DNA of 52,136 nucleotides from Planctomycetota bacterium. GTDB lineage: Bacteria; Planctomycetota; B15-G4. How positions within the stretch are numbered: position 1 is the stretch's first letter; each line of letters begins with the position of its first letter. Position numbers and translations under genes: made by a program. The notes under the pieces are model-generated. The model was not told where the DNA came from, did not search any database, and was given only the letters and a program-made list of their open reading frames with translations. The stretch lies in contig JAJDER010000010.1 of NCBI GenBank assembly GCA_029259725.1, forward strand, positions 1 to 52,136, given 5' to 3'. Below are positions 1 through 52,136 of this stretch, piece after piece.

Positions 1-1
1 C

Positions 2-1726
2 GTCTTCACCACCTACCTGGGAGGATCGAGCCAGGACCGGCTTCAAGGTCTCGACGTGACCGAAGACGGTTCGGTGTACGTCACGGCCCGGACGCTCCAG
101 ATCAGTGATGCACCGACGACTCCCGGCGCCTTCCAGGAGACAGCACTCGGGATCTCCGACAACTGGGTGGCCCGCCTCTCGCCCGACGCCACGACGCTGG
201 AGTGGGCCACGTTCCTCGGCGGGACCGACGCGGACGAACCCATCGGGGTCCACGTCGATCAAGACGAGACCGTGGTCATCGCGGGCCGCACCTTCGCCGA
301 TGACTTCCCCACGACTGCGGGCAGTTTGCAGACCATTCACGCTGGCAAGAGCGATCTGTTCGCCACGCGACTCACACCGGATGGGAGTGGTCTCGTCTGG
401 TCGACGCTGTATGGAGGCGCGGAGAGCGCCGCGATCGAAGCGTCGGCGCTGTTCCCCTCTGGAGACGTACTGATCATCGCCGAACCGCTCGGCGGCGAGG
501 ACCTTCCACCTACTCCTGGTGTCTTCGATCCGGTCTACGACGCCTTTGACCAGATGCTCGTGCGCATCTCCGCGGACGGAACGACGCTCGTCTTCCACAC
601 CTATTTCGCCGCCGCGATCTGGGACGCAGAAGTCACGGAGAGTCGCATCGTGTTCACGGGAAGTGGCGACATCGATACACCCACAACGAGAGGAGCCTTC
701 AAGGAAGCACTTCTGCTGGGAGAGAACAGCGACGCGATCGTCGTCGTCATGGACGCCGCGGGCTCGCAGTTGGAGTGGTCCACGTTCCTGGGAGGCACCA
801 GCACGATCGACTCAGGGCTCGGCGTCGCGGTCGACGCAACCGGGGCCGTCTACGTGGCTGGAAACACGGGTTCGGTCGACTTTCCGGTGACCGAGGGGGC
901 CTTCGACACGACATCGGGAGACGGAGGCTTCGTCGCCAAGTTCCTGCCCGGCGGCACGGACCTCGTCTGGGCGACGTTCATCACGGGGTGCTGCAACGCC
1001 GTGACGGTGCTGTGGGACATCGTCATCGATGACGCGGGGCGCCCCACGGTCGTGGGTGACACGAATGAGGACAACTACCCCACCACCCCGGATGCCTTGC
1101 AGTCGAGCTACGTCGGCCCCGGTCAGTTCGGAGATGTCGTCCTCACGCGGTTCGATCCGTTCGGTGAGACGCTCGAATACTCCACGTACTTCGGCGGCAA
1201 TGGGGGTGACGGTCTCTCGATGGTGGATCTGGATGGGTTGGGCGACCCTGTACTGGGCTTCTTCACCGGCTCGACCGACCTCCCTGTCTCGCCGGGCGCC
1301 TTCGATCCGACGTACTCCGGCGGCTCAGACACCGGCCTGGCCAAGTTCGATCTCGCATCGACGCCCTGGCAGGTCCTGGGCTTCGGGCTGGCCGGAGCAC
1401 AGGACACCCCCAACCTCGCCGGCGGCGGTCCGCTCACGCCTGGCTCCACGGCCCGCGTCTCGATTCGGGGTGCGCCGCCCTTGGAGCTTGCCTACCTGGT
1501 GGCCGGGTTGACGGCGATTGAGGCCCCGTTCAAGGGCGGCACGCTGCTGCCGGATGCTGACGTCGTCCTCGCCTTGCCACTCGATGGCGAGGGCGCGCTC
1601 GACCTGTCGTTCCTTTGGCCCGCGCTGCCGGCGGGGATCGACCTGTTCATGCAGTTCTGGATCGAGGACGAAGGGGGGCCGAAGGACTGGAGCGCGAGCA
1701 ACGCGCTCAAGCTGACGTCGCAGTAG
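2..1726 (+). CDS. SBBP-type beta-propeller exported protein, C-terminal part (5' end outside window)
   Basis: The frame is open from the first bases, so the true start lies upstream and 574 residues are visible. The protein is built of repeats of about 60-70 residues. Each has a WATFLGG or YSTYFGG-like strand, a Gly-rich turn and a phrase such as DFPTTAGSLQ, DFPVTEGAFD or DLPVSPGAFD, which is the signature of SBBP (seven-bladed beta-propeller) repeats in exported proteins. The last 130 or so residues are different: an all-beta module with APFKGGTLLP, a LPLDGEGAL strand and an end rich in QFWI and SASNALKLTSQ. I believe similar tails occur at the C-terminus of many planctomycete surface proteins, but that is recollection. 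Likely role: extracellular or surface protein of unknown ligand. No catalytic motif seen. Confidence 0.8.
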   Translation, partial: VFTTYLGGSSQDRLQGLDVTEDGSVYVTARTLQISDAPTTPGAFQETALGISDNWVARLSPDATTLEWATFLGGTDADEPIGVHVDQDETVVIAGRTFADDFPTTAGSLQTIHAGKSDLFATRLTPDGSGLVWSTLYGGAESAAIEASALFPSGDVLIIAEPLGGEDLPPTPGVFDPVYDAFDQMLVRISADGTTLVFHTYFAAAIWDAEVTESRIVFTGSGDIDTPTTRGAFKEALLLGENSDAIVVVMDAAGSQLEWSTFLGGTSTIDSGLGVAVDATGAVYVAGNTGSVDFPVTEGAFDTTSGDGGFVAKFLPGGTDLVWATFITGCCNAVTVLWDIVIDDAGRPTVVGDTNEDNYPTTPDALQSSYVGPGQFGDVVLTRFDPFGETLEYSTYFGGNGGDGLSMVDLDGLGDPVLGFFTGSTDLPVSPGAFDPTYSGGSDTGLAKFDLASTPWQVLGFGLAGAQDTPNLAGGGPLTPGSTARVSIRGAPPLELAYLVAGLTAIEAPFKGGTLLPDADVVLALPLDGEGALDLSFLWPALPAGIDLFMQFWIEDEGGPKDWSASNALKLTSQ

Positions 1727-1758
1727 ACGTCCCTCCCCCCTCCGGGCCTCGCTTCGGC

Positions 1759-1764
1759 TAGGCT
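1759..1764 (+). promoter_or_regulatory. Candidate -10 box TAGGCT
   Basis: TAGGCT inside CGGCTAGGCTGGA lies 43 nt before the ATG at 1808. It matches the TANNNT pattern found ahead of several other genes here (2740, 29056, 31199, 33978, 36544, 42999, 46307). No convincing -35 hexamer 16-18 nt upstream. Confidence 0.4.
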
Positions 1765-1807
1765 GGAGGGCCGCCGCACACGGAGCCCGCGCTCCCGGAG
1801 TCCCGCC

Positions 1808-2710
1808 ATGAAGACCCTCCTGATCGTCGCCGCCCTGGCCACCGCCGGTTTCGTCGGCATGAAGACCGTCGACTGCGGCGGGCCCTGCTTCCTGTCGGGC
1901 GTGATCGCCTCGATCATCGGCTGCGAGGACGACGCTGCATGCGACACCGGCTTCGCGCCCGTCGGCACGTCCGGCGGCACATCGGTGGGCGCGACCGGGG
2001 CTCGGCTGGCCGCCATGACCACCGACATCCCGCTCGACGACATCCCCTTCGACAGCACCGGCGTCAACGACTGCGGCGGGCTGATCGTCGAGCCCTGCTG
2101 CAGCGGCAGCCTCTCCCGCGCCGACATGCTGGTCGCATCCACCTCCGTGCACGGCGACTACGTCGAGGCGCGCTCGGCCGCGGTCTTCGCCGGCGCCTGC
2201 CACGTGAACGGCGAGTACGACCTCACGGGCCGGCAGGCGCTGCTGGCCTTCTCGATCGACGGCGGGAGCCATGACGGCGTGGACCTGACCGGCGTGGAGG
2301 TGGTCGTGTCGGTCTCCTCGAACGCCAACCTGGCCGAGTGCGGCGACCGCACCTCGGTGGCCTACCTCTCGCCCGACCTGGACGAGGCCGTGGCCGACGC
2401 CACCGTGGCCTGGCTGCGCGCGACCCACGGCGAGGCCCTCGGCCGCTTGCACGTGGCGCCCGCGGCGATCGAGGTCTCACTGGACGGGGACACCTTCGCC
2501 GTGAGCATCGACGGCACCGCGACGCTGACCGGCACCGCCCTCGAGGACCGCGCCTGCTGCGCCATGCCCGAGAACATCTGGTACGAGCCCCTGATCGCCA
2601 CCACGGGCGCGGTCGTCGGCAAGAGCGACACGTGCCGCTTCGAAGGCGACGGCGCGCTGGACGCCTGGACCTACCAGAACCAGAACAACGCGTTCGTCGC
2701 GCGCTTCTGA
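1808..2710 (+). CDS. Cysteine-rich exported protein of unknown function
   Basis: Not a family I recognise. 300 residues with a short hydrophobic N-terminus (MKTLLIVAALATAGFVG), which could be a signal peptide or anchor. A Cys-rich stretch follows (C23, C27, C39, C45), with further Cys pairs around EPCCSGS and RACCAMP, suggesting disulfides in an oxidising compartment. The remainder looks beta-rich with no catalytic motif. The start has a GGAG-type site about 6 nt upstream and a TAGGCT box 43 nt upstream. It ends 90 nt before the sulfatase gene, which has its own candidate promoter, so co-transcription is not implied. Confidence 0.7.
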   Translation: MKTLLIVAALATAGFVGMKTVDCGGPCFLSGVIASIIGCEDDAACDTGFAPVGTSGGTSVGATGARLAAMTTDIPLDDIPFDSTGVNDCGGLIVEPCCSGSLSRADMLVASTSVHGDYVEARSAAVFAGACHVNGEYDLTGRQALLAFSIDGGSHDGVDLTGVEVVVSVSSNANLAECGDRTSVAYLSPDLDEAVADATVAWLRATHGEALGRLHVAPAAIEVSLDGDTFAVSIDGTATLTGTALEDRACCAMPENIWYEPLIATTGAVVGKSDTCRFEGDGALDAWTYQNQNNAFVARF

Positions 2711-2739
2711 TCGAGGCGGAGGTGCGCCGCTCCATCGCG

Positions 2740-2745
2740 TAGGCT
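2740..2745 (+). promoter_or_regulatory. Candidate -10 box TAGGCT
   Basis: TAGGCT followed by GA, 55 nt before the sulfatase ATG. Same core as the box at 1759. The -35 region is not recognisable. Confidence 0.4.
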
Positions 2746-2800
2746 GACGCCCGCGCGCCGGGTTCTCCGGCGCCTACGGACCCCGGGTCGGAGCGGGATC

Positions 2801-4366
2801 ATGTTGGCAGCGAGGATTCGTCGCGTCGCGGCGGCAACCCTGTTCGCGGGCGCCTGCGTCGCTGGCGCCCTCACCGCCGGTTGCGGATCGACGCCCACGA
2901 ACAGCGCGGGCGGTGCACCTTCGAGCCACACCGCGGCGGCCACCGTCGCCCACAGCCGCCCGAACATCGTCGTCTTCCTCTCCGACGACCACGCGCGGCA
3001 GGCCATCTCGGCCTACGGCGGGTTGCTCGAGGACGTCGCGCCCACGCCGAACATCGACCGGCTCGCCGCGCAGGGCGCCCTGTTCGAGAACGCGCTGGTG
3101 GGCAACAGCATCTGCGCGCCGGCACGGGCTTCGGTGCTCACGGGCCTGCACAGCCACGCCAACGGCGTGCGCGACAACGGCGACACCTTCGACGGCAGCC
3201 AGCAGACCTTTCCGCAGCTGCTGCAGGCCGCCGGCTACCAGACCGCGCTGGTGGGCAAGTGGCACCTGAAGAGCGACCCCACCGGCTTCGACCACTGGGA
3301 AGTGCTGCACGGCCAGGGCCCCTACTACAATCCGAAGATGCTCACGCCGGACGGTGACGTCGCCCGGCACGGCTACACCACCGACATCATCACCGACCTC
3401 GCCGTGCAGTGGCTCGACGGCGAGCGCGATCCCGACCGTCCCTTCCTGCTGTGCGTCTGGCACAAGGCGCCGCACCGGCACTGGATGCCGGAGCCCGATC
3501 ACTTCGACGACTACGACGGCGAGTTGATCCCCGAGCCCAACACGCTCTTCGACGATCACGTGGGTCGCTCGTCCGCGGCGCTCGCCTCGGAGATGTCCGT
3601 CGCGCACCACCTCTCGCCCCACGATCTCAAGCTGGTCGAGCAGCCCTGGCTGGACGACGAGCAGCGCGCCGCGTGGGACGCCGCCTACGACCCGAAGAAC
3701 GCCGAGTTCGAGGCGCTGGGCCTGACCGGCGACGCGCTCGTGCGCTGGAAGTACCAGCGCTACCTCAAGGACTACCTGCGCTGCGTCGCCTCGGTGGACG
3801 AGTCGGTGGGCGAGGTGCTCGATGCGCTCGACGACGCCGGCCTGGAGGACGACACGGTCGTGGTCTACACCAGCGACCAGGGCTTCTACCTCGGCGACCA
3901 CGGCTGGTACGACAAGCGCTGGATGTACGAGGAGTCCCTCTCCACGCCGCTGATCGTGCGCTGGCCGGGCGTGACCCCCGAGGGCCTGCGCGTCGAGGCC
4001 ATGGTGCAGAACATCGACTTCGCGCCGACCTTCGTGGAGATCGCCGGGGCCGAGGCGCCTGAGCCGATGCACGGCACGAGCTTCGTCCCGCTGCTCTCGG
4101 GCGCGGTCCCCGACGACTGGCGCGACGCCGTCTACTACCGCTACTACGAGTTCCCGGGCGTGCACGCCGTCGCGCGCCACCACGGCATCCGCACCGACAC
4201 CGACAAGCTGATCCGCTTCGGGCAACTGGACGCCTGGGAGTACTACGACCTGGTCGCGGACCCCGAGGAACTGGTCAACGCCTACGAGACCGCGGACCAG
4301 GGCCGCATCGCGGAGCTGAAGACGCGCCTCGCGAAGCTCCAGGCGGGGTACGGCGACGCGCCGTGA
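2801..4366 (+). CDS. Lipoprotein sulfatase (alkaline-phosphatase superfamily)
   Basis: Hydrolyses sulfate esters, most likely of sulfated polysaccharides, outside the cytoplasm. The N-terminus (MLAARIRRVAAATLFAGACV) leads to the lipobox LTAG before C28, so the enzyme should be a lipid-anchored lipoprotein. RPNIVVFLSDDHA supplies the first metal-binding Asp pair (D62, D63). C105-A-P-A-R109 is the CxPxR motif whose Cys is converted to formylglycine in type I sulfatases. GKWHL and SDQGFYLGDHGWYDKRWMYEES are further family landmarks. At 521 residues it is a normal full length. No sulfatase-maturating enzyme is visible: the radical SAM proteins in this window do not look like one. Substrate cannot be told from sequence. 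SD-like GAGCGGG sits 4 nt before the ATG. Confidence 0.93.
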   Translation: MLAARIRRVAAATLFAGACVAGALTAGCGSTPTNSAGGAPSSHTAAATVAHSRPNIVVFLSDDHARQAISAYGGLLEDVAPTPNIDRLAAQGALFENALVGNSICAPARASVLTGLHSHANGVRDNGDTFDGSQQTFPQLLQAAGYQTALVGKWHLKSDPTGFDHWEVLHGQGPYYNPKMLTPDGDVARHGYTTDIITDLAVQWLDGERDPDRPFLLCVWHKAPHRHWMPEPDHFDDYDGELIPEPNTLFDDHVGRSSAALASEMSVAHHLSPHDLKLVEQPWLDDEQRAAWDAAYDPKNAEFEALGLTGDALVRWKYQRYLKDYLRCVASVDESVGEVLDALDDAGLEDDTVVVYTSDQGFYLGDHGWYDKRWMYEESLSTPLIVRWPGVTPEGLRVEAMVQNIDFAPTFVEIAGAEAPEPMHGTSFVPLLSGAVPDDWRDAVYYRYYEFPGVHAVARHHGIRTDTDKLIRFGQLDAWEYYDLVADPEELVNAYETADQGRIAELKTRLAKLQAGYGDAP

Positions 4367-4382
4367 CCGGTCGGCCACGCGC

Positions 4383-4850
4383 ATGAGCCCCTCCATCGGC
4401 CACGTCACCCTGCTGGTTCGCGACTACGACGAGGCGCTCGCCTTCTACTGCGACGTGCTGGGCTTCACGCTCGTCGAGGACACGGCGATCCCCGAGCAGG
4501 GCAAGCGCTGGGTGCTGATCGCGCCGCCCGGAGCGCCGCGGGACGCGGGGGACGGACCCGGCCCCACGGGCGAGCACGGCGGGACCGGCCCGGCCACGGC
4601 TCCCGGCACGCAGCTGCTGCTCGCGCGCGCCGTCGGGGCCGAGCAGGTCTCGCGCATCGGCAACCAGACCGGCGGGCGCGTCTTCCTGTTCCTGCACACC
4701 GACGACTTCTGGCGCGACTACCGCGACTTCCGGGCCAGGGGCGTGGTCTTCGTGCGCGAGCCGACGGAGGAGCGCTACGGCACGGTGGCCGTGTTCGAGG
4801 ACCTGTACGGCAACCTCTGGGACCTGGTGCAGGTGCAACGGCGGAGCTGA
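4383..4850 (+). CDS. VOC (glyoxalase/bleomycin-resistance) family protein
   Basis: 155 residues with the two half-modules of a vicinal-oxygen-chelate fold. IGHVTLLVRDYDEALAFYCD at the start supplies the first metal-ligand His (H7). The second half ends in VAVFEDLYGNLWDLVQ, whose Glu is the usual last ligand. Between them, at about residues 51-77, is a Gly/Pro-rich insertion not typical of the family, probably a surface loop. It starts 17 nt after the sulfatase stop, so the two could be co-transcribed. The reaction is unknown; VOC members include glyoxalases, dioxygenases and resistance proteins. The 106 nt after it separate it from the convergent phosphate transporter and show no clear terminator. 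Confidence 0.85.
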   Translation: MSPSIGHVTLLVRDYDEALAFYCDVLGFTLVEDTAIPEQGKRWVLIAPPGAPRDAGDGPGPTGEHGGTGPATAPGTQLLLARAVGAEQVSRIGNQTGGRVFLFLHTDDFWRDYRDFRARGVVFVREPTEERYGTVAVFEDLYGNLWDLVQVQRRS

Positions 4851-4956
4851 TCCACTCCGCGCCGTGTCACCGATCTCCAGTCCGCTGCTTGGGCCGAGTG
4901 GACCGGGATGCTCCCGCAGGACGGCCCAGGCCGCTCTTGGAGTCGGTGATCACGCT

Positions 4957-6126
4957 TCAGAGCCCTCCGACCGCCGCCGAGACGGCCGCCGCGACCAGGA
5001 AGGCGGCGGGCAACGTCGCCACCCAGGCGACGAGGATGCGACGGAACGTGGATCGCACCAGGCCGCGAGTGCTGGCTCCGAGGCCGAAGAGCGCGCCGGC
5101 CGAGACGTGCGTCGTCGAAACGGGCAGACCGAGGCGGGACGCGCCGACCACGACGACGGAGGTCACGACGTTCGCGACCAGCCCCTGCCCCGAGTTCAGG
5201 GGCGTGATGCCGAAACCGAGGGTCCGACCCACACGCAGGGCCTGGGCCAACGCGCCGACGGCCATGCCGCCACCCACCCAGGCGAGAGCCCCGGACCGGG
5301 TCGCCGCGCCGCTCGCCAACACGATGGCTGCGATCTTCGGCGTGTCGTTGAGACCGCGGGCGAAACCGACCATGCCCGCGGCCAGCGCGTGCAGCACATC
5401 GATCACGATCTGCGCCCTGAGGCCGAGAAACGCCCCGCGGTAGCGCGTGATGCACTCCGCGGTCGGCGCCATGACCACCATGACCGCGGGTGCCGTCGCC
5501 ATCGCTGACCTCGTCGCCATCGCTGACACCGTCGCCGTCGCCGCTGTTGCCGCCCGGGGCACACCGACCACGCGCTGCTCCGCTCCCACACCGACGCAGA
5601 GGCAAGTCTCGTGATCGATACCGACATGTCGGCGCAGCCTGGCCGCCAGCGGATAGACGACGGAGACCAGGCCGACAGCGAGCAGCGGCCCGACCAGCAG
5701 CGGCAAGGCGAACGAGCTCGCGAGGTGGAGCCACTCCACGCTGGCCGCCCCCGCCCGCGCGAGCCCGGCGCCGGCAAGGCCGCCCACCAGGGCATGCGTG
5801 GTGGACACGGGCAGTCCGCGCAGCGTCGCCGCCATGACGACCACCGCGGCACCAAGGCCCGTCGCGAGCAGGAACCCGGGATCCCCGACGAGGCTCTCCG
5901 AGACGATGCCACGACCGGAGAAGGCGCCGAGCAGGTGGGTCGACAAGCTGAGCGCCGTGAGTGACCCCGCCAAGGTGGTCGCCGTCCCCCAGTACAGGGC
6001 ACCGCGTGGCCCGAGCGTGTGGCTTCCGAGCAGGGTCGCCGCACCCTTGAGATTGTCGTTGGCGCCGTTGGACCACGCGAGGAACAGGCCGGCACCGAGC
6101 AGGAGTTCAGTCGCCACGCCGCTCAC
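4957..6126 (-). CDS. pit: PiT-family inorganic phosphate transporter
   Basis: Low-affinity, ion-coupled phosphate permease of the inner membrane. Both halves of the family's internal repeat are present: NGANDN at residues 20-25 and GLNDTPK in the second half, each followed by a LPVSTTHA/LPVSTTHV motif. Multiple hydrophobic segments fit 9-10 membrane helices. The frame is open far upstream, but the conserved first helix begins right after a GTG at 6126, giving 389 residues, a usual length. A second GTG at 6117 is an alternative. The central hydrophilic loop carries a 15-bp direct repeat (5495-5509 and 5513-5527). Nothing in the neighbourhood (no PhoU-like gene) tells how it is controlled, but three 9-bp direct repeats lie just upstream. 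Confidence 0.9.
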   Translation of the reverse strand: MSGVATELLLGAGLFLAWSNGANDNLKGAATLLGSHTLGPRGALYWGTATTLAGSLTALSLSTHLLGAFSGRGIVSESLVGDPGFLLATGLGAAVVVMAATLRGLPVSTTHALVGGLAGAGLARAGAASVEWLHLASSFALPLLVGPLLAVGLVSVVYPLAARLRRHVGIDHETCLCVGVGAEQRVVGVPRAATAATATVSAMATRSAMATAPAVMVVMAPTAECITRYRGAFLGLRAQIVIDVLHALAAGMVGFARGLNDTPKIAAIVLASGAATRSGALAWVGGGMAVGALAQALRVGRTLGFGITPLNSGQGLVANVVTSVVVVGASRLGLPVSTTHVSAGALFGLGASTRGLVRSTFRRILVAWVATLPAAFLVAAAVSAAVGGL

Positions 6127-6159
6127 ATGTGCCGCGAAGGACGCCCTATTCCCCCATCC

Positions 6160-6186
6160 GACGTGGAAGACGTGGAAGACGTGGCA
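6160..6186. repeat. Three tandem 9-bp repeats upstream of pit
   Basis: GACGTGGAA, GACGTGGAA and GACGTGGCA follow one another without spacer, 34 bp upstream of the chosen pit start. A tandem array in a promoter-proximal position could be an activator site, but the 9-bp period differs from the 11-bp spacing of classical Pho boxes. Confidence 0.6.
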
Positions 6187-6475
6187 ACCGGCGCTCGATG
6201 ACGACCCGGACACCGCGCGTCCGGCTGCTGGACCGACGTCTGCGCACAGGACCGTCCGCATTCGGACACGCCGCCGCGAAAGTCCGTGCCCCGGGAATCC
6301 GTCGCGCTCCGTTTCGTCCAACGAACGAGCAGCGCGCCACACGGTTTGAGGCGACCGGAAGCTCCCGGAGGGAGCACACAGGTACCCGCGTGACGCGCTG
6401 CTCGGGGGCTGCAGACGGGAAACGCGCAGCGTCCTTGCACCAGCGCCACCGAGATCTCGTGGGTTTTGCGCATGA

Positions 6476-6487
6476 GGGACGTGTCCC
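6476..6487. promoter_or_regulatory. Short inverted repeat near the trp promoter region
   Basis: GGGAC, two bases, GTCCC. It lies just upstream of the TAGCCT box at 6505-6510, 82 nt before trpL. An operator role is possible but unsupported beyond position. Confidence 0.25.
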
Positions 6488-6568
6488 TTCCCGATGTCGT
6501 GGTGTAGCCTCTCCGACTCGCGCCGAGATCGACCTTCCGCGCGACCGAACACGAGACCCAGCAAGATC

Positions 6569-6652
6569 ATGACGACCCGTTCGAACCAGCAGTTCTGGTG
6601 GTGGTGGAGCCGGCCCGAGGATGCCTCGGGGACCGGCCCGGACCCCACTTAG
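6569..6652 (+). CDS. trpL: trp leader peptide with four consecutive Trp codons
   Basis: A 27-codon frame starting MTTRSNQQF, continuing with four TGG codons in a row at codons 10-13 (6596-6607), and ending in TAG at 6650-6652. Four adjacent Trp codons are extremely unlikely by chance and lie directly ahead of trpE and an intrinsic terminator, which is the layout of ribosome-mediated attenuation. The peptide itself needs no function: its translation speed reports charged tRNA-Trp. When Trp is scarce, the ribosome stalls on the TGG run just before the first hairpin (from 6610) and frees downstream RNA for an antiterminator. The Shine-Dalgarno sequence is weak (ACGAGA about 13 nt upstream). Confidence 0.88.
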   Translation: MTTRSNQQFWWWWSRPEDASGTGPDPT

Positions 6653-6693
6653 GGTTCGAGCCAGAGAGTCGTCCCTGTCCGTGTCTGAGGGCC
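6610..6693 (+). promoter_or_regulatory. trp attenuator: alternative leader RNA structures
   Basis: The first hairpin (6610-6636) pairs CCGG 6610-6613 with CCGG 6633-6636 and CCCGAGG 6614-6620 with CCTCGGG 6624-6630. It begins right after the Trp codons, so a stalled ribosome would cover its 5' arm. The freed 3' side includes GGCCC at 6635-6639, which can pair with GGGCC at 6689-6693, the 5' arm of the terminator. GGA 6640-6642 can add pairs with TCC 6678-6680. This pairing would act as antiterminator. Pairings were found by eye; energies were not computed. Confidence 0.7.
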
Positions 6694-6719
6694 TCCGCTG
6701 AAGCGGGGGCCCTTTCTCT
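6689..6719 (+). terminator. Intrinsic terminator of the trp attenuator
   Basis: A 10-bp stem with arms GGGCCTCCGC (6689-6698) and GCGGGGGCCC (6703-6712), one G-U pair and a TGAA loop, followed by TTTCTCTTT. It lies between the leader peptide stop and the trpE start, so it would end transcription before the structural genes when Trp is plentiful. Confidence 0.85.
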
Positions 6720-6742
6720 TTGCCCCTCCCGGGAACCCCGCC

Positions 6743-8299
6743 GTGCTGCCGCCCCTGCTCCGCTCCGCGCCCGAAGACACTGCCCGTCATGGCCTGGCGC
6801 ATGCCGCCTGGCCCGCGGATCTGGCCACGCCGGTGGCCCTGTTCGCGGCGCTGCGTCGTGCCGGTCGCCGCCCCTGCCTGCTCGAGTCGGTGGACGGCCC
6901 GGCCCGGCTGGCGCGGCATTCGATCCTCGGCGTCGATCCCGTGGCCCGCTTCACCGCGGGCCCCGGGCCTGCTCGGTTGGAGATGTTCGCGGACGGATCG
7001 CCGCGTGACATCGACGGCGGCGCGCTGGACGCGTTGCGCGCCGCGACCCAGGCCCTGCTACCCGCCGCGGCCCCGCCGCCGCCCGGCCTGCCGCCGTTCG
7101 TCGGGGGCTGGATCGGCCTGTTCGGCTACGAGTTCGCCTGCTCCCTCGAGCCCCGGGTCCCACGCGTGGTGACCGACCCGTGGGCCCGCCCGGACGTCGA
7201 TCTGCTGCTGTACCGCACGGTGGTGGCCATCGACCACGCCGCCCAGCGCCTGATCGTGGTCACCCATTCCGACGACGGCTTCGTCCCCGCCCAGGCGCGG
7301 ATCGAAGCCCTCGCGGCCGACGCACTCGGCGGCGGGTCGCCGGGCCGTGCGGTCGGGACCGGGACCGGGGCCAAGACCGGGGTCGGGCGCGGGGTCGAGC
7401 ACGAGCCCACCTGGACCGCGAGCCTCACCGACTCCGGGTTCTGCGAAGGCGTCTCGCGCCTGCGGCACGACATCGGGCAGGGCGAAGTCTTCCAGGCCGT
7501 GCTCTCGCGTCGCTTCGAGCGACCCTACCTCGGCGATCCGCTGCAGCTGTATCGCGCGCTGCGCATGACCAACCCCTCGCCGCACATGTTCCTGTTCGAG
7601 AACGACGGGCTCACGCTGGTGGGCAGCTCACCCGAGCGGTTGGTCGCGGTTCGCGACGGTCGGGTCGAGCTGCGCCCCATCGCCGGGACACGTCGGCGCG
7701 ATCCCGACCCGGACGCGGACGAGCGCCTCGCCCGCGAGCTGCGCAGCGACGTCAAGGAGCGCGCCGAGCACGACATGCTCGTGGATCTGGCGCGCAACGA
7801 CGTGGGACGCGTGGCCCGCATCGGCTCGGTGGCCGTTCGCGAGCACGCCGCGCTCGAGTCGTTCGCGCGGGTCCACCATCTGGTCAGCCGGGTCGAGGGT
7901 CGGCTCGCCGCCGGACGCGATGCACTCGACGCGCTGGCCGCCAGCTTCCCCGCGGGCACCGTCTCCGGGGCTCCGAAGGTCCGCGCCATGGAACTGCTGG
8001 CCGGGCTCGAACCCCAGACGCGCGGACCCTACGCCGGGGCCTTCGGCTACATCGACGCCGCTGGCCAGCTCGACATGGCGATCGTGATCCGCTGCTTCGC
8101 CCTCGCCCGAGGTCGGGCCACGGCCCAGGCAGGCGCGGGCATCGTGTTCGACTCGGTGCCCGAACTCGAGGAGGCCGAGACGCGCCACAAGGCCGCCGCC
8201 CTGTTCGAAGCCGCCGAGCTCGCCACACGACTCGATGACCTGGCCCTCGGCGCGACCGACACCGACCACGCAGCCCGCTGCACGGAGACGCTCCCGTGA
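6743..8299 (+). CDS. trpE: Anthranilate synthase component I
   Basis: Converts chorismate plus the ammonia released by TrpG to anthranilate, the first step of tryptophan synthesis. 518 residues, normal length. LLES at residues 46-49 is the N-terminal motif associated with Trp feedback inhibition. The chorismate-binding domain fills the second half with IAGTRRR, DLARNDVGRV, FPAGTVSGAPKVRAMEL, GAFGYID and AGAGIVFDS. The GTG start is chosen because the family N-terminus begins at once. It lies 30 nt after the attenuator stem. The stop overlaps the trpG GTG by 4 nt. Control by both feedback (LLES) and attenuation is indicated. Confidence 0.96.
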   Translation: MLPPLLRSAPEDTARHGLAHAAWPADLATPVALFAALRRAGRRPCLLESVDGPARLARHSILGVDPVARFTAGPGPARLEMFADGSPRDIDGGALDALRAATQALLPAAAPPPPGLPPFVGGWIGLFGYEFACSLEPRVPRVVTDPWARPDVDLLLYRTVVAIDHAAQRLIVVTHSDDGFVPAQARIEALAADALGGGSPGRAVGTGTGAKTGVGRGVEHEPTWTASLTDSGFCEGVSRLRHDIGQGEVFQAVLSRRFERPYLGDPLQLYRALRMTNPSPHMFLFENDGLTLVGSSPERLVAVRDGRVELRPIAGTRRRDPDPDADERLARELRSDVKERAEHDMLVDLARNDVGRVARIGSVAVREHAALESFARVHHLVSRVEGRLAAGRDALDALAASFPAGTVSGAPKVRAMELLAGLEPQTRGPYAGAFGYIDAAGQLDMAIVIRCFALARGRATAQAGAGIVFDSVPELEEAETRHKAAALFEAAELATRLDDLALGATDTDHAARCTETLP

Positions 8300-8883
8300 T
8301 CCTGCTCATCGACAACTACGATTCGTTCACCTGGAACCTCTACCAGGCGCTCGCCACTCTCGGCGCCGAGGTCGTGGTGCATCGCAACGACGCTCTCAGC
8401 GTGGACGCGGCGCTGGCGCTGCAGCCTCGCGCGATCGTGCTGAGCCCGGGACCCGGGCGCCCCGAGAGCGCCGGCATCTGCCTGCCGCTGCTCGCGCGGC
8501 TGCCCGACGAGATCCCGCTGCTCGGTGTGTGCCTCGGCCACCAGGCCCTGGTCGAGAGCCACGGCGGGGCGCTCGAGATCGACGCCGTGCCCGTGCACGG
8601 CAAGACCTCGCTCGTGCACCACGAGGGCGACGGGCTGTTCGCCCGACTGCCCGATCCGTTCGCCGCCGGGCGCTACCACTCGCTGCGGGCCAGGCGCGAA
8701 GCCTTGCCCAGCGCGCTGAGCATGACGGCGTGGACCCCGGACGGCCTGGTCATGGCCGTGCGCCACCGTGAGCTGCCTCGCTACGGCCTGCAGTTCCATC
8801 CCGAATCGATCCTGACGCCGCTCGGCCCGCGCTTGCTCTCGCGTTTCCTGGCGACGAGCGGGATCGCGCTGGAGACCCGCTGA
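8296..8883 (+). CDS. trpG: Anthranilate synthase glutamine amidotransferase component
   Basis: Class I amidotransferase that hydrolyses glutamine and passes ammonia to TrpE. Nucleophile C79 sits in LLGVCLGHQAL. YHSLRA and the catalytic His-Glu pair in QFHPESILTP are present. 195 residues, standalone size. The opening MILLIDNYDSFTWNLYQ is typical. It starts at a GTG inside the trpE stop (GTGA overlap), so translation is probably coupled. PabA-type use for folate synthesis cannot be excluded, since a single TrpG can serve both enzymes. Confidence 0.96.
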   Translation: MILLIDNYDSFTWNLYQALATLGAEVVVHRNDALSVDAALALQPRAIVLSPGPGRPESAGICLPLLARLPDEIPLLGVCLGHQALVESHGGALEIDAVPVHGKTSLVHHEGDGLFARLPDPFAAGRYHSLRARREALPSALSMTAWTPDGLVMAVRHRELPRYGLQFHPESILTPLGPRLLSRFLATSGIALETR

Positions 8884-9923
8884 TGTTGCACGGAGCCCTG
8901 AAGGCCGTGACCGGCGGCGCGGCCCTGACGCGTGAGCGCTGTCGCGCGGTGTTCGAGCACGCCGTCCACGACGACACCGACCCGGTGGCCCTGGGCGGGC
9001 TGCTGGCGGCGCTGGCCGCGCGCGGGGAGACGGCCGAGGAGCTCGCCGGCGCCGCGGACGCCCTGCGCGGGTGCATGCTGCCGTTCGAGCACGATCACCC
9101 CGACGCGATCGACACCGCCGGCACCGGCGGCGACGGCCTGGCCACGTTCAACCTCTCCACCGCGGCGGCCATCGTGGCCGCGGCGGCGGGCGCGCGAGTC
9201 ATCAAGCACGGCAACCGCAAGGTGTCCTCCGCCTGCGGCAGCGCCGATCTGCTCGAATGCGCCGGCGTTCCCCTGGAACTCTCGCCGGCGTCGGCCCGGG
9301 CGGTCCTCGACGAGGTCGGCATCACGTTCCTCTACGCGCCGGCCTACCACCCGGCCCTGCGCGCGGCGGCGGCGGTGCGGCGCTCGCTCGGCGTGCGCAC
9401 GATGCTCAACCTGCTCGGGCCCCTGCTCAATCCCGGGCGCGTGACGCGGCAGGTCCTGGGGGTGGGCGACGGCTCGAGCACGGCGCTGTTGGCCGCGGCG
9501 CTCGAGGAGCTGCAGCCTGACCGCGCCCTGGTCGTACACGGGGCCGGCGGCGCGGACGAGCTGACCCTGGCCGGACCGAACACGGTGTATGGCGTGGGCG
9601 CGCTGGCCGGCCGGGCGAGCGGCTTCGATGCGGCCGATGTGAAGCTGAACACAGCGCCGGTCAGCTCTCTTGCCGGCGGGGACGCGACACGGAACCTGCA
9701 ACTCCTGCTCGATGTCCTCGAGGGCGAACCGGGCCCGGTGGCCGATGCGGTCGTGCTCAACGCCGCCGCTGCCCTGGTGGTGGCCGGCGTGGCGGACGAC
9801 GGAGCCGACGGTGTCGCCCGTGCTCGAGAAGCCGTTCGTCGCGGCGACGCCGACCGCACCCTGCGCCGGTGGGTCGTCCTGGCGCGCCACTTGGAGAGCA
9901 TCGAGCGGAGGCTCGGGCGATGA
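8883..9923 (+). CDS. trpD: Anthranilate phosphoribosyltransferase
   Basis: Transfers phosphoribosyl from PRPP to anthranilate. Family motifs are clear: DTAGTGGDG at residues 77-85 (PRPP binding) and KHGNRKVSS at 108-116. 346 residues, standalone TrpD rather than a TrpG-TrpD fusion. The ATG shares its first base with the last base of the trpG stop (TGATG). The trpD stop overlaps the trpC ATG by 4 nt. Confidence 0.96.
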   Translation: MLHGALKAVTGGAALTRERCRAVFEHAVHDDTDPVALGGLLAALAARGETAEELAGAADALRGCMLPFEHDHPDAIDTAGTGGDGLATFNLSTAAAIVAAAAGARVIKHGNRKVSSACGSADLLECAGVPLELSPASARAVLDEVGITFLYAPAYHPALRAAAAVRRSLGVRTMLNLLGPLLNPGRVTRQVLGVGDGSSTALLAAALEELQPDRALVVHGAGGADELTLAGPNTVYGVGALAGRASGFDAADVKLNTAPVSSLAGGDATRNLQLLLDVLEGEPGPVADAVVLNAAAALVVAGVADDGADGVARAREAVRRGDADRTLRRWVVLARHLESIERRLGR

Positions 9924-10750
9924 CCACCGCTCGCCTGCGCCCGATCCTCGAGGACGTGGCCCGCCGTCATGCAGCGCGACGCCGACGGCGACCGCTGTCG
10001 GTCCTGCGCGCCGAGACCGTGCCCGACCCGAAGCGCCGCGAGCGCTTCATCGAGGCGCTGTCCGGACCTGAACTCTCGGTCATCGCCGAGTGCAAGCGCA
10101 CCTCTCCGTCCGCGGGCCGGCTCACGCCTCCCGAGACGGACCAGGATCCGTCCTTGCGAACCGCGGCACGCGCGGCGGCCCTGGTGAGCCGTGCGCGCGC
10201 CTACGCCGAGGGCGGCGCGGCCGCGCTCTCGATCCTCACCGAACAGGACCACTTCGACGGGCATCCCACCGACCTCGCCGCTGTCGCCGAGATCGGCCTG
10301 CCTCGGCTGCGCAAGGACTTCCTGCTCGACGAGGGCATGCTGCTGGAGAGCCTGGCGTTCGGCGCCGACGCCGTGCTGTTGCTGGCGGTCGTGCTCGACG
10401 ACGCGCAGCTGACCGATCTCGTCGCCCTCGCCCGGCAGTTCGGACTGGCCAGCCTGGTCGAGGTGCACGCCGCGGCCGAGCTCGATCGCGCCGTGGCCGT
10501 CGAGCCGGACCTGATCGGCGTGAACGCGCGCGACCTGCGCAGCTTCGCAGTGGACCTGGGCACCGTGGAGCACCTGCTCCCGCGCGTGCCCGCCGGCATC
10601 CTGTGCGTGGCCGAGAGCGGACTCCGCACGCGCGCCGACGTGACCCGGGTCCGGGCGGCGGGCGCCGACGCCGTGCTCGTGGGCGAGGCGTTGATGCGCG
10701 CGCGGGACCCCGCCTCCACCCTGCGTGAACTGAGGGGAGTGCTGCGATGA
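9920..10750 (+). CDS. trpC: Indole-3-glycerol-phosphate synthase
   Basis: Closes the indole ring of CdRP to give indole-3-glycerol phosphate. TIM-barrel enzyme of 276 residues. Key residues are K59 in IAECKRTSPS, K132 in LRKDFLLD, E181 in SLVEVHA, N202 in GVNARDL and the ESG at 232-234. About ten extra residues after the first loop (RLTPPETDQDP) are longer than usual. The ATG at 9920 is chosen because it overlaps the trpD stop (ATGA) and matches the family N-terminus; an in-frame start 51 nt upstream lies inside trpD. Standalone TrpC: its usual fusion partner TrpF is instead fused to TrpB downstream. Confidence 0.95.
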   Translation: MTTARLRPILEDVARRHAARRRRRPLSVLRAETVPDPKRRERFIEALSGPELSVIAECKRTSPSAGRLTPPETDQDPSLRTAARAAALVSRARAYAEGGAAALSILTEQDHFDGHPTDLAAVAEIGLPRLRKDFLLDEGMLLESLAFGADAVLLLAVVLDDAQLTDLVALARQFGLASLVEVHAAAELDRAVAVEPDLIGVNARDLRSFAVDLGTVEHLLPRVPAGILCVAESGLRTRADVTRVRAAGADAVLVGEALMRARDPASTLRELRGVLR

Positions 10751-12588
10751 AGCGCTCCCTGCGCGGCGTCACCATCAAGGTCTGCGGACTCACGGACCCC
10801 GACGAGGCCCTGGCCGCCGTGAAGGCGGGTGCCGACGCCATCGGCCTCGTGCTGCATCCAACCTCGCCGCGGGCCGTGATGCCCGCGCAGGCACGACGCG
10901 TGAGCGATGTCGTGCACGCCATGAGCCCCTCGCGTGTGCGCGTGGTCGCCGTCGTCGTGGACGCCGAGCCACGGGCCGCGCGAGAGCTGGCCGCACAGAT
11001 CGGGGCGGACGCGATCCAACTCTGCGGCGACCAACAGCCCGAGGACTGGGTCGGTTTCCCGCTGCCGATCCTGCGCCGCATCGGCGTGGAGCCCTCGGCC
11101 GAGGCGGAGCTGCTGGCCTGGAGACCCGTGGCTGCGCTGATGGTGCTCGATCACCCGTCCGGACCCGGCGGCAGCGGGCGGCCCGTCGACCACGCCATCG
11201 CCTCGCGCCTCTGCCAACGCGCGCCCTGTCTGCTCGCCGGCGGACTCGGCCCCGACGACGTGGCGGCCGCCATCGCGCGGGTCCGACCTCGAGGCGTGGA
11301 CGCGTCGTCGAAGCTCGAAGCGGAACCGGGCCGCAAGCACCTCGGACGCGTGACGGCGTTCATCGGCGCGGCGCGCCCGGCGCTCGCGCGCGCCCACGGA
11401 CGCTTCGGCGCCTTCGGCGGGTGCTTCGCTCCCGAGACACTCGTCCCCATTCTCACCGAGCTCGACGCGGCCTGGCGGCAGCTGCGTGAGGACAGCGTCT
11501 TCCGCGCCGAACTCGATCAACTGCTCGGCGACTTCGCCGGGCGCCCCACGCCGCTGTGGCCCGCGCGACGCCTGTCCGAGGTGCTCGGCTGCGAAGTCCT
11601 GCTCAAGCGCGAAGACCTCCTCCACACGGGCGCGCACAAGCTCAACAACACGCTCGGGCAAGTCCTGCTCGCGAAACGCCTCGGCAAGCGTCGCATCCTG
11701 GCCGAGACCGGCGCGGGTCAGCATGGCGTGGCCACGGCCACGGCCTGCGCGCAGCTCGGATTGGAGTGCGTCGTGTCCATGGGCGCGGTCGACGCGGCAC
11801 GGCAGCGCGCGAACGTGCTGCGCATGCAACTGCTCGGCGCCCGCGTCGAGGTCGTGCACGCCGGCCAACGCACGCTGAAGGACGCGGTCAACGCGGCCAT
11901 GCGCGCGTGGATCGCGGATCCCCTCGGAAGTCACTATGTGCTCGGCAGCGCGCTGGGCCCGCACCCGTTCCCCTCGATGGTCGCCGACCTGCAACAGGTC
12001 ATCGGCGAGGAAGCGCGCGCGCAGTCCCTCGCCGCCGGCGGGCTCCCGGACCTGGCCGTGGCCTGCGTCGGCGGGGGCAGCAACGCCATCGGCCTGTTCC
12101 GGGGCTTCCTCACGGACGACGTGGAGCTCGTCGGCGTCGAGGCGGGTGGCACGGGCCCCGAGCAGGGCGCCGAGCACGCCGCGCGCTTCGCCTCGGGCGC
12201 TCCCGGCATCCTGCACGGCTGCCACACCTTCCTGCTCCAGGACGACGACGGGCAGGTCCTGCCGACCCACAGCATCTCGGCCGGCCTCGACTACCCCGCC
12301 GTCGGGCCCGAGCATGCCGCCCTGCGCGCATCCGGTCGCGCCCGCTACACCTGGGCCACCGACGAGGACGCGCTCGCCGGATTCGACCTGCTCGCCCGCC
12401 GGGAGGGCATCCTCCCCGCGCTCGAGAGCTCGCACGCCCTGGGCTGGATGCTCCGCGCGCGCGACGAACTTCGCGGACGTCGCGTGGTCGTGAACCTCTC
12501 CGGTCGCGGCGACAAGGACCTGGACCTGCTGCAGGATCGCCACGGCGAGCTCGAGCGACTGCGTGAACGCTCGGGAGCGCTCCCATGA
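10747..12588 (+). CDS. trpF-trpB: Fusion of phosphoribosylanthranilate isomerase (TrpF) and tryptophan synthase beta (TrpB)
   Basis: One uninterrupted 613-residue frame. Residues 1-212 or so are TrpF: IKVCGLTDPDEA with the catalytic Cys C13, the barrel strands, and LAGGLGPDDV and GVDASSKLE near the end. From G218 (GRFGAFGGCFAPETLVP) to the C-terminus is a complete TrpB: K298 in HTGAHKLNN is the PLP lysine, followed by ETGAGQHG, the phosphate-binding GGGSNAIG and a C-terminal NLSGRGDKD. Only a few residues link the halves. TrpF makes CdRP for TrpC, two steps before TrpB condenses indole with serine. It overlaps both trpC and trpA by ATGA. TrpB must still pair with TrpA, so the TrpF domain would ride on the synthase complex. 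Confidence 0.95.
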   Translation: MKRSLRGVTIKVCGLTDPDEALAAVKAGADAIGLVLHPTSPRAVMPAQARRVSDVVHAMSPSRVRVVAVVVDAEPRAARELAAQIGADAIQLCGDQQPEDWVGFPLPILRRIGVEPSAEAELLAWRPVAALMVLDHPSGPGGSGRPVDHAIASRLCQRAPCLLAGGLGPDDVAAAIARVRPRGVDASSKLEAEPGRKHLGRVTAFIGAARPALARAHGRFGAFGGCFAPETLVPILTELDAAWRQLREDSVFRAELDQLLGDFAGRPTPLWPARRLSEVLGCEVLLKREDLLHTGAHKLNNTLGQVLLAKRLGKRRILAETGAGQHGVATATACAQLGLECVVSMGAVDAARQRANVLRMQLLGARVEVVHAGQRTLKDAVNAAMRAWIADPLGSHYVLGSALGPHPFPSMVADLQQVIGEEARAQSLAAGGLPDLAVACVGGGSNAIGLFRGFLTDDVELVGVEAGGTGPEQGAEHAARFASGAPGILHGCHTFLLQDDDGQVLPTHSISAGLDYPAVGPEHAALRASGRARYTWATDEDALAGFDLLARREGILPALESSHALGWMLRARDELRGRRVVVNLSGRGDKDLDLLQDRHGELERLRERSGALP

Positions 12589-13451
12589 CACGGCCCTCGG
12601 CTCACGGCACCGTGTTTCTCGAAGCACGCCTCGCGCAACTTCGCGCCGACGGCCGCCGTGGCCTCGCGCCCTACATCACGGCGGGCGATGGAGGCCTGGA
12701 CACCACGCTCGCCGTCCTCCGCGCGCTCGACGACGCCGGCGCCGATGTCGTCGAGCTGGGACTCCCCTTCAGCGACCCCGTTGCCGACGGCCCGCAGCTC
12801 CAGGCGGCCGCGGAGCGCTCGCTCGCCCTCGGCACGAATCTACGTGACGTGGCCGAGGTGGTCCGCCGACTGCGCTCGGGCGACGACGACGCGCCGCCCT
12901 CCGACCTGCCGATCGTCGTCATGACCTACGCGAACCTGCTCTCGCGCCGGGGCTGGGGCTCCGCGATCGGCCTGCTCGCGGCAGCCGGCTGTGACGGCGT
13001 GCTGGTCGCCGACCTGCCCCTCGAGGAAGCGGTGGTGTTGCGGATCGCCTGCGCCGAGACCGGACTCGCACCGCTGTTCCTGGTGGCTCCCACCACCGGG
13101 GCGGATCGCCTCGCACAGCTGGCGGCCGCGAGTCGCGGTTTCCTCTACGCCATCGGACGCGTGGGCACGACGGGTGTGACGACACGCTTCGATGAAGACA
13201 CCCAGGACTATCTCGGCAGGGTGGCAGAGGCTGCGGGAGCTCGCGCCGTGGGCGTGGGCTTCGGCATCGCCGGCCCGGACGACGTCTCCGCCGCTCTCCG
13301 CCACGCAGACCTCGCCATCGTCGGCAGCGCTCTCGTCGAACACCTGCACCGCGCGGTGGCCTCGGCGCCGCACCCGAGCCGGGCGCCCGCGCTGGCCGCC
13401 CGGGCCGCGACCACGTTCCTCGAGCACCTCTCGGAAGGCCTGAATCCATGA
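12585..13451 (+). CDS. trpA: Tryptophan synthase alpha chain
   Basis: Cleaves indole-3-glycerol phosphate to indole and glyceraldehyde-3-phosphate, channelling indole to TrpB. Catalytic E57 and D68 sit in VELGLPFSDPVADGP with the correct 11-residue spacing. Later VMTYANLL, GVLVADLPLEE, GFLYAIGRVGTTG and GVGFGIAGPDDV are all family motifs. 288 residues, with a slightly extended C-terminus. It overlaps the upstream fusion gene and the downstream short gene by ATGA, so stoichiometry is probably kept by coupled translation. Confidence 0.95.
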   Translation: MTRPSAHGTVFLEARLAQLRADGRRGLAPYITAGDGGLDTTLAVLRALDDAGADVVELGLPFSDPVADGPQLQAAAERSLALGTNLRDVAEVVRRLRSGDDDAPPSDLPIVVMTYANLLSRRGWGSAIGLLAAAGCDGVLVADLPLEEAVVLRIACAETGLAPLFLVAPTTGADRLAQLAAASRGFLYAIGRVGTTGVTTRFDEDTQDYLGRVAEAAGARAVGVGFGIAGPDDVSAALRHADLAIVGSALVEHLHRAVASAPHPSRAPALAARAATTFLEHLSEGLNP

Positions 13452-13669
13452 ACACCGCTCACCGCAACGCGCTGCGTGCCCTCGACCGCGCGCTGATCCA
13501 TCTCGCCGAGGAGCGCGCGCGGGTGCTGGCCGAGTCGGGTGGGCCCGCCCCGGCCGGACTGCGCCAGGACCTGCTGCGTCGTCACGAGGGGCGCTTCAGT
13601 CCCCGGGTGCTGGCCGAGCTGCTGGCTGCCCTGGACCGCGCGTGCGGAGCCGCGGAGGTCTCCTCGTGA
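13448..13669 (+). CDS. Minimal AroQ-type chorismate-mutase-like protein
   Basis: Only 73 residues, all-helical by composition. ALRALDRALIHLAEERARVL resembles helix 1 of AroQ chorismate mutases. LRRHEGRFSPRVLAELLAAL resembles the C-terminal part, where NxGPLSxEAVxxIF is common. The middle segment that carries conserved Lys and Asp/Arg active-site residues in AroQ is missing or very short, so catalytic activity is doubtful. It is held between trpA and aroF by 4-nt overlaps on both sides. In some bacteria a small AroQ protein binds DAHP synthase and regulates it, and a similar partner role is my inference. It could also be an unrelated helical protein. Confidence 0.6.
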   Translation: MNTAHRNALRALDRALIHLAEERARVLAESGGPAPAGLRQDLLRRHEGRFSPRVLAELLAALDRACGAAEVSS

Positions 13670-14727
13670 TCCTGCTCTTCGAGAGCGGCGTCGACGAGAG
13701 CGTCGTGCGGGACGTGACGCTCCGCCTGCAGGCTGCGGGCCTGCGCGCGCTGCGCGGACCCGAGCCGCGGCGCGCCGCCCTGGTCGTCCCCGAGGGCCTG
13801 CCCCCGGAGCTCGCCGCCGAGCTCGAGGCCGAGCCGACGCTCACGCTGGTCCAACCCCACGAACCCTGGAGACTCGTGCACCGGGCGCTGCGCGACGCGC
13901 CGTCGGTCGTGCGCATCGGTGGCCCGCGCGGCGTCGCCATCGGCGGCGGCTCGGTGGCCGTGATCGCCGGACCGTGTAGCGTCGAGGGGCGGCAAGCGGT
14001 GCTCGAAGCCGCCCACCACGCTCGCGAGGCCGGCGCGCAGCTGCTGCGCGGCGGTGCGTTCAAACCACGCACCAGTCCCTACGCCTTCCGCGGCTACGGC
14101 GTGGAAGGTCTCGCGCAGCTCAAGGCAGCCGGCGTGGCCACCGGCATGCCCGTGGTCAGCGAGATCATGGACGCCTCCGACCTGCCGGCGTTCGTCGACC
14201 ACGACATCGATTGCCTGCAGATCGGCGCGCGCAACATGCAGAACTTCACGCTGCTCGCGGCCGTGGCCGGCGCCGAGCGTCCGGTCCTGCTCAAGCGCGG
14301 CCTCGCTGCGACGGTCGAGGAGTGGTTGCTGGCCGCCGAACACCTCGCGGCGGCGGGCTGCTCGCAGATCGTGCTGTGCGAGCGGGGCATCCGCACCTTC
14401 GAGACCGCGACGCGCAACACGCTCGATCTCACCGTGCTCCCGTTGCTCCACGAGTGGACGCACCTTCCGGTCGTGGTGGATCCGTCCCACGCCGCGGGCA
14501 TCGCGCGCATCATCCCGCCCCTGGCCCGTGCCTCGATCACCGCGGGAGCCGACGGGCTGGCGCTGGAGATGCACCTGCGTCCCGAGGTCGCGCGGAGCGA
14601 CGCTGCCCAGGCCCTGCTGCCCGGCGAACTGGCCCGCATCATGGCCGACGTGCGGGTGCTGGTCGCCCTCGACGGCCGCCGGCTCAGTCCTGCGGCGAGC
14701 CCAGCGTGCTCCGCACCGCCGCGGTGA
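13666..14727 (+). CDS. aroF: 3-deoxy-7-phosphoheptulonate (DAHP) synthase, type I-beta
   Basis: Condenses PEP and erythrose-4-phosphate, the entry to the shikimate pathway. Residues 1-68 form the ferredoxin-like N-terminal regulatory domain. The catalytic barrel begins at about 95 with VAVIAGPCSVEG (metal ligand C104), then GGAFKPRTSPYAFRG, ARNMQNF, VLLKRG, CERGIRTFE and VVDPSHAAG. 353 residues. The GTG at 13666 is chosen since it overlaps the stop of the chorismate-mutase-like gene (GTGA) and gives the normal family start. Its last 44 nt overlap the end of the convergent gene on the other strand. Inclusion in the trp operon puts it under Trp attenuation. Confidence 0.95.
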   Translation: MILLFESGVDESVVRDVTLRLQAAGLRALRGPEPRRAALVVPEGLPPELAAELEAEPTLTLVQPHEPWRLVHRALRDAPSVVRIGGPRGVAIGGGSVAVIAGPCSVEGRQAVLEAAHHAREAGAQLLRGGAFKPRTSPYAFRGYGVEGLAQLKAAGVATGMPVVSEIMDASDLPAFVDHDIDCLQIGARNMQNFTLLAAVAGAERPVLLKRGLAATVEEWLLAAEHLAAAGCSQIVLCERGIRTFETATRNTLDLTVLPLLHEWTHLPVVVDPSHAAGIARIIPPLARASITAGADGLALEMHLRPEVARSDAAQALLPGELARIMADVRVLVALDGRRLSPAASPACSAPPR

Positions 14728-16243
14728 CGTCCAGCTTGCGGTCGTCCTGCTTGGGGTAGCTCTTGCTCGCCGCGAGTCCTGCACGCATGGCGCGATCCAC
14801 CACGTTGCCGAGGATCTCCCACTCGCGCAGCTCCTGGTAGCCCTCGACCTCGGCGATGGTCAGGAACAGCTTCAGCCGCGAGCGGTCGTCGAGCTTCTGG
14901 AGGTAGAGCCAGTCGGCCTGCTTGCGGTGGTCGGAGAGACCCAGCATGCCGGCGCCGCCGGCCTCGTGGATGCGCTCGACGATCTCCGGCTTCTCCAGGC
15001 TGAGCAGCAGGGCCTGCATGGACAGCGCCTCGATCGCATCGATCTCGGGCACGCCGCCGAGCCAGCGCGCGACCACGACCGGCAAGGGGTCCGCGTCGCG
15101 CATGCCGCTGCGGGCGAGCTGGCTCTCGACGTCCAGGGCCTCGAGCAGGCCCGGGCCTGCGGGCGGCGCCACGGCCAGCAGCACGTGCAGCACGCAGCGG
15201 GCGTAGGCACGGTCGCGCGGCCCGAACTCCTGCGACGCGGCCATCGAGGCGAGGCTCACGGGCGCTTCGCTGCGCATGTCTCCGACCAGTTCACTCCAGT
15301 GCCGCGTCTTGCTGTTGTTGCGGTTGAGCCAGGAGTCGCTCACGGTCGTCTTGCTGAACTTCACGGACAGCTTCGGCGGGTTCCCGAGGAACGGCGGCGG
15401 CGGCGAGGAGCCCTTGGGCACGAAACCCGACCAGCCCTGGCGCGCGTAGCCCCCCTGGCTCGAGGAGAAGGACATCGATTCTGCGCCCTTCACCCAGGCT
15501 TCGCCGTAGGTCTCGATGTCGAGCTCGTCGACCAGACCCTCACGCAGCCACGGCGGCGGCGGACCCCAGGGGCCCTTGGCGTAGAGGCGGTTCACGAGCG
15601 CGTTGAGCAGCTGGTAGCCGAGGCCGTGCGCGTACCAGTCGCGGCCTTCGCGCTTGATGGCCTCGTGCTGGACGTTGAAGACCGTGACCTCCCAGGTGGA
15701 GACGCTGTCCTGCTCGAGCTGGCCCTCGGTCCAGACGGCCAGGTCGGGCTTGTAGCCGGAGAAGCTCCCGTCCTCGCAGTGGTCGAGCAGGCCGATCACC
15801 TCCGCGAAGGCGGTCTCCTGCTTGTCGGTCCGTGCCGACGTGAGCACCACCGGGAAGCGTCGGCCGCTGATCACGCCCCGCTCGGCGCCGAAGCGCGCCG
15901 ACAAGGCCTCGGTCAGGGGCTCGAGCCCTTCCGCCGCGGAAGTCAGCGCCTTCTTGGAGTCCTTGCCCTGCTTGAAGCCGTCGGCGCGATAGGCGTAGAG
16001 GTCGAAGGGCCCCACGGCGCGGTGATCGAAGGCCTCGCTCGCGAGGGCGGCCTCGAACAGGGCGCGGCCACCCTCGGCGGAGCCGCTCAGGTCCGCTCGC
16101 TCGAGCAGCCGGTCGCGAGCCTGGTCGCGGTCGGGCACGCCGGTGGGCACGCCGATGGGCACGCCGGCAACGAGCGGCACCGCCAGCCCCGTCAGCAGCA
16201 GCAGCGTGGGAAGCCAGCCACCACGGACTCCGGGTCGCAACAT
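14684..16243 (-). CDS. Exported protein of unknown function
   Basis: Not a family I recognise. 519 residues beginning with a signal peptide (MLRPGVRGGWLPTLLLLTGL, cleavage near VAGVP). A very strong SD, GAGGAGGAAT, lies about 7 nt before the ATG, which decides the start over an upstream in-frame ATG. The middle holds AIKREGRDWYAHGLGYQLLN and PPPPWLREGLVDELDIETYG, reminiscent of the region around zinc-peptidase-like folds (peptidase MA type: tyr-His...Leu-Glu), but a clear HExxH is absent. The protein may thus be an inactive or divergent member. The rest is helical. It overlaps aroF by 44 nt tail to tail. Confidence 0.75.
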   Translation of the reverse strand: MLRPGVRGGWLPTLLLLTGLAVPLVAGVPIGVPTGVPDRDQARDRLLERADLSGSAEGGRALFEAALASEAFDHRAVGPFDLYAYRADGFKQGKDSKKALTSAAEGLEPLTEALSARFGAERGVISGRRFPVVLTSARTDKQETAFAEVIGLLDHCEDGSFSGYKPDLAVWTEGQLEQDSVSTWEVTVFNVQHEAIKREGRDWYAHGLGYQLLNALVNRLYAKGPWGPPPPWLREGLVDELDIETYGEAWVKGAESMSFSSSQGGYARQGWSGFVPKGSSPPPPFLGNPPKLSVKFSKTTVSDSWLNRNNSKTRHWSELVGDMRSEAPVSLASMAASQEFGPRDRAYARCVLHVLLAVAPPAGPGLLEALDVESQLARSGMRDADPLPVVVARWLGGVPEIDAIEALSMQALLLSLEKPEIVERIHEAGGAGMLGLSDHRKQADWLYLQKLDDRSRLKLFLTIAEVEGYQELREWEILGNVVDRAMRAGLAASKSYPKQDDRKLDVTAAVRSTLGSPQD

Positions 16244-16354
16244 CGGATTCCTCCTCGATCTTCGAATCCATCCCCCGTCCCCAGCGGAAGCGCACCGGCC
16301 GCCGAAGCAGGCGGGCACGACCGCGCGGACACGCAGCTCTTGTCGGACGGCGAG

Positions 16355-16395
16355 CCCGGGACTCTGACGGGGTCGATCACCCCCGGAGTCCCGGG
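16355..16395. repeat. 41-nt perfect-armed stem-loop between divergent genes
   Basis: Outer arms CCCGGGACTC (16355-16364) and GAGTCCCGGG (16386-16395) are perfectly complementary. Nested inside are GGGGT (16369-16373) and ACCCC (16379-16383) with a CGATC loop. Fifteen base pairs in total, with a TGAC/CG internal loop. It lies between divergently transcribed genes, where a terminator is not expected, and no T-run follows on either strand. Confidence 0.8.
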
Positions 16396-16492
16396 GACGG
16401 TTCTCCCCCAGGAGGAGGGTCCAGCGTCACCACCGGGACGCGTGCCCGGGGTTGGCGCCTACCTCGGGGACGATGGGTTCGCGTCCGAGCGG

Positions 16493-16498
16493 TACACT
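16493..16498 (+). promoter_or_regulatory. Candidate -10 box TACACT, near-leaderless
   Basis: TACACT ends 9 nt before the ATG at 16508. Transcription would start within about 3 nt of the start codon. No Shine-Dalgarno sequence is visible between box and ATG. Confidence 0.45.
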
Positions 16499-16507
16499 CG
16501 CGCGCCG

Positions 16508-17308
16508 ATGAGCCGACTGACCGAGATCAGGATCGTCGAGGACCGCACGGAGGGGAGCCGCTGCGACGAGGGCTTCCTGACGCTGCGCCGCCTCCAACTC
16601 CGGAACGAGTATGACGACGGCTCGACGTCCGACGTCTACCCGTGTGACGTGGTCAGTCGCCGAGGCGTGGACGCCGCCGTGGCCGTGCTCTACGAGCTCG
16701 ACGGGTCGCGCCGCATCCACGTGCTGCTGCGACACGGCATTCGCGCACCGATCTACTTGCGGCACGAGAAGTCCTTCGTGCACGCCGACGAACGCGTCTA
16801 TCGCGGCTTGCAGGAGCTGGTTGCCGGGATCCTGGAGCCGTCGGACGGCGACGGGGACGCGGGCATCGCCCGCCGCGCCGCCGCCGAGGCGCAGGAGGAG
16901 GCCGGCCTGGTCCTGGAGGCCGACGCCTTCACGAAGCTCGGCGACGAGACCTTCGCCAGCCCGGGCATCACCGACGAGAAGCTGTTCTTCGCCGCCGCGC
17001 CCGCACCGGTGCACGCCGCCACGGGCGGCCCGGGCGACGGAACCGTCATGGAGGAAGGCGCCACCCTCTCGGTGCTCGAGCTGTCCGAGGCCATCGAGGC
17101 CTGCCGGCGCGGTGACATCCCGGACATGAAGAGCGAGGTCGGCCTGCTGCGCCTCGCGGACCATCTGGGTTACCTGCCGCAACTGGGCTGCTTCGTCGAT
17201 GCGCTTCCCGCCGACTTGCGCGGCCGGTACCAACGCCTCGGCGTCGCCGCCGCCGACGGTGCGAGCTCGGGAGCGGGCGCCGACGGCGCCCCATCGGAGA
17301 GCGCATGA
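16508..17308 (+). CDS. Nudix-hydrolase-like protein
   Basis: 266 residues. A Nudix-type region runs from about 107 to 134 and ends in AAAEAQEEAGL. The catalytic EExG core is present (E127, E130, E131, G133), but the conserved Arg before the first Glu is Ala and the 5' half of the box is irregular. Substrate is probably a nucleoside diphosphate derivative such as an NDP-sugar, judging by the sugar-related genes that follow. The C-terminal 25 residues are a low-complexity Ala/Gly/Ser tail. The start ATG is placed just behind a TACACT box. Its stop overlaps the Gfo/Idh gene start by 4 nt (ATGA). Confidence 0.8.
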   Translation: MSRLTEIRIVEDRTEGSRCDEGFLTLRRLQLRNEYDDGSTSDVYPCDVVSRRGVDAAVAVLYELDGSRRIHVLLRHGIRAPIYLRHEKSFVHADERVYRGLQELVAGILEPSDGDGDAGIARRAAAEAQEEAGLVLEADAFTKLGDETFASPGITDEKLFFAAAPAPVHAATGGPGDGTVMEEGATLSVLELSEAIEACRRGDIPDMKSEVGLLRLADHLGYLPQLGCFVDALPADLRGRYQRLGVAAADGASSGAGADGAPSESA

Positions 17309-18276
17309 GCCTGCGCGTCGGACTCATCGGCGCGCGTCGCCGCCGCCAGGGTCTCGGCCCGTTCGTGGCGCGCTACCTCGTCGGCGCGGGATGCGAGGTG
17401 CCCTGCTTCGTCGGCACGAGTCCCGAGACGGTCGCGCTGGCCGCCGAAGAGCTGCGCGCGATCGCCGGCATCGTGGCGCGCGGCTACACCGACACGGCCG
17501 AGATGCTCGCCGCCGAACCCCTCGACGCCCTGGCCATCCTGTCCCCCGCCGAGCGCCACCGCGACGGGCTGGAACTGGCCCTGGACCACGACCTCGACGT
17601 GCTCTGCGAGAAGCCGTTCCTGTGGGGCGCCGAGGACGACCAGGCCGCCGCCGTGCACCTCGTCGAGAGCTTCGCCGACGCCGGACGCGTGCTGCGCGAG
17701 AACTGCCAGTGGCCCTTCACGCTGCCCGCCTTCATGGCCCTGCACCCCGACCTCGCGGACGAGACGGTCACCGCGTTCGAGATGCTCATGGCGCCCTCGT
17801 CCACGGGTGCCGAGATGCTGGTGGACGCGATCCCGCACCCCACCAGCCTGCTCCAGGCCCTGGCCCCGGGCGAAGACGTCCTGATCGAGGACCCGCTCTT
17901 CACCAGCGCCGACGGCCGCGGCCCGACCGCCGACTCGGAGACCCTCGACCTCGCCTTCCGCTGGGTCGCCGACGGGCACGCCGTGGAGGTCAAACTGCAC
18001 CTGCGGACCACGCCAACCCAACCCCGGGTGGCGGAATTCGCCATCAACGGGCACCGCGCCCGGCGCCTGATCCGGACCTCGGACTACGCCCTCTTCTTCG
18101 CCGATGCCGCACGGCTGGTGGACGTCCCGGACCCCCTGCGGATGCTCGTGGAGGAGTTCGTCGGGGACGTGCGCGGGAACTCCATCGGGACTCCGGCGCC
18201 GCAGGTGCGTAACATCGTGCAGCGCGTCCGCGTGCTCCACGAGGTCGTGGATGCCTTCCGCGCACACATCGCCTGA
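17305..18276 (+). CDS. Gfo/Idh/MocA-family oxidoreductase
   Basis: NAD(P)-dependent dehydrogenase of sugars or related polyols. The N-terminal Rossmann fold starts with LRVGLIGARRRRQGLGPF, an unusual Arg-rich glycine loop. LDVLCEKPF contains the family EKP motif (Lys of the active site). The C-terminal alpha/beta domain follows with DAIPHPTSLLQAL. 323 residues. Translationally coupled to the Nudix gene by overlap, and followed after 42 nt by the radical SAM gene. Context suggests sugar modification in surface polysaccharide or LPS synthesis; exact substrate unknown. Confidence 0.88.
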   Translation: MSLRVGLIGARRRRQGLGPFVARYLVGAGCEVPCFVGTSPETVALAAEELRAIAGIVARGYTDTAEMLAAEPLDALAILSPAERHRDGLELALDHDLDVLCEKPFLWGAEDDQAAAVHLVESFADAGRVLRENCQWPFTLPAFMALHPDLADETVTAFEMLMAPSSTGAEMLVDAIPHPTSLLQALAPGEDVLIEDPLFTSADGRGPTADSETLDLAFRWVADGHAVEVKLHLRTTPTQPRVAEFAINGHRARRLIRTSDYALFFADAARLVDVPDPLRMLVEEFVGDVRGNSIGTPAPQVRNIVQRVRVLHEVVDAFRAHIA

Positions 18277-18318
18277 TCGACACGGCAAACCCCGCGCCGC
18301 CCCGGACGACGACACCGC

Positions 18319-19542
18319 ATGAGCCACGCGATCCACGACTTCACCGGCAAGCTCCGCCAGCCGGGCATGCTCCCCCGCGTGCAGGCCTACGTGGCCTGGC
18401 GCCGCGAGGTCGCAGCTGCCCGCGAGGCCGGCCGTCCCGATCCGGCGCCGCCGGCCGAGCACGCGCCGCTGTCGATCAACCTCGACCTGACCACGGCCTG
18501 CAACTACCGCTGCGACCACTGCATCGACTGGGACATCCTCAACAGCCGCTTCAAGCACGAGGAGCAGGTGCTCAAGGACAGCCTGACCACCATGGCCCAG
18601 CGCGGCATGCGCTCGGTGATCATGATCGGCGGCGGCGAGCCCACCGTGCACCCGCGCTTCGTGTCCTTCGTGGAGCACCTCAAGGGTCTCGGCCAGCAGA
18701 TCGCGGTGGTGAGCAACGGCAGCCATGGCGACAGGCTGCTCGAGATCGCGCCGCTGCTCGACGAGAAGGACTGGATCCGCCTGTCGCTCGACTCCGGCAG
18801 CAACGAGCTGTTCCGCGCCATGCACAAGCCGGTCGACAAGCACCTGACGCTCGACTCGATCTGCGAGTGGATCCCGAAGATCAAGGCCGCCAACGGCAAG
18901 CCGCGCATCGGCTTCTCGTACATCATCACCTGGGAAGGCGCGCAGCGTGACGACGCCGAGGTGCACGAGAACGTGCACGAGATCGTGGTGGCCACGAGCC
19001 GCGCCAAGGCCGCGGGCTTCGACTACATCTCGCTCAAGCCGTTCCTGGAGCGCACGCCCGAGGGAGCCGAGGTCATGGACCCGACCGGCGGCGGCTCCAG
19101 TTCCTTCGGCGAGATGCTCGAGCGCATCCGCACCGAGGTGAACCGCGCCAAGGCACTCGCCGACGACAGCTTCGACGTGTACGAGAGCACCAACCTGCGC
19201 ATGCTCGAGCAGGGCGACTGGTCGGAGTACACCAGGCAGCCCAAGGTCTGCCACATGCAGGCGCTGCGCCAGGTGCTCACGCCCACCGGCCTGTTCAACT
19301 GCCCCGCCCACCGCGGCGTGGAGAAGGCCAAGGTCGGCGAGAAGGACGCCTTCGGCACCTGCGAGTCCGCCGAGGACACCACGGTCGGCCTGGCCACCCT
19401 GCTCGACGAGTTCGACGCCTCCCACGAGTGCCGCGAGGTGACCTGCCTCTACAACAAGGTCAACTGGTGGCTCGAGGAGATGATCGAGGACACCGGGGCC
19501 GACCTGGTCGCGTCGCCCGAGCGCGAGGACTACTTCCTCTGA
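18319..19542 (+). CDS. Radical SAM enzyme with Cys-containing C-terminal region
   Basis: The [4Fe-4S] cluster motif CxxxCxxC is at C61, C65 and C68 (TTACNYRCDHCIDW). MIGGGEPTVHP is the GGEP motif for SAM. A second Cys set (CHMQALRQ, FNCPAHRG, FGTCES, SHECREVTCLYNK) suggests extra clusters of the SPASM kind. 407 residues. The chemistry is unknown: SPASM-type proteins often modify peptides, but here the neighbours are sugar genes. Its stop is overlapped by the next gene. Confidence 0.9.
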   Translation: MSHAIHDFTGKLRQPGMLPRVQAYVAWRREVAAAREAGRPDPAPPAEHAPLSINLDLTTACNYRCDHCIDWDILNSRFKHEEQVLKDSLTTMAQRGMRSVIMIGGGEPTVHPRFVSFVEHLKGLGQQIAVVSNGSHGDRLLEIAPLLDEKDWIRLSLDSGSNELFRAMHKPVDKHLTLDSICEWIPKIKAANGKPRIGFSYIITWEGAQRDDAEVHENVHEIVVATSRAKAAGFDYISLKPFLERTPEGAEVMDPTGGGSSSFGEMLERIRTEVNRAKALADDSFDVYESTNLRMLEQGDWSEYTRQPKVCHMQALRQVLTPTGLFNCPAHRGVEKAKVGEKDAFGTCESAEDTTVGLATLLDEFDASHECREVTCLYNKVNWWLEEMIEDTGADLVASPEREDYFL

Positions 19543-20618
19543 GCGGCGCACCGGCGCGCATCCTGGTGCGCCTGCCCACCTGGGTCGGCGACGTGGTCAT
19601 GGTCACGCCGGCGCTGGCCGCGATGCGCGCCGCGCACCCCGAGGCCGAGATCGTCGTCGAGGGCAAGGGCTTCCACGCCGGGCTGCTCGGCGGCCTGCCG
19701 AGCTTCGATCGCTTCCTCACCGACCCGGGCAAGCAGGCCAAGGCGATCTGGGGCCACGCCGGGACCCTGCGCGCCGAACGCTTCGACCTGGCCGTGCTGT
19801 TCCCCGACGCGGTGCGCTCGGCGGTGGCGCCGTTCCTCGCACGCATCCCGCGCCGCATCGGCTATGCCCGCGATGCGGTGCGGCGCGCCCTGCTCACCGA
19901 CAGCCTGGACGTGCCGCGCGAGGACGGCGAGCGCGTGCCGATCCCGATGGTCGAGCGCTACCTGCGCGTGACGCGCGCGGCGGGCTGCCCCGACCCGGCC
20001 GACGTCCGCGTGCAGCTCGCGGTGGACGTCGAGGCCGCCGCCCGCGTCGAGGCGCGCCTGGCCGAGCACGGTCTCGGCGAGACTCCCGGTCTCGTGGTCG
20101 CCAGCCCCGGCGCGGCCTTCGGATCGTCCAAGCTCTACCCCGCCGACCAGTTCGCGCAGGCCTGCGACGGCTTTCGTGACCGCCTCGGCCTGGTGCCGGT
20201 GCTCGCGCCCGGCCCCGGTGAGGAGCCTCTCGCGCGGAAGATCGCCCAGGCCATGTCGGGCCGCGCGGTGGTGCTCGAGGACCCGATCACGAGCCTGGCC
20301 GAGCTCGTGGCCCTGCTGGCCCGCGCCCGCCTGGCCTTCTGCAACGACACCGGGCCGCGCCACATCGCCGTGGCCGTGGGCACGCCGGTGGTCTGCGTCA
20401 TGGGCCCCACCGATCCTCGCCACACGGCCTACCAGCTCGAGCACCAGCGCGTGCTCCTCGAGGACGGCATCGACTGCGCGCCCTGCCACCTCAAGACCTG
20501 CCCCATCGACCACCGCTGCCTCACACGCCTGTCGCCCTCGCGCGTGGTCGAGGCCGCGGCCGAGCTGCTCGCCGCGGTGGACGCCGCCGTGGACGCCACG
20601 GGTACGATGCCCGCATGA
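19539..20618 (+). CDS. Glycosyltransferase family 9 (heptosyltransferase-like)
   Basis: LPS heptosyltransferase type, acting at the inner membrane on lipid A core. ILVRLPTWVGDVVMVTPALAAM is the family N-terminus. The second half has VVASPGAAFGSSKLYP, FCNDTGPRHIAVAVGTPVVCVMGPTDP. A Cys-rich end (DCAPCHLKTCPIDHRCL) is also common. Start: the first beta strand (ARILVRLP) begins only three residues after a CTG at 19539 that overlaps the preceding TGA in the same manner as the ATGA and GTGA junctions nearby. A GTG at 19567 would delete that strand, and upstream GTGs would overlap the radical SAM gene by over 100 nt. I therefore propose CTG. Confidence 0.85.
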   Translation: MSGAPARILVRLPTWVGDVVMVTPALAAMRAAHPEAEIVVEGKGFHAGLLGGLPSFDRFLTDPGKQAKAIWGHAGTLRAERFDLAVLFPDAVRSAVAPFLARIPRRIGYARDAVRRALLTDSLDVPREDGERVPIPMVERYLRVTRAAGCPDPADVRVQLAVDVEAAARVEARLAEHGLGETPGLVVASPGAAFGSSKLYPADQFAQACDGFRDRLGLVPVLAPGPGEEPLARKIAQAMSGRAVVLEDPITSLAELVALLARARLAFCNDTGPRHIAVAVGTPVVCVMGPTDPRHTAYQLEHQRVLLEDGIDCAPCHLKTCPIDHRCLTRLSPSRVVEAAAELLAAVDAAVDATGTMPA

Positions 20619-21091
20619 CCGCGCTCATCGTCCCCGACCCCGAACAGCTCGCCGCGCAGCTGGCGCCGGCGCGCTCGCAAGGCGCGACCCTGGCCCTGGC
20701 CAACGGCTGTTTCGACCTGATCCACGTCGGCCACGTGCGCCTGCTGGCCGAGGCGCGTGCCCTGGCCGACCTGCTGGTGGTCGCGCTCAACACCGACGCG
20801 TCGGTGCGCGCCAACAAGGGCGCCAGCCGCCCGCTGGTGCCGCTGGTCGAGCGCATGGAGATCCTGGCGGCGCTGGACGGCGTGACCCACGTGACCTCCT
20901 TCGGCGACGAGACCGCCGACGGGCTGATCCGCACGCTGCGCCCGACCGTGCTGATCAAGGGCACCGACCGCACGCTGGAGACCGTCCCGGAGCGCGACAC
21001 GGTGACCGAGGTCGGCGGCCGCATCCACATCTGCGGCGATCCCAAGGACCACAGCAGCACCGCGCTGATCGAGAAGCTGCGCGACGGGTGA
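20615..21091 (+). CDS. rfaE2: D-glycero-manno-heptose 1-phosphate adenylyltransferase
   Basis: Activates heptose-1-phosphate to ADP-heptose, the donor for the GT9 enzyme encoded just upstream. 158 residues corresponding to the C-terminal, nucleotidyltransferase half of HldE. LANGCFDLIHVGHVRLL contains the HxGH motif, followed by SRPLVPLVERMEIL and VLIKGTD. The kinase half is not encoded here. ATG overlaps the GT9 stop (ATGA). A TACGAT box lies 6 nt before the ATG and might provide an internal leaderless start. Nineteen nt separate its end from the convergent GT4 gene. Confidence 0.9.
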   Translation: MTALIVPDPEQLAAQLAPARSQGATLALANGCFDLIHVGHVRLLAEARALADLLVVALNTDASVRANKGASRPLVPLVERMEILAALDGVTHVTSFGDETADGLIRTLRPTVLIKGTDRTLETVPERDTVTEVGGRIHICGDPKDHSSTALIEKLRDG

Positions 21092-21110
21092 GCCCTGTGC
21101 GCCGGCCTTG

Positions 21111-22250
21111 TCAGCCGCCCCGCGCCGCCGCGGCTCCGAGGACCTCGTCATAGATGCGCACGTAGGCGTCCACCATCTGGCCGGCCAGGAAGCCCTCGGC
21201 GACGCGGTGCGGGCCCTGCTCGCCGAGTCGCGCGCGCAGGCGTTGATCCTGGATCAAGCGCTGCAGCGCGGCGGCGAGCGCGGCGGCGTCGTCGGGCGGA
21301 ACCAACAGGCCGGTGCGGTCCGCGACCACGGCCTCTCCCAGGCCGCCGACGTCGGTGGCGAGGACCGGGCAGCCACAGGCCATGGCCTCCAGGGCCGCGA
21401 TGCCGAGGCCCTCCGCGCGCGAGGGCATCACGAAGACATCGGCGGCCGCGAGCAGGTCGCTCGCGTCCTCACGTCGCCCCAGGAAGCCCACGTGGTCGGC
21501 CAGGCCGAGCGCCGCGGCCGAGGCTTGCAGCGGGGCGCGCTCGGGGCCTTCGCCCGCGACCAGCAGGCGGTACCTGCGCTCGGGCGACTCAGGCAACAGC
21601 GTCAGGGCCTCGAGCAACACGTCCACGCCCTTGCGCCGGGTCAGCTGCGCCAGCACCAGCAGTGCGACCTCGTCGGCCCCCAATCCCAGCGCGGCACGGG
21701 TCTCGTCACGCGGACGCGAGGGCAGCAGCGCGGCCGGATCCACGGCGCTGGGGATGACCGCGATCTTGTCGGGCGACACGCCGCCGTCGGCGAGCTGCAC
21801 GGCGATGGCAGGCGAGATCGCGACGGCGCGCTGCACCAACCACCCGTACAACACGCGGTTGAGCGGGTGGCCGCGCACCTTGCGGTCCTGTCGACGCGTG
21901 GTGATCGCCGGTCGCCCTGCCAGCCGGCCGGCCCAACCGCCGAGCGCATTGGCGCGACCGGTGTGCAGGTGCACCACGTCCGCGTCGACCTCCCTGAAGA
22001 TCGAGGCCAGGCGCGGCACCGCGGACAGGTGGAAGTCGTTGCGCATCGGGACCGTGCGCACGTGCAGGCCCCGCGCGCGCGCCTCCTGCTCGGAGCGGCT
22101 CCCGGGCGGGCAGCACAGCACGCTGCGCACACCGCGCTCGCGCAGGCCCTCGAGCAACAGGAACACCTGCACCTGTCCGCCCGAGAAGCCCGACTCGGTG
22201 TCGACGTGGGCCACGGTGACCCGGGCGCCCTCCGTGCCGTCCCCGTTCAT
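21111..22250 (-). CDS. Glycosyltransferase family 4
   Basis: GT-B fold transferase. The N-terminal acceptor domain begins with VTVAHVDTESGFSGGQVQVF, where GGQ is the usual Gly-rich start, and has DADVVHLHTGRAN. The C-terminal donor domain has VLAQLTRRKGVDVLLEAL and the EX7E motif in SRAEGLGIAALEAMACG, followed by ATDVGGLGEAV. 379 residues, full length. Donor and acceptor unknown; the tail-to-tail ADP-heptose genes make LPS core assembly plausible. The ATG is preceded by TAGCCT at a 7-nt distance and no obvious SD, suggesting leaderless translation. Confidence 0.92.
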   Translation of the reverse strand: MNGDGTEGARVTVAHVDTESGFSGGQVQVFLLLEGLRERGVRSVLCCPPGSRSEQEARARGLHVRTVPMRNDFHLSAVPRLASIFREVDADVVHLHTGRANALGGWAGRLAGRPAITTRRQDRKVRGHPLNRVLYGWLVQRAVAISPAIAVQLADGGVSPDKIAVIPSAVDPAALLPSRPRDETRAALGLGADEVALLVLAQLTRRKGVDVLLEALTLLPESPERRYRLLVAGEGPERAPLQASAAALGLADHVGFLGRREDASDLLAAADVFVMPSRAEGLGIAALEAMACGCPVLATDVGGLGEAVVADRTGLLVPPDDAAALAAALQRLIQDQRLRARLGEQGPHRVAEGFLAGQMVDAYVRIYDEVLGAAAARGG

Positions 22251-22257
22251 GGCGCCC

Positions 22258-22263
22258 AGGCTA
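22258..22263 (-). promoter_or_regulatory. Candidate -10 box TAGCCT, near-leaderless
   Basis: On the minus strand TAGCCT ends 7 nt before the ATG at 22250. Spacing matches the boxes at 34648 and 16493. Confidence 0.45.
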
Positions 22264-22284
22264 GCAGGCGCCGTGCCCGGGGTC

Positions 22285-22296
22285 GTAGCGCGCTAC
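22285..22296. repeat. 12-bp perfect palindrome GTAGCGCGCTAC
   Basis: Covers the stop codon of the SLOG-like gene and lies 22 bp upstream of the GT4 gene's -10 box. It could be an operator for GT4 or chance in GC-rich DNA. Confidence 0.4.
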
Positions 22297-23945
22297 TGCG
22301 CGGTCACGCTCGGCACGACGTCCTCGCCCAGCTGCGCGAGGACTTCGCGGGCCGCCTCCATGTCGCCTTGTTCCCGCATGGTCGAGAGCACCTGGTCGGC
22401 TTGCCGGAAGGCACCTTCCATCCAGGCCTCGTGCCGGTCGTCGAGGGGCGCGGCCTGGGCCGCGCGCCAGCGCAGCATGAGCCCGCGCAGGGCGCACACG
22501 CCGGCCACGCCGACGCCGAAGAGGAAGACCGAGGTGGCCGTGGCGGTGGTCGCCGCCGCGAAGCCGGCCAGGGCATCGATCAGCCACCACAGGCCCTGGA
22601 GCGCGCCGGTGGCGCCGCCCACGAACAAGGCCGCCTGGAACGCCGGACGCGCCGCGGCCTCGGCGTCGAGGCGCTGGCGTTCACGGGTCGAGCGACGCGC
22701 GGCGAGGCGCGAGGCGCGGTGGTGGATCCAGTGCTGGTGCGCCACGCCGACACGCTGTTCGAAGGGGACGTCGCGCGCGGAGGCCGGATCGAGGGGACCG
22801 GCGCAGCGGACGGCCGCCTCCACGGCATCCTGGACCCAGCCGTCGGGGGCGCCGGCGGCGGCGGCGGGCACGTGGTCGATCACCGAGGCCTCGACGCCGC
22901 ACAGGCGCCAGAAGAACTGGGCGCGCAGGGCCTCGGCGAGCCGGCCGTCCTCGCGGACCTGGCTCGTGAAGCGCTCCTCGTCGGCCTCGCGCCAGGCCTC
23001 GTAGGCACGGCTGCCGGCCCAGGCCGCGAGGATCAGGGCCGGGAAGAACGACGGGAACAGGGTGACCTGCGCGAGGACGGCGACACCGGCCATGGAGGCG
23101 TAGCGCAGCATGACCAGCTGGGCCCGGCGCAGGCGCCGCTCGCCACGCTCGGCCAGGGTCTCGGCCACGCCGGCGGCATCGTGCAGCTGGGTCAGGCCGG
23201 GGTCGCTCATCGCCATCCCGTCCCCTCCCACGAACGTCCGCAGCAACGAGCGACGCGCGGCGGTGCGGTAGACGGCATCCGGCTCGGAAGCCATGGCGGC
23301 CGCGGCGCGGTGGAAGCGATCCAGACAGGCGACACGCTCGGACGGGTCGTCCTGGCAGCGCACGTCGAAGAGGCGGCCCTGCGGCTCGGGGCCGCCGTCG
23401 CGCCGCGCCACGATCTGCGTCAGGCCGCCCGCGCGGCAGGCCACGCCGTGGGCCACGGAACCCTCGTCGTGTCCGTCCCAGATCGCGATCAACATCGAGC
23501 ACGAGGCGGCGATGTCCGCGGCCACGCGTTCGGACAACTCGGCGCGGCCCTTGTCGCCGGTCCGTCGCGGCCCGGCGACGACCTCGACGCGCTGCGCCCA
23601 GGCCAGCATGGCGCGCAACTCGGCGCGGCCATCCTCGAAGCGATCGGCGTAGAGCGGGGCGCTGCCGTCGGCCTCCCGGATCTCGCTGCGCTCACTGCGC
23701 GGCAGGATCACGTGCAGCTCGGCCCCGAACTCCTCCACCGCCACACGCGCCACCAGGCGCTCGGCGCGGCCACTCAGGGACGTGCGCACCAGGATCGGCA
23801 CGTCCGCGAAGCGCGCGCGCAGGCGCGAGAACACGCCGCGCACCTCGGCCTCGAGGGGCGCGCGGTGCAGGACGGGGATGTCGGCATGGCCCAGCGCGCC
23901 CACGACGAGGGGCAGCACGACCGGCTTGGGGGCGGCGTCGTTCAA
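22293..23945 (-). CDS. Predicted SLOG-like sensor domain fused to membrane helices
   Basis: 550 residues. Residues 11-185 look like a Rossmann-type SLOG domain: LVVGALGH, then a strand with SGRAERLVARVAVE, LHVILP, a Tyr-Asp pair in LYADRF, and CSMLIAIWDGHDEGSVAHGV, as in proteins that bind nucleotide-derived signals. Hydrophobic segments follow at about 278-312, 435-460 and 468-490, with a His/Arg-rich stretch (HQHWIHHRASRLAARR) between. This order (SLOG sensor, then membrane helices) is known for predicted nucleotide-activated pore effectors. The start is a TTG with SD AAGGAG 6 nt upstream. A DUF4003-like gene precedes it by 147 nt on the same strand. Domain assignment is by eye. Confidence 0.6.
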   Translation of the reverse strand: MNDAAPKPVVLPLVVGALGHADIPVLHRAPLEAEVRGVFSRLRARFADVPILVRTSLSGRAERLVARVAVEEFGAELHVILPRSERSEIREADGSAPLYADRFEDGRAELRAMLAWAQRVEVVAGPRRTGDKGRAELSERVAADIAASCSMLIAIWDGHDEGSVAHGVACRAGGLTQIVARRDGGPEPQGRLFDVRCQDDPSERVACLDRFHRAAAAMASEPDAVYRTAARRSLLRTFVGGDGMAMSDPGLTQLHDAAGVAETLAERGERRLRRAQLVMLRYASMAGVAVLAQVTLFPSFFPALILAAWAGSRAYEAWREADEERFTSQVREDGRLAEALRAQFFWRLCGVEASVIDHVPAAAAGAPDGWVQDAVEAAVRCAGPLDPASARDVPFEQRVGVAHQHWIHHRASRLAARRSTRERQRLDAEAAARPAFQAALFVGGATGALQGLWWLIDALAGFAAATTATATSVFLFGVGVAGVCALRGLMLRWRAAQAAPLDDRHEAWMEGAFRQADQVLSTMREQGDMEAAREVLAQLGEDVVPSVTAQ

Positions 23946-24092
23946 GGGACTCTCCTTCGGCGCGCGCGCCCTCCGGGAGCGGGAAGGAGGGGGAGGGACG
24001 GAACGCAGGCGCCGCAGTCCCCTTCGGCGAACGACCGGGTGCGACTTGCGCCCTGCCAGGGTGCGGGTCCGGGTGAGGGTCCGGCCGGGGCC

Positions 24093-25109
24093 CTAGCTGC
24101 TGGAGGCGGCGGCGGCCGACGCGGCCGCCATGGCGGCGATGGCCGCGACCTGCTGGGCCTGCAGGATGGCCTGGACCTGGAGCACGTTGCGGGCCTGGTG
24201 CAGGCCTTCGATGCCCTCGTCGAACTTCACCAGTTGCAGGAACGCGGTGCCGCAGGCCAGGCTGAAACCCAGCTCCTTGCCCGGCTTGGGCGGGTGCCTG
24301 GCGAGGCGTTCGCGGTGTTCGAGCACCGTGGCCACGACCGTGCCCGCCGGCTGCGAGAGGAAGCTGAGCACCGCCACCTCGTCGTAGTCGCCGACGTTCA
24401 TCCACAGGCCGGCCTCGTCGAAGGCGCCCCACAGGGCGCGGAAGCGGCGCATGCACAGGTCGTCGGCCGCCGGCGCGAAGAACAGGATGTGCGACACGGT
24501 CTGCAGCGCGTTGCCGCGCTTGAAACCGAGGTCGCGCAGGCCCTCGTAGAAGACCTCGACGCGCCGGCCGATCTCGCCCGGCGACGCGTCCGTGCAGGCC
24601 AGCAGCGCGGCGGCCGGGTAGTCGTCCGAGCCGGTCAGGAACCGGTGGTGCTGCTTCATCTCGTCGTGGACGTCGCGCACGCGCTGCACCTCGGTCACGC
24701 CGACGGTGCGACCGGCGCGCAGCGCGTGCTGTCGGAGCAGGAGCATCGCGAGCACGGCGAGGGTGTTCCCGGCGCCGCGCAGACCGGCCTCCTTGAACAG
24801 CGGCGTGAGGCGCTCCACGTCGTCGCAGAAGCCGTCGGCATCGTCATCGGAGCGCAGCAGCATGGCGGCCACGGCGAAGCGCACGCTGGACTGCATCGGC
24901 CCGAACCAGCCGGCACGTCCGACCAGACGTGCGGCCACGCGTCGCAGGTGCGAGGCCACGCGCGCGGGCGAGCCCTCGTGCAGGATCAGGGTCGATGCCG
25001 CGTAGCGCAGCGCGGACGGGTCGTCGGTCCACTTCTTCTCGGACACGAGGGCGTCCTGCACGGCGAGGAAGCGGTCGAGGGGGCGATCGGGCAGGACGGC
25101 GTCGCTCAC
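24093..25109 (-). CDS. DUF4003-like protein
   Basis: 338 residues, cytoplasmic, helical. It resembles the DUF4003 family: LDRFLAVQDALVSEKKW at the start, VRFAVAAMLLRSDDDADGF, MKQHHRFLTGSDDYPAAALLA and KRGNALQTVSHILFF are the usual conserved blocks. Function of the family is unknown. The last 45 residues are Gln/Ala-rich (VQAILQAQQVAAIAAMAAAS), possibly a helix for oligomerisation. GTG start with GGAAG 6 nt upstream. It is the first gene of a probable two-gene unit with the SLOG-membrane protein. Confidence 0.75.
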   Translation of the reverse strand: MSDAVLPDRPLDRFLAVQDALVSEKKWTDDPSALRYAASTLILHEGSPARVASHLRRVAARLVGRAGWFGPMQSSVRFAVAAMLLRSDDDADGFCDDVERLTPLFKEAGLRGAGNTLAVLAMLLLRQHALRAGRTVGVTEVQRVRDVHDEMKQHHRFLTGSDDYPAAALLACTDASPGEIGRRVEVFYEGLRDLGFKRGNALQTVSHILFFAPAADDLCMRRFRALWGAFDEAGLWMNVGDYDEVAVLSFLSQPAGTVVATVLEHRERLARHPPKPGKELGFSLACGTAFLQLVKFDEGIEGLHQARNVLQVQAILQAQQVAAIAAMAAASAAAASSS

Positions 25110-25258
25110 GGGTGCTTCCGACGGGTCGCGGGGAACGGGGCCAGCGGGCGCGGCCGGCCCATCCTAGCGTGGCCGCCCGCGCCTCGAAGATCGCACTCGC
25201 GCCGCGTCGATGTCGTGCGGGGAGTCAGGGCCTGTCGCGCCTCGCGACGCGGTTCGGC

Positions 25259-26683
25259 TCAGGCGATCGCCAGCTCCGGCTCCTGCGCGGGGACGTGGTC
25301 GCGGGCGGCGTGCCAGCTGCCCCACATGCAGCCGGGACCCGCCATCGCATTCGCCAGGATGTCGCGCACGCCGTAGCTCTTGAGCATGCCCGCGCTGCTC
25401 CTGCTCCAGCAGTACAGATGCAGCTTGGTGAGCTCGCGGTAGAACTCGTCGAGCGGCAGCGCCGTGGGCAGGACCGCGTGGGCGAAGTCGTACAGGCTCC
25501 AGTCGGTGGTGTTGACCTGCTGGCCGACCTCGTCGAACCAGCGTGTGCCCACCAGCGGGGTCTCGACGACGACGTCGAGGGTCGATGCGCCGATGCGCCG
25601 CACCGCGCGACGCACGTCGGCGAAGTCCTGGCGGGTGAAGTCGGGCGCGATCGTGATCGCGCTGGCGACACAGAAGCCCATGCGCTTGAGCAGCGCCACG
25701 GCCGCCTCGCTGGTCGCGGCCGCGCTGCCCTTGCCGATCTCGCGCAGGCGCTTCGGCGAGTGGCCGTCGATGCCGAGGTAGATCCAGGACAGGCCCAACC
25801 CCTTCCAGCGCTCCAGGACGTCGCGCCGGTTCACGGCCAGGTCGGTGCGGGTCAACATGTGCCACGTCTTGCGGATGCCGGCGGCCTCGACGGCGTCGGC
25901 GAGGTGCAGCAGATGGTCCGGCGTCTGCAGCGCGTCGAAGTCCGCGATGAACACGTTCTGCTCGGTCATCTGCTCGAGTTCGGCCAGCAGCTCGGTCTGC
26001 GGCCGGCTCACGATGGCGCCCTCGAACTTGCTCATCGTGCAGTAGCGACAGGAGAACTTGCAGCCGAACGAGCGGATCAGATAGGCCATGTCGCGGATGC
26101 CGCCGAGCATGTACCGGCCCCGCGCGCGGCCCAGCAGCGTGCGGTCGGGAACTCCCAAGGGCTCCCCGTCCACCCAGGCGACCTCGCGTTCCTCGGTCGG
26201 CCGCCAGCCGCCGGCGCCGTCGGGCAGGAGCAGCCCGGCGATGTCGTCCAGGGGTCGGCCGGCCTCCCAGGCGTCGAGCACCTCGGGCACGATCTTGCCG
26301 GTCATGAACAGCAGGAAGAAGGGCACGATCACGTCGACGTCGGGCGTGGCGAAGTCCAGCGGGCGCTCGACGATGTGCTCGGCGCCGTAGTCCGCCGCGC
26401 CGTTCACGATCACCCGCGCGTGCGGAAAGCGCTCGGACACCGAGGCGATCACGCCCGGCATCGCGCCGACGGTCCAGGGATGCGCGGCCACGACGACCGC
26501 ATCGGGCACGAACCCGTCGAGCTCGCCGAACAGGTCCGGCGTCACGCGCAGGTCGACCAGACGCACCTCGTGTCGAGGCTGCAGGTGGGCTCCGAGGTAC
26601 ATGCCGTTGAGCGGTTCGGTCATGGCGAAGCGCTGGATGTATCCACGCCGGGTGAGCGGCGGTTGCAGCAGCAGGACCTTCAT
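25259..26683 (-). CDS. Radical SAM protein with cobalamin-binding-type N-terminal domain
   Basis: 474 residues. The N-terminal 170 residues (MKVLLLQPPLTRRGYIQRFA, DAVVVAAHPWTVGAMPG) follow the B12-binding domain pattern of class B radical SAM proteins, although the cobalamin His motif is not obvious. The [4Fe-4S] motif is C208, C212, C215 in FGCKFSCRYCTM. Later come FIADFDALQTPDHL, WIYLGIDGHSPKRL and ITIAPDFTRQDF. Products of such enzymes include methylated lipids, pigments and antibiotics; no assignment is possible here. SD GGGAG 6 nt before ATG. It is divergent from a LysR-type regulator, which probably controls it. Confidence 0.88.
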   Translation of the reverse strand: MKVLLLQPPLTRRGYIQRFAMTEPLNGMYLGAHLQPRHEVRLVDLRVTPDLFGELDGFVPDAVVVAAHPWTVGAMPGVIASVSERFPHARVIVNGAADYGAEHIVERPLDFATPDVDVIVPFFLLFMTGKIVPEVLDAWEAGRPLDDIAGLLLPDGAGGWRPTEEREVAWVDGEPLGVPDRTLLGRARGRYMLGGIRDMAYLIRSFGCKFSCRYCTMSKFEGAIVSRPQTELLAELEQMTEQNVFIADFDALQTPDHLLHLADAVEAAGIRKTWHMLTRTDLAVNRRDVLERWKGLGLSWIYLGIDGHSPKRLREIGKGSAAATSEAAVALLKRMGFCVASAITIAPDFTRQDFADVRRAVRRIGASTLDVVVETPLVGTRWFDEVGQQVNTTDWSLYDFAHAVLPTALPLDEFYRELTKLHLYCWSRSSAGMLKSYGVRDILANAMAGPGCMWGSWHAARDHVPAQEPELAIA

Positions 26684-26773
26684 GGTTGGCTCCCGCGCCG
26701 GGTCCGGCACCGTGTGCGGCGCCCCATCCCCGGCGTGTGAGGAAAGTCTCGGCCGTTCGCCGCGGACAGGGGC

Positions 26774-26799
26774 ATGAGGCTTGCGCATAGGGGCGATGC
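26774..26799. promoter_or_regulatory. Overlapping dyads, candidate LysR operator
   Basis: ATGAGGCTTGCGCAT (26774-26788) has ATG/CAT ends and fits the T-N11-A pattern of LysR-type sites. It overlaps GCAT-7-ATGC at 26785-26799. They lie in the 291-nt space between the divergent radical SAM and lysR genes, 91-116 nt from the radical SAM start. Confidence 0.4.
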
Positions 26800-26974
26800 A
26801 TCGACCGACGCGTGGTGTCGCCGCCGTGTCGGAGCCCCGCGATCGGTGGCAAGGCCCCCGTTTCCGCGCGGCATGTGGAGGGCGCATCGAGCCGATGTCT
26901 TTCGGGAATGTTTGGCTGGCGCCCGCCTCGCCGGGCAACATGGGTGTCCGTTCGTCGCGCGTCGGAGACGCAGC

Positions 26975-27901
26975 ATGGAACTCGATCAACTGAGGGCGTT
27001 CCTCGCCGTGGTGGAAGCCGGCGGGTTCAGTCGGGCCGCGCAGGTCATCGCCTCGACGCAGCCCACTCTCAGCCGACAGGTCAAGGCGCTCGAGGGCGAA
27101 CTCGGCCAGCCCCTGTTCGATCGCCTGGGCAACCGCGTCGCGCTGACCTCCTTCGGGCAGGAGATCTCCAAGCGCGCGCGCTCGCTGCTGGCCGAGGCCG
27201 ACGCGCTGGTCGCTTCCGGTCACACCCAGCTCGGGCGCGTCACCGGCGAACTGCGCCTCGGCGTGGCGGACAGCGTGGTGTTCAAGCGGCTGCCGCCGAT
27301 CCTGGCCAGCTACCAGCGCCGGCACCCCGACGTCACGCTGCACATCAAGACCGCCGGCTCGCCCGAGATCCTGGCCTGGGTGCGCGAGGACCGCGTCGAC
27401 GTCGGTGTGTGCATGCTGCCCCAGGCCTACCCGGGACTCGTGCTGCACGCGCACTGGGAGGACGGGTTCATGGCGCTGGTCCAGCCGTGCCACGAGCTGG
27501 CCGACCAGGACGCCGCGCTGGCGGCCTTCGCGGCCCACCGGCAACTCGTCATCAGCCCGCGCATGCTCAGCTTCCAGGTGCTCTCCAAGGTCTACCAGGA
27601 CGAGGGGCTCTCGCTCGTGCCGGCCATGGACTTCGACAACTTCCATCTCGTGGCGGAGTTCGTCGCCGCCGGCGTGGGTGTGGGCATCTGCTCCACCTCC
27701 GTCGCGGAGGCCTTCGTGCGCAAGCAGCGGGTGGCGCAGGTGCGCATCGCTCCCATCGACCGGCTGACCCGCAAGCTCGGCCTGGCGCTGCACGCCGATC
27801 GCACGCCGTCGGGAGCCCTGGCCGCGCTGCTCGAGTCGTTCGAGCACAGGGCGACGCAGGCCGACGGCCAGCTCGACCCCGAAGTCGCCACGAAGGAATG
27901 A
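26975..27901 (+). CDS. LysR-family transcriptional regulator
   Basis: 308 residues. The winged helix-turn-helix is at 1-60: MELDQLRAFLAVVEAGGFSR, ASTQPTLSRQVKALEGELGQ, PLFDRLGNRVALT. A LysR substrate-binding domain follows from about 90 (GELRLGVADSVVFKRLPPIL). The ATG is chosen over an upstream in-frame one by the family N-terminus and a GGAG 6 nt upstream. Divergent transcription from the radical SAM gene is the usual arrangement for regulator and target. The stop is overlapped by the App1-like gene (ATGA), so regulator and phosphatase are co-expressed. Inducer unknown. Confidence 0.94.
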   Translation: MELDQLRAFLAVVEAGGFSRAAQVIASTQPTLSRQVKALEGELGQPLFDRLGNRVALTSFGQEISKRARSLLAEADALVASGHTQLGRVTGELRLGVADSVVFKRLPPILASYQRRHPDVTLHIKTAGSPEILAWVREDRVDVGVCMLPQAYPGLVLHAHWEDGFMALVQPCHELADQDAALAAFAAHRQLVISPRMLSFQVLSKVYQDEGLSLVPAMDFDNFHLVAEFVAAGVGVGICSTSVAEAFVRKQRVAQVRIAPIDRLTRKLGLALHADRTPSGALAALLESFEHRATQADGQLDPEVATKE

Positions 27902-29022
27902 GGAGGCGCGCTGTCGGTGTCGCCGTCATCGCGGTGCTCCTGGCCGCGAAGCCAGCGCCCGCGCAGTCCGACCCCTCGCCCGGGCTGGTCTCGTCGTTGG
28001 ACGCGGACGAGCGGCTCGTGTTGGCGACCACCGCCGCCCGCCCGGCACCCGAGGTCGGCTGGTTCGTCCCGGTCGAGGCCTGGGTCCACGAGCCCGAGAC
28101 CAGCCGGGTCCGCGCCGGGCTGATCGAGGAGGCCCTGGACCTGGCCTTCGACATCGAGCTGGATGACGAGAGTCGCCCCCGCTTCGAGCAGCGCCTCGCA
28201 CCGTTCCTGGTGGACAACGAACGCGGCGAGCGCGTGGTGGTGCGCTTCTTCGGCGACCCGGCGCAGCGACGCATCGAGTTGCCACGCACCGAGGCCGACG
28301 GGCGCGCGCGCACCGAGATCCTGATCGGCGCCGACGACGCCGGCAGACTCGCTCGCGACGGAGAGCTCCGCCTGATCGCCGTCCTGCCCGACGGCGACGC
28401 GCGGCACATCACCGGCCGCGTGTTGCTGCAGGGCCTGCTGGGCGTGACCGTGATCAGCGACATCGACGACACGGTCAAGCTCACCGGCGTCGGCGACATC
28501 CAGAGGGTCTTGCGAGCGACCTTCGTCGAGACCTTCGAGGCCGTGCCGGGCATGGCCGCGCTGTACCGCGACTGGGTCGACCACGGGGCCGCGCTGCACT
28601 TCGTGTCGTCCTCGCCCGCGCCCCTGGCCGAGAGCCTCGAGCCGTTCCTGATCGAGTCCGGGTTTCCGCCGGCGACCTTCCACCTGATGCCCTTCCGGGT
28701 GAAGGACCCGCACGTGCTGGACCTGATCGCCAAGGGCTCGCACGGCAAGGCGCTGCAGGTCCGGCGGTTGCTGGAGGCCTGGCCCGAGCGGCGCTTCGTG
28801 CTGGTGGGCGACACGGGCGAGCGGGATCCGGAGATCTACTCGGAGCTGCTCGCGCAGCACCCCGAGCGCGTGGCGGCCATCGCCCTGCGCAACGTGACCG
28901 GGGCGACGCGCGACGACGAGCGCTTGGGGACCCTGTTCGCCGACCTCCCGCCCGAGCGCTGGATGCTGTTCACGTCGGCCGACCAGATCCGGCTGCCGGC
29001 CGGCATCTGGCGAGGCCCGTGA
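27898..29022 (+). CDS. App1-like exported phosphatidate phosphatase domain protein
   Basis: 374 residues with a signal peptide (MRRRAVGVAVIAVLLAAKPA, cut near AQS). The C-terminal half is the App1 catalytic domain (DUF2183): D188-I-D-D-T192 in VISDIDDTVKLTG is the HAD-like DxDxT nucleophile motif, followed by HFVSSSPAPLAE, HLMPFRVKD and FVLVGDTGERDPEIY. In yeast App1 dephosphorylates phosphatidate; the bacterial role is not known and the substrate here, outside the cytoplasm, is an inference. ATG overlaps the lysR stop, so it belongs to the regulator's transcript. Confidence 0.88.
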   Translation: MRRRAVGVAVIAVLLAAKPAPAQSDPSPGLVSSLDADERLVLATTAARPAPEVGWFVPVEAWVHEPETSRVRAGLIEEALDLAFDIELDDESRPRFEQRLAPFLVDNERGERVVVRFFGDPAQRRIELPRTEADGRARTEILIGADDAGRLARDGELRLIAVLPDGDARHITGRVLLQGLLGVTVISDIDDTVKLTGVGDIQRVLRATFVETFEAVPGMAALYRDWVDHGAALHFVSSSPAPLAESLEPFLIESGFPPATFHLMPFRVKDPHVLDLIAKGSHGKALQVRRLLEAWPERRFVLVGDTGERDPEIYSELLAQHPERVAAIALRNVTGATRDDERLGTLFADLPPERWMLFTSADQIRLPAGIWRGP

Positions 29023-29026
29023 CGCA

Positions 29027-29056
29027 ACGCGGATCTCGGCTACGCGGATCTCGGCT
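29027..29056. repeat. Perfect tandem repeat of 15 bp at a promoter
   Basis: ACGCGGATCTCGGCT occurs twice without spacer, and its last base is the first base of the TAGACT box at 29056-29061. Confidence 0.7.
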
Positions 29057-29061
29057 AGACT
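29056..29061 (+). promoter_or_regulatory. Candidate -10 box TAGACT
   Basis: CGGCTAGACTGAA closely resembles CGGCTAGGCTGGA at 1756. It is 66 nt before the ATG at 29128. Confidence 0.4.
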
Positions 29062-29127
29062 GAAGCTGCCGCGCCGACGGTTGACGCAGGACCCGAGACG
29101 GGCGCGACCGGGGAAGGGAGTCCTGGC

Positions 29128-29601
29128 ATGTCGGAGCTGATCGCAGGCGCCGCGCTGCTCATCGCCATCACGTGCCTGGTGATCGTGCGCCGGGTGCGGG
29201 CCGTCGAGAAGCGGCTCGCGTTCAGCCAGCAGCGCAGTGACCTGATCACGGTGCTGCTGGAGGCGCAGCTGCTCCTGCGCGCCGAGGTCCTGCCCCTGGG
29301 CCGCCTCGCACCGGTGAGCCTGTCGCCCCGCTGCCGCTCGCGAATCGGCGAACTGATGCGCAAGACGGAGACGCTCCAGCGCAACCTGGCCGAGCAGCGC
29401 TCGCGGCTGGACGGCCTCGCCGTGCCCGAGGACCCGGGGCCGGTGGACCGCGCCGAACTGGCCGACGTCGCCAGCCGCGTCCAGGACCTGGCCGGCGACG
29501 GGGCGTGGCTGGTCGAGCAGTCCCAGGCCGTCCGGGTCGACCTGGACGCCGCCGCGGTGCCCTACGGACCGGACGGCCGGCCCCAGCTGCGGCGTCGCTA
29601 G
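29128..29601 (+). CDS. Small membrane-anchored coiled-coil protein
   Basis: 157 residues, not recognised. A single N-terminal membrane helix (LIAGAALLIAITCLVIV) is followed by a basic RRVRAVEKR stretch and a long Leu/Glu/Arg-rich helical region (about 50-120) with coiled-coil character, then a Pro-rich tail. This is the layout of small structural or scaffolding membrane proteins. SD GGGAG is 8 nt before the ATG. Its stop overlaps the end of the convergent selenoprotein gene by 4 nt. Confidence 0.65.
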   Translation: MSELIAGAALLIAITCLVIVRRVRAVEKRLAFSQQRSDLITVLLEAQLLLRAEVLPLGRLAPVSLSPRCRSRIGELMRKTETLQRNLAEQRSRLDGLAVPEDPGPVDRAELADVASRVQDLAGDGAWLVEQSQAVRVDLDAAAVPYGPDGRPQLRRR

Positions 29602-31106
29602 CCTGGCAGCACGACCTCGAAGTCGCGGCGCAGGTACACGCACTGCCCGTCGACGTCCTCGCAGGCGTAGAACAGCGCGTAGCCGCCGAGCACGGTGCCC
29701 GGAGCGATGTCGTCGGTGCGGAGTTCCAGGTCGAAGTGCCGCGTCTCGAACGACACCGGCTCGGACGGCAGGTCACCGCGCAGGGACCGCTCGGTGACCG
29801 TCACGCCCTCGGGCAGGTCGGGCGCGCCGATCCAGATCTCGACCGGGTCGGCCTCGTTGTTCCAATGCACCCGGGTCTCGTCATTCGGCCACAGGTCGAC
29901 GTGCAGGCGCGAGACCCCGGCGCGGCCCTGGGTGTCGGGCACGACCACGGCGTTGACGAACAGCCAGTCCTCCTCGGCCCGCGGGACCAGGCCGCGCGGG
30001 TCCGGGTCGACGGCTGCACCGGTCACGATCTCCTCGCGCGACGGGCCGAGCCGTTCGGTACCCGTCAGGGGCACGGGCAGCGGCACCGGCGTCTCGCCGC
30101 GCGCGGTGATCTCGGCGCGCGCCTCGTCGACCCAGTCATAGAAGGGGTAGGGCTTGTCGAGCCGCGGTCCGTACTGCTGGATGCGCCGCCGCCAGATGTA
30201 CTGCGCGGGGTCCATGTCCAGCGCGGCGCGCCAGTGCTCGATGGCGCCGGCGAAGTCGCCCGGCTGCCTGAACGCACTGTCGTGCCGCGTGCGCAGGGCC
30301 ACGCCGAGGCGCCAGTGGCCGAGCGGATCGTCGGGGAAGCGCTGCACGAACTCGCCCAGGAACGTGACGGCGAAGTCGAGGTCGCTCCGCGCCGGGGGCT
30401 CACCCCGCATCACCCTCGCGCCGTTCGCGACCAGGTGGTTCATGGCGCTGGTGCCCATGAAGACATGGCGCTCCTCGCCCTCCAGCTCCGTCCGCCGGTG
30501 CAGCTCGGCCAGATTGGCATGGGCCGCGAGGAAGTCGCCGAAGGCGCGACCGGGATGCAGGCCACCGGCCCGCTCCTCGGTGAAGAAGGCCTCGGCGTCC
30601 TCGACGCGCGCGCCGTCCTTGACCACCACGCCCTGCTCGTCGATCAGCGAGACGCGCGGCACCGCCGTGGTCCGCGTGAGGTTCAGCGGGTCCCAGAGGA
30701 TCGGCCAGTCCAGGCCCTGCCACTGGGCGTAGAGCTTGCAGCGGTCGGGATGCTGCTCCTGGGTGATGCCGAAGACCAGCAGGTCGTCGCGGTCACCGAG
30801 CCCGTCGATGAAGTCGTCCCAGACCGGGACGTGCCGGCGGCAACCCGCTCACCAGGAGGCGAACTGGATCAGCAGCGTGCGCCTGCCCTGGTGTGGCAGC
30901 GCATACCAGGTGCCATCGAGCGCCGGCAGGCGCAGCTCCGGGAGGCGTTGTCCCTCGACGATCGGCGCATGGGCCCAGATCGCGAGGGCTTCCTCCAAGA
31001 TCACCTGACGGTCATCGTCCTGGGCCGACAGGAGCGGCATGATGAGCAGGAGACTCGCCGCCGCCGCCAGGCCGGCGAGGGACCTTGACCGACGGACGGG
31101 GATCAT
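29598..31106 (-). CDS. Predicted selenoprotein: thioredoxin-like (Sec-x-x-Cys) exported protein with TPR-like region
   Basis: A 502-residue product if the UGA at 30849-30851 is read as selenocysteine (residue 86). Before it: signal peptide MIPVRRSRSLAGLAAAASLL, then a thioredoxin/TlpA-like start with LRLPALDGTWYAL and LLIQFASW. After it, in the same frame with no other stop: AGCRRHVPVWDDFIDGL, VFGITQEQHPDRC and the cis-Pro segment TAVPRVSLIDEQG. The motif is thus FASW-Sec-AGC, where homologs have CxxC. A GGUCU-loop hairpin follows the UGA. Residues 242-303 look TPR-like and 330-502 are beta-rich. The role would be thiol-disulfide redox outside the cytoplasm. If the UGA were a real stop, the two halves would be a pseudogene. 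SD GGAG 7 nt before ATG. Confidence 0.75.
30815..30831 (-). promoter_or_regulatory. Candidate bacterial SECIS hairpin
   Basis: On the minus strand, 17 nt after the UGA, arms CGTCCC (30831-30826) and GGGACG (30820-30815) form 6 bp around the 5-nt loop GGTCT. The loop starts 23 nt after the UGA. A GGUCU loop is the same as in the E. coli fdhF element, and bacterial SECIS models require a G among the first two loop bases and a spacing of roughly 16-37 nt. Confidence 0.72.
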
Positions 31107-31124
31107 GATCGCGCTCCGCTTGCT

Positions 31125-31142
31125 GGCACCGGATCGGGTGCC
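31125..31142. repeat. Inverted repeat GGCACC/GGTGCC upstream of the selenoprotein gene
   Basis: Perfect 6-bp arms at 31125-31130 and 31137-31142 with a 6-nt loop, 19 nt upstream of the ATG at 31106. It may be an operator or 5'-UTR hairpin. Confidence 0.45.
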
Positions 31143-31170
31143 GTCATCGCACCACGCCCTCCCGTCTCAC

Positions 31171-31224
31171 GCAAGCGCGGCAGGTTGCGCAGGCGCGGTA
31201 GGCTCCGCAAGCGCGGCAGGCCCG
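31171..31224. repeat. Three 18-bp tandem repeats in the WaaP-like kinase promoter
   Basis: Units at 31171-31188, 31189-31206 and 31207-31224, each of the form GCAAGCGCGGCAGG plus four variable bases; the middle copy has A-to-G, C-to-T changes that create the TAGGCT box. Confidence 0.75.
31199..31204 (+). promoter_or_regulatory. Candidate -10 box TAGGCT within the repeats
   Basis: 22 nt before the ATG at 31227. It exists only in the middle repeat copy, where the flanking copies read CAGG plus TT or CC. Confidence 0.4.
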
Positions 31225-31226
31225 AG

Positions 31227-32048
31227 ATGACCACCTGGGCCGTGAGCGTCCACCGGGAGGCCGGCCTCGGGCTGGAGACCGGCAACCAGCGCGAGATCTT
31301 CGAGCGCGGCTGGCAGCACGTCGCCATCCGCCCGAACGCGTGGCGCGGCAACGGGCCGGTGTCCACCGACGCGGGCCGCTTCTTCGTGAAGGGCCTGCGC
31401 ATCCCGCTGATCCGCAAGAAGCAGCGCTGGGTCCAGCGCTGGGACATCGAGCGCGAGGCGGCGGCCCTCGAGCAGCTGCGCGGTCTCGGACTGGACGTCC
31501 CCGAGGTCGTGGCCTGGGGCACCGAGCGGGTGGCCGGCATCTCGTTGCGCTCGTTCCTGATCACGGCGTTCCTGGACCAGACCACCAACCTCGAACAGTG
31601 GATCGCCGCGCACGACACCTGGCCGGAAACGCTCGGCGCCGAGGAGCGCGAGATCCTCACCAGCGCCGGCCGGACCCTGCACGAGCTGCACCGGGTCGGC
31701 TTCGCCCACGGCGACATGGCGTCCCGCAACATCCTGGTCCACCCCGCCGGCCGCGCCGCGCGCACCAGCCTGATCGACGTCCCGCGGCTCGTGGCGCTGG
31801 ACACCGACAACGCGAACATGGACGGCTTCCGCCTGGTCAAGACGGCGATGAAGGCGGGCCTGCCGCGTGCGGCCGCGGCACTCCTCGCGGCCCCCTTCTC
31901 GGGCGGAGACGGCGCCGCCTTCGTGGCCGACGTGGAACGCATCCGCGCGATCCCGGGGCGGCTGCGGCGGAAGCTGGCCTATCACCGCTGGCGTCGCCGC
32001 GACCGGGCGGCCGGCGAGGCGGGCAGCAGCGACACCACGGCGGGCTGA
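31227..32048 (+). CDS. WaaP/Kdo-kinase-like LPS kinase
   Basis: 273 residues with a protein-kinase-like fold of the lipopolysaccharide kinase family, which phosphorylates core sugars of LPS. K55 in FFVKGLRIP is the ATP lysine. E76 in WDIEREAAALEQL is its partner. The catalytic loop is FAHGDMASRNILV (H161, D163, N168), followed by SLIDVPRL with the metal Asp. A start at 31227 is preferred over an upstream in-frame TTG because the upstream segment is just the translated repeat array. Fits with the ADP-heptose and GT genes at 19-22 kb as part of LPS core synthesis. Confidence 0.85.
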   Translation: MTTWAVSVHREAGLGLETGNQREIFERGWQHVAIRPNAWRGNGPVSTDAGRFFVKGLRIPLIRKKQRWVQRWDIEREAAALEQLRGLGLDVPEVVAWGTERVAGISLRSFLITAFLDQTTNLEQWIAAHDTWPETLGAEEREILTSAGRTLHELHRVGFAHGDMASRNILVHPAGRAARTSLIDVPRLVALDTDNANMDGFRLVKTAMKAGLPRAAAALLAAPFSGGDGAAFVADVERIRAIPGRLRRKLAYHRWRRRDRAAGEAGSSDTTAG

Positions 32049-32135
32049 GCGACGGGAGGCGGCGGCAGGGCGGCGGCAGGGCGGCGGCAGGGCCGGGGCA
32101 AGGCGGGGGCAAGGCAACGGTCCCTCCGTCGCGGC

Positions 32136-32783
32136 TCAGTCAAACGCCTGCGCGCGGCGGGCGACCACCCAGGCTTCGGCCTCCTCCACCGGGAAGCCGA
32201 GGTCCACCACGCTCACCTCGCCCACGAGCGCGGGGCCCGCGCCGACGAAGAACCCCGCCTTGGGCCCGACGAAGGCCAGCGTGCGGTCGGCGCGGATGGC
32301 CACGCCGCCGTCCGGGCTGTCCCAGGTGCAGCCGACGATCTCCCCGGTCGTGGCCGAGAGACCACTGGGGACGTCCACGGCGAGGACCCGGGCGCCGGCG
32401 GCGCGGGCCACCTTCACCGCCGCCACCGCCGCGCGGGCCGCACCCTCGATCGGTCGGGCAAGCCCGACACCGAACAGGCCGTCCACCACCAGGTCGTCGG
32501 CGCGCAGTTCGGGCACCGGGTCATCGGCCAGGGGGCGCCAGACCAGGGTCGGCCAGCGCGCGCGCAGATGCCCTTCCGCCACCACGGCATCGCCGCCGTT
32601 GTGGCCGGGCCCGACCAGCAACACGATACGCCGGCAGCCGGCTTCCTGCGCCAGCTCCCCGGCGGCGTCCGCCAGGCGGCTGCCGGCCGTGGCCATGAGC
32701 TGCTCGAGGGTGAAGCCCTGCTCGCCGATCAGCCAGCCATCCATGGCCAGGGCTTCGTCGGCGGTCCAGCGGATCTCGGTCAT
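32136..32783 (-). CDS. nnrE: NAD(P)H-hydrate epimerase (YjeF N-terminal type)
   Basis: Epimerises damaged (R)-NAD(P)HX so that a dehydratase can repair it. 215 residues, corresponding to the N-terminal half of bifunctional Nnr. The dehydratase half is not encoded here. LLVGPGHNGGDAVVAEGHL carries the GxGxNGGD motif (about 58-67), DGLFGVGL and VLAVDVPSGLS follow. ATG at 32783 begins the family N-terminus; the frame is open further upstream. The preceding 87-nt gap to the kinase gene contains three copies of GGCGGCAGGGC-like repeats. Confidence 0.88.
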   Translation of the reverse strand: MTEIRWTADEALAMDGWLIGEQGFTLEQLMATAGSRLADAAGELAQEAGCRRIVLLVGPGHNGGDAVVAEGHLRARWPTLVWRPLADDPVPELRADDLVVDGLFGVGLARPIEGAARAAVAAVKVARAAGARVLAVDVPSGLSATTGEIVGCTWDSPDGGVAIRADRTLAFVGPKAGFFVGAGPALVGEVSVVDLGFPVEEAEAWVVARRAQAFD

Positions 32784-33024
32784 GCTTGGTTCCGGAGAGG
32801 CGGCGCGCCTCCGAGCCTGGGCGATCCCGACCGGGATCCCGCACGAAACGCCGACCCGGCGGGTTCCGGGATCGGGGCACACTCGCCATAATGCCCGACT
32901 GGACGCGCGAGACTGGAGCCAGGGCCCCGCGCTCGCCGATCAGGGGGAGACTGTCGCGCCGGGCAGGTGTCGGTCTCCTCGCTGGACCTCCCCGCCTCCC
33001 GACGGCCTCGGACCTGCCCGCCCC

Positions 33025-33912
33025 ATGCCTTCCGCGTCGCCCTCCTCCTCGTCGACGAACCTGTCGACCCCGCCCGCCACGCCCCCGCGCGGCGTGGACC
33101 GACGCGTCACGCCGCCGCCGGCCGAGCAGCTCTCCTTCAAGCAGAGGCTGAAGGCGAGGCTCAACCACCTGCACCGGCACACGGCGCTCAACCCCTACTG
33201 GCTCGACATGAAGTACCTGCACGAGGCCGTGCGGGATGTCGCCCAGGACGCGCGCGGTTGGATGCTGGACGTGGGCGTGGGCGAGCGGCCGTATACCGCG
33301 CTGTTCGGCCACGTGGAGCGCTACATCGGCGTGGAGTACCCGGCGGCGTGCGAGAACCTCGTGGAGGGCATCACGTCGCGCGTGACCGCCGACATGGGCA
33401 TCGTCGACGTGTGGTGCGACGGCCACAAGCTGCCCTTCGAGGACGGCTGCTTCGACACGGTGCTCTCCACCGAGGTGCTCGAACACGTGCCCGACCCGGA
33501 GAAGTTCCTGCGCGAGATGTTCCGCGTGCTGCGCCCCGGCGGGCACCTGCTGATCACCGTGCCCTTCGGCTCGGCCCAGCACGCCATGCCCTACGATTAC
33601 TACCGCTACACCGAGCCCGGCGTGCGCGCCCTGGTCGAGCGGCGCGGCTTCGTCGTCGAGCGCATCGCGGCGCGCGGCAACTTCGCCGCGGTGGTCGGCG
33701 TCATGACCTCGCAGTGGCTGCTGCGGGCCTTCGGCGCGAGACGGCTCAAGCCGGACGGCGCCGTGTCGCTCAGCAAGTGGCGCGCGCCCGTGGTCCTGCC
33801 CCTGGCGGCGCTGACGCAGCTGTTCTTCGCCGCCATGGCCAAGCTGCTGCCCGACGACCAGCTCACCACCATGGGCTGGGGCCTCGTGGCGCGGCGGCCA
33901 GAGGACGGCTGA
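33025..33912 (+). CDS. Class I SAM-dependent methyltransferase
   Basis: 295 residues. A Ser/Pro-rich N-terminal 35 residues precede the domain. Motif I is WMLDVGVGERPY (79-90), then FDTVLSTEVLEHVPDPEKFL and FRVLRPGGHLLITVPFG, as in family 11/25 methyltransferases. C-terminally there is a hydrophobic helix (VVLPLAALTQLFFAAMAKLL) that may touch the membrane. Such enzymes often occur in polysaccharide or quinone clusters; the substrate is not evident. The 241-nt region before it, shared with the divergent nnrE, contains CATAAT at 32887. Confidence 0.85.
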   Translation: MPSASPSSSSTNLSTPPATPPRGVDRRVTPPPAEQLSFKQRLKARLNHLHRHTALNPYWLDMKYLHEAVRDVAQDARGWMLDVGVGERPYTALFGHVERYIGVEYPAACENLVEGITSRVTADMGIVDVWCDGHKLPFEDGCFDTVLSTEVLEHVPDPEKFLREMFRVLRPGGHLLITVPFGSAQHAMPYDYYRYTEPGVRALVERRGFVVERIAARGNFAAVVGVMTSQWLLRAFGARRLKPDGAVSLSKWRAPVVLPLAALTQLFFAAMAKLLPDDQLTTMGWGLVARRPEDG

Positions 33913-33977
33913 GCTTCGAGCCCGGGCCCTGCAGGCCGATCGCGAATCCTCTGCAAGACGAACGGCCGCCCTCCGAA

Positions 33978-33983
33978 TAAGCT
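33978..33983 (+). promoter_or_regulatory. Candidate -10 box TAAGCT
   Basis: Fits TANNNT, 54 nt before the ATG at 34038. Start of transcription would fall just before the hairpin at 33994. Confidence 0.35.
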
Positions 33984-33993
33984 CCCTCGCAAG

Positions 33994-34016
33994 GGCGCCG
34001 GCGGGCAGCCGGCGCC
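33994..34016 (+). repeat. 5'-UTR hairpin, perfect 9-bp stem
   Basis: GGCGCCGGC (33994-34002) and GCCGGCGCC (34008-34016) with loop GGGCA. It would be the 5' end of the mRNA if the TAAGCT box is used and may stabilise it. The SD AGAGGAG follows it. Confidence 0.65.
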
Positions 34017-34037
34017 ACCAGCCAAGAGGAGCCCGCC

Positions 34038-34571
34038 ATGTCGACACGCAGGGGCTACACCGGATACGACCACACCCAAGGCGGTCGCTTGCAGTACCTG
34101 TTCTGGGGCATCGGCGTGCTCGCCGCCTGCCTCGGGGCCTTCGTCCACGCCGGGGAGCCGCAGGCCGCGCTCGTGCTCTGGATCGTGGCGCCGATCATGC
34201 TGGGCATCCCGGCGCTCTTCTCCTCGCTCCAGGTGAAGGACGAGGACGACCACCTGCTGGTGCGCTTCGGGCCGATCCCGCTGATCAAGCGGCGGATTCG
34301 GTACGCCGACATGATCGCCGCCGAGCCCGCCAAGAGCCATTTCCTCGACGGCTGGGGCATCCACTACGGGCCCGGTCGCGGCTGGATCTGGAACCTCTGG
34401 GGCTTCGACTGCGTGAGCGTGCAGTTCGCGAAGAGGGAGTTCCGCATCGGCACCGACGATCCGCAGGGACTGGCGACGTTCCTCACGGCGCGGATCGGCG
34501 CCGAGGCAGGGCACGGCCCGGCAGGTGACCACCGCCCCGACGACGGCATCCCCACCGGCGCCCGGGCCTGA
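34038..34571 (+). CDS. Two-TM membrane protein, first of a tandem paralogous pair
   Basis: 177 residues, no family I can name with confidence. Two N-terminal membrane helices (YLFWGIGVLAACLGAFV and ALVLWIVAPIMLGIPALF) are followed by a cytosolic domain of PH-like appearance with LLVRFGPIPLIKRRIRYADM and HYGPGRGWIWNLWGFDCVSVQ. The same phrases recur in the next gene, so the pair is a tandem duplication. SD AGAGGAG 6 nt before the ATG. The stop codon is inside a 23-bp repeat. Confidence 0.75.
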   Translation: MSTRRGYTGYDHTQGGRLQYLFWGIGVLAACLGAFVHAGEPQAALVLWIVAPIMLGIPALFSSLQVKDEDDHLLVRFGPIPLIKRRIRYADMIAAEPAKSHFLDGWGIHYGPGRGWIWNLWGFDCVSVQFAKREFRIGTDDPQGLATFLTARIGAEAGHGPAGDHRPDDGIPTGARA

Positions 34572-34611
34572 GCGCCGGCCCCACGCGCGGGCCTGAGCGC
34601 CGGCCCCACGC
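34564..34611. repeat. Two 23-bp direct repeats between the paralogous genes
   Basis: The 23-bp unit that begins GGGCCTGAGCGCCGGCCCC occurs at 34564-34586 and 34589-34611, a period of 25 bp. Each unit can itself form a GGGCC/GGCCC stem. The first unit spans the TGA of the upstream gene. Confidence 0.8.
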
Positions 34612-34647
34612 CACGACGACGTCACCGGCCCGTCCGGCCTCGAGCGA

Positions 34648-34653
34648 TAGGAT
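34648..34653 (+). promoter_or_regulatory. Candidate -10 box TAGGAT, leaderless
   Basis: Ends 6 nt before the ATG at 34660, without any SD between. Expected transcription start coincides with the ATG. Confidence 0.5.
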
Positions 34654-34659
34654 GCCCCC

Positions 34660-35178
34660 ATGACCAGGACGGCCGCACCCCGCTACGATCACCGACAACT
34701 CGGCCGCCTGCAGTTCATGCTCTGGTTCACCGGCGTGCTGTTCCTGGTGGGCGCGTTCCTGCTGCGCGCGACCGAGCCCGCCCCCGCCGCGGTGCTGGCC
34801 GTCTCCGGCGCGATCCAGCTCTTGCTGCCGATCGCCTTCTCGACCCTGCGGGTGCGCGACGACGGCGACGCGCTCCTGCTGCGCTACGGCCCGCTGCCGC
34901 TCGTGAGCCGGCGCCTGCCGTACGCCGAGATGGTCGCCGTGAAGCGCGGCCGCAGCAACCTGCTCGACGGTTTCATCCTGGCCTATGGACCGGGCCGGGG
35001 CTGGATCTGGAACCTCTGGGGCTTCGGGTGCGTGCGCGTGCAGACCGTGACCGGCGTGCTGCGCATCGGCACCGATGATCCCGAGGGGCTGGCCGCGTTC
35101 CTGGGGACGCGCATCATCGATGAAGGCGCCCAGCGGCCGTCCGCGAGCACCGGCCTCGTGCCCGGCGCGATCGCCTGA
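34660..35178 (+). CDS. Two-TM membrane protein, second of the tandem pair
   Basis: 172 residues, paralog of the gene before it: YDHRQLGRLQFMLWFTGVLF aligns with YDHTQGGRLQYLFWGIGVLA, and both carry YGPGRGWIWNLWGF and FRIGTDDP/LRIGTDDP. Two membrane helices then a cytosolic PH-like domain (LLLRYGPLPLVSRRLPYAEM). It seems to have its own promoter, a TAGGAT box 6 nt before the ATG. Function unknown; proteins of this shape are often accessory to membrane processes. Confidence 0.75.
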   Translation: MTRTAAPRYDHRQLGRLQFMLWFTGVLFLVGAFLLRATEPAPAAVLAVSGAIQLLLPIAFSTLRVRDDGDALLLRYGPLPLVSRRLPYAEMVAVKRGRSNLLDGFILAYGPGRGWIWNLWGFGCVRVQTVTGVLRIGTDDPEGLAAFLGTRIIDEGAQRPSASTGLVPGAIA

Positions 35179-35185
35179 CGCGGCT

Positions 35186-35509
35186 CTACCCCACCCCGCC
35201 CTCGTGCGGGTGCCGCCCGCGCCAACCCTCGAAGCCCCCGCGCATCGAGGCCACGTTCTCCAGCCCGTGCTCGCGGAAGTACGCCACCGCGCCGAGGCTG
35301 CTGTGGCCGTGGTAGCAGTAGACGATGACGCGCTGATCGGGCTCCGTCTCGTTCACGAACTGCGCCACGTTGTGGTCGCCGATGTGGGTCGCGCCCGGCA
35401 CGTGCGCCTCGCCGTAGGAGCCCGGGTCGCGGATGTCCACGAACAGCGCGTCGCCGGCGTCGAGGTGCGCCTTGGCCGCCTCGATGTCGACCTCGGGGAT
35501 CGCGTCCAT
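35186..35509 (-). CDS. glpE: Rhodanese (thiosulfate sulfurtransferase, GlpE type)
   Basis: Transfers sulfane sulfur from thiosulfate to cyanide or thiol acceptors. 107 residues, single-domain GlpE size. FVDIRDPGSYGEAHVPGATH and the active-site loop around C65 in VIVYCYHGHSS are clear. Residues EHGLENVASMRGGFEGW close the domain. ATG shares a base with the stop of the upstream sigma-factor gene (TGATG), so it is translationally coupled to it, an unexpected pairing. The C-terminal tail RHPHEGGVG is short. Confidence 0.93.
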   Translation of the reverse strand: MDAIPEVDIEAAKAHLDAGDALFVDIRDPGSYGEAHVPGATHIGDHNVAQFVNETEPDQRVIVYCYHGHSSLGAVAYFREHGLENVASMRGGFEGWRGRHPHEGGVG

Positions 35510-36453
35510 CAGTCGTCGTCCTCGTCGGTACGGGGAGCGCGGGGAGTGCGTCCGGGGCCACCGTCGCGGGCGCTTCCGGAAGCGGCCTCGGAAGCGGCCT
35601 CGGAAGCGGGATCGGCCTCGGGATCAGCGCCGGTGCGTTCGGCCAGCTTGGCGCGCATGATGCGGCCCAGCCGGATGCGCGCGCGGCGATGCAGCTGGCG
35701 CGTGGCCTCGGACGTCAGCCGCCCCATCTCCTTGGTCACGAAGTCCCAGCTGCCGCCGTAGTAGGTGCGCAGCATGATCACCTCGCGGTAGTCGTCGGGC
35801 AGTTCGCCCACGGCCTCGTCGACCAGCGCGGCCATGTCGCGGTCGTAGGCATCCTGATCCGGCGTCTTGATCTTCGACGGCACCACCGCGCCGGGCGCCT
35901 CGTCGTCGCCGCGCCGATCGTCGGCCAGGTGCACCTCGCGCGAACGGTCGCGCTTGTTCGCGTAGTAGAAGCGGTGCGTGTCGATCAGCTGGTTCTGCAC
36001 GATCTTCGACAGCCACTGGATGATGCTGGCCGTGCTGCGCAGCTCGAACTCCTGGATGCGCCCCAGGGCCGAGCGCCAGGTCTCCTGCATGATGTCGACC
36101 GACTCGACGCAGCGCCGCAGCTTGGCCGACAGACGGATGCGCACGATGCGGTGGAGCCGGTTGTGGTAGCGCTCCATGAGCAGGGCGACGGCCTCCTCGT
36201 GTCCGGCCTGGATCTCGTGCACCAGTCGGATCGACTCGGTCAGCTCCGGCAGCTGGTCGAACTTGACCGACTGCAGCAGCGGGTCGTCCTCCGGCGCGGG
36301 CGGTTCCCCGGCGTCGTCGTCCTCGAGGGCCGCGGGGTCGAACTCGGCCTCGGACTCGGCCTCGGACTCGGACTCGGCCGGGGCCGGGGCCGGCGATTCG
36401 TCGCGCGCAGGGTCCGCGGGCGGGTCGGACGGGTGGTCGGGGGATGCGGACAC
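35509..36453 (-). CDS. ECF-type RNA polymerase sigma factor with acidic extensions
   Basis: 314 residues. Region 2 is EEAVALLMERYHNRLHRIV to SVDIMQETW. Region 4 is LPDDYREVIMLRTYYGGSWD and a helix-turn-helix (EMGRLTSEATRQLHRRARIR). Both ends are extended by low-complexity acidic sequence: an N-terminal ESESEAESEAEF-rich part and a C-terminal EAASEAASG repeat, the latter from 12-bp tandem DNA repeats at about 35570-35610. The GTG at 36453 has GGAG 8 nt upstream; a GTG at 36474 is possible. Divergent from a kinase-WD40 gene, a pairing typical of planctomycetes, where kinases are proposed to modulate such sigma factors (inference here). Confidence 0.88.
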   Translation of the reverse strand: MSASPDHPSDPPADPARDESPAPAPAESESEAESEAEFDPAALEDDDAGEPPAPEDDPLLQSVKFDQLPELTESIRLVHEIQAGHEEAVALLMERYHNRLHRIVRIRLSAKLRRCVESVDIMQETWRSALGRIQEFELRSTASIIQWLSKIVQNQLIDTHRFYYANKRDRSREVHLADDRRGDDEAPGAVVPSKIKTPDQDAYDRDMAALVDEAVGELPDDYREVIMLRTYYGGSWDFVTKEMGRLTSEATRQLHRRARIRLGRIMRAKLAERTGADPEADPASEAASEAASGSARDGGPGRTPRAPRTDEDDD

Positions 36454-36496
36454 GCAGGCTCTCCAGGGCGTCACGCCCTCGGGTTCTGTGGCTAGC

Positions 36497-36502
36497 AATC
36501 TA
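36497..36502 (-). promoter_or_regulatory. Candidate -10 box TAGATT for the sigma gene
   Basis: Minus-strand TAGATT, 43 nt upstream of the GTG at 36453, and 41 bp from the divergent TATAAT. Confidence 0.3.
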
Positions 36503-36543
36503 CCCGACCAGGCCCTACGGGCGGGATCGCACGGTCCGGCCCC

Positions 36544-36549
36544 TATAAT
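36544..36549 (+). promoter_or_regulatory. -10 box TATAAT for the kinase gene
   Basis: A consensus TATAAT in GC-rich surroundings, 46 nt before the TTG at 36596. No recognisable -35. Confidence 0.55.
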
Positions 36550-36595
36550 CGACGAGGCTCGGCACGTGACACCGCACGCCCCCACGGAGAGTGGC

Positions 36596-39500
36596 TTGGC
36601 CCCCGAGGACACGACCTCGCAGGACCCCGCTCCCGACCCGCCGAGCGCCGGCGCCCGTGCCGCTTCCAGCGCAGGCGCAGGCTCGGACGCCGCATCAGGC
36701 TCTCGCCCGAGCGAGGCGGCCGAGCTGCTCTTCGACGATTGGCTGGCGCGGCTCGAGGAAGGCGCCGACGAGACCTTCGAGCAGCTGGTCGGCAAGCACC
36801 CCGACCACGCCGCCGGACTGCGCGCGCTCAACGACGAGTGGTCGCACCTGGACCTGGCGCTCGACTCGGCCCTGCCCGAGCAGCTCATCGAGGAGTCCTT
36901 CTTCCACGGTGCGCGCGCCGACGGCGAGGAAGCGCCGCACGCCGTCTTCGATCCGCAACCCGGCAGCGTGCTCGGCGACTACCGGCTCGTTCGCCGCCTC
37001 GGCCAGGGCGGCATGGGGCAGGTCTGGGAAGCCGAGCAGCTCTCCTTGCAGCGCAAGGTCGCGCTCAAGCTGATCCGCCCCGACCGGCGCAGCGATCAGG
37101 TCGTGCGCACCCTGGCGAAGGAAGCCCGCGCGGGCGGACGCGCGACCCACCCGGGGTTGGTGGCGGTCTACGCCGCCGGCGAGATCGAGATCCCCGCCTC
37201 CGAACTCGAGGTCCCCGGGGGCGCGGTGGCCCACGACCTGCCGCCGATCTCGGTGCCGTTCATCGCGCAGGAGCTCGTCGACGAGGGCTTCTCGCTGGCC
37301 GACTTCATCGCCCGCATGCGCGACGAACCCGACGCCGGGCCCGTGGACTACCGCAAGATCTCGGCCCTGTTCAGCGAGGTCGCCGACGCCGTCCACGCCG
37401 CGCATCTCGCCGGCATCCTGCACCGCGACCTCAAGCCCCAGAACATCCTGATCGACCGCGAGGACCGCCCCAAGGTCACCGACTTCGGCCTGGCCCACGT
37501 GCGCGGCGACAGCGGCGCGGGCGGCGCGCGCCCCGGGCTGCTCGGCACCTACGCGTACATGAGCCCCGAGCAGGCCGGCTCCGGCGACGTGGAGATCGAC
37601 GGCCGCAGCGACGTCTTCGCCCTGGGCGCCGTGCTCTACGAAGCGCTCACCTTCCGGCGCGCGTTCGAGGGCGACTCGGGCGAGCAGATCCTCGACCGCA
37701 TCCTGCACCACGACCCGCCGGACCCGCGCACGATCCGCTCCAAGGTCCCGCGCGAGCTGGCACTGATCTGCGCCAAGGCCATGCGGCGCCACCGCGCCAC
37801 GCGCTACGCCAGCATGGCCGAGGTGCGCGACGAGCTGCGCCGCTACCTGCGCAACGAGCCGATCACGGCCCAGCCGGCGAGCCCGCTCACGCGCGCGGTC
37901 AAGTGGTCGCTGCGGCACCCGGCCTGGAGCACGGGCCTGTTCCTGGGTACGGTCGCCCTGATCTTCATCTCGGTGCTGCTGTTCCGCGAGTTCGACCTGC
38001 GCACCGACGCCCAGGACTTCGCCAACCTCGCCGACCAGCGCGCCGACGAGGCCGACGCGCGCAGCTACCTGGCCAACGTGCTGGTGGCCCCGGTGCTGCT
38101 GGCCGAGGGCGACCACGCCCGTGCCCGCCGCGCGCTGGCCGACTGCGACCCCGAACGCCGCGGCTGGGAGTGGCACCACTTCAGGCTGCGCGCGGACACG
38201 TCGCTGTTGCGGCTCGGGGGCCACATCGGACCGGTGAACACCGTGGCCGTCACCGCCGACGGCCGGCGCTTCGTGACCGGCGGCGCGGACGGCACGATCC
38301 GCTACTGGGGCGAGCAGGGTGAACTGCTGCACGTGCTCGCCGGCCACGGCGGCCCGGTGCTCTCGGTGGCCGTGTCCGCCGACGGTCGCACGGTGGTCTC
38401 CGGTTCCGCCGACGAGAGCGCGCGCGTCTGGGACGGTCGCACCGGTCGCTCGCTCACCGTGCTCTCCGGCCACGAGAGCGACGTGACCACGGTCGCCATC
38501 TCCGCCGACGGCAACCGCATCGCCACGGGCAGCGACGACGGCACGGCCCGCGTCTGGGACGGCACCGGGCGCATCTTCGCCGTGCTGCCGGGCTTCGACG
38601 TGGGCGCCGCGGACGTGGCGCTCTCCGCGGACGGACGGCGCATGGTGACCTGCTCGCGCTACGGCGTGGTGCGCCTGTGGGACGCCGAGACCGGTGAGGA
38701 GCTCACCGTCGACCCGCTCTCGTCCTACGACCGTCGCGACGTGAAGGTGGCGCTGGGCCCCGACGGCACGCGCATCTACACCGGCGCGGCCGACGGCACC
38801 GTGCGCCTGTACGACGGCACCCCGATCGAAGCGGCGCTGGTCTCCGACGAGGACCCGATCTTCAACGTGCGCGACCTGATCCTCCTGGAGCTGCACGGAC
38901 CGCAGGCCGACGTGAGCGCCGTGGCGGCCACCGCGGACGGCCGGCGCGTGGTCACCGCCAGCGACCAGGGCGACACCGTGCTGGTCTGGGACGGCACGCC
39001 GCCGCCGCGCGAGGAACCGCCTCCGCGCGAGGAACCGCCTCCGCGTGAAGCACCGCCGCCGGGGGAAGCACCGCCGCCGGGGGCAGGGCCCCAGGGACCG
39101 GCGCCCGACGGCGCCGACGACGAGCGCCCGCCCGAACCCGCCCCGATCCCGGAGGGCGCGCTGCTGACCACGCTGGTCGGGCTCGACGGCCGCGTGACCT
39201 CGGTGGCCGTGAGCGCCGACGGCTCGCGCATCCTGGCCGGCTCCACCGAGGGCCTGGTCTGCGTCTGGGACGGACAGACCGGCCCGGCGACGATCACCGT
39301 GGGTCGGCTGAGCCCACCGGCGTCGACCCTGGCCGCCAGCGCCGACGGCGCGGTGATCGCCACCGGCTCGGTGCTCGACGAGGTGATCACCATCTGGGAC
39401 GGACGCGCCGGGGCCCTCGTACGCACGCTGCGCGGACACGACGGCGGCGTGACCGCCCTGGCCCTCGACCACGCCGGCACGCGCCTCGTGTCCGGCAGCT

Positions 39501-40216
39501 ACGACGGCACGGTGCGCATCTGGTCGCCGCAGGGAGGTCGCGCGACGGCCGTGCTGACCGGGCACCAGATCGGTGTGAGTTCGGTGGCCGTCGACGGGCC
39601 CGGCGCGCTGGCGGCGTCGGGCAGCCTCGACGGCACGGTGCGTCTCTGGGACCTGGCCACCTCGACCGAGCGCAACCTGATCGACGTGGGCCGCGGCGGC
39701 GTGATCTCGATCGCCCTCGACCAGGCCGGCACGCGCCTGGCCGCCGCCACCCAGGACGGCTCGGTGCTGCTGATCGACGCGGCCTCGGGCGCGGTGACCG
39801 CGCTCTCGGCGTCGGGCGCCGCGGGCCTCGAGGACGGCGCGGTCACGTTGAGTGCCGACGGTCGCCGCGTCGCCTGGGCCTCGTTGCGCCAGGACACGGT
39901 GCGGCTCTGGGACGCCGACAGCGGCACCGAGCTGGCCGTCTTCAAGGGCTACAAGCCGGGCGTGACCGCCGTGGCGCTCAATGCCGACGGCAGCCGGCTG
40001 GTCTCCGCCGCGACCCTGGACGACGACCTGCGCGTGTTCGACTCCGCGGGCGAGATGCTGGCCCTGCTCACCGGAAACGAGACCTCGATCACGGCCGTGG
40101 TGTTCACGGCCGACGGGCGGCGGCTGATCTCGACTTCCAACGACGGCACGCTGCGCATCTGGGAGAGCGAGTACGACTCGGCCCGGCGCCTCTGGCAGGC
40201 CGAGGAACCCTGGTAG
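36596..40216 (+). CDS. Membrane serine/threonine kinase with two WD40 propellers
   Basis: 1206 residues. Cytosolic kinase domain: LGQGGMGQVWEA glycine loop, K158 in VALKLI, H276-R-D278 in HRDLKPQNIL, D296-F-G, YMSPEQA. A single membrane helix is at about 444-464 (STGLFLGTVALIFISVLLF). Then fourteen WD40-like repeats with VAVSADGRxxVSGSADGTxRVWD, six before and eight after a proline-rich linker. The linker (residues 802-831) consists of five hexads PPPREE to PPPGAG, encoded by 18-bp DNA repeats. The WD40 part probably lies outside the cytoplasm as sensor or scaffold. Start: TTG with GGAG 6 nt upstream, preferred to a GTG at 36566. Confidence 0.93.
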   Translation: MAPEDTTSQDPAPDPPSAGARAASSAGAGSDAASGSRPSEAAELLFDDWLARLEEGADETFEQLVGKHPDHAAGLRALNDEWSHLDLALDSALPEQLIEESFFHGARADGEEAPHAVFDPQPGSVLGDYRLVRRLGQGGMGQVWEAEQLSLQRKVALKLIRPDRRSDQVVRTLAKEARAGGRATHPGLVAVYAAGEIEIPASELEVPGGAVAHDLPPISVPFIAQELVDEGFSLADFIARMRDEPDAGPVDYRKISALFSEVADAVHAAHLAGILHRDLKPQNILIDREDRPKVTDFGLAHVRGDSGAGGARPGLLGTYAYMSPEQAGSGDVEIDGRSDVFALGAVLYEALTFRRAFEGDSGEQILDRILHHDPPDPRTIRSKVPRELALICAKAMRRHRATRYASMAEVRDELRRYLRNEPITAQPASPLTRAVKWSLRHPAWSTGLFLGTVALIFISVLLFREFDLRTDAQDFANLADQRADEADARSYLANVLVAPVLLAEGDHARARRALADCDPERRGWEWHHFRLRADTSLLRLGGHIGPVNTVAVTADGRRFVTGGADGTIRYWGEQGELLHVLAGHGGPVLSVAVSADGRTVVSGSADESARVWDGRTGRSLTVLSGHESDVTTVAISADGNRIATGSDDGTARVWDGTGRIFAVLPGFDVGAADVALSADGRRMVTCSRYGVVRLWDAETGEELTVDPLSSYDRRDVKVALGPDGTRIYTGAADGTVRLYDGTPIEAALVSDEDPIFNVRDLILLELHGPQADVSAVAATADGRRVVTASDQGDTVLVWDGTPPPREEPPPREEPPPREAPPPGEAPPPGAGPQGPAPDGADDERPPEPAPIPEGALLTTLVGLDGRVTSVAVSADGSRILAGSTEGLVCVWDGQTGPATITVGRLSPPASTLAASADGAVIATGSVLDEVITIWDGRAGALVRTLRGHDGGVTALALDHAGTRLVSGSYDGTVRIWSPQGGRATAVLTGHQIGVSSVAVDGPGALAASGSLDGTVRLWDLATSTERNLIDVGRGGVISIALDQAGTRLAAATQDGSVLLIDAASGAVTALSASGAAGLEDGAVTLSADGRRVAWASLRQDTVRLWDADSGTELAVFKGYKPGVTAVALNADGSRLVSAATLDDDLRVFDSAGEMLALLTGNETSITAVVFTADGRRLISTSNDGTLRIWESEYDSARRLWQAEEPW
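38999..39088 (+). repeat. Five 18-bp tandem repeats encoding PPPREE-like hexads
   Basis: Units at 38999, 39017, 39035, 39053 and 39071, each encoding PPPREE, PPPREE, PPPREA, PPPGEA, PPPGAG. In-frame, within the kinase gene; copy number could vary between strains. Confidence 0.9.
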
Positions 40217-40305
40217 ACCGTCCGGCCGGGATGCCTCGCTCACGGAGCGGCGATCACGGCCCACGCCGCCGATGCCGCTTGCACCGGCCACCCGCAGCCG
40301 GTCAG

Positions 40306-42822
40306 ATGCGTGGCATGCCTTCCCGCTCGCCGTCCCGCGTCCCCGCGATCCCTCCCCGTTTCGCGGCCGCCCCTGACACCGCGGCCGCCCCCGTCCCGGC
40401 CGCCGCCCCCGTGCCCGCCGCAGCCGGTGTCCTCCCCGGTGTCCTCCCCGGTGTCCTCGTCGGCGTCGCGCTGCTGCTCGGTGGCTGCGGCCCCGACCCG
40501 CTGGCCTACTCGGTCGAACCGATCAAGATCGGCTACGACGCGTCGGACGTCCGCGACATCGCCGTGCTGGACTATGAAGGCGACGGCGACCTCGACGTGA
40601 TCGCGGCCACCGCCGAGGGGCTCAAGCTGCTCGTGCTCGACCGGGGACGCTGGTCGGACCAGACCCTGGGGACCCGGCTGCAGGAGGTCGAAGCGCGCCC
40701 CGAGTGGCTGCTGCTCGACGGGCGCGACCTGCTGCTGCATCCCGGCGAGGCCGACCCCGAGGCCCTGGTGTCGCGACTGGTCTGGACCGACGCCGGGACC
40801 TGGGAAGCCGCCGAGACCCCCGCCGGCACGGCGGCCACGCTGGGCCCGCCCCCACGCCCCAGGGACGTGAGCGCGGATCTGGACGGGGACGGGAGCCAGG
40901 ACCGCGCCGCGCTGATCGACACCGGGCTGCAGCTCTGGTTGCGCACACCGGCCGGCGACCTGCAGGACGTGACCACGCGCGTGGGTGCGTCGGTGCTGCG
41001 CTTGCAGGCCGCGGGTCGTCGATTGATCGCGGCCGACCTCGATGGCGACGGACACACCGACCTGATCGCGGCCGGCGGCCGCATCTCGGCCCTGATCAGC
41101 AATGGCGGCACGCTCGAGTGGCTGGCGGGGGCGAAGGCCCACACCGGGCCCGTGGGCGAGACCGGCGCCGCGGACGACGCGGCCACCCGCGACGGTCGCT
41201 CCTTCGACGCCTTGCCCTGGTTCACCGACGTGACCGATCAGGTCGGCCTGGCCTTCGCGCACGACGAGGACCCGAAGCAGACCGACATCCGCCCGACCAG
41301 GGGCGCCGGTGCCGCCTGGGCCGACATCGACGCCGCCGGGGACGCCGACCTGTTCGTGGTCGGGGGGCGTCGCCAGCAGGGGGTGCTCTACCGCAACGAG
41401 GGCCCGGACCGGTTCGCGGACGTGACCCGCCAGGTGTGGCTCACGGGCCTGCAGCAGTCGGGCATGGGCGCGTCGTTCGCGGACTGGGACGACGACGGCG
41501 ACCCCGATCTCTACATCACCAACAACGGCCCCAACACCATGTGGCGCAACGACGGGGACCGCTTCGTCGACGTGACCGAATGGACCGGCACCGGACACGC
41601 GGGCTGGAGCGCGGGCGTGGCCTGGTCCGACCCCGACCGCGACGGCGACCTCGACCTCTACGTGACCAACTACCTGGACGTGAACCCGATGGCGCTGCCG
41701 TCGGAGCCCACCCGGCGCGAGCGCCGGCGCGAGGACCCGCAGGCCATGCTGCCCACGGCGTTCGCCGCCCAGCCCAACGTGTTCTTCCGCAACCAAGGCG
41801 ACGGGCAGCGTTTCGTCGACGCCACCGAGGAGGTCGGCCTGCTCGAACCCGGCGGCAAGAGCCTGAGCGCGGCCTTCTTCGACCAGGACGGCGACGGCTG
41901 GCAGGACCTCTACGTGGTCAACGACACGACGCCGAACACGCTCTGGCACAACCTCGGCGACGGCCGCTTCGAGGAGATTGCGCTGCAGGTCGGGCTCGAC
42001 GATCCGCGCGGCGGCACGGGGCTGGCCCTGGCGGACGTGGACTTCGACGGCGACGAGGAGCTCTTCGTCAGCCACGGGCAACTCGAGCCCAACGCGCTGT
42101 ACCGCAACAACCGGGTGCACGCCGCCACGGGGCGGCGCTTCGTCCCGGCCTTCGAGGAGGTGGCGCTGCGCACCGGCCTGGGGCGGGACTCGGTGGGCGT
42201 GGTCGGTTGGGGCACGATCCTGGCCGACCTGGACAACGACGGTGACGCCGACCTGCTCGTGGCCAACGGCTTCTCCAGACCCGACTACGAGACGACGACG
42301 GCCTGCGTCGGCCAGCCGGATCAGCTCTTCGAGAACGTGACGGGGAGCCGGGAGTTCCCGGGCTGGCACGACCTGCCGAGCTTCCAGAGCGTGCCGCCGC
42401 ACCTCTCCGGCAGCTGGTTCGGGGCGTCCTGGGCCGGGCGCGGCGCGGCGGCGGCCGACATGGACGGGGATGGCGACCTCGACGTGGCGCTGACCTCGAA
42501 CCAGGGGCCGCTGGTGCTGCTGCGGAACGAGCGGGGTGGGCGATCGCTGCGGATCGTGCCCGTGGGCAACGGCCGGCGGGTGCCGCGGGAGGCCACCGGT
42601 GCCCTCGTCACGCTGGTCTTCGAGGGCGGCGCTGACCAGCACGCCTGGGTGCGTCGCGGGAGCAGCTACCTGTCGGGGCACGAGCGGGGGGTCCGGTTCG
42701 CCCTGGCCGGGCGGGCTCCGGCGTCCCTGCGGATCGACTGGCCCGACGGCACGACCACCCACCACACCACGGACCTGATGGCCGCCACGGCCCGCGGCGT
42801 GATGCGCGTGGAGCAGCCCTAG
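40306..42822 (+). CDS. FG-GAP/VCBS-repeat lipoprotein with ASPIC/UnbV C-terminus
   Basis: About 838 residues. Lipobox LLGG before a Cys (C61 from this start) marks a lipoprotein. FG-GAP-like repeats such as DYEGDGDLDVIAA, DLDGDGHTDLIAAGG, DWDDDGDPDLYITNN and DMDGDGDLDVALTSN carry DxDxDGxxD calcium-type loops. The last 90 residues (NGRRVPREATGALVTL, RRGSSYLSGHERGVRFAL, IDWPDGTTTHHT) form the ASPIC/UnbV domain. This architecture is frequent in planctomycetes and acidobacteria; function unproven. The start is uncertain: ATG at 40306 or 40315 gives a long, Pro/Ala-rich leader, including three GGTGTCCTC repeats near 40431-40460. Confidence 0.88.
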   Translation: MRGMPSRSPSRVPAIPPRFAAAPDTAAAPVPAAAPVPAAAGVLPGVLPGVLVGVALLLGGCGPDPLAYSVEPIKIGYDASDVRDIAVLDYEGDGDLDVIAATAEGLKLLVLDRGRWSDQTLGTRLQEVEARPEWLLLDGRDLLLHPGEADPEALVSRLVWTDAGTWEAAETPAGTAATLGPPPRPRDVSADLDGDGSQDRAALIDTGLQLWLRTPAGDLQDVTTRVGASVLRLQAAGRRLIAADLDGDGHTDLIAAGGRISALISNGGTLEWLAGAKAHTGPVGETGAADDAATRDGRSFDALPWFTDVTDQVGLAFAHDEDPKQTDIRPTRGAGAAWADIDAAGDADLFVVGGRRQQGVLYRNEGPDRFADVTRQVWLTGLQQSGMGASFADWDDDGDPDLYITNNGPNTMWRNDGDRFVDVTEWTGTGHAGWSAGVAWSDPDRDGDLDLYVTNYLDVNPMALPSEPTRRERRREDPQAMLPTAFAAQPNVFFRNQGDGQRFVDATEEVGLLEPGGKSLSAAFFDQDGDGWQDLYVVNDTTPNTLWHNLGDGRFEEIALQVGLDDPRGGTGLALADVDFDGDEELFVSHGQLEPNALYRNNRVHAATGRRFVPAFEEVALRTGLGRDSVGVVGWGTILADLDNDGDADLLVANGFSRPDYETTTACVGQPDQLFENVTGSREFPGWHDLPSFQSVPPHLSGSWFGASWAGRGAAAADMDGDGDLDVALTSNQGPLVLLRNERGGRSLRIVPVGNGRRVPREATGALVTLVFEGGADQHAWVRRGSSYLSGHERGVRFALAGRAPASLRIDWPDGTTTHHTTDLMAATARGVMRVEQP

Positions 42823-42998
42823 CGGCCCGAGCAGTCGTGCGGGAAGTCCTGCGGGCCGGGACCGGACTCGAGCGTCTTCAGAGCCGGCGCAGGTTCCCGC
42901 CCCGGAAGACGCGTTCGCCCGGGCCCCGTCCGCCGCTGCCAGGGGACACGCCGGGCGGGCCGGAACGGGATGTTGCCCCCCACATCGGTGACACGGGA

Positions 42999-43004
42999 TA
43001 TACT
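42999..43004 (+). promoter_or_regulatory. Candidate -10 box TATACT
   Basis: TATACTTTT in an otherwise GC-rich 281-nt spacer, 99 nt before the ATG at 43104. A TTGCCC lies upstream with a long 20-nt spacer. Confidence 0.45.
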
Positions 43005-43103
43005 TTTCGGCGGTCCAGCGCCGGCTCGCGGGCAACGAGCGGCGCTCGAGACAGGACCGTCAAAGCCACCAGCCCGCGCCTGGGGCTGCTGGGGAGCAAC
43101 CGG

Positions 43104-46100
43104 ATGGGCCCCGAATCTCTGCATGGTCGACGCGGCCTGGTCGCCGTCGTCGTGTTCGCATGGTGCGTCGCTGTCAGCGGACAGACGATCGCTCCGCACG
43201 ACGCGGCTCCCGAGCGGCTCGTCCCGGAGCCGCTGGTCGAACGGGCACCCCGGCTCGCCGACGACCGCGACGCCGACCCCTCCGGCCACGATCCGTCCGA
43301 TGCCCACGAGCACGGGGCCCCCCACCCCGACGGGCCCGATGGGGACATCCAGGCGCTGGCCGGGGTCTTTCCCACCGGCTTCCTCGACGAGGTCCTGGGC
43401 GACGACTTCGCGGGCGCGGTGGGCGTGACCCTCGCCAATGACGGACGGGCCTTCGTGTGGGAGAAGGCCGGCCGCGTCTGGACGGTCGAGATCGACGACG
43501 AGAACGATTCCACGCCGGTCACCAAGACCCTGCTGCTCGACATCACCGAGGAGGTCGGCAACTGGGTCGATCACGGGCTGCTCGGGTTCGCCGTGGATCC
43601 GGACTTCTACGCCAATGGCTGGATCTACCTGCTCTACACGGTGGACCACCACCACCTGACCAAGTTCGGCACGCCCGAGTACGACCCGCAGGCCAACGAA
43701 TACAACCAGGACACCATCGCGCGCGTGACGCGCTACACGGCCACCAGCGCCTCCGGCTTCAAGTCCGTGGACCTGGTCTCGCGCAAGGTCCTCATCGGTG
43801 AGGAGCTGACGGTGGGTCTGCCCGTGGCGGGCAACAGCCACGGCTGCGGGAGCCTGGCCTTCGGCTCCGACGGGACCCTGCTCGTCTCCTTCGGCGACGG
43901 CTACGCGGCCCCCACCACGAAGACGGCCTACCAGGAGGGCATCATCACCCAGGCCGAGAACGTGGATCGCTTCCGCTCGCAGCTGATCGACTCGCACGCG
44001 GGCAAGATCCTGCGCATCGACTCGCACACCGGCGACGGCCTCCCGAGCAATCCGTTCTACGACGCGCTCAGTCCGCGCGCACCGCGCTCACGGGTCTGGG
44101 CGCTCGGCCTGCGCAACCCGTTCCGCTTCTGCGTGCGTCCCGGCACCGGCTCCAGCGACCCGGCCTCGGGCGATCCGGGGACGCTCTACGTCGGCGATGT
44201 CGGCCAGGCCGCCACCGAGGAACTCAACGTCGTCGATGCCCCGGGCCTGAACTTCGGCTGGCCCATCTTCGAGGGCACCAACCCGCAGCTGCCCTACGGT
44301 GCGGTGCTGACGCTCAACCTCACCGCGTCCAATCCGCTGTACACCCTGGAGATCCCCAACGTCGGCCTGTGCACCAAGCGCTACTTCGACTTCCAGGACC
44401 TGATCGTGCAGGACACCCTGAACCAGCCGTCCTGGCCGAACCCCTGCGATCCGATGCAGCAGATCGGTCCCGGCGGCGTCACCACCTTCGTGCACGAGCG
44501 CCCGCGTCTCGCCTACGGCCAGATCCCGGGCACGGGCGCCAAGCTGCCCGTCTACGACGGCAACGGCGAGGCGGCGGTCCAGCTCGTGCATCCGACCGCG
44601 CAGGTTCCCGGGCCGCTGTTCCACGGCGACTGCATCATCGGCGGCGGATTCATCCTCGGCTCGAACTTCCCCGCGGACTACAGCGGCGACTACCTGATGG
44701 GCGACTACGGCACCGGCTTCATCAAGCGCGTCGAGGTCGACCCGTCCGACAACGTCACCGCGATCTACGACTTCGCCCAGCCCGTCGGGCGGCTCGTGGA
44801 CCTGAGCATGAACCCCGCCGACGGCACGCTGTTCTACATCGACTACCTCAACACCGGCGCCGGGCGGCTGCATCGCGTGAGCTTCCTGGGCGACAACGTG
44901 CCGCCGACGGCGGTCATCGACGTGGACAAGAGCTACGGCGCCTCGCCGTTGACCGTGAACTTCGACGGCACCGGGTCGAGCGACCCCGAGGGCACCGAAC
45001 TCTCGTACGCCTGGGACTTCGGTGACGGCACGCCGATCGTGGACCTGCCCCGGCCGGTGCACGTGTTCCCGTCCGAGGACGTGACCGCCCAGGGCGTCAT
45101 CGACACCAAGCTGTTCCTGCTCGATCCCCCGAGCGCGATGGGCATCAGCAACTGGGACCCCGAGACGATCCGCGACGGCGTGTTCCCGCCGCTCGGCACC
45201 ACCGACTTCAACCTGCAGTACGACACGCGGCACCACGTGTTTCCGGGCCCGGTCTCGGACAAGGGCCCCGACGATTGGATCGGCTACCTGTTCCCCGCGC
45301 CCCGGGCCTTCGTCGAGGTGATCTACCAGGAGGGCATGATGCTCGCGAACGGCGGCGCGCTGCACGACCTGGAGATCCAGGTCCGCGATGCGCAGACCGG
45401 CGAGTGGAACACCGTCGAGAACGTGACCTCGATGCCGGAGTACACGCCCGACAGCGGTGCGTTCTTCGAGACCTTCCACTTCACCTTCCCCGAGGTCAGC
45501 GGCGACGGCATCCGCATCTTCGGAGCGCCCTCGGGCACCGGCGAGTACTTCTGCATCGGCGAACTGCGCGTGCTCGCGCGGCCGCCCATGGGCTTCCAGC
45601 TCACGCCCGTGAACCAGACCGTCACGCTCACCGTCACCGACAGCCTCGGCGCGACCGGCCAGACGACGCAGGACATCTCGCTCGACAACACGCCGCCGGT
45701 GGTGACCATCGACACGCCGGTCAACCTGTCCAGCTACGACACGCTGGCGCCCGAGCGGGTCGCCATGGCCGGCACCGCCTGGGACGCCCAGCACGACGTC
45801 GGCGAACTCGAGTGCTCCTGGCAGGTGGTGTTGCACCACGAGGACCACAACCATCCCGAGACGCCGGTCGACGCCTGCGCCACCCAGGCCACGCTGCCCG
45901 TGGACGGCTGCCTCGGGGATGGCGACCTGCACTACGCGGAGGTCCGCTACACCGTGGCGGATCCGCTGGGTCTCCAGACCACGGTCTCGCACTGGCTGTT
46001 GCCCGACTGCGACCGGAACCTCAACGGCTGGGACGACGCGCAGGACATCGCCCTGGGGACGTCCGAGGACCTGGACCTGGACGGCGTTCCCGACGAGGCG

Positions 46101-46259
46101 CAACTGGACTGCAACAACAACGGCATGACCGATCTGCACGAGCTGTTCTTCGGCTACCGCCCGGACGTGAACGGCAACGGCGTGCCCGATGACTGCGAGG
46201 AGCTGCTGATGGGCGGCGAGGCGCTGCTCGATCCGGTCAGCCCATCGGGCCCGCAGTAG
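43104..46259 (+). CDS. Exported PQQ-type sugar dehydrogenase domain protein with PKD and calcium-loop domains
   Basis: 1051 residues. Signal peptide: residues 5-26 (SLHGRRGLVAVVVFAWCVAV, then SG). Glucose/sorbosone dehydrogenase-like beta-propeller with HGLLGFAVDPDFYANGWIYL, NSHGCGSLAFGSDGTLLVSFG, GKILRIDSHTGDGLPSNPFY, WALGLRNPFRF and GLNFGWPIFEG. A PKD domain starts near residue 600 (PPTAVIDVDKSYGASPLTVN, YAWDFGDG). Then a beta-sandwich region and a C-terminal stretch of DxNxNG/DxDxDG loops (DLDLDGVPDE, DVNGNGVPDDC) like dockerin or thrombospondin-3 calcium repeats. Possibly oxidises extracellular sugars; PQQ use is inferred from the family. SD GGGGAG 8 nt before ATG. Confidence 0.88.
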   Translation: MGPESLHGRRGLVAVVVFAWCVAVSGQTIAPHDAAPERLVPEPLVERAPRLADDRDADPSGHDPSDAHEHGAPHPDGPDGDIQALAGVFPTGFLDEVLGDDFAGAVGVTLANDGRAFVWEKAGRVWTVEIDDENDSTPVTKTLLLDITEEVGNWVDHGLLGFAVDPDFYANGWIYLLYTVDHHHLTKFGTPEYDPQANEYNQDTIARVTRYTATSASGFKSVDLVSRKVLIGEELTVGLPVAGNSHGCGSLAFGSDGTLLVSFGDGYAAPTTKTAYQEGIITQAENVDRFRSQLIDSHAGKILRIDSHTGDGLPSNPFYDALSPRAPRSRVWALGLRNPFRFCVRPGTGSSDPASGDPGTLYVGDVGQAATEELNVVDAPGLNFGWPIFEGTNPQLPYGAVLTLNLTASNPLYTLEIPNVGLCTKRYFDFQDLIVQDTLNQPSWPNPCDPMQQIGPGGVTTFVHERPRLAYGQIPGTGAKLPVYDGNGEAAVQLVHPTAQVPGPLFHGDCIIGGGFILGSNFPADYSGDYLMGDYGTGFIKRVEVDPSDNVTAIYDFAQPVGRLVDLSMNPADGTLFYIDYLNTGAGRLHRVSFLGDNVPPTAVIDVDKSYGASPLTVNFDGTGSSDPEGTELSYAWDFGDGTPIVDLPRPVHVFPSEDVTAQGVIDTKLFLLDPPSAMGISNWDPETIRDGVFPPLGTTDFNLQYDTRHHVFPGPVSDKGPDDWIGYLFPAPRAFVEVIYQEGMMLANGGALHDLEIQVRDAQTGEWNTVENVTSMPEYTPDSGAFFETFHFTFPEVSGDGIRIFGAPSGTGEYFCIGELRVLARPPMGFQLTPVNQTVTLTVTDSLGATGQTTQDISLDNTPPVVTIDTPVNLSSYDTLAPERVAMAGTAWDAQHDVGELECSWQVVLHHEDHNHPETPVDACATQATLPVDGCLGDGDLHYAEVRYTVADPLGLQTTVSHWLLPDCDRNLNGWDDAQDIALGTSEDLDLDGVPDEAQLDCNNNGMTDLHELFFGYRPDVNGNGVPDDCEELLMGGEALLDPVSPSGPQ

Positions 46260-46306
46260 CCACCCCGACGCCCCGGCGGCGCGACGCTCCAGCGCGGGTC
46301 AGCAGG

Positions 46307-46312
46307 TAGACT
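46307..46312 (+). promoter_or_regulatory. Candidate -10 box TAGACT
   Basis: 29 nt upstream of the ATG at 46342; TANNNT type, same core as at 29056. Confidence 0.4.
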
Positions 46313-46341
46313 CCCCACCGTCTCGTGGCCGGGGGTCCCGC

Positions 46342-47718
46342 ATGCGCTTGTCCAAGGTCGTCACGCTCGGCGTGGTCGGTGCTGCCCTGTCCCTGGCCGC
46401 GCTCCTGGCCACCGAGAACCTGGGCGTCGGCGAGCGCGCCGACGGCAGCCCGCTGTACTCGTTCGTGCTCGAGGACCTGCACGACCGCGGGGCCTACGTC
46501 CTGCGCGGCCGTTGGCTGCCCACCGGCCGCACGCCCTACCTCGAGGAGCACAGCGAGTACCCGCAACTGGCCACCTGGTTCATGGGCCTGCCGTACCTGT
46601 TCCTCGACCACGGGCTCGACCCGGGGCTGACCAAGCTGCAGGTCGAGGCCGCCACCAAGGCGGTGCACGGCGACTATCTCGAGATGTGGCACGTCCACAT
46701 GGCGGTCGTGCTCGCGCTGCTGGTGCTGGTCGTCGCCGCGGGGCTCGTGTCGCTGGGCGAGAACCCGGCCTGGGCGCTCCTGGCCTTCCTGCCGGCCTCG
46801 CTCTACTTCAGCTTCAACCGCTACGACGTGCTGCCGGCGCTGCTCGTGTCCGCGGCGGTCCTGTTCCAGCTGCGCGGGCGCATCCTGCTGGCGGCCTTCG
46901 TGATGGCGCTGGCCGCGATGACCAAGTGGTATCCGGCGCTGCTGTTGCCGCTGCTCGCCTCGGCCAACGTGCAGGCGATCCGGCGCGATCAGCGCACAAG
47001 CGGAGCGACGGGCCCGGCGGGCGGCTGGGGCACGGCGCTCTTGTGGGGCGCCGTCGCTCCCGGCCTCGTGGCCACCGCGACGGCCGCGGCGATCCTGGCC
47101 ATCACCTGGTTCTGGGACGGCGGAGGCCTCGACGCCATCCTGCATCCGTTCCAGCACCACGGGGATCGGCCGCCCAACCCGTCCTCGCTGGTCCGCAACC
47201 TCACGGATCCCAGGCACTGGGGCCTGGTCGGCGCGGACAGCGTGCTCGTGACCCACGTCATCCCCGCGCTGCAGTTCCTCCCCGCGCTCGTGCTCGCGTT
47301 CGTGCCGCTGCGCACCCGCCGCGCGCTCGTCGCCGCGTGCGTGACGGTGGTGATCTCCTTCGTGTTGTTCTCGAAGGTCTTCTCGCCGCAGTGGGTGATC
47401 TGGTTCGCGCCGTTGCTCCTGCTGCTGGTGCCGCGCTCGCGGGGTGCGCTGGCCCTGCTGGTGTCGCTGGAGCTTCTGCTCTACCTGCAGACGCCGCTCT
47501 TCTTCTACGAGATGATGGCCGCCGCCGCCGCGCGCGAGCAGGTCGTCTTCGAGCCCGCCGCGAACTGGATGCTGGTCAACACGCTGCGCAGCGTCGCGCT
47601 GCTGCTGCTCTGGGCCTGGGCCCTGCTGGCGACGCTCCGCTCGGCGTTCGGCACCGGGGCCGCCGGTGGCGGCGACGACATCTCCATCTCCGCGCTCGGC
47701 GACCCGCCGCCCGCCTAG
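46342..47718 (+). CDS. Polytopic membrane glycosyltransferase, GT87-like (GT-C fold)
   Basis: 458 residues with about ten hydrophobic segments. It resembles polyprenyl-phosphate-mannose dependent mannosyltransferases of family GT87: YPQLATWFMGLPYLFLD in the first loop, LYFSFNRYDVLPALLV, AAMTKWYPALLLPLL and FSKVFSPQWVIWFAPLL. The acidic residues of the first external loop (LEDLHDRG) could be catalytic. Donor and acceptor are unknown. SD GGGGG 6 nt before ATG. Its TAG overlaps the TAG of the convergent gene at the CTAG palindrome 47715-47718. Confidence 0.78.
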   Translation: MRLSKVVTLGVVGAALSLAALLATENLGVGERADGSPLYSFVLEDLHDRGAYVLRGRWLPTGRTPYLEEHSEYPQLATWFMGLPYLFLDHGLDPGLTKLQVEAATKAVHGDYLEMWHVHMAVVLALLVLVVAAGLVSLGENPAWALLAFLPASLYFSFNRYDVLPALLVSAAVLFQLRGRILLAAFVMALAAMTKWYPALLLPLLASANVQAIRRDQRTSGATGPAGGWGTALLWGAVAPGLVATATAAAILAITWFWDGGGLDAILHPFQHHGDRPPNPSSLVRNLTDPRHWGLVGADSVLVTHVIPALQFLPALVLAFVPLRTRRALVAACVTVVISFVLFSKVFSPQWVIWFAPLLLLLVPRSRGALALLVSLELLLYLQTPLFFYEMMAAAAAREQVVFEPAANWMLVNTLRSVALLLLWAWALLATLRSAFGTGAAGGGDDISISALGDPPPA

Positions 47719-50519
47719 CGGTCCTTGCCGCCCATCCCGCCCATCCCGCCCTTGTCGCCCTGCTTGCCCTTGCCGTCGTAGACGTTGAAGACCTGCGCGG
47801 CGCCACCCTGGGCCGCGCCGTCCCCCTCGGGAGCCTGCATCGGCGCGTACAGGTCGAGGCGCAGGAACTGGGCCTCGAGCACGAGCACCTCCTCACCCGC
47901 GGGGGGACGCCCGCGGTGGCTCACGATGACCGAGTAGGTCCCCGGCGGGAGCGCGTTGACGGTGACCTTGCCATCCTCCCCGCGCACGACGCCGCGGCGC
48001 GAGACCTCGTAGTCCGACCCGGTGCTCTTGACCGCGAGCCGGCCGCCGCGCAGGGGCTGGCCTTCCTCGTCGAGCACGGTCAGCTCCAGGTCGCCCGTGG
48101 ACGGCACCAGGAAGTCGCGCCGCACCGAGGGGCCCGGCGTGATCGTGAGGCGCAACCCGTCGGCCCAGACCGAACCCAGGGCGACGCGGAAGTCGCCGCC
48201 GCTGCCCAGGTTGATCGACGTGCGCCCCGCCTCGTCGGTGCGTCCGCGCGCGCCGGCCTTGCGCGCCTTGCCCGTGGGCCTGTCTCCGGTCGCGAGCTGC
48301 CACGGCACCACCGACAGGGACAGCCCGGGCACCGGTCGCCCGACGCCGTCGAGGACCGTGACCTCGAGCAAGGCCGCCGGCGACATCAGCACGTCGGTGT
48401 AGAGGGGGGCGCGGATGCCGTCGAAGTCGATCGAGGCGGTGTACGCGTCGACGTAGCCCTTGGCGGACAGACGCAGGCGGTAGCGCCCGGGCTCGGCCAT
48501 GGCGACGCTGAACTCGCCCGAGACACCCGAGACGCCCGAACCGCGCGTGACGCGCTGCTTGGTGTCGCTCCAGGCCACGCCACCGTCCTCGAGGTTCTCG
48601 ACCTGCAGGCGGCCGACGAAGGTCTCCGGCGACTGCCCCGTGGCGGTGTCGACCACGCGACCGCGCCAGCGCAGGACCGGGCGGAGCGTGACCTGGACCT
48701 CGGTCGCGTCGGGCACCAGCTCCAGGCGCTCGGCATGGAAGTCGTCCGCGCTGATCTCGAGACTCACCGACTCGTCGTAGGCCAGCGGGCCGAGCGAGAA
48801 GCGACCCTCGGCGTCGGTGTGGGCCACCGGACCGCGGCGCACCTCGGCCAGGGCCGACGGCACCGGGTTGCCGAACGGATCGTGGACGTGCCCGACCAGG
48901 GAGAGACCGCCGTCCAGCGCGAGCTCGAGCGGCACGTCGGGATCGGGGCGCGGCTCCCCGAGGTCGATCTGCAAGGGCAGCGACCGGTTGTACGCATCGC
49001 GCGCGGCGAGGCGCACGCGCTCGGTCTCCGGCCCGGCGATGACGTGGCGCACGCGGGCCAGCCCCTGTTCGTCGCTGCTCGCGTTCGTCGGCCGGCCGTC
49101 CTTGCTGTGGGCGACGATCTGCGCGCCGTGCACCGGCTCACCGCCGAGGGTCACGCGCACCAGGACGTCGAGCTGCGGCACCAGGGCCAGCTCCAGGTCG
49201 GCGTCGGCCTCGCGGCTGCGCACGCGCGCGCCATGGCCCTCGGCGTCGGTGGCGACGACCCACAGGCGATCGCGACCCTCCCAGTCGTCCACGGGCAGCT
49301 CGAACCGGCCCTGGGCATCCGCCGCGGCCTGGGCCAGCGGCGCGGCGTCGGGCCCGGACTCGAGTTCCAGCCAGGCCCCTGACGCCGCCGCCCCCGTGGC
49401 GTGCACCACCGCGGTGCCGATCACCGGAAGCTGGGGGCGCATGTAGAGCACGATGTCCGAACGCTCGGGCGAGTAGCCGCGGTCCTCGTAGCGGTCGTAC
49501 TCGAGCGGCACGTACCCGGTCGACGCCACCTCGAGCAGGAAACCGTAGGAGACACCTTCCGGGACGGAGAAGCTGCCGTCCTCGGCGAGCTGGGCCTCGG
49601 CGGTGTGCACCTGCACGGTCCGCGGGACGAGCTCGGAGGTGCCCTGGGGGAAGGCCTCGGCATCGAGCCGCAGCACCACCGTGCCCGACGGGACCGCCGC
49701 GCCGGTGACGGAGTCGACGACGCGCCCGGTGACCGCCGGTGGCGTCTCGAGCTCGATCGTGATCCCGCCCAGCGCCGGGGACGCGCCCTTGAACCAGACG
49801 TCGTGCCCGTCGGCCCACGCGCCCACGAGCACGTCCTCGGCGGGCAGCGGGCCGAGCTTGAACTGGCCGGCCTCGTCGGCACGCGTGGTGTAGGTGATCG
49901 AGTCGGCGCCGGCGCCGACGCGCGCACCGGGCAGCTGCAGCCCGGTCGCGTCGAACACCGTGCCCTCGAGCATGTAGCCCTCCTCGAGCACGATGCGCAG
50001 GTCATCGCTGTGCACGACCGGCTCGAGGTAGTGGCGCGCCCAGCGGTTGCCGCCGGCCATGAGTTCGAGCACGACGTTGGGATGCGCGCCGACGCTGAAG
50101 TGGCCGTCCTCGTCGGAGACCGACTTGGCCACGATGGTCCACGTGTCGCGATCGTCGTCACCGCGCACGAACGGATCGTCGGCCAGGCCGACGACGACGG
50201 GTTCGTTGGGGATGCCACGACCGGCGGCGTCCACGAGCCGCCCGGTGATGCGCCCGACGGGCACGCCCGACGCGGCGGTCGGCACCGAGCTCGGGGCGGC
50301 GGGAGCCTGCGTGATCGACTCGATCGCGGCGAGTTCGGCGACGACGTCGGGGGTCCGGTCGTAGACCTCGCTGCTGCCCGTTCCTGGCCCTTGGACGATG
50401 GCGGCCGGGGCCACCGATTCGCCACCCTGGCCGTCCCACGCGAGTGCCAGAATGAGCACCGTCGCCACGGGCACGAAGATCAGCATCAGGGTCTTGGACG
50501 ACTTGGTCTTGGACGACAT
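47715..50519 (-). CDS. Membrane-anchored protein with carboxypeptidase-regulatory-like repeats
   Basis: 934 residues. The N-terminus (MSSKTKSSKTLMLIFVPVATV) is a single membrane anchor. Then about eight all-beta modules of 80-100 residues typical of CarboxypepD_reg domains, each with a GxVxDxxGxPVPxAxV start and an ExGxFxLxxL middle: GRITGRLVDAAGRGIPNEPV, GTVFDATGLQLPGARV, GHVHDPFGNPVPSALAEVR. C-terminal tail is Gly/Lys-rich (GKGKQGDKGGMGGMGGKDR). Probably an extracytoplasmic structural or adhesive protein. The SD GAGGAG is 8 nt before the ATG and lies in a hairpin. Divergent from a similar gene. Confidence 0.85.
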   Translation of the reverse strand: MSSKTKSSKTLMLIFVPVATVLILALAWDGQGGESVAPAAIVQGPGTGSSEVYDRTPDVVAELAAIESITQAPAAPSSVPTAASGVPVGRITGRLVDAAGRGIPNEPVVVGLADDPFVRGDDDRDTWTIVAKSVSDEDGHFSVGAHPNVVLELMAGGNRWARHYLEPVVHSDDLRIVLEEGYMLEGTVFDATGLQLPGARVGAGADSITYTTRADEAGQFKLGPLPAEDVLVGAWADGHDVWFKGASPALGGITIELETPPAVTGRVVDSVTGAAVPSGTVVLRLDAEAFPQGTSELVPRTVQVHTAEAQLAEDGSFSVPEGVSYGFLLEVASTGYVPLEYDRYEDRGYSPERSDIVLYMRPQLPVIGTAVVHATGAAASGAWLELESGPDAAPLAQAAADAQGRFELPVDDWEGRDRLWVVATDAEGHGARVRSREADADLELALVPQLDVLVRVTLGGEPVHGAQIVAHSKDGRPTNASSDEQGLARVRHVIAGPETERVRLAARDAYNRSLPLQIDLGEPRPDPDVPLELALDGGLSLVGHVHDPFGNPVPSALAEVRRGPVAHTDAEGRFSLGPLAYDESVSLEISADDFHAERLELVPDATEVQVTLRPVLRWRGRVVDTATGQSPETFVGRLQVENLEDGGVAWSDTKQRVTRGSGVSGVSGEFSVAMAEPGRYRLRLSAKGYVDAYTASIDFDGIRAPLYTDVLMSPAALLEVTVLDGVGRPVPGLSLSVVPWQLATGDRPTGKARKAGARGRTDEAGRTSINLGSGGDFRVALGSVWADGLRLTITPGPSVRRDFLVPSTGDLELTVLDEEGQPLRGGRLAVKSTGSDYEVSRRGVVRGEDGKVTVNALPPGTYSVIVSHRGRPPAGEEVLVLEAQFLRLDLYAPMQAPEGDGAAQGGAAQVFNVYDGKGKQGDKGGMGGMGGKDR

Positions 50520-50526
50520 CGCAGGC

Positions 50527-50542
50527 GCTCCTCACGAGGAGC
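50527..50542 (-). promoter_or_regulatory. Hairpin that includes the Shine-Dalgarno of the 934-residue protein
   Basis: GCTCCTC (50527-50533) and GAGGAGC (50536-50542) are perfectly complementary. On the minus-strand mRNA the second-reading arm contains GAGGAG, the SD, 8 nt before the ATG at 50519. With a realistic loop, 5 bp remain and still cover GGAG. Confidence 0.55.
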
Positions 50543-50584
50543 CTCAGCGTCGATCCGGTCCTCACGGCACGCCACCCGCGCGGG

Positions 50585-50607
50585 CCGGATCCGCACCAGG
50601 GATCCGG
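50585..50607. repeat. Perfect 8-bp inverted repeat in the divergent promoter region
   Basis: CCGGATCC (50585-50592) and GGATCCGG (50600-50607), 7-nt loop GCACCAG. It is 43 nt upstream of the ATG at 50650; no T-run, so rather operator or UTR hairpin than terminator. Confidence 0.6.
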
Positions 50608-50649
50608 GGTCCTTCTCAGTGTAAGCCAAAGCAGGAGGCGGAGACGGTC

Positions 50650-52136
50650 ATGACTCCCCCCACGAGTGGATCGCGCGCCTTCCCGGTGGTCGGCGTGATC
50701 GTCGTCTTCGCCCTGGTGCTGGTCGTCGGCTGGCTGGTGACATCGGGGTCGAGCAGCGACACCGACTCGGCCGTGATCGAGCGCAGCGTGGAGGAAGACC
50801 GGGTTGCAACCGGCCTGGGCAGCCGCGGTTCCGGCCGCGAGGACGCCACCGAGAGCCTGACCGGCGGCGGGATCGAGGGCGACCTGTCGCTGCCGGCCGG
50901 GGCGGGCGCCGGGGGCGTCGACCACGGCGAGGCCCGCTGGACGCGGCGCGTGGTCGAGGGCACCGTCGTCGCGGCGGACGGTCACCGGCTGCCGACCGAC
51001 CTGAAGGTCCACGCACGCGGGACGCAGCCCGCGCCGATCCGGGCGGAGCTCTCCGGCGGCGGCATGGGCATGGACCTGCTCGAGGACCCCACCGGCTTCG
51101 ACGACGAGGACGTGACCGAGGACGCCCTGCGCCACCACACGCTCGCCGCGGTCGAACGCGACGGTCGCTTCTCCGTGCCGAACTTCCCCGAGGACGGTGC
51201 CTGGCTGGTGGTCGAGCACGACCAGTACTACACCCCGGAGCCGACCTTCCTCGGCCCGGCCGAGTTCGAGGAGTGGGCGCAGGGCGGAGGCCGGCCCGTG
51301 CTGGCCGTGGAACTCGGCGCGACCCTGCGCGGGGTCGTCCTCGATCCCGACGACAAGCCCCTGGCCGACGTGCGCGTCAACATGGGCAGCAAGTTCGATC
51401 CCTGGATGATCTTCGAGGGCGCACTGGAGGTCTGGACCTTCGAGCCGGCGCACACGGACCCCGACGGGCGCTTCGAGCTCCCGCAGATCCCGCCCGGGGT
51501 GAGCATGGCGCTGGTCGCCGGCAACGACCGGACCGAGACGGTGCGCGAGGCGTTGCAGCCCTTCAGCCCCGGGGAGATCCGCGAGATCCCGCTGGTGCTC
51601 CACGCCGGCGCGGTGCTCGCCGGGCGCCTGCTGGACGAGGACGAGGAGCCCATCGCGCGGGCGGAGCTGGAACTCACGCAGACGTCCTTCTCGCTCGACA
51701 CGGTGGCCGTCGACGGGGACCCCTTCTCGACCGACGAGCACACCGACGACGACGGCCGGTTCCGCTTCGAGGGCCTGTCGGCCGGCAGCTACGAGCTGAA
51801 CCTGGACACGTCCGAGTACCGGCCCGTGAAGCTCTCCGTCAAGCTGGCGCGCGGCGAGCAGCGCGAGGACCTGGAGCTGATCGCGCACACCGGGCTGGAG
51901 CTGTCCGGCCGCGTGCTGCATCCGGGTGGCGCGCCGATCGAGCACGCCCGCGTGCTCGCCTACGAGCCCGGCACCGGACTGATGATGATGGGCGGCTGGA
52001 ACGACTCCAAGCGCTTCCGCAAGGCCGACACCACCGATGCCGCGGGTCGCTTCTCGCTGGCCGGCTTCGAGGACGGGGAGCTCGTGGTCGAGGTCACGGC
52101 TGCGGGCTTCGCGCCGCTCGAGCAGGAGGTGGCGGC
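50650..52136 (+). CDS. Membrane-anchored carboxypeptidase-regulatory-like repeat protein (3' end outside window)
   Basis: 495 codons visible, open to the window end. N-terminal membrane anchor (FPVVGVIVVFALVLVVGWLV) after a short cytosolic tail. An Asp/Gly-rich linker follows, then modules like those of the divergent gene: GVVLDPDDKPLADVRVNMG, GRLLDEDEEPIARAELELT, GRVLHPGGAPIEHARVLAY, each followed by DxDGRFxLxxLxxG. Same architecture and probably same ancestor as the 47715-50519 protein. Start ATG is preceded by AGGAGG (11 nt) and GGAG (7 nt). Function unknown, extracytoplasmic. Confidence 0.85.
   Translation, partial: MTPPTSGSRAFPVVGVIVVFALVLVVGWLVTSGSSSDTDSAVIERSVEEDRVATGLGSRGSGREDATESLTGGGIEGDLSLPAGAGAGGVDHGEARWTRRVVEGTVVAADGHRLPTDLKVHARGTQPAPIRAELSGGGMGMDLLEDPTGFDDEDVTEDALRHHTLAAVERDGRFSVPNFPEDGAWLVVEHDQYYTPEPTFLGPAEFEEWAQGGGRPVLAVELGATLRGVVLDPDDKPLADVRVNMGSKFDPWMIFEGALEVWTFEPAHTDPDGRFELPQIPPGVSMALVAGNDRTETVREALQPFSPGEIREIPLVLHAGAVLAGRLLDEDEEPIARAELELTQTSFSLDTVAVDGDPFSTDEHTDDDGRFRFEGLSAGSYELNLDTSEYRPVKLSVKLARGEQREDLELIAHTGLELSGRVLHPGGAPIEHARVLAYEPGTGLMMMGGWNDSKRFRKADTTDAAGRFSLAGFEDGELVVEVTAAGFAPLEQEVA

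Follow-up and report, generated by a model that had tools for sequence, protein, structure and literature searches.

A minus-strand gene (29598..31106) in the 52,136-nucleotide stretch of Planctomycetota DNA that we analysed (contig JAJDER010000010.1; hereafter the window) almost certainly encodes a genuine selenoprotein. It belongs to a new selenoprotein family within a known kind, found so far with selenocysteine (Sec) only. Our favoured reading, which as a whole we put at roughly 60%, is an exported Sec reductase in which a C-terminal DsbD-alpha-like dithiol would serve as electron donor in cis and would be recharged by a membrane hub. Within it, we infer the export, the direction of reduction, the passage of electrons between domains and the substrate.

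The gene comprises 502 codons plus TAG, running from ATG to TAG in the frame 31106..29598 with a single in-frame TGA at codon 86 (30849..30851, minus strand). This UGA sits at the first redox residue of a ResA/TlpA-like domain (FASW-U-AGC), and the resolving Cys89 of the UxxC motif lies at 30840..30842 on the same strand. The frame and UGA position given in the original prediction proved exact, with no second in-frame stop. An upstream frame without a Pfam match (31942..31103) ends in a TGA that shares the sequence ATGA (window positions 31103-31106) with the start codon, and the two frames might be coupled. TGA is an ordinary stop nearby, terminating both the frame with a LysR and the frame with an APP1 Pfam match.

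Clear orthologues were present in seven other genomes among 39 searched, each with TGA at the motif. A single-protein search of genome contigs returned no relatives; a search with an alignment then gave 143 loci in named bacterial genomes, 80 of which were taken for reading and, together with the window protein, form an 81-row protein alignment. Orthologues from the 39 genomes enter these rows only if their contig doubles as a named locus. The residue after [FWY]ASW is UGA in 80/80 of these named loci (80 of the 143 found). Sec86 and Cys89 are invariant in 81/81 rows, a long open frame follows the UGA, and the downstream residues are conserved. The active site reads U-x-G-C, x being Ala in 72 members, Arg in eight and Gln in one. 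Within the window's phylum (392 genomes), TGA was present in 41/41 site-covering matches of at least 179 bits (motif read in 30 of the 41). Within the phylum to which Acidobacteria bacterium Mor1 belongs (396 genomes), it was present in 17/17 site-covering matches above 400 bits, a count that leaves out G505, at 430 bits and with TAG, and G778, at 242 bits, in both of which the Sec site is uncovered. These three sets of relatives (80 named loci, 41 and 17 matches) overlap. No full-length Cys form was seen among all the loci examined, that is, the 80 of 143 named loci and the phylum-wide matches. The expectation that relatives would carry Cys in place of Sec86 was not borne out; the homologues show UGA again, and neither Cys nor any other residue. 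A TGA arising from sequencing error is ruled out, as independent genomes carry it too. The relatives belong mostly to Planctomycetota, Acidobacteriota and Gemmatimonadota, with three in Verrucomicrobiota and single bins of Armatimonadota, Actinomycetota and Chloroflexota, these single-bin records being weak because bins can hold stray contigs. The tree is deep (median end branch 0.46 changes per column), and a branch with full support separates the nine Gemmatimonadota rows from the rest.

A hairpin follows the UGA (30815..30831, minus strand), with a 6-bp stem (CGUCCC/GGGACG, 30831-30826 with 30820-30815) that starts 17 nt past the codon and a GGUCU loop (30825-30821) with a G-C pair across it; this loop we take to be that of the E. 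coli fdhF SECIS. Counting confirmed the predicted stem, loop and spacing. The bSECIS criteria given in the available text of PMC13188914 are a loop of 3-9 nt with G in its first two positions, a stem of 4-16 bp, a distance of 16-37 nt from the UGA and a minimum free energy of at most -7.5; the window hairpin has a 5-nt loop (GGUCU), 6 bp, a distance of 23 nt and -9.4 kcal/mol. By simple count, 66 of the 81 genes reach the -7.5 kcal/mol limit and 15 miss it. Taken singly, the hairpins are unexceptional: synonymous codon shuffles of the window gene yield one of equal or greater stability in 16% of cases, and over the 81 genes the median is 19%, with values of at most 5% in 11 genes only. Per-gene stability is thus a weak test; the case for a SECIS rests on comparison rather than on a single hairpin.

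That comparison places the best hairpin at the identical position (23 nt from the UGA, 5-nt loop) in 71/81 genes, shifts it by one closing pair in three and selects another hairpin in seven, all with Arg following Sec. These seven URGC members (L046, L049, L061, L082, L083, L094 and L098) have a longer alternative hairpin nearer the UGA, of 8 bp in six and 7 bp in L061, possibly a second SECIS type inside one family; L074, the remaining URGC member of the eight, has the common hairpin. Along the ungapped alignment 97% of stem cells pair, compared with 22-53% in slid controls, and both stem sides have changed in 39 cells against a shuffled mean of 11. Pairing is lost at the outermost position of the stem in 11 of 80 distinct rows, and at one inner position in six. 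At two wobble positions, the third codon bases of Pro94 and residue 95, the nucleotides are complementary in 81/81 genes (C-G in 51, G-C in 27, A-T in three). In 5000 draws from each gene's own codon usage the count averages 26.9 and never exceeds 42; such draws ignore relatedness, and 66 representatives below 85% identity still give 66/66. Protein constraint cannot yield this complementarity. Codons 93 and 97 covary in five genes (GTC/GAC twice, GTA with TAC or TAT, ATT/AAT), against counter-cases in which GTG stands unpaired with AAT or AAC (seven genes) or forms a G-U pair with TAC (three). Judged from these sequence comparisons, the hairpin downstream of UGA 86 is a SECIS. The covarying hairpin and the UGA in 81/81 rows bear out the assignment of Sec to codon 86 and the view that more than a chance mutation is at work, an argument to which complementarity across the loop contributes and the lone hairpin of the window gene does not.

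Selenium machinery was only partly recovered from the window's own genome, an 84%-complete assembly. The presence of sel genes, on which the original prediction was to be judged, held for selB, which is complete (333 bits, cut-off 242), and did not hold in this assembly for the other three: selA was not found, selD scored no more than 42 bits (cut-off 125), and a sibling's tRNA-Sec used as query gave no real match. One tRNA-Sec candidate at 49 bits (threshold 47) was taken as another long-arm tRNA; scores of at least 59 bits occur in 31 of 39 genomes. Each of the five relatives searched from the same family carries both selA and tRNA-Sec. Because the sibling G005 has selA, selD and tRNA-Sec clustered in a stretch of 8 kb, the three absences might all come from a single gap in the assembly. 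The contig carrying selB holds no tRNA by ARAGORN, and the sibling sel regions that were fetched contain no selB, which places selB apart from the sel cluster. Among five frames scanned in G002, selD was absent. More broadly, selA occurs in 37/41 genomes with the gene and in 208/351 without it (Fisher p 3e-5, with thresholds chosen post hoc), and in 10/10 tested genomes of the named loci. In the region G302:C46:94162-98314, where L127 holds the gene, the gene and selA share a strand and are ~1.4 kb apart.

The protein combines an N-terminal signal with three domains, as the original prediction had outlined. Residues 1-28 (31023..31106, minus strand; MIPVRRSRSLAGLAAAASLLLIMPLLSA) form a probable export signal with a modelled helix at residues 7-26; hydropathy is a weak test here (74/81 members, compared with 51 for an internal control stretch), and export is plausible. 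Residues 50-178 (30573..30959, minus strand) form a ResA/TlpA-type thioredoxin domain. The window protein scores 29.7 bits with Pfam Redoxin (PF08534), above the gathering cut-off of 26.6, and the Foldseek matches of this domain (3kcm, Etrx2, ResA, StoA) agree with the thioredoxin fold that had been proposed. The TPR-like middle, residues 220-335 (30102..30449, minus strand), was likewise recovered, with TPR models matching up to 60/81 members, helices in the structural model and a conserved tail (QYIWRRRIQQYGPRxDKPYPFYDW). An AlphaFold2 model with Cys in place of Sec, built from the 81-row alignment (mean pLDDT 84.4, pTM 0.84), also reproduced the beta-rich end.

This end (residues 380-500, 29607..29969, minus strand) is, on modelling and profile alignment, a putative DsbD N-terminal-like (DsbD-alpha) beta-sandwich. 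Modelled alone, it adopts a beta-rich fold with a pLDDT of 93.4. It holds a CX6C pair, Cys482 (29661..29663, minus strand) and Cys489 (29640..29642, minus strand), each invariant in 81/81; besides the active site, the only other column with Cys in more than 15 of the 81 rows is 123, within the thioredoxin domain. We aligned a profile of the end domain (the first 45 of the 81 rows) by hhalign with DsbD_N domains from the relatives' own genomes (20 of 30 loci; L161 and L166-L174 excluded). The alignment reached a probability of 96.5% with a score of 59.1 over 114 columns and the Cys columns coincided, compared with at most 1.0% and a best score of 15.8 for one reversed and 59 column-shuffled decoys. 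Other searches said less: Pfam gave no family for the window's end domain at E up to 10, the DsbD_N model (PF11412) matches 5/45 members (best E 0.0071) and the window domain stays below its gathering cut-off, and a sequence search of the PDB with the end domain returned nothing real. From the profile evidence, the end domain is likely homologous to the DsbD N-terminal domain. Several relatives (L145, L146, L147, L153 and L157) and the window's own genome (L149) also have frames of ~296-435 codons that match DsbD_N and in which, by eye, the membrane part of DsbD is missing.

On our favoured reading, SelB would bring Sec-tRNA to the UGA, directed by the hairpin that starts 17 nt downstream. Sec86 would then attack an oxidised substrate of the cell envelope, and Cys89 would resolve the intermediate, leaving a Se-S bond. 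The Cys482/Cys489 dithiol, from the same chain or a neighbour, could reduce the Sec86-Cys89 bond and would itself be recharged by a membrane DsbD-type hub, while the TPR-like helical middle would join the Sec domain to the DsbD_N-like end. A full DsbD with N, TM and Trx parts is encoded in the window's genome, and therefore a hub exists. Gene context added no operon or substrate clue: when the frames around the 81 genes were clustered, the largest cluster covered 6/81 loci, and ten neighbouring frames in the window showed LysR, APP1 and radical SAM domains only, with no redox link.

The leading alternative, to which we give about one chance in four, accepts the selenoprotein but has the Ig-like end serve as a scaffold, or bind a partner, with a disulfide that is structural; a separate reductase would then recycle Sec86. 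It would fit L008 (G037), a locus outside the 81 that keeps UxxC and has lost the C-terminal Cys pair; the pair is thus dispensable in at least one lineage, or another donor can substitute, and the relay is not shared by every member. Foldseek on the end domain, indecisive in itself (DsbD at rank 44, E 0.014, TM 0.37), places many non-redox Ig-like folds above DsbD, and NPCBM_assoc matches 16/45 members. A purely structural role sits less easily with a Cys pair that is invariant in 81/81 and coincides with the Cys columns of DsbD_N when the profiles are aligned.

It is less likely still that the selenoprotein is a peroxidase, or an oxidase or isomerase of envelope proteins, rather than a reductase. 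Sec suits peroxide chemistry, and the thioredoxin domain matches the AhpC-TSA model in 79/81 members and Redoxin in 78/81, both of which speak for such an enzyme. The nearest solved folds, however, are of ResA/TlpA/StoA type, and the DsbD_N-like end suggests a supply of electrons. The motif is also UxxC, as against the TxxU given for Sec peroxiredoxin in the available text of PMC13188914.

The remaining two readings are very unlikely. That the UGA is a true stop, by nonsense mutation or sequencing error, leaving an 85-residue fragment, could appeal to UGA being an ordinary stop in this genome and to the three of four sel genes missing from the assembly, but UGA stands in 81/81 divergent members with a long open frame and conserved residues beyond it and a covarying hairpin. 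That it is read as Cys or Trp, through a code change or programmed read-through, would fit the failure to find tRNA-Sec in the assembly, but selB is present, the SECIS covaries, and selA and tRNA-Sec accompany each other in the 5/5 same-family relatives searched.

Among described families, the closest is NF041054 (WAxxUGC_long). It is the top NCBIfam hit for the window protein, yet at 49.4 bits it falls well short of its cut-off (300), and none of the other NCBIfam models attains its own on this protein. By E-value NF041054 ranks first in the NCBIfam table; it matches 81/81 members (E up to 0.01), and so does a TlpA NCBIfam model. In both families Sec occupies the corresponding position of a ResA-like domain, after which comes a TPR-like part, whereas the NF041054 active site is U-G-C, one residue shorter than the U-A-G-C of the window protein. 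For eight weaker-match proteins, NF041054 is the best NCBIfam model in 8/8 (104.8 to 305 bits; one passes the cut-off), with U-G-C in L175 and L178-L182; these proteins are also longer at the N-terminus, by over 100 residues. At the Sec site, L177 has C-T-C and L176 has no redox pair (119 and 118 bits to WAxxUGC_long, respectively), so this sister group includes Cys and degenerate forms. Pfam DsbD_N at E up to 0.01 matched 0/8 of these relatives, a weak comparison given that the window protein also lacks a Pfam match there. L175 (624-1745, G000:C120) is a second UGA gene in the window's own genome, of WAxxUGC_long type (290.2 bits, cut-off 300), and by eye the hairpin past its UGA (CUGCC-CGGGU-GGCAG) has the same shape as in the window gene's family.

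Relative to DsbD, the end domain is a probably homologous Ig-like domain with paired Cys at matching columns (PF11412), yet the window protein has neither DsbD_TM nor Thioredoxin_7 by Pfam and, unlike DsbD, carries this domain as the C-terminal part of a chain with a Sec-thioredoxin. ResA, TlpA and StoA are single-domain Cys proteins; the window's thioredoxin domain has their fold and active-site placement, in a Sec form with two extra domains. At the level of the thioredoxin domain, the available text of PMC13188914 lists a 'Redoxin family protein, PF08534, UxxC', referring to PMC2398784 and PMC5029168, an entry that probably corresponds to Prx-like 3 of GOS and shares the Pfam Redoxin domain and UxxC with the window protein. 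In the part of PMC2398784 available, Prx-like 3 has 2,608 Cys homologues in GOS, whereas none was found for the window family among the loci examined. Its fusion form there, 'Unknown_3', is described with an extra domain and three conserved Cys including a CxxC, as against two in CX6C here; the two are set apart by description only, and a partial overlap of the window family with this fusion category is possible. The initial impression of an undescribed protein stands for the family (49.4 bits against 300) and falls for the domain, PF08534 with UxxC being already catalogued in what is available of PMC13188914. Judged on titles and abstract openings, the literature yielded no description of the window architecture, and no paper was found pairing 'selenoprotein' with 'WAxxUGC'.

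According to the available text of PMC12013277, almost all selenoproteins have numerous Cys homologues. The present family spans several phyla and has yielded no Cys form so far, which makes it well suited to asking what Sec is required for. We tentatively suggest a Sec-obligate enzyme, with a selenol thioredoxin and its own DsbD-alpha-type reductant on one polypeptide, in which no switch to Cys has occurred across these phyla and whose reaction might not tolerate sulphur. For annotation, a UGA read as a stop splits the gene into two halves, and a new model of the NCBIfam type would help. The fusion with a DsbD-like domain would also allow the transfer of electrons to a Sec thioredoxin to be measured in a defined system made of one chain.
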